A stretch of DNA of 21,695 nucleotides, from positions 1-21,695 of the IMG/VR virus record IMGVR_UViG_3300009032_000047. One strand, given 5' to 3'. Shown one piece after another: positions 1-21,695 of the stretch (within the stretch, counting starts at the first letter, position 1; each line of letters opens with the position of its first letter). A model generated the notes under the pieces. It searched no databases. It was given only the letters and a program-made list of their open reading frames with translations, and was not told where the DNA came from. The position numbers and the translations under genes were made by a program. Source of the DNA: a virus.

Positions 1-302
1 CGGCACCTAAGCCGGTCACGTTCCCCAAGATGAGGAGTGCGGCGGTGTTCTTCAGTCTGCACCCGTTGCTTTGGAACGCTCCGAGTGCTGACGATATTGA
101 AAAACTCAGCGAGGCCAAGAAGGCGTCGGTGGCGGAGATCATCAAGGTCTACGGACCGATGAAGGCGATGTTTGAGCGGTTGCCGACGAGGACCAAGGAG
201 AAGATCGCGTTGTCGCCGGAGTTCAAGCAACTGCAATCCGGTTCGAGTCCGACATCGCAGCCGGATGTCGAAGATAACCACGACGATGACGTCCCGTTCT
301 GA
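1..302 (+). CDS. 3' end of a CDS whose product has an SSB-like acidic C-terminal tip
   Basis: The reading frame is open from the window edge (first full codon at base 3) to the TGA at 300-302, so this is the last 99 codons of a longer gene. An ATG at base 30 is in frame, but the frame continues upstream of it without a stop. The visible part has a basic helical stretch rich in Lys and Glu, then a Ser/Pro/Gln linker and a strongly acidic end, DNHDDDVPF. That end closely resembles the DDDIPF tip with which bacterial single-stranded DNA-binding proteins recruit partners; this family fact is known, the role here is inferred. It lies just upstream of recombination and replication genes. It could be the phage SSB itself or another DNA-metabolism protein that mimics the tip. 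The OB fold, if present, would lie outside the window. Confidence 0.7.
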   Translation, partial: APKPVTFPKMRSAAVFFSLHPLLWNAPSADDIEKLSEAKKASVAEIIKVYGPMKAMFERLPTRTKEKIALSPEFKQLQSGSSPTSQPDVEDNHDDDVPF

Positions 303-326
303 ACAGTTCCAAACCAATCAATCAAT

Positions 327-1844
327 ATGCTCAATTCAATTGACATTAAGGGCCTAAAAGGGGTCACGACGAAGATCGACAACTTCCGAACGATCAACGT
401 TATTGTCGGAGACAACGCCTGCGGGAAGACCGCTGTACTGGACGCCATCAGGATTTGCTTGATCGGCTATGTCCCGAGGTACGGTAAGCAGTCCACCTCG
501 GCGCTAGCCTCCGGCAAACGGATGCACGTTATCGGGGAGTTCGAGACGTACGTCCGGAAGATGCATTGGGAAGGGGTTAAGCTGTCCCATTCATGCGTCC
601 CTACTGTCCCATTTGATCCAGCTGAATCGTTGGACCTGACTGAGTTCGAGTCGAAGACCAAGGCTGACAAGGTCAATTACCTGTTATCCAAGATCCCGGC
701 TGACGCTGGCACCCCGGCATTTGAAACCGTGATCAAGTCCATTGCGCTGGCTGTACAGAGCCAGGGCGGAAAGCAGAAGGTGGTTGATGCCCTGACAAGG
801 GTGGAGGCCGCGACCGTGTTTGAGGCCATGACCGCGTACCGTGAGGTGGCTGATAGTCGTGCCTCAAAGGCGAAAGCGGAGATTGAAACGATCCGCAGGG
901 TGGCAGCGCATGCCGAGACCAACATGTCGGAGGGTGGGATTGTTGATGTCATTCAGGATCCAACGGCTGAGATTCATAGGCTGTCAAAGGAGATCAAAGG
1001 GTCCGAGAACGAGCGATCCTGGATGCAGACCGAACTTGCGTCGAAGTCGGAGAGTCTTGAGCAAACGGTTGCCTTGGCTAAAGAATTAAAAGCCAATACT
1101 GCTAACGAGGCCTCCGGCTGTCCGTGTCCGACTTGTGGTGCCAAGCGCAAACCGTTGGATGAGGTTGAGATTAAAAAGCTGCACGACCAGACGGAGGCCA
1201 AGCTTAACGATATGAGGGTAACTGTCAGGGATATGAGAGATGCGGTTAATGTTCTTACGTTGAAGGTGGCCGAATCCAAGGCTGAAACGGCCGTCTTGGT
1301 TGGGCTGTTGGCGGAGCAGAACCTGATTCGGGATAGGTGGATCGGGAATCAGGGCAAGCAGTCCGTGATCGATGAGGCGAAGGTCAAGCTTGACCAGCTT
1401 ATTGATTTTCAGATTGCTTGGAAGGAAGCGGCTGAAGAGATCAAGGCACAAATCATCGAGGTCACCAAGAATGGGATCGGGGCGGTACTGCGTTCAGCCA
1501 ACAGGTTGATCTATGCGGTGGTCGGATTCACGATTGAGTACAACGGGGTTGAGTTCGTTAAATTTGACGAAGAGCACTCGTACAAGTTCATGTCGGATTC
1601 GGAGCGGGCCGTGGTTTCGGCTGGGTTGCAAATGGCGTTTTCCGCTAGCTCACGCAACCGGATCATGGTGATAGATGAGCTCGCTGTTCTGAGCGAGAAG
1701 AACTATGCCAGGCTGATGGTGGCTGTTCGTGATCTCATTCAGGACGGAGTCATCCACCAGTTCTTTGGGGCGAGGCCAAGCAAACCGCCCGTTGTCGAAG
1801 GGGTAGACGTCGTGATTATCGATCAAGAAAGGAAAAACCTGTGA
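327..1844 (+). CDS. Rad50/SbcC-like ATPase with a CxxC hook-like motif
   Basis: A 505-residue P-loop ATPase of the RecF/SbcC/Rad50 type. The N-terminus has a beta strand and a Walker A motif, GDNACGKT, at residues 28-35. A charged helical middle, probably coiled coil, runs from about 165 to 380 and is broken by CPCPTC (residues 265-270), which resembles the CxxC zinc hook where two Rad50 arms dimerise. A signature-like SDSER lies near 423-427, and a Walker B motif, IMVIDE, at 446-451 ends with the catalytic Glu. It is much shorter than cellular SbcC, which is about 1000 residues, so the coiled coil is short. There is no TOPRIM or nuclease domain. Its stop overlaps the helicase start (GTGA). 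The start lacks a Shine-Dalgarno sequence and follows an ACCAATCAA leader. The likely role is DNA end processing or recombination; the nuclease partner SbcD is not in view. Confidence 0.82.
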   Translation: MLNSIDIKGLKGVTTKIDNFRTINVIVGDNACGKTAVLDAIRICLIGYVPRYGKQSTSALASGKRMHVIGEFETYVRKMHWEGVKLSHSCVPTVPFDPAESLDLTEFESKTKADKVNYLLSKIPADAGTPAFETVIKSIALAVQSQGGKQKVVDALTRVEAATVFEAMTAYREVADSRASKAKAEIETIRRVAAHAETNMSEGGIVDVIQDPTAEIHRLSKEIKGSENERSWMQTELASKSESLEQTVALAKELKANTANEASGCPCPTCGAKRKPLDEVEIKKLHDQTEAKLNDMRVTVRDMRDAVNVLTLKVAESKAETAVLVGLLAEQNLIRDRWIGNQGKQSVIDEAKVKLDQLIDFQIAWKEAAEEIKAQIIEVTKNGIGAVLRSANRLIYAVVGFTIEYNGVEFVKFDEEHSYKFMSDSERAVVSAGLQMAFSASSRNRIMVIDELAVLSEKNYARLMVAVRDLIQDGVIHQFFGARPSKPPVVEGVDVVIIDQERKNL

Positions 1845-3490
1845 ACCAATTAACTGAAGAGCAGCAAGCGGTCGTTGATTGTCGTGACCGTATTGTTTGT
1901 GTGGCGGCAGTCCCTGGGTCCGGCAAGACGACCACTGTGTGTGCGATGGTCAACCAATGGATGGGGGAGAATTCGGGCAAGAAAGCGGTGGTGATCACAT
2001 TCACGACGGCCTCTGCCGGGGACATCCGTAAACGGATTGGGAATTCGGGCGTCCACTTCATCGGCACAGGCCATGCGTTCTTCCTGAAAGTCCTGAAGGA
2101 GTTCGGGCACCTGATTGGGTTGAGTCGGGAGCTGTCGGTGCTTACTCCGGAGATGGCGACGATCATCATGCGGGAGACGGCGGTTCTTTTCAAAGCCGAC
2201 ATCCCGAACACCAAATTGTTTGAAGAAGCCAAGAAGGGTGAGTTCCTGACTGCGGTTAAATCTGAGGATCCAGATCTCACACCGAAACGGCTGGTTGCCA
2301 TGGCCTATCATCGGAGGATCGTTTCCGAAGGGTTGATCGACTACGATTCGATTATTACGTTTGGCCGGCATCTGTTCGAGGTTCACCGTCCGGTGGATGT
2401 GGAGCTGCTGGTGGTGGACGAAGCGCAGGACTTGTCAGACCGTGACTGGGCCGCCTACCGGGCGATCAAGCCGGGGCGTGCTGTGTTCGTTGGGGATCCC
2501 GATCAATCGATTTACGAGTGGCGTGGGGCATCGCCTAAGTTCTTCCTAGCCGTCTGCAACAAGCCGACGACCACGCTTAAGGCGTTGACGATGAACTTCA
2601 GGTTCGGACCGAGGATCGCGTTTGTGGCCAACAAACTGATCGTCCACAACAAGGAACGGGTACCGAACAGTATCGTCACCCATGAGTTGACGGAGAACAA
2701 GATCTACGTGGAGCATCCAGTGGATACCAACGAAGAGGTGTCGATGGCGTTGGCCTGGGCCAAGAAGAATCCAACCAACTCGGCAATCATCTGCCGGTGG
2801 AACGCGACCGTGCAAAGCATCCGGGCCGCGCTGAAGGACAACAACGTGAGGACCATTGGTGGTGTCTCCAGTCGTCCACCGGATTGGGCTAATGCAATGG
2901 CTAGGTTGGGCATCCTGGCAAACCCATACGCGAAGGAGATTACCTACCAACAGGCGGTCGTGGAATTTGGCAAGGAGAAGGCCAACTTGCTCCGATTGGA
3001 ATCGACCAAGACAAACACGCCGCTGGCCTATCTGTGTCCTGGGTTTTATCCAAAGGATCTGTTGGAGAACCAACCGGACGCCGAAGAAATCATGTCGGTT
3101 GCGATTGGATTGCTTGAGGAACAGGCAGGCATTTCAAGGGAAACGCTGTCGATGATTGACGAGATCGTTGGAACGTTGGCTGATACGTCATCCGTTGATG
3201 AGTTGTTACTGGCTATGGCAGAGACGCAGCCACAGCACAACGGAGAAGGGGTAATGGTTTCGACGATTCATCGGGTGAAGGGACTGGAGTTCGACCACAT
3301 CTTCCTCCCGAGCTGGACGCAGAAGGATTTCCCGAGGGTTCGGTCTGAAGGGATCGTTGAGGAGGAAGAGCGACGGCTGGCGTATGTTGCCTTGACTCGG
3401 GCTCGGAAGACTGTTTCTATCAGTGCTCCGCTGAACGTCGAAGGACGCGTCAGGGAGCAGAGCGTGTTCCTTACTGAAATGTTGGGTTAG
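1841..3490 (+). CDS. UvrD/PcrA-type superfamily 1 DNA helicase
   Basis: A 549-residue SF1A helicase with the motif set intact: a Q-motif-like start (TEEQQAVVD); Walker A VPGSGKT, residues 24-30; Walker B VVDEAQD, 191-197; motif III GDPDQSIYEWRG, 218-229; motif IV NFRFG, 252-256; motif V with HRVKGLEFD, 477-485; and motif VI YVALTRARK, 515-523. It should unwind or translocate 3'-5' on DNA using ATP. It is shorter than UvrD, which is about 720 residues, mostly in the 2B region. The start is GTG in a 4-nt overlap with the ATPase stop, with AAAGGA at 1828-1833 as a plausible ribosome binding site. Coupling to the SbcC-like gene suggests the two act together in end processing or fork repair. Confidence 0.93.
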   Translation: MNQLTEEQQAVVDCRDRIVCVAAVPGSGKTTTVCAMVNQWMGENSGKKAVVITFTTASAGDIRKRIGNSGVHFIGTGHAFFLKVLKEFGHLIGLSRELSVLTPEMATIIMRETAVLFKADIPNTKLFEEAKKGEFLTAVKSEDPDLTPKRLVAMAYHRRIVSEGLIDYDSIITFGRHLFEVHRPVDVELLVVDEAQDLSDRDWAAYRAIKPGRAVFVGDPDQSIYEWRGASPKFFLAVCNKPTTTLKALTMNFRFGPRIAFVANKLIVHNKERVPNSIVTHELTENKIYVEHPVDTNEEVSMALAWAKKNPTNSAIICRWNATVQSIRAALKDNNVRTIGGVSSRPPDWANAMARLGILANPYAKEITYQQAVVEFGKEKANLLRLESTKTNTPLAYLCPGFYPKDLLENQPDAEEIMSVAIGLLEEQAGISRETLSMIDEIVGTLADTSSVDELLLAMAETQPQHNGEGVMVSTIHRVKGLEFDHIFLPSWTQKDFPRVRSEGIVEEEERRLAYVALTRARKTVSISAPLNVEGRVREQSVFLTEMLG

Positions 3491-3516
3491 CAAAAATTCG
3501 GTTACCAATCAAAAAT

Positions 3517-3837
3517 ATGTCAAAAGTAGAATCAACTCCGGAGAATAAGATCCGGCACACCCAGTTTACCCAGGCGTTCTCGATGGCGTTTGAGGATAAG
3601 TTCGAGATGAAGTACCACCATCAGGGAGGTAAAGACGGAAGTCCGTTGAAGGCGTTCCTGATTACGGCCCCCGATGTGACCTGCGAGCAGTTCATTGCTG
3701 TCGCTAAAGCCTGTTGGTCTGGCAATGACAATTGGTTGAAAGGGATCAGTTCTATTTCAGATCTCTGCGACCGATGGAACAGAGCTGTGATGAAGTACAA
3801 TCCGGCGGCGAAACAAAAGGAAGGTGGCGCTTGGTGA
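3517..3837 (+). CDS. Small replication-module protein, possibly a replisome-organiser remnant
   Basis: A 106-residue protein directly upstream of, and overlapping, the DnaC-like loader. I do not recognise it firmly. The C-terminal half has the spacing of hydrophobic residues and tryptophans (AKACWSG, then DNWLKG, then a helix with DRWN) seen at the C-termini of phage replication initiators or replisome organisers, which sit immediately before dnaC-like genes. The match is by eye and the DNA-binding N-terminal domain of those proteins is absent. The start lacks a Shine-Dalgarno sequence and shares the ACCAATCAA leader, 4 nt from the ATG, with the ATPase gene. The gene opens after a 26-bp gap, so it may begin a translational unit with the loader and helicase. 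Confidence 0.72.
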   Translation: MSKVESTPENKIRHTQFTQAFSMAFEDKFEMKYHHQGGKDGSPLKAFLITAPDVTCEQFIAVAKACWSGNDNWLKGISSISDLCDRWNRAVMKYNPAAKQKEGGAW

Positions 3838-4439
3838 ACTGCATGCATTGCTACTGTTCTGGTGGACCTGTTTGCGGTTCGTGCTCGGAGGTTCACGAAC
3901 GTTGGTGGGGATTGGTTCTCCCTAAACCCAGTGTCTTTCGGAAGACTGAGATAGACCGGCTTAAAAGAGAATGGCCCGGGCTATCCTCAGCATACGATCA
4001 GGTGTTGGCCTGGACCCCTAAGAGCAAGAAAGGGCTTGTTCTCCACGGGGAAACAGGCCACGGAAAGACGCGATGTACGTGGGTGATGCTCCGGAAAGTG
4101 TACGATTCAGGATACCGGCTAAATGCATTTACCGGCACAGGGTTCGCCAACGATTGTTCCGAGGCGTTCTTTGCGGGGCATGGCGCTGAATGGTCGAGGC
4201 AAATCTCCAAGTGCGACATCCTGTTCATCGATGACATTGATAAGGCAAGTTTCACTGATCGTGTGTCATCTGAAATGTTTAACGTTATAGACTCACTTAC
4301 TTCAAACGGTGGGAAGTTAATCGTTACCACCCAAGTAAAAGGCCAGGAGTTTGTTGACCGGTTCAAAAACCAATCAACTGGAGAACCGCTTCGCCGAAGA
4401 ATCTCCGAGTTTTGTACAGCAATCCCGTTTAACCTATGA
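3834..4439 (+). CDS. DnaC-like AAA+ helicase loader with N-terminal cysteine cluster
   Basis: A 201-residue AAA+ ATPase. I place the start at GTG 3834, which overlaps the previous TGA (GTGA) and has a strong Shine-Dalgarno sequence, AAGGAAGGTGG, at 3817-3827. An ATG further upstream would run far into the previous gene. Five cysteines at residues 3, 6, 8, 14 and 17 form a CxxCxC and CxxC cluster likely to bind zinc, as in many DnaC-like proteins. Walker A is GETGHGKT (72-79); Walker B is ILFIDD (129-134). A basic LRRRI stretch at 186-190 could supply the arginine finger. It should load the DnaB helicase, whose gene overlaps its stop by 4 nt (ATGA at 4436-4439). Assignment as a loader rests on these motifs and on its position beside dnaB. 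Confidence 0.9.
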   Translation: MNCMHCYCSGGPVCGSCSEVHERWWGLVLPKPSVFRKTEIDRLKREWPGLSSAYDQVLAWTPKSKKGLVLHGETGHGKTRCTWVMLRKVYDSGYRLNAFTGTGFANDCSEAFFAGHGAEWSRQISKCDILFIDDIDKASFTDRVSSEMFNVIDSLTSNGGKLIVTTQVKGQEFVDRFKNQSTGEPLRRRISEFCTAIPFNL

Positions 4440-5839
4440 GTGATGACTGGATTATGCCAGAGGTGACCCCGATCTCCGGCAATAGCGCGTCGGTGGCAGA
4501 TCTACCGCCTCATAGTGAGGAGGCTGAGAAGGGTGTTCTTGGCTGTGTCATGGTGGCAAGTGAACCTGGATCAACGATGTCGGTCTGTGCGTTGACCTTC
4601 CCGTCTGGTGCTGACGTGTTCTACGTCGATGCCTGCCGGCTGACGTACACCGCGATGTTGGCGATGGTCGAGGCTTCAGTTTCGATTGATGTCATCACGC
4701 TATCGAACCAGCTGAAGAAGGCTGGTGATTTGGATAGGGTTGGCGGCCTAGCCTTCCTGACCGGGCTTCAGGATGCGACGCCGAGCGCTGCTAACCTGGG
4801 CCACTACGCTTCGATTGTATCGGAGAAGTACACCCGGAGGCGTGTCATTGCTGAGGCTGTCGCGCTCATTGGGTCGGCCAAGGCTCCAGGGTCAACCATT
4901 GGAAGCATCGACCTTGGGGTTTCGTTGGTGGCGATGGCCGCCTCTGCGGTTGTTAAAAAGAATCACACGATCAAGGAGTTGACGAGATGTGTTATCGATA
5001 AAGTAAGCGAAAAACACAATTCTCCTGAGCCAACGGGGCTTATGACAGGGATCTACAGGTTCGACGCGATGACTGGAGGATTGACCAATACTGACAAGTG
5101 GGTCATTGCGGCCCGGCCATCCATGGGCAAAACGGTGATGGGTGCCACGATCTGCAAAAACGTAGCCTTTCGACACCTAGACCGTGGAATGGCTTCCTTT
5201 ATGACCTTGGAAATGTCTCCGGAGCAGATAACTCAAAGGATGGTAGCAAGCGAGGCCGAGCTTAATTTCAGGGACATCAGGTCATTTAAGGAGGACGAGT
5301 TCCGTAAGTTAACGGTAGCCTGTGCGAAGATCGGCAAGGCGAACATAAACATCCTGTCTGCGCGAGGGTGGGGGATGCTTCAAATCATCGCCCAAGCCAA
5401 GGCATGGAGGGCGGACAAGGGCCTATCGGTTTTGGTAATTGACCATTTCGGCCTAATCCAAGCGCCAGACTTCGGTCGCCGCCGGCCAGACCCGGTTGAG
5501 GTGGCCACGTACAACAGTCGCAGGATGGCGGACCTGTGTGAGGCGGCTGGATGCCCGGTCATCATTTTACACCAGATGAACCGCAGCGTTGAGTCGAGGT
5601 CTTCCAGTGATCCGAAGATGAGTGATCTATCGCAGTCTGGTGCCATTGAGCAGGATGCGGACCTTGTCAGCTTCCTGTACCAACCGGACGGCGGTGCAGA
5701 CGGGAGGGTTCACGAGCCCACGGTCAAGACGATGATGACGGTTACGAAAAACCGTGACGGTGAAACTGGAAGCATTCCACTTTTGTTTTTCAGACGATGG
5801 TCAGTTTTCAGGGATGCTCCTGTTGACATTCCAGATTGA
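4436..5839 (+). CDS. dnaB: Replicative DNA helicase, DnaB family
   Basis: A 467-residue DnaB-type hexameric helicase, close to the bacterial length. The N-terminal domain starts near residue 23 with the typical PHSEEAEKGVLG stretch, where cellular DnaB proteins have a PxxxxAExxVLG pattern. The C-terminal RecA-like domain has Walker A ARPSMGKT (226-233), Walker B LVIDH (333-337), a HQMNR segment (379-383), an SGAIEQDAD motif IV-like stretch (401-409) and KNRDGETG (438-445), whose Arg440 matches the finger in DnaB KNRxGxTG motifs. It would unwind the fork 5'-3' and recruit primase, though no primase gene is in the window. It starts in a 4-nt ATGA overlap with the loader gene and has no obvious Shine-Dalgarno sequence, so translation is probably coupled. 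Confidence 0.95.
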   Translation: MSDDWIMPEVTPISGNSASVADLPPHSEEAEKGVLGCVMVASEPGSTMSVCALTFPSGADVFYVDACRLTYTAMLAMVEASVSIDVITLSNQLKKAGDLDRVGGLAFLTGLQDATPSAANLGHYASIVSEKYTRRRVIAEAVALIGSAKAPGSTIGSIDLGVSLVAMAASAVVKKNHTIKELTRCVIDKVSEKHNSPEPTGLMTGIYRFDAMTGGLTNTDKWVIAARPSMGKTVMGATICKNVAFRHLDRGMASFMTLEMSPEQITQRMVASEAELNFRDIRSFKEDEFRKLTVACAKIGKANINILSARGWGMLQIIAQAKAWRADKGLSVLVIDHFGLIQAPDFGRRRPDPVEVATYNSRRMADLCEAAGCPVIILHQMNRSVESRSSSDPKMSDLSQSGAIEQDADLVSFLYQPDGGADGRVHEPTVKTMMTVTKNRDGETGSIPLLFFRRWSVFRDAPVDIPD

Positions 5840-5861
5840 GCCGTCATTGTTTGAATGTCAA
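5823..5861. repeat. Inverted repeat across the dnaB stop codon
   Basis: TTGACATTC (5823-5831) is matched exactly by its reverse complement GAATGTCAA (5853-5861), with a 21-nt spacer that contains the dnaB TGA. The downstream side is A-rich rather than a T tract, so it does not look like a standard terminator. It could be a protein-binding site, an RNA hairpin that ends or protects the helicase transcript, or chance. Confidence 0.35.
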
Positions 5862-5895
5862 TAAAAGCAGTTAAAACAATTAAACACAAATCGAT

Positions 5896-6204
5896 ATGAA
5901 TAACGATCCGAGTGATACGAGTGATCAAGTGATTGGCCTGGTTAATTCGCTTCTGTTGCAGAAGCGAGAATCCATTAACAGGATGGAACAACAAGTTGAG
6001 GTCACCACCCTGAATCTCAGGCTGGTCATACAGAAGGATGGTGGGAAGACCACCTACAAAGCGAGGCTTAAAATATCCAACGGGGATGACAATGTCGAGA
6101 TCATCCGAGGGGAAAGTGGGGAATGCATTGGTCAGCCAAAGTTTGGTCGTAAGATCAAGGTTGCTCAAAACAAACCCGAACCGGCCACTGCGGTTCAGTC
6201 CTAA
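5896..6204 (+). CDS. Hypothetical protein, 102 residues
   Basis: Not recognised. The N-terminal 25 residues are acidic and helical, followed by a Lys/Arg/Glu/Gln stretch and then alternating beta-type segments from about 38 to 90 (VTTLNLRLVIQ and ARLKISNG with polar turns). The tail is basic then Ala/Pro-rich and looks disordered. A small beta-barrel or nucleic-acid-binding fold would fit but is not shown. It begins after a 56-bp A/T-rich gap with an inverted repeat, so it may open a new transcript or translational unit. There is no Shine-Dalgarno sequence. The next gene, a KH-domain protein, starts 14 bp after its stop. Confidence 0.7.
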   Translation: MNNDPSDTSDQVIGLVNSLLLQKRESINRMEQQVEVTTLNLRLVIQKDGGKTTYKARLKISNGDDNVEIIRGESGECIGQPKFGRKIKVAQNKPEPATAVQS

Positions 6205-6218
6205 CCAGAACAAACCTG

Positions 6219-6800
6219 ATGAATAACATCGTTGACTTGGTTGGTAAGGTCGTTAGGTCAATGGCCGTTCACCGCTCCGATGTTGACGTCACGGTCGTTG
6301 AATCATCGGATGCCGACACTGTGCTCATCACGGTGTCGGCAACTGACATGCCTAGAATTCTTGGCCGAAGGGGCAAAACGTATTCGGCAATTAAGAGGCT
6401 GATTGAGTTGGTGAATCATCCTGTTCGGAATAAAGTTTACCAGCCATGCGGACAGTTGTTCCAAAAAAAGGGGACCATTCAGTTGGGGCTGCCAACTCAG
6501 AACTACATTAGCGGACCAATTAAAAGCGAAGATGCCAAAAGTGTGGTTGGCTTGGTTCGGTCGATCATTGATTCTATTGACAACTGTGGAGAGTTAAGTG
6601 TTTCAATCGCAGATCAAGGCCACATTGCGGTGGTTAATGTAGAGTCTGATATACCGCTAACGGGTGAATCGGTACAGATCACATCCAAGATTCTGTCGGT
6701 GGTATCAATGACTGTCGGGAAACACATCACAATAAATGCAGGTCCAAGAAATCAACGGGGAGCCACTGAGGTTCCACGTTTTGAGTCAGACCAGATCTGA
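6219..6800 (+). CDS. KhpA-like KH-domain RNA-binding protein, apparently tandem
   Basis: A 193-residue protein. Residues 7-66 follow the layout of bacterial KhpA: an opening helix, two strands with VDVTVVES and DTVLITVS, then DMPRILGRRGKTYSAIKRLIELV, where GRRG (49-52) is the RNA-gripping GxxG loop and the AIKRL helix follows as in KhpA. Residues 105-173 repeat the same order (helix, two strands, loop, helix) but have LTGE (147-150) where GxxG should be, so the second copy looks degenerate. KhpA proteins bind RNA with little sequence preference and, with KhpB, affect translation and sRNA stability; the role in a phage is unknown. The last 65 nt overlap the SWIM gene. The first KH unit is convincing by motif; the second is inferred from layout. 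Confidence 0.75.
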   Translation: MNNIVDLVGKVVRSMAVHRSDVDVTVVESSDADTVLITVSATDMPRILGRRGKTYSAIKRLIELVNHPVRNKVYQPCGQLFQKKGTIQLGLPTQNYISGPIKSEDAKSVVGLVRSIIDSIDNCGELSVSIADQGHIAVVNVESDIPLTGESVQITSKILSVVSMTVGKHITINAGPRNQRGATEVPRFESDQI

Positions 6801-7074
6801 AAGGCTACACCTCGTTGACCTAGAAGAATGGGGTGGGTCTGGCGTTTGCTCGTGTGAAACGTTCACCTACCGGACACTACCGAAAGTTTTCAAGGGAGAA
6901 AAGAAGCAGGGGTATGGGACCGATTGCAAACACATCATCGCAGCAAAGGTTTTCTTCGCTGAAAAGATCATCAAACAGATCATTCAAGTCAGCAAGGAAG
7001 CCGGCGCTTTGGCTAAGAGCAAGAGGGCTTTGGTTCTCAAAGAAGCCAAAGTCCAAGATGAGGACCGGTTTTAA
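6736..7074 (+). CDS. Stand-alone SWIM zinc-finger protein
   Basis: A 112-residue protein with the SWIM signature CxC...CxH: Cys38-Ser-Cys40 and Cys64-Lys-His66, with about 23 residues between. Two strands precede it (LRFHVLSQ and RLHLVDLEEW), as in SWIM domains, and an Ala/Lys-rich helix follows. SWIM modules bind DNA or protein and are found fused to bacterial SNF2 helicases, in transposases and in recombination mediators. Here the module is nearly the whole protein. The ATG at 6736 lies within the KH gene, giving a 65-nt overlap; the strands encoded in the overlap belong to the fold, so a later start would damage it. It may serve the SNF2 or recombination proteins encoded just downstream. 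Confidence 0.85.
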   Translation: MQVQEINGEPLRFHVLSQTRSERLHLVDLEEWGGSGVCSCETFTYRTLPKVFKGEKKQGYGTDCKHIIAAKVFFAEKIIKQIIQVSKEAGALAKSKRALVLKEAKVQDEDRF

Positions 7075-7339
7075 AAGGAAACCAACGGATCCTATCTACA
7101 AGAAATCAAGGGTTGAGTTCTTGCTAGCCAATCCGGTTTGTGCGTGCGCGAAGGAACTTGGTTGCAAAATGAAATCAACTGATATTCACCACATGCATGG
7201 CCGACTTGGTAAGCTTTTGAACGATCAAAGCAAGTGGCTGGCAGTTTGTCGTCAAGGGCATGATTGGATTGGCAGCAACATCAGCAAGGCAAGGGAGTTT
7301 GGTTGGATTTGTGAAAAAGGATTATGGAACAAACAATGA
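7058..7339 (+). CDS. Small HNH-type nuclease-like protein
   Basis: A 93-residue protein of the small phage HNH type. Cysteines at 28, 30, 36 and 64 and the stretch DIHHMHGRLGKLLND (residues 42-56) followed by WLAVCRQGHDWI (60-71) give the usual His-His, Asn and His pattern: His44/His45, Asn55 and His68. The ending REFGW matches the general plan of these proteins. HNH enzymes cut DNA with one metal ion and in phages act in packaging, repair or homing; which applies here is not visible. I chose the ATG at 7058, which overlaps the SWIM stop by 17 nt, because upstream codons in this frame encode arginine-rich noise antisense to no motif. Its stop overlaps the resolvase ATG. Confidence 0.78.
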   Translation: MRTGFKRKPTDPIYKKSRVEFLLANPVCACAKELGCKMKSTDIHHMHGRLGKLLNDQSKWLAVCRQGHDWIGSNISKAREFGWICEKGLWNKQ

Positions 7340-7857
7340 TCATTGCCTGGGATCCAGGAAATTCCGGGGGATTCGCTGTTAAAGAGGGTGGAGTTATTCA
7401 CGTCGTTCCAATGCATGACGACGAGTCCATGTTGATTGGTTTCCTGAAATCGCTTCATGATCGCGGGCATCGGACAGTCTGGTACGAGAGCCAGACGTAT
7501 TGCACTGGTGTTCGGGTTTCAGCGTTCACGATGGGTAGGTTTGGTGAGGGCCTTGGATTCTGCCGTGGCGTCATGGCTGCAATTGGTTTCAATATCATTC
7601 CAGTTACGCCACAAGCGTGGCAAAAGCATCTTGGAATCCAGAAGGGTGAGAAGATGAAGAAGAATAAGGGGATGACCCAGGCCGAACGGGATGCAGTGGA
7701 CGCTCACAACGCTCCGTTAAAAGTCAAATGGAAGAATGACCTTAAGGAAGCTGCGATCAAATTCTTTGGGGGTAAGCTAACGCTTAAGACGGCTGATGCT
7801 GTTCTTGTTTTAAAGTACGCAATCGAGAAGGAAATAGCCAATGGAACCAAACGATGA
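7336..7857 (+). CDS. RuvC-like Holliday-junction resolvase (RNase H fold)
   Basis: A 173-residue protein starting MIIAWDPGNSGG, the first strand of RuvC-type nucleases with the catalytic Asp6. Glu51 in WYESQ and Asp154 in TADAVLV supply the next acidic residues. PVTPQAWQKHLG near 89-100 resembles the Pro-x-x-Trp-x-x segment of phage and poxvirus resolvases. It would cut branched DNA left by recombination or replication before packaging. Two starts are possible: ATG 7336, in a 4-nt ATGA overlap with the HNH stop (chosen because this junction type is the norm here), and ATG 7324, four codons earlier, close behind an AAAGG. The C-terminal part, with many Lys residues between 105 and 140, is an insertion compared with bacterial RuvC. 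Confidence 0.85.
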   Translation: MIIAWDPGNSGGFAVKEGGVIHVVPMHDDESMLIGFLKSLHDRGHRTVWYESQTYCTGVRVSAFTMGRFGEGLGFCRGVMAAIGFNIIPVTPQAWQKHLGIQKGEKMKKNKGMTQAERDAVDAHNAPLKVKWKNDLKEAAIKFFGGKLTLKTADAVLVLKYAIEKEIANGTKR

Positions 7858-9874
7858 GAAAATAACAACCGGCCAGCGTAACGATAACTTCAAGAAAGAA
7901 TGGTACTCCAAGAAGCGTGTCGTCCGGTCTGCGATGGAGAAGCTTGAGTGGTCTGAGGTTAAGTCAGTCCAGACAAAGTTTGGGGAACGGTTTAGGAGGA
8001 CGTGCTGGATTTCTGAAGATGATTCCGTTTGGTACAAGAGCCAGAAGCCACGACTCGAAGGACTTGGGATAACGATTCACAAGAGTCCAGGGGCTAGTGG
8101 TTCGCATTGGCACTATCTGGCGTGGTGGTCTGACCCGAATGACCGTTCTGCTTCTCACAAAACAACCTTGTCCAAGTCTCGGGAGACTGATGCCGAAATC
8201 AGCATACCGGTTCCAGATGGACTGGAGCTTCGTGGGTTCCAGAAGGCTTGCGTGTCATTTATGCTTGGTCGGCCGGCGACGCTGATCGGAGACGACATGG
8301 GTGTTGGAAAGACCATTGAGTTGATCGCCTACGTGAACGCGATGAACAAGAGCAAGCGTGCGCTCAACAGGATACTGATCGTGGTCCCACCAGTTGTCCG
8401 AATCAACTGGACGTTGGAGTTAAAGAAGTGGATCTACGACAAAACCCATACCATTGGGATCGCTTTTAAGGATTGGCCGAATACTGAGATTGTGGTAATC
8501 GGTTATTCTATGGCATCGAAGTTCCTAGACCAAGTGATCAACACTAGCTGGGATCTGGTTGTGCTTGACGAGGCCCACTACGTTTCAAACCGAAAGGCGA
8601 AGACCACTAGGATCATCTTCGGCTACATCCCGAAAATTAAGGAATGCCTTTCGTTATCGATGCCTGGAGTGACGACCAAGTACCGGGTGGCTATGACTGG
8701 GACGCCGATTCCGAACAAGGTTGAGAACTGCTACTCGATTATCCGCTGGCTGGATCCGGTTCGGTGGAACGACTGGGGAAAGTTCTACTTCAATTACTCC
8801 GGAAATGGTGGCTATTTGTCGGACGGCCACATTCGGGCGAACATGTTGCGGCTGCAAGACACCCTTCGGAAGACAATAATGATTCGTCGTGAGAAGGCGG
8901 ACGTGGTCTCCGAACTGCCGCCGATCAATCGACGGATGCATGTGATTCCGCAGGACGAGGTGGCCGGGTGGCGTTCCTGTCAGATGGAGATGCTGAAGAT
9001 CATGAAGTCCGACTGGTCCAACAAGGCGATGGACCGGAAGGCCAGGCTGGAGATCGCGAAGTGCATCGGGACAGTTGACGAGATCTACGCTGCATCGGAG
9101 GCCCTGAAGAAAAGCATGGGCGAGCTGGAGATGGTGTCTGGTGACGCAATGCAGAACGTCGGGATCACGAAGGTCCCGATCATCGCCAAGATGGTGAACG
9201 AAGAGTACGCCGATAAACGAATCCTAGTGGTCGCCCACCACCGGGAAGTGCTCGAACGGCTGCACAAAGAGATCCCAGGAAGTTCTCTGATCTATGGATC
9301 CACCCCAAATTCAGACCGGCAACGGCTGATCAACAGCTACCAGAACACGAACGCCAACCGGGTGTTGATCATGCAGATCGTGATGGCCATTGGGGTGACG
9401 TTGACCAAGGCGGACATGGTGATCTTTGCGGAGGGTTCTTGGCTTCCGTCGGTCATCTCCCAAGCTGAATCTAGGCCGCATCGGATCGGAAGGACCGAAC
9501 CGGTGGACGTGGTGTGGCCAGTCGTCAGCGGTGGGATCGACATGTTGCAGGCTCAGAGGGTCATTGCCAAGCAGCAGACGATTGATTTGGTGCTGAACCT
9601 CAACACCAAGGATGGGGATATTGAGCGTGAACCGGTTATCCCGCAACCAGGGATCACATTACTGGCCAGTAAGGTATCCGATCAATCGCAGAATTTCAGG
9701 TCACCTGAGGCCATTGAATCCGCTGTGTCATTTGTGAAGAAGATGGCGGCATCGAAGTCCAATGAAGTGAATTCAAGGATCTGTCGGATGATCGTTGAAA
9801 TACCTATGTGCTCTAGGCTGGCTGTGTTGGTCAACGAGATCAGAAAGCAGGACGATCAGGATTCCCAACCGTAG
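7841..9874 (+). CDS. SNF2-family ATPase/DNA translocase
   Basis: A 677-residue superfamily 2 protein. After an N-terminal domain of about 125 residues with many Trp and basic residues come LRGFQKACVSFML (130-142), Walker A GDDMGVGKT (150-158), DEAH (243-246), the motif III-like AMTGTPIPNK, then in the second RecA lobe ILVVAHHREVLERL, a motif V-like GVTLTKADMVIF and the motif VI QAESRPHRIGR. The layout is closest to SMARCAL1/HARP-like and bacterial SNF2 proteins, which remodel or anneal DNA rather than unwind it. A nucleosome role is not applicable. Fork remodelling, displacing proteins or branch migration are likely. It overlaps the resolvase gene by 17 nt and has a good ribosome binding site, AAGGA, 8 nt before the ATG. 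It is the last gene of the plus-strand replication block. Confidence 0.93.
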   Translation: MEPNDEKITTGQRNDNFKKEWYSKKRVVRSAMEKLEWSEVKSVQTKFGERFRRTCWISEDDSVWYKSQKPRLEGLGITIHKSPGASGSHWHYLAWWSDPNDRSASHKTTLSKSRETDAEISIPVPDGLELRGFQKACVSFMLGRPATLIGDDMGVGKTIELIAYVNAMNKSKRALNRILIVVPPVVRINWTLELKKWIYDKTHTIGIAFKDWPNTEIVVIGYSMASKFLDQVINTSWDLVVLDEAHYVSNRKAKTTRIIFGYIPKIKECLSLSMPGVTTKYRVAMTGTPIPNKVENCYSIIRWLDPVRWNDWGKFYFNYSGNGGYLSDGHIRANMLRLQDTLRKTIMIRREKADVVSELPPINRRMHVIPQDEVAGWRSCQMEMLKIMKSDWSNKAMDRKARLEIAKCIGTVDEIYAASEALKKSMGELEMVSGDAMQNVGITKVPIIAKMVNEEYADKRILVVAHHREVLERLHKEIPGSSLIYGSTPNSDRQRLINSYQNTNANRVLIMQIVMAIGVTLTKADMVIFAEGSWLPSVISQAESRPHRIGRTEPVDVVWPVVSGGIDMLQAQRVIAKQQTIDLVLNLNTKDGDIEREPVIPQPGITLLASKVSDQSQNFRSPEAIESAVSFVKKMAASKSNEVNSRICRMIVEIPMCSRLAVLVNEIRKQDDQDSQP

Positions 9875-9934
9875 GTCTCTCCGTTGTCTTTGGCCCAGCA
9901 GGTCTTGGTTTCCACCCGTGAAGCGAGGCGCACG

Positions 9935-11092
9935 TTACACCAGCAACCCAGCTGCGTACTTGTCCCAGTGATCATCTCCCCCGGGTTCCCGCAGCTCATC
10001 GTTATCCGAGCCTTGTTGTGAATCACGGCCATCGGACAGGCTAAGCATTTTAGCCTTCGCTGCCTCGACATCCTTTTTATCCTCAAGGCCGTTGAGGCGT
10101 TCGCTGGACAGACGGCTGACCACAGCAACATCGAGGTTTGAATCATCCGAGTTATTGATCCTAGAAAACCGAAATGCTGGCACCAGGTGAAGAGTGCTAT
10201 CCTCATCGTTCTCAACAATATCACCACAAGGCGTGCCCGTGGTTTTGACAAACGCATAAAACGACGCCATTGCTGAGCCCCAGGAAGCCGCCACGAGTTC
10301 GGCGATCCTCTTGGAGTAGTTCTCTGGCGGGATGGTTTTAGCGATGGCAGTTTCATACTTCGAAGAGATTTCCGACCAACGTTTGGTTGGCGTAAGTTCA
10401 ATTGTCCAATTGATCGAGTGACACTTGTCCACGTCGTTGACCGACAGCATGTCCGTTCTGATGAAGTCCGAGTAGAAGCTGCCAAGGTAGAGACTGTCCC
10501 ACGTTGATTTGGTGCTTAGCCATGACCAGATTCGTGGGTATTTCGACAGCAGGATCTGTTTCCAGTTCGACCGGAAAGGGAAGGCGTGGATGACACCCCA
10601 TCCCAAGTTGAGTGGTGATCTTCGTTCCAGAACCCACGACGGCATCTCTTGGCACATGGCCCCCCACACGATCTTGAAGGTTGCAAGGTCTGCTATCTTG
10701 GTCTTTGCCCACACCGACTGAACGAACGATTCTCCTTCTGGTGGCAGTGCGCAGGAGATCTCACCCTTCCTTGTGAACTCAAGATGTGCCAACGGCTTGT
10801 TGATGTGATCTTCGTTTTGGACGTAGTACTCAGGCGTTATCCCCGGGCATTTGGTGAACGTTTTCGAGAAGACTTTGTCATTGATAAACCGGAAGTCACG
10901 GATTGATCCAAACGATATTCCGTGTAGCACGTCCGCAACTGACCTGGAGATGTGGACAGGCAGCGGAAGAGCGTAGATGACCCGCCACACGTTTTCGAGC
11001 CCAACTGTTCCTGGGGTACAGAAGAACGGGTACTTCCACCGTTCACCGGACAGCGCCCACAGCTCCTTGTCTCCAGACTGTTTCCACTTCAT
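9935..11092 (-). CDS. Tryptophan-rich protein of unknown function, coupled to terminase
   Basis: Not recognised. It is 385 residues with about 16 tryptophans, clustered around residues 140-215, and several Tyr/Phe-rich segments. The last 100 residues are charged and low in complexity (NSDDSN, EDKKDVEAAKAK, DSQQGSDNDE) and end with DDHWDKYAAGLLV. There is no signal peptide and no clear membrane span. Its ATG sits in a 4-nt ATGA overlap with the terminase stop, so the two are probably made together; a packaging or head-related role is inferred from this alone. The end converges on the SNF2 gene with a 60-bp gap in which I see no clear terminator hairpin. Confidence 0.8.
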   Translation of the reverse strand: MKWKQSGDKELWALSGERWKYPFFCTPGTVGLENVWRVIYALPLPVHISRSVADVLHGISFGSIRDFRFINDKVFSKTFTKCPGITPEYYVQNEDHINKPLAHLEFTRKGEISCALPPEGESFVQSVWAKTKIADLATFKIVWGAMCQEMPSWVLERRSPLNLGWGVIHAFPFRSNWKQILLSKYPRIWSWLSTKSTWDSLYLGSFYSDFIRTDMLSVNDVDKCHSINWTIELTPTKRWSEISSKYETAIAKTIPPENYSKRIAELVAASWGSAMASFYAFVKTTGTPCGDIVENDEDSTLHLVPAFRFSRINNSDDSNLDVAVVSRLSSERLNGLEDKKDVEAAKAKMLSLSDGRDSQQGSDNDELREPGGDDHWDKYAAGLLV

Positions 11093-12615
11093 GAGATGTG
11101 GATGATTCCAGAGGATGCCTTTTCCGGTTCGTCAGAATAAGCTGACGGGATCTCATTCATCAACAGGTACGTCACAGCGTCGAAGATGTGTTTGTGAGGG
11201 TTCTGCGGATCGATCATGTCTGAATTCCCGTAGGGATCATTGGATTCCATGAACGAAAGCATGTCGATCACGTTCGTGCATTTTGCACTGACGTAGATCA
11301 CATTGTTGTACAGAGCCCTCTTCAAGAGGTTGACGCGCCTTGAAACCGATCCGGCTCCTTTCTGTACAGGCAAAAGGTTTAACTTACCCTCTGAAATTTT
11401 GTACAGGACCATCGCTTCACTGGCGTCGGCGGCAGACAAGTACCTCGTGTTTGCCGCGTCAGCCCAAGACCGCCAATTGATCACAGCATTCGGATCCTTC
11501 TTCTTGGCCAATTTCTCCCAGAACTCCATCTTTTCTAGGACAATCCTACCAAACTCCTTCGTGGAGAAGTTCTTACCGGTGATGACGAGTTCGTCGAATA
11601 TGTCGAACACGAACGACTTTCCGAACGGCCTCTTTGCAGACATGACCATCGCATGGTTTACCGCGTCACCGAGATCCCATCCCATTGGCCTTTCGATGCT
11701 TTCAGTGCTCGGCACCAGGATCGTATGCTCGGAAGGGTCGTCTGAGGTGCTGTCTCCAATTACATGGAATGACGGTCGGAACTGGTTCTTGAAGATCCCA
11801 CCCTTCGAAGATTTCACCCATTGCCCGTAGTAGTAGCGGGCCAAGTCGATAGGATCGGAGGCGTTGTTGTCGTAGATCTCCTGCTTTTCAGCGGCAGTAA
11901 TGAACGAGTTATCTTCGACCTGGAACCCGATCTCTTGGAAGTCCGGCTTGATGCTTGGAATGTAAACGCCCCCCTTGTTCCGGATGAACGTCTTGTAGAT
12001 CCAATGGTTCTCACCAGCCCTAGGTGGATTGCAGTCGAGGATGATCTGTCGGCTGGTATGCGGGACATTTGGCAACCTCAACTGTTCAACCAACCTTCTG
12101 AAGACAAGATCCGTTTCAAACTTGTCAGCTTCAACAATGTAAATAAAAGAGAACTTTGAATCCTTGAAAACAATTTCAACATCTTGATCATTCTGAAGAG
12201 TGTGAAGTTGTGCTTCCGAATAGGTGCCATGACGGTTGGTCATCCGGAAGTACCTCATTTTGGTGTCTGCTTTCATCGTCGGAGCGATGGTGTACTTGGC
12301 TCCTATCCCCGACTTGAACCAACCGACCTTTGAGTATTCCGTATCCTCAGATTCCAGGATACCATCTGGTTTAATGATGTCTTCCCAAACCCCTGATCCA
12401 ACGGCGTTTTTAAGGCCCTTAACCACGATTGCGGCTATTGCCCTATTGTAATCCCATAGGTGTCTAACAAGCTTATTCTGGGCGGCATTTGACTTGGTTG
12501 TCTTCCTTGGACCATGAAGCAATATGCATCTGGCTTTGGAATCAAAAACGGTTCTTCCCTTTGCGGACATTGATGGGATCCAAAACCTGTGTCCGTTTTC
12601 CTCAATTATTGGCAT
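11089..12615 (-). CDS. terL: Terminase large subunit (packaging ATPase and nuclease)
   Basis: A 508-residue TerL. The ATPase half has a Walker A variant, HGPRKTTKS (34-42), of the type found in many phage terminases, a hydrophobic strand ending in an acidic pair, FIYIVEAD (157-164), as Walker B, and a coupling-like segment, IILDCNPP (191-198). The nuclease half has the three acidic sites expected of the RNase H fold: Asp314 in GWDLGD, Asp386 in WADAAN and Asp479 in IFDAVTY. It would pump genome DNA into the prohead through the portal and cut it. It is on the opposite strand to the portal gene, which is unusual. The start lacks a Shine-Dalgarno sequence. No small terminase gene is recognisable in the window. 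Confidence 0.93.
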   Translation of the reverse strand: MPIIEENGHRFWIPSMSAKGRTVFDSKARCILLHGPRKTTKSNAAQNKLVRHLWDYNRAIAAIVVKGLKNAVGSGVWEDIIKPDGILESEDTEYSKVGWFKSGIGAKYTIAPTMKADTKMRYFRMTNRHGTYSEAQLHTLQNDQDVEIVFKDSKFSFIYIVEADKFETDLVFRRLVEQLRLPNVPHTSRQIILDCNPPRAGENHWIYKTFIRNKGGVYIPSIKPDFQEIGFQVEDNSFITAAEKQEIYDNNASDPIDLARYYYGQWVKSSKGGIFKNQFRPSFHVIGDSTSDDPSEHTILVPSTESIERPMGWDLGDAVNHAMVMSAKRPFGKSFVFDIFDELVITGKNFSTKEFGRIVLEKMEFWEKLAKKKDPNAVINWRSWADAANTRYLSAADASEAMVLYKISEGKLNLLPVQKGAGSVSRRVNLLKRALYNNVIYVSAKCTNVIDMLSFMESNDPYGNSDMIDPQNPHKHIFDAVTYLLMNEIPSAYSDEPEKASSGIIHIS

Positions 12616-12644
12616 TGCGTTTTGCTTAGTTGTGGTTCACCGTA

Positions 12645-13025
12645 ATGGCGGATTCATTTATGAACAAGCCTATTAACCTGGAAATAAAGACGACCTATGG
12701 TTCTGGAACTCCTGGAATTGAGCTCAGATCAAATAATTCGAAACCCAGATGTTTGTATCCAGAGTTAAGGTTTAGCGAGGAGTTCTACAAAATTCTCAAA
12801 CCAGAACTGGGAGATTTGAACGTTGGTGACGAGGTGATTATCTCCGAGGTCACCCTTAAAATGAGCAGGAAAACCGAGGATAAAGACGGAGGCACGTTCT
12901 GTTTCGACGTGCTGTCGTTCTCCGGGGTGGAGGATGCAGGCGTTTCCGATGATGATGAAGTGGAAGAAATAGACGAAACGGTTAAGATGAACAAACCTGT
13001 CAAGAATCAGTATCCGTCCTCCTAA
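12645..13025 (+). CDS. Small acidic protein upstream of portal
   Basis: A 126-residue protein from the ATG at 12645; a later ATG at 12660 and an earlier TTG at 12630 are also in frame. The middle reads YPELRFSEEF, then a LNVGDEVIISEV strand pair and further beta segments, resembling small phage proteins with a vGdev-type beta core encoded near portal genes. The last 35 residues are very acidic (DDDEVEEIDE) and end in a polar tail. It may be a head-stabilising protein or a DNA-mimicking accessory, but that is not established. The gap to the divergent terminase start is only 29 bp, and there are 5 bp to the portal start. The first codons encode MADSF, also found at the start of the Ig-like protein gene at 18997. 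Confidence 0.72.
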   Translation: MADSFMNKPINLEIKTTYGSGTPGIELRSNNSKPRCLYPELRFSEEFYKILKPELGDLNVGDEVIISEVTLKMSRKTEDKDGGTFCFDVLSFSGVEDAGVSDDDEVEEIDETVKMNKPVKNQYPSS

Positions 13026-13030
13026 AAATC

Positions 13031-15451
13031 ATGGGCACGTTCATCAAAGCACTCGAAAAAAAGGGGTATTCCCCTGATTTGCTCAAGAAGAAGTTCGAAT
13101 CGCCTAAAGCTTCTGAACCGAAGATCGATGAACTGATCACTCGGCACATGAACATTCTCAGGACGAGCGTGTCGCAGACTTTCGAGGAGGCCAGGTTGTT
13201 CCGTGCTGTTGACATGGCCTACGATGCACCCAAGGATCAGACTACAGCTACCTTCGTTCGGGACCTGATGTCCGGCCAGAAGTCTGCGAAAGAAGTCCAT
13301 TCTGCTTTGGTGGCTTACGGGTTGAAGGACCTTCTCCGGTTGGATGTATTGATCAATCCGACCACAAAGAAGAGTGAGATTGTAGACATCCCGACATTCT
13401 GGGGCATCTTTGTTCCGTTCGTGATGGCCTATGTGAAGTTTCGGTGGGCGAAACTGTCCACTGAGCGGGACACCTACCCAACCTACAAATACGAGCCTGC
13501 GGTCCTTTCAAGGAAGACCAAGCTTCAGTGTGATATTGTGACGTCTGCTGTTGAGAGGATGTCATCCAGCATGGGCTACGGTGCAATGGAGACCCAGACC
13601 ATTCTGCCTGCTTTGCTTTACGGAAAGTCGTTCACGTTCGCGGCTTCGGAGTACTTCACGGAGTCAAGGCCGTACATGGAAGGTGGGGAATTCAAGCAGA
13701 AGGTCGTAAAGGAGGGCATTTTGTACGTCTGCCCGCACACTGCCAAGGTGTTTTACGACCGGGCTCATCCACTGTACTCGCTCAACTCTGATACTGGTAC
13801 GAGGTACGCTGGATACTTTGACATCGTTCGGTATTCGGAAATCAAGAATGACGAGACATTCTGGAACCGAGACAAGATCTCCTACGGGGCAAACACAGGT
13901 GGATGGTTCAACTATTCTGGATACGAATCCTACTCTGGATTTTATCCGTGCCAGGCAAAGATCCCCAATCCTTCCGCTTTACTGTCGACAAACCAACGGG
14001 AAGAAAAGGGATTCATGTACCAGTCCGGTGACATGGATTCCGGGGTTTCAAGGGCAGTAATTTTCGAGAAGATTGTACCGAAGGACTGGGGTCTGTACGA
14101 CTACGACCAGCCTGTCTGGCATCGGTTCATTTACGCTGGCGATTCCACTTGTATCCATGTGGTTCCTTTCGCTTACAACCCTTGTGCTGTAACGCTTTAC
14201 GACTACGACGCTAACCGAGACATCAACGCCTCGTTGGCGCTTGAGCTGATCCCTCATCAGGATCACATCAGCAACCTGATGTCGCAGTACCTTCTCGCGG
14301 TTAAGAGCAACCTGGCGAACCTAATCTTGCTGGACAAGAACGTGATTTCAAAGGAGGATGTTGATAAACTTCAAAACAAAGGTCAACAGTTCTTCAATGG
14401 TTTGAATTTCCTGCGAGTTGACAAGACAAAGATTGGGTACGGCGGTTCTGCTGATACCCGGTCTGCGGTCGATAAGTTCCGGTTCGACATGTTGGACACA
14501 GGTTCCATCTTGGTTGCGATAAACACCCAGATCCAGATTATGGAACGGTTGTTGGGGTTCACTCCGCAGGAGGTTGGGACATCGGCGACCCACGAACAGT
14601 CGGCAAAAGAAGTAACCATTGTCCAAGGGTTCGCGTCGACCAGAACCCAGTTCACCGGTGGATTCATCGATGCTGCCAGGTTTGCCCGTAAGCGGTCGAA
14701 CTACGAAGCCCTGATGGAGTACGGATCAAGCGAGATCTTGGCCGAGGTTGCGGTGTCCAATGATGCCGACCAGAAGACGCTGGAGGACATCGGATTTAAG
14801 GTTGGAGAGCAGATTCCAGGTTCCGATCTTCGGGTCGTTACCGGGGATACTTCAATGCTTGACCTGGACGGTTTCGCGTCTAGCCGGGATGGGGACAAGC
14901 GGATTGTGGAGGATCGGGTTGGTGTGGCGATGATCCAAGCGTTCACGGTGGTAGCGCAGAACCCGGCCTTGCTTGAAGCTGTTGGTCCACAGAAGCTTCT
15001 TGAACGGTTCAATGACTCTTTGGAATACCTCGGAGTCCCGAAAATGTGGCGGTTTATTGATAAATCGGATGAAAAGGAAGCGAAACCCAAAGTGACCGCT
15101 GAAGAGGTGGTGAAGATTGTCAAGGCTGGCATGGAAGAGGTCGAGAAGCGGATTGCCGGCGGGATCAAGGAGGGAGTCGTGGACCCGCTCGCCAAGGCCA
15201 ACCAGGCGACCCAGTCTGTGATCGGTGGGATCGGGCAAGAAGTGGCCAAGGTCACCGCCCAGGTTGCTGATCAAGGACAGGCGTTGAGTCAGGTGATGCA
15301 ATTCCTGCAATCGATAGGTCAGCCACAGCCACAGCCACAGCCGCAGCCCATGCAGCAGCCGCAGATGGAACCTCAGACGCAAGATCAGATTAACGCCCAA
15401 GCTATTCCGATTGCTCAACAAATCATTCAAAATGTTACTGGCGCGGCATGA
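13031..15451 (+). CDS. Portal protein (head-tail connector)
   Basis: An 806-residue protein assigned as portal from its size and its place between terminase and scaffold/capsid genes. It also has a portal-like plan: a mixed alpha/beta body, long helices around 410-450, and the segment GFTPQEVGTSATHEQSAKEV (530-549), which resembles the stretch before the wing helices in portals of large podovirus-type and related phages. The C-terminal 130 residues contain a Lys/Glu helix, a helix of Gln/Val/Ala, and a Gln-Pro tandem tract. A portal of this length lies at the long end. It forms the dodecameric ring through which TerL pumps DNA. No Shine-Dalgarno sequence is visible, and the stop overlaps the next start (ATGA). 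Confidence 0.8.
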   Translation: MGTFIKALEKKGYSPDLLKKKFESPKASEPKIDELITRHMNILRTSVSQTFEEARLFRAVDMAYDAPKDQTTATFVRDLMSGQKSAKEVHSALVAYGLKDLLRLDVLINPTTKKSEIVDIPTFWGIFVPFVMAYVKFRWAKLSTERDTYPTYKYEPAVLSRKTKLQCDIVTSAVERMSSSMGYGAMETQTILPALLYGKSFTFAASEYFTESRPYMEGGEFKQKVVKEGILYVCPHTAKVFYDRAHPLYSLNSDTGTRYAGYFDIVRYSEIKNDETFWNRDKISYGANTGGWFNYSGYESYSGFYPCQAKIPNPSALLSTNQREEKGFMYQSGDMDSGVSRAVIFEKIVPKDWGLYDYDQPVWHRFIYAGDSTCIHVVPFAYNPCAVTLYDYDANRDINASLALELIPHQDHISNLMSQYLLAVKSNLANLILLDKNVISKEDVDKLQNKGQQFFNGLNFLRVDKTKIGYGGSADTRSAVDKFRFDMLDTGSILVAINTQIQIMERLLGFTPQEVGTSATHEQSAKEVTIVQGFASTRTQFTGGFIDAARFARKRSNYEALMEYGSSEILAEVAVSNDADQKTLEDIGFKVGEQIPGSDLRVVTGDTSMLDLDGFASSRDGDKRIVEDRVGVAMIQAFTVVAQNPALLEAVGPQKLLERFNDSLEYLGVPKMWRFIDKSDEKEAKPKVTAEEVVKIVKAGMEEVEKRIAGGIKEGVVDPLAKANQATQSVIGGIGQEVAKVTAQVADQGQALSQVMQFLQSIGQPQPQPQPQPMQQPQMEPQTQDQINAQAIPIAQQIIQNVTGAA
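15320..15365 (+). repeat. Gln-Pro-coding tandem hexamer tract in portal gene
   Basis: Repeats of the hexamer CAGCCA/CAGCCG, about five units followed by decayed copies, encode a Gln-Pro run near residue 765 of the portal. The run is likely a flexible C-terminal tail. Such tracts change length easily by slippage. Confidence 0.75.
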
Positions 15452-15738
15452 TTGAACCGAAAGCACTCAGCGAAGAAGCAAAAAGAGAGATCGGTTTGAT
15501 GATGGTCAGCAAGCCGATGATCAATCTGATTGATTCGGTCAAGGCTCAGTTGTTACTGAAGCGACTTGAAATCGGGCAAATCATTGCCGACCGAGCTGAC
15601 TGGGTATTGTCCGGCAACAACGTATCCATGGAACCGTCCCTGCGAATCCCGCTTGGAAAGGTTCATGAGATGCAATGCTTTCTTGGTGTACTTAATGAAA
15701 TAACCGAAACAGGTGATCTGATCCAGCCAATTACATGA
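15448..15738 (+). CDS. Hypothetical small protein between portal and scaffold
   Basis: A 96-residue, mainly helical protein. It is not recognised. There are no cysteine clusters, signal peptide or membrane span. A central amphipathic helix (about 25-55) is followed by a short loop with SGNNVSMEPSLRIP and another helix. It is translationally coupled on both sides: its ATG overlaps the portal stop and its stop overlaps the scaffold ATG, each by 4 nt. Such position suggests a role in head assembly, for instance a minor head or connector factor, but nothing in the sequence proves it. Confidence 0.72.
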   Translation: MIEPKALSEEAKREIGLMMVSKPMINLIDSVKAQLLLKRLEIGQIIADRADWVLSGNNVSMEPSLRIPLGKVHEMQCFLGVLNEITETGDLIQPIT

Positions 15739-17198
15739 ACAATCCAGAGGTTCCTCCAATCAACGCTCCAGCAGCTGCTCCTGCTCCAACCGTTCCTGCA
15801 ACCCCGGCGGTTGATCCAGCACCGGCTACACCCGAACCACCATACATCGCGAAGCTATTCGATGACGTAATGGGGGTGAAGACCGATCCGAAGAAGGTTG
15901 AACCACCTAAGGGGCAAGATCTCAAGGATGTGGTCGATCCTGCCGCCAAGGCTGCTGACCTCACACCAGATCCGGCCAAGCCAGCTGATCCCGAGGTGAA
16001 GGCGGATCCGAAGCCAGTCCAGCCAAAGAGGACAAGGGTCGGTCCAAAGCCACGGACAGATTCAGAGATCGTCGCTGTAGCCGCCGCCGCTGCGGCAAAG
16101 GCTGTCAAGGAATCCAAACCCGAACCGCCACCACCGGTGCCGGTAGCTGCTCCAAGTGAACCGGATATCCCGGAGATGTTTGCTCGGAAGGCGGAAGTGT
16201 TTCGTGCGTTGGCCGATGTCGATCCAGAGAAGTACGGTAGCGGTCGGATCCAAAAGATCCTGAAGAAGTCGGCCAGCGACATCCAAGCCTACGCTCAAGC
16301 GTATTCCAGAGAGAACGGTGGCAAGCGATTCAACCCGAGTGACCCGGAGCATTCCGAGGCAATCGAGGAGCTGTCTCCGAACATCGATGAGGAGGACATG
16401 GTGGCTGCCCGAGTTTCCGTTCAGACGGCCAAAGCGGTCGAGGCCCAGATGAAGCCGATCCGGGAGCAGATGGATTCCAGGAAGAAGCAGGAGGAGCTTG
16501 CCCAGATCGTTGAGGAAACATCCAAGGTTGCCAGATCTTCAGCTGTCCGGGTATCTGAGACTGTCATTTCCGGGCTGGATCCTGAGATTGCGTCCGCGAT
16601 CATGGATGAGGGGAAGTTCAATGACTTCAAGAAATCCAACCCCGGCCAAGCGAAGATCATCACCGATGCATCTGAAAGGTACTTGCCGCTCGTTTACAAG
16701 GCAGTTCAGATGATGTCTCCTGGCGGCGAGAAAACAATCAATGCGGCCAATGACCCGCTTCGGGATGCTGTGTTCAGCAATCTGTTGCCGGCCGTGGACA
16801 AGTACGCGATGTCTGGACCAAACGAAGGTATTGACGATAAAGGTCGGGCCTACCTTCCGCTGTCAGAGTTTGCCGAACTGTCTGCTTCCGAGGCTAAGAA
16901 TCATTGGACACTTAACATTGGATTGGTGGAGTTATATGCGGCTGAAGCAATTAAACATGAGATTGCTGCTGCAAACGCGGCCCTTGAAAAGCAGATCGCG
17001 GATATGGGTTATGTCAAGAAGGGTTCAGTAAGCGCACCAAAGACACCTCCAAAAGAGGACAAACCGCAAACTATTGCCACAAAATCAGCATCTCCGTCAA
17101 TTTCCAGTGGTGGCCCAACTATCGTTTCTGGAACGCCAGCGATTTCTAGCAAGAATGTTTACGACAAAATGTTTCAAGGAGCAATGGGTGGAGCATAG
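15735..17198 (+). CDS. Pro/Ala-rich scaffold-like head protein
   Basis: A 487-residue protein with a long disordered N-terminus, residues 1-150, made of Ala-Pro repeats, Asp-Pro and Lys-Pro runs. A helical, charged core (about 150-300) has segments such as KPIREQMDSRKKQEEL that could form coiled coil. An ordered helical region runs 300-420. The C-terminus is a Ser/Gly/Pro linker ending in a short helix, YDKMFQGAMGG, which could be the capsid-binding end. Size, composition and place directly before the capsid gene fit an internal scaffold, which would shape the prohead and leave or be digested. No protease motif is evident, so a protease fusion is unlikely. The low-complexity N-terminus is translated in frame throughout. 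Confidence 0.7.
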   Translation: MNNPEVPPINAPAAAPAPTVPATPAVDPAPATPEPPYIAKLFDDVMGVKTDPKKVEPPKGQDLKDVVDPAAKAADLTPDPAKPADPEVKADPKPVQPKRTRVGPKPRTDSEIVAVAAAAAAKAVKESKPEPPPPVPVAAPSEPDIPEMFARKAEVFRALADVDPEKYGSGRIQKILKKSASDIQAYAQAYSRENGGKRFNPSDPEHSEAIEELSPNIDEEDMVAARVSVQTAKAVEAQMKPIREQMDSRKKQEELAQIVEETSKVARSSAVRVSETVISGLDPEIASAIMDEGKFNDFKKSNPGQAKIITDASERYLPLVYKAVQMMSPGGEKTINAANDPLRDAVFSNLLPAVDKYAMSGPNEGIDDKGRAYLPLSEFAELSASEAKNHWTLNIGLVELYAAEAIKHEIAAANAALEKQIADMGYVKKGSVSAPKTPPKEDKPQTIATKSASPSISSGGPTIVSGTPAISSKNVYDKMFQGAMGGA

Positions 17199-17220
17199 TT
17201 ATTCCAGATAGAGATAACTA
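17196..17220. repeat. Short AT-rich inverted repeat in the capsid gene leader
   Basis: TAGTTAT (17196-17202) and ATAACTA (17214-17220) are exact reverse complements with an 11-nt spacer, straddling the scaffold stop and ending 13 nt before the capsid ATG. It could be a weak hairpin in the mRNA or a binding site. It includes TTCCAGATA, also found upstream of the gene at 19453. Confidence 0.35.
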
Positions 17221-17233
17221 CAAGCTTCACAAT

Positions 17234-18991
17234 ATGGCAACGGCAGATCTATTTCAGAAGTGTGTTCCGGCGGTAGCGCTGGGTCGTCAAAACTGCGGGG
17301 CGTTCACGGAATTCGACATCAGTCCAACTGGTGCCGGTGAGCTGGACGACATCTACAATGACGCGGAAGGCAAGTTCCGGGTCCTAGGTGGAATCATCCA
17401 GGCTGATCTGGAAGGCAACATGTGCCAGATCCGCCAGAATTCGCTCGCTACACTCATTGAAGCAACCTCGCGTCCGATGGATACGAGGAAGCTGAACTTC
17501 GACAATCTCCCTAACTCAAACAAGGAGATTCGTCCGTTCGTGATGATTGGTAGGAATGGCCCGATCAACAACAACTATTGGGACATTTCCGCCGGAGCTC
17601 CGTCGGCAGCTTTTACCCCTCCCGCGCTTCCTGTCCCCGCCGCCGCCCCTGATCCGGCTTTGGGTAACTACACCTACAGTTTCCGGGCGGCTTCACAAAC
17701 CGGAATTCCTCCGTCCATTGATTGGTTCCCGCCCCGTTCTGTGGTGATGATCACCAGCCAGACGGGTGGCGGTTCCACTACCCGTACCAACTGGAAAGTG
17801 ATCCAAGCGGTCGCTTCCTCGACGTACGTTACGGTTTACGCTGTCAGCCAGAACGCGAATGCGGCCTTGGTTGCCAACCGGACCGCCTACCCTGCTTCTG
17901 GCGTCGGCATTCGTAGCACCCCTAACGTGGACAGCTACGAAGCGTATTGCAATCAGATCCCGTCCTTGAACACTAGGCAAATGTACCCGGCGTTCTTTGG
18001 TGAGACGCGGGTCACGTGGTGCATGGATGATCAGGTTGAGAAGTATTACTCGGCGCTCAGGGCCGGTAATCCGTTCTTCAAGGAGTTCGGAGAAGTCGAT
18101 TCCGTCATGCGGAACAAGCAGGTCTTCGAAGACTTCAAAAACCGTGAGGTCCATTCCTTCTTCTTTGAGAAAGCTCTCCCGAACCAGGACATCAACAACT
18201 GGGGTCTGTTGGAACCGATCACGTCCATTGATGGATCGTTGGTCACCAACTACCTGAACTTCCCCGGCATCTTCGGTAGGAACATGGGTCGTCGTGCGAA
18301 TCCTGTTGGTATTTACGAACAGCTGGCTTCTTGCGGGTCTGTCATTGATCTCCAAGGTATTGTGCTCAACCTACCTGAGTTGTTTGAGCGGTTCTACCTT
18401 ATGAACCGTGTTCGTAAGGACAACGGGAATACTTCCAACGTCATCGAGGTTGTCACGGATAGTGCATACGCCATCAAGCTCCGTCAGGGGCTGTTGCGGT
18501 ACAAGAAGAACCGGTTCGAAGGATTGCTCCAGGTCAACGAGCCGATCAACAGTCTTCAGTCCGTCAAGACGAAGCTTGGCTTCAACTTCGTGGACATCGA
18601 GCTTGACCGTCCCGCTGGAGTCATTCTCCGCATTGTCACTTCTGAAGCCTTGGACGATTGGCTGGACGCCCACAAGCGTGCGGCTGGTGGCATCAGTAAC
18701 AGCGGCCGTCTCCTGCTCGCTCTTGACCTTGGCAACTCGATCTACAAGTCCGTAATCGAATCGGCCACGGTGATGCACAAGTCGGCCAACATCGATCAGA
18801 TGGCCGCCATCAATGGATCTGCTTTCTGTGCGGTTAAGCTCCCGGAACGGTCCATGAAGATCATGACTACCAAACGCGCTTACGTTGTGGATTGCCCGTT
18901 GGCTTCCCTCTGGATTGAGGGTATCGCCGACCTTGTGCCGGAACATTGCGGCGCTTCTGGTAATGCGTTGGATCTCGGTGGAGCTGTCTAA
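17234..18991 (+). CDS. Putative major capsid protein
   Basis: A 585-residue protein after the scaffold-like gene and before surface-type Ig proteins, the usual place and approximate size for a major capsid subunit of a large-coat phage. I did not identify a conserved motif by sequence, so the call is positional plus composition: few Lys clusters, no signal peptide, an alternating alpha/beta body, and a regular C-terminus with strands such as FCAVKLPERSMKIMTTKRAYVVD. Residues 119-232 hold an Ala/Pro linker followed by a Ser/Thr/Val-rich beta stretch that could be an inserted surface domain. It lies after a 35-bp gap with an inverted repeat. The start lacks a Shine-Dalgarno sequence. A tail or other head protein cannot be fully excluded. 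Confidence 0.66.
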   Translation: MATADLFQKCVPAVALGRQNCGAFTEFDISPTGAGELDDIYNDAEGKFRVLGGIIQADLEGNMCQIRQNSLATLIEATSRPMDTRKLNFDNLPNSNKEIRPFVMIGRNGPINNNYWDISAGAPSAAFTPPALPVPAAAPDPALGNYTYSFRAASQTGIPPSIDWFPPRSVVMITSQTGGGSTTRTNWKVIQAVASSTYVTVYAVSQNANAALVANRTAYPASGVGIRSTPNVDSYEAYCNQIPSLNTRQMYPAFFGETRVTWCMDDQVEKYYSALRAGNPFFKEFGEVDSVMRNKQVFEDFKNREVHSFFFEKALPNQDINNWGLLEPITSIDGSLVTNYLNFPGIFGRNMGRRANPVGIYEQLASCGSVIDLQGIVLNLPELFERFYLMNRVRKDNGNTSNVIEVVTDSAYAIKLRQGLLRYKKNRFEGLLQVNEPINSLQSVKTKLGFNFVDIELDRPAGVILRIVTSEALDDWLDAHKRAAGGISNSGRLLLALDLGNSIYKSVIESATVMHKSANIDQMAAINGSAFCAVKLPERSMKIMTTKRAYVVDCPLASLWIEGIADLVPEHCGASGNALDLGGAV

Positions 18992-18996
18992 TAGCC

Positions 18997-19344
18997 ATGG
19001 CTGATTCATTCATTCCGGGTCCGGGTCTGCCGGCATGTACTCCGCCATTGTCGGCGGCCCTCCCGGTTTGTTCGCCCCCTCGCATCTATGTGACCGGTCC
19101 GCCTCCACACTCCATCATTCGCGGTCAGACCGGGGTGCCTTATGTGTACCAGTTCATCGATGCTGGTGGGGCGCCCATTGCGTCTTGGACGTTTTCGGGT
19201 TTGCCTGGATGGTTGACCGAGGTTGCGGATGGTCGTTTGGCAGGAACCCCTGTAGCGGCTGCTCCGGTGGTTACGTTTGACGTCACAGCGACCACTTCCT
19301 GCGGGTCGACTCAAACGATCACTGCTTCAATTGTGGTCTATTAA
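18997..19344 (+). CDS. Small Ig-like (He_PIG-type) putative capsid decoration protein
   Basis: A 115-residue protein placed 5 bp after the capsid stop. A Pro-rich N-terminal tail of about 30 residues has Cys14 and Cys25. The rest is one immunoglobulin-like unit of the putative-Ig (He_PIG) kind: GQTGVPYVYQF, then WTFSGLPGWL, then DGRLAGTPV, then VTFDVTATTS and the last strand TITASIVVY. He_PIG domains occur in bacterial surface proteins, and Ig-like units decorate many phage heads and tails, so a decoration or fibre role is likely but inferred. The start MADSFIPGP is shared in pattern with the next protein. A hairpin terminator follows its stop at about 10 bp. Confidence 0.78.
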   Translation: MADSFIPGPGLPACTPPLSAALPVCSPPRIYVTGPPPHSIIRGQTGVPYVYQFIDAGGAPIASWTFSGLPGWLTEVADGRLAGTPVAAAPVVTFDVTATTSCGSTQTITASIVVY

Positions 19345-19354
19345 CTTGGATAAC

Positions 19355-19401
19355 GGGGCCAGGGCCATTGTGTTCTGGCCCCAATCCAAACTTTTCTTTT
19401 T
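19355..19401 (+). terminator. Hairpin terminator after the small Ig-like gene
   Basis: GGGGCCAG (19355-19362) pairs with CTGGCCCC (19375-19382) over a 12-nt loop, starting 10 nt after the stop at 19344. A T-rich run, CTTTTCTTTTTC, follows at 19391-19402. The gap of about 8 nt before the T-run is longer than in a textbook intrinsic terminator, but the stem is strong and intergenic. It would end the long head-gene transcript. Confidence 0.68.
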
Positions 19402-19452
19402 CAGTTGTTAGGTAGTGTAAGATTTGTAATTTCCAGATAAACCACCTAGAGT
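19402..19452 (+). other. Leader of the second Ig-like gene, promoter not resolved
   Basis: This gap follows the terminator and precedes the ATG at 19453. If the hairpin upstream works, the gene needs a promoter here. I see TTGTTA at 19405-19410 as a possible -35 and TGTAAT at 19425-19430 as a possible -10, but the spacing is only 14 nt, so this is not a convincing sigma-70 site. TTCCAGATA at 19431-19439 recurs in the capsid gene leader. Confidence 0.3.
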
Positions 19453-20451
19453 ATGGCTGACAATTTTCTACCGTTACCCGCCAGCTTGGCTATGGGTTGC
19501 ACGTTTACTTCTCAGACAAACGTCTGTGTAGACAGCACTTGTGTTCCTGCTGCCCCTACCATTTCAACTACGACGATCACCTCGGGTCAACGTTGTAATT
19601 TGTACGGCTTTAACGTGGTTGGATCCGGTGGTGGAACTTGGTCGGCGACCGGGTTGCCTGCCGGATTGACCATCAACTCTGTCAACGGATTGATCAGTGG
19701 TCGGCCGACTGCTGCTGCCGCGACCTATTCGGTTACGGTTACTCTATCGAACGGCACGCTTCCGGACGCTACTGCTGTACTGAGTCTGGTGATCTCGGCC
19801 TCTGTTGGTCCGACGGTTGTCAGTCCTCTTACTACGCTTCCGACAGCTGTCGATGGCACTCCTTACTCTCCGGTCTTGGTCTCTTGGATTAATCATCTGG
19901 CGGATGGAACCATGACTGGTTTGCCAGCCGGGTTGATTTTCACTACCAACAGTGGCGGTGGTGATGGTGTAATTTCTGGAACTCCTACCGTCAACGGATC
20001 GTTTACACCGGCGATCACTTTGGTGGACCGGAATGGGTGCGCTCAGGACGGGACTGCTAGCTGGACAATGAGTGTCAGTTCGTCCGCTGGTGTTCGGACA
20101 CACTATCGTGGCAACTGGGCTGGAGTTGTTCCAGGGTCCTTCGTTGCCGGTGATTTTATCACGCCTTCTGCCACGTTCGAGGCTGGCTCGTTCGCATTCG
20201 CTGTTCTTGGCACCAGGAACGGAACCTACGTCTTCCCGCCCCAAGTTGGCGTGGTGGACATTTACCAGGTCTTCTGGTTTGCTGATTCTCTACTCACTGG
20301 ATCCCCGTCATACACGCAGTCCGGGTTCCCAGTTGTTCTAAACCCTGGCGTCAACACGCCGTACCAGTCGCTCACGATTGGCGGTATCGCTGGCAAGGTT
20401 TACGTCACGGCAAACACCAACAATGGTGGGTTCACAATGACGGCTACTTAA
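19453..20451 (+). CDS. Two-domain Ig-like (He_PIG-type) putative virion surface protein
   Basis: A 332-residue protein. After an N-terminal tail with Cys16, Cys25 and Cys30 come two He_PIG-type units: one around 52-115 with the hallmark SATGLPAGLTINSVNGLISG, and one around 125-210 with GLPAGL, then GVISGTPTVNGSFTPAITL. The C-terminal 120 residues are a different Ser/Thr/Phe-rich beta domain (GSFVAGDFITPSATFEAG). The N-terminal MADNFLPLP matches the start of the neighbouring small Ig protein, suggesting a common docking tail. It likely decorates the capsid or forms a fibre, but host surface binding is equally possible. The gene lies between two hairpins (19355 and 20474), so it may be a separately transcribed cassette. 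Confidence 0.8.
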   Translation: MADNFLPLPASLAMGCTFTSQTNVCVDSTCVPAAPTISTTTITSGQRCNLYGFNVVGSGGGTWSATGLPAGLTINSVNGLISGRPTAAAATYSVTVTLSNGTLPDATAVLSLVISASVGPTVVSPLTTLPTAVDGTPYSPVLVSWINHLADGTMTGLPAGLIFTTNSGGGDGVISGTPTVNGSFTPAITLVDRNGCAQDGTASWTMSVSSSAGVRTHYRGNWAGVVPGSFVAGDFITPSATFEAGSFAFAVLGTRNGTYVFPPQVGVVDIYQVFWFADSLLTGSPSYTQSGFPVVLNPGVNTPYQSLTIGGIAGKVYVTANTNNGGFTMTAT

Positions 20452-20473
20452 AGGAAAATCGTTCGGATTATAC

Positions 20474-20503
20474 AAACCTCCATCATCAACCTGATGGAGG
20501 TTT
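20474..20503 (+). terminator. Strong hairpin after the two-domain Ig-like gene
   Basis: A perfect 12-bp stem: AAACCTCCATCA (20474-20485) and TGATGGAGGTTT (20492-20503) with the 6-nt loop TCAACC, in the gap after the stop at 20451. The stem ends in TTT and then ATTGGTTT, so a short U-rich tail exists. It is near-symmetrical and could act on either strand. It fits an intrinsic terminator closing the Ig gene's transcript. Confidence 0.75.
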
Positions 20504-20547
20504 ATTGGTTTAAATGAAGAAAGTTGTGACATGAATCTGAATCCAGA

Positions 20548-21477
20548 ATGTTACCCCCTCCATCAATAACCAACATCGTTATGTTGTGGGGTGCCGCCAA
20601 CACTCCTGCAGTAGCTGTTTACAACCCAGCGAATGGTATTCCTTTTGTTGTTTCAACGAGCCACGTAGGTGTCGGAAATCTTCTTACTGCAAAAACAACG
20701 AACGGTCAGACTGTTCCTGTTTCACCGATCAGTGTTCCGTACACTGACCAATCGGGGTCTCCAGCAACCAGGTTGGAGTCGCAGTATCCGATGTACACAC
20801 CGGAGTTCAACCAGCCTGAGATTCCTGGTTTTCCTGGTTCTGTCTCTGACATTCGATTTCAGCTTTCGTTGGTTCCGTTTTACAGCAGCAGTTTTATCTT
20901 TAACCCGATACCGGATAATGAGATTCAAAACTGCACAATGTGGGTGTACTTTTTCCAAAGATCAACGTGGTCGTGGGCGGTCTCTGGTGCAAACACAAAC
21001 TCAATTGTATCTCTGGCCTTTCAGGAGGCTGTGCTTGGCGGTGATTCTTCAAGCCCGGTTTGGGCTGTCAACAATACAACCGGTGTTGTTTACTACCTAG
21101 GATCTTTAGCCGCCCTTCATCCGAATGGATACAATGGGCTAATTCATCGCATTTATTTCGACAACGTACCACAACCTACCATGCCAGCAGGATACCCAGC
21201 TTCGTACCCGTACCCAGTCCCGATTCCATCGACTGGTGTAATGCCAAACGGCACCCAAGTCGTGACCGGGCCAGTGAATGGTTCGGCCTACAGTGATCCT
21301 CCTAGGATATGGGCCACGATGGTTGGTGGCGGTTACCAGTGCCGAGCCAATGTGGCTGACAGGAATGGCATCAACGCCAATGCTAGGATCCACGGGATGC
21401 AGGTGTTTGTGATGGACACCCAAATCACCTACCGGCTTAACTCTGACCTCACAACGTGGACGACTCTAGCTATATGA
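20548..21477 (+). CDS. Putative virion surface/tail protein with a Tyr/Pro-rich module
   Basis: A 309-residue protein, mostly beta, with no membrane span. I do not recognise the first 210 residues, which are rich in Ser, Thr, Pro, Phe and Asn as in phage tail or fibre proteins. Residues 219-266, starting SYPYPVPIPSTG and ending MVGGGYQ, recur in the next gene's product. The C-terminal 43 residues contain NVADRNGINANARIHGMQVFVMD. No chaperone or receptor motif is evident. The ATG at 20548 has no Shine-Dalgarno sequence and lies 45 bp after the hairpin; two very short upstream reading frames (20514 and 20531) are probably meaningless. The stop overlaps the next ATG by 4 nt. Confidence 0.72.
   Translation: MLPPPSITNIVMLWGAANTPAVAVYNPANGIPFVVSTSHVGVGNLLTAKTTNGQTVPVSPISVPYTDQSGSPATRLESQYPMYTPEFNQPEIPGFPGSVSDIRFQLSLVPFYSSSFIFNPIPDNEIQNCTMWVYFFQRSTWSWAVSGANTNSIVSLAFQEAVLGGDSSSPVWAVNNTTGVVYYLGSLAALHPNGYNGLIHRIYFDNVPQPTMPAGYPASYPYPVPIPSTGVMPNGTQVVTGPVNGSAYSDPPRIWATMVGGGYQCRANVADRNGINANARIHGMQVFVMDTQITYRLNSDLTTWTTLAI
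21202..21345 (+). repeat. First copy of a Tyr/Pro-Gly module shared with the next gene
   Basis: This coding segment of about 48 residues, from SYPYPVP to GGGYQ, aligns with 21546-21695, with about 28 identical residues by eye. Shared landmarks are SYPYPVP, TGPV, SAY and VGGGY. DNA identity is lower, so this is an old protein-level duplication. Confidence 0.78.
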
Positions 21478-21695
21478 AAATGTTTCACAAATTCCTTTTA
21501 TTGGTTCTCTTCGGGTTTGGTCTGCGTGGGCAGACGGTTCCTGGATCCTACCCGTACCCAGTTCCGTTCCCAGCGAGCGGCGTTCCACCGATTGGTAGCC
21601 AAGTCATTACCGGGCCTGTGACCAGGTCTGCTTACAACGATTCGGGTCCAGCGGTGTGGGATGCTTGGGTTGGAGGTGGGTACCGGTCGGTTAGC
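21474..21695 (+). CDS. 5' end of a CDS with signal peptide and duplicated Tyr/Pro module
   Basis: A partial gene; 74 codons are visible before the window ends. The ATG at 21474 overlaps the previous stop (ATGA). Residues 1-21 read as a secretory signal: Met-Lys-Met, a positive start, then FLLLVLFGFGL as the hydrophobic core, then RGQT as a possible cleavage area. The mature part starts with GSYPYPVPFPASG and runs through the module also found in the previous gene. A signal peptide on a protein in a virion module is odd; it may be exported by the host, for instance as a secreted or lysis-related factor, or the hydrophobic N-terminus may serve virion assembly. It is not known which. Confidence 0.75.
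   Translation, partial: MKMFHKFLLLVLFGFGLRGQTVPGSYPYPVPFPASGVPPIGSQVITGPVTRSAYNDSGPAVWDAWVGGGYRSVS
21546..21695 (+). repeat. Second copy of the Tyr/Pro-Gly module
   Basis: The partner of 21202-21345, again starting SYPYPVP and containing TGPV, SAY and WVGGGYR. It reaches the window edge, so whether the similarity continues further is not visible. Confidence 0.75.

Follow-up and report, generated by a model that had tools for sequence, protein, structure and literature searches.

The window, a 21.7-kb virus record, encodes a DnaB replicative helicase, UvrD-type and SNF2 helicases, a RecF/SMC-like ATPase, a Holliday junction resolvase and a terminase. Within its block of replication genes, after DnaB, lies the gene for a two-part, KhpA-like protein of 193 aa, and a 102-aa ORF sits between the two (Table 1). 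In the structural region, the large ORFs at 13031-15451 and 17234-18991 matched no Pfam family, and the second of these no PHROG either; by position they are probably the portal and the major capsid protein. The portal and DnaB of the window, used as queries against IMG/VR, found no match, and the terminase found one record, which was left out, so that no new locus was added. The phage seems only distantly related to known groups. A clear Shine-Dalgarno motif is absent at most of the starts at 3517, 4436, 5896, 6219, 6736, 7058, 7324 and 7841, and this may say something about the host.

Table 1. Coordinates of the KhpA-like gene, its parts and the neighbouring genes in the window.
Feature	Position	Strand	Basis
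DnaB replicative helicase, upstream	4436..5839	+	PF03796, E 5.8e-58
102-aa ORF just upstream	5896..6204	+	coding-like by codon statistics; no Pfam or PHROG match
Two-part KhpA-like protein gene, 193 aa	6219..6800	+	ORF; codon statistics back the frame to ~6735
N-terminal KhpA-type KH-II domain, aa 1-72	6219..6434	+	Pfam, own profile, model
GRRG (GxxG) loop, aa 49-52	6363..6374	+	sequence; model
Linker, aa 73-100, may hold the last KH strand	6435..6518	+	model, pLDDT mostly <50
Second domain, aa 101-178, possible degenerate KH, acidic	6519..6752	+	model; VIA-align; charge
LTGE, aa 147-150, at the expected place of GxxG	6657..6668	+	sequence
SWIM zinc-finger-like ORF	6736..7074	+	PF04434, E 7e-4, 19.5 bits vs cut-off 19.6
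HNH endonuclease-like ORF	7058..7339	+	phrog_2323, E 1.8e-7
Holliday junction resolvase	7324..7857	+	phrog_1770, E 1e-14

When codon statistics were trained on genes of the window itself, this frame alone looked coding between 6219 and ~6735, through both halves of the protein, and a frameshift hidden in the A7G4 run at about 6462 was therefore ruled out. After ~6750 the codon signal moves to the frame of the SWIM-type ORF; because this overlapping ORF takes over there, the last ~20 residues of the 193-aa protein are less certain. The last 65 bases of the KhpA-like gene also belong, in a different frame, to the SWIM-like ORF.

The first half of the protein is readily assigned. Residues 6-71 matched the Pfam family PF13083 (KH_KhpA-B) with an E-value of 7.7e-11 and 42.2 bits against a curated cut-off of 32.1, and the domain scanned alone scored 44 bits. 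Our own KhpA profile, made from fetched bacterial KhpA sequences (44 bacterial KhpA loci were fetched), gave 54.7 bits for this half and an hhalign probability of 98.6%; some of the KhpA search queries were only approximate, and the conclusions rest on the fetched sequences. For structure prediction with AlphaFold2, 39 bacterial and viral KhpA domains were aligned. Because a full-length KhpA alignment placed the last KhpA strand on the second half of the window protein, the aligned relatives were trimmed ahead of this last KH strand before modelling. In the resulting model aa 1-60 have block-mean pLDDT values of 88-97, and the GRRG motif stands where helix 41-48 meets helix 50-66, as in KH-II domains, with pLDDT >90 at this point; the strand after the GxxG helix, ahead of which the relatives had been trimmed, is predicted only at residues 86-90, behind a low-confidence loop. 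A single-sequence AlphaFold model was set aside (pLDDT 31.6). Basic residues lie in and after the GRRG loop (R50, R51, K53, K59 and R60), and the KH half as a whole is basic, with a pI of 9.8, against 5.1 for the acidic second half. K59 and L61 stand where pneumococcal KhpA has R59 and I61, so that L61 places a hydrophobic residue at the dimer position held there by I61 (PMC6403258). That the first half has the KhpA layout with GRRG, as the original prediction proposed, is borne out by the Pfam score above cut-off, the profile match and the intact motif.

Direct relatives of the window protein were not recovered: queries with the full-length protein or with one of its halves found no homologue in the INPHARED phages (one search gave only chance-level matches, E 7-10) or in IMG/VR, and the 193-aa ORF had no meaningful match in PHROG. 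Among KhpA proteins the best identity found was 39%, to a Hydrogenedentota locus, and in a KhpA tree the window protein, on a branch of length 2.04, has no settled position. KhpA genes are present in other phages nonetheless. A search of 50,697 phage records with a KhpA query turned up 12 matches, and in the complete jumbo phage Tunturi_5 the product gp147 scores 54 bits to PF13083 and is encoded a few kb from a replication helicase. Two unverified faecal scaffolds named 'Bacteriophage sp.' (MT835475 and MT835581) were rejected, since ffh and rpsP lie beside khpA in both, with rimM and trmD also in one, so that they look like host DNA in the stretch read; other short unannotated records among the 12, including Listeria and Enterococcus, were set aside uninspected as likely bacterial.

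An IMG/VR search with a KhpA alignment gave 27 loci (L050-L076), and tblastn found none of ffh, rpsP, rimM or trmD in the stretches fetched for them. Two conserved gene orders account for 19 of the 27. The first, GroEL-KhpA-ParB/DNA methylase-terminase, is seen in full in L051, L053 and L066-L068, without the terminase in L059 and L065, and without GroEL in L057, L069, L070 and L074, the incomplete cases all being short or cut stretches. The second, Hsp20-KhpA-endonuclease VII-like, is seen in L054, L055, L058, L060-L063 and L073, and is followed by a large protein of a 556-aa type, except in the truncated L062; L054/L055 and L060/L061 are identical or nearly so, which makes for fewer independent cases. 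One further locus, L064, has the order DnaB-KhpA-5'3' exonuclease and is in layout the closest to the window. The first order places a protein chaperone, GroEL, beside KhpA, a possible RNA chaperone, and in the second a chaperone, Hsp20, is again the neighbour.

The retention of phage KhpA in conserved gene orders argues for a selected function in phages. A KH protein in a phage had been considered unexpected, a view that Tunturi_5 gp147 and the 27 loci, 19 of them in these two phage gene orders, contradict; judged from sequence, the window's KhpA is not the only one carried by a phage. The search for phage homologues that had been suggested with the original prediction thus found single-domain KhpA in at least two other phage groups, and the second domain of the window protein in none of the other phage KhpA proteins. 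It is very improbable that the gene was recently picked up from a bacterium, or is host contamination, and has no phage role. KhpA is common in bacteria, but this gene lies between phage replication genes and resembles them in codon use, its best identity to a KhpA is low and its branch very long, and the ffh-rpsP-khpA context of the two contaminant scaffolds is absent from the window. This divergence and this gene context already largely refute such an origin.

The second half was harder to place. No match was found in Pfam up to an E-value of 10, and no homologue of this half in INPHARED phages or IMG/VR. Scored with our KhpA profile it reached only 4.5 bits, a value that 33 of 2000 shuffled sequences equalled or bettered, and with a wider KhpA profile 4.1 bits (148 of 5000 shuffles as good); with this wider profile none of 368 tiles from the window's other proteins reached 4.1 bits. 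The best other stretch in the window against the KhpA profile was the start of the 102-aa ORF, at a chance-level 3.7 bits. Comparison of the second half with KhpA by hhalign returned a probability of 1.2%, and blastp produced no alignment between the two halves. On these tests, which are at best marginal, the second half has no significant sequence relationship to KH.

AlphaFold2, which had no aligned relatives for this half, predicted a helix at 103-119, strands at 126-133 and 136-143 and a helix at 149-166, with pLDDT 61-67. In the model the element order of the first half recurs, minus the helix before GxxG and with the last strand unassigned. In a structure comparison of aa 99-178 by VIA-align, most of the matches were type-II KH domains from ribosomal protein S3, and Thermus thermophilus KhpB was also among them (Z 6.8-7.8, with an rmsd mostly of 2.5-3.5 over ~77 residues); OsmC and YiiP domains score as well as KH-II in this comparison, and the tool warns that Z <8 may reflect only a common arrangement. 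A fold match to Thermus phage P23-45 was rejected, as no KhpA-like ORF was present in the 45 kb of P23-45 that were read.

Two readings of the second half have to be weighed on this evidence. It may be a small alpha/beta domain with no relation to KH, such as a module that docks onto DnaB or some other protein of the phage, with the likeness to KhpA confined to the first half, and we hold this to be only a little short of an even chance. The lack of a significant sequence link to KH, the equally good fit of OsmC and YiiP domains to the model, and the absence of the domain from the other phage KhpA proteins all speak for it, while the element order is that of KH-II and KH-II domains dominate the structure-comparison list. 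Alternatively, that the second half is a degenerate KH domain is a reasonable guess from the model, at about even odds. The original prediction of a KH copy devoid of GxxG agrees with LTGE, with the acidic charge and with the similar order of elements in a model of moderate confidence, and finds no significant link in sequence; the structural comparison of the halves proposed with it shows a second half compatible with KH-II, qualified by the tie with OsmC and YiiP and by the modest pLDDT. Overall the observation is partly confirmed: it holds for the first half of the protein and may hold for the second.

Taken together, the KH-II profile match, the model with an intact GxxG, the continuous coding signal and the place after DnaB are best explained by a phage-encoded KhpA-type protein, predicted to bind RNA, that carries an extra C-terminal domain, a reading to which we give a probability of roughly 0.6. 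Most likely the predicted activity is that of a phage RNA-binding or RNA-chaperone protein. The basic KH domain would use GRRG and the helix that follows to hold short single-stranded RNA. The second domain, acidic and without GxxG, would not bind RNA and would instead pack against the KH domain or against another subunit, a structural role that fits its charge and the missing motif. In the pneumococcus, KhpA homodimerises by way of its last helix and also forms heterodimers with KhpB (PMC6403258), and the second domain could perhaps take the place of the KhpA or KhpB molecule that pairs with bacterial KhpA, serving as a fixed partner or docking surface; a built-in dimer is a plausible though conjectural reading of the two-part protein. 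During infection the protein might work on early phage transcripts or on small RNAs of the host, either as a small RNA chaperone or as a post-transcriptional regulator. Such a role could, as the original prediction proposed, retune host translation or sRNAs.

Single-stranded DNA can be a ligand of KH-II domains too. A different role has to be considered in this light, in which the KH domain would engage ssDNA or primer RNA at the replication fork beside DnaB and would not regulate transcripts. DnaB is encoded two genes upstream and the resolvase downstream, L064 has KhpA between DnaB and an exonuclease, and gp147 of Tunturi_5 is likewise near a replication helicase. Against this, the two large groups of phage KhpA adjoin GroEL or Hsp20 and late genes rather than replication genes, and the characterised KhpA proteins bind RNA, the pneumococcal KhpA/B complex having been reported to bind tRNAs and sRNAs (PMC7196914). 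We therefore regard the replication role as unlikely. More tentatively, and with clearly less confidence than the RNA-binding reading itself, the window protein may be a KhpA-type dimer made into one chain, with an RNA-gripping KH domain and a degenerate, GxxG-less KH domain as mere partner, and may belong to a wider, undescribed habit of phages of carrying their own KhpA RNA chaperone, often beside GroEL or Hsp20, to manage RNA in infection.

In bacteria not dependent on Hfq or ProQ, KhpA and KhpB are candidates for the role of general sRNA-binding protein. We found no paper in the literature that describes a phage KhpA, and the versions conserved in at least two phage groups would therefore offer a handle on whether phages use this system to manage RNA. 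The two-part form would test whether both units of a KhpA dimer can be joined in a single chain.

Among known systems, NusA and KhpB (Jag/EloR) also have more than one RNA-binding-type domain per chain, and in structure the window protein weakly matches NusA and T. thermophilus KhpB, though its second half has no sequence match to either. NusA and KhpB have further domains (S1 in the one, Jag-N and R3H in the other), none of which is seen in the window protein. Bacterial KhpA (YlqC; PF13083), for example that of S. pneumoniae, B. subtilis or M. tuberculosis, shares with the window protein a KH-II domain with GxxG in the order helix-strand-strand-helix-GxxG-helix, the first half being 30-39% identical to the best bacterial matches over ~60 aa. 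Bacterial KhpA is ~75-95 aa long and single-domain in nearly all loci read, whereas in the 193-aa window protein the KH domain is followed by another 95 aa, and the putative last KH strand lies beyond a loop. Tunturi_5 gp147 and the 27 IMG/VR proteins are likewise single KH domains without the second half, and most of them adjoin GroEL or Hsp20; in these phages, as in the window, the domain is of the same PF13083 type, and in L064 it has a DnaB neighbour too.
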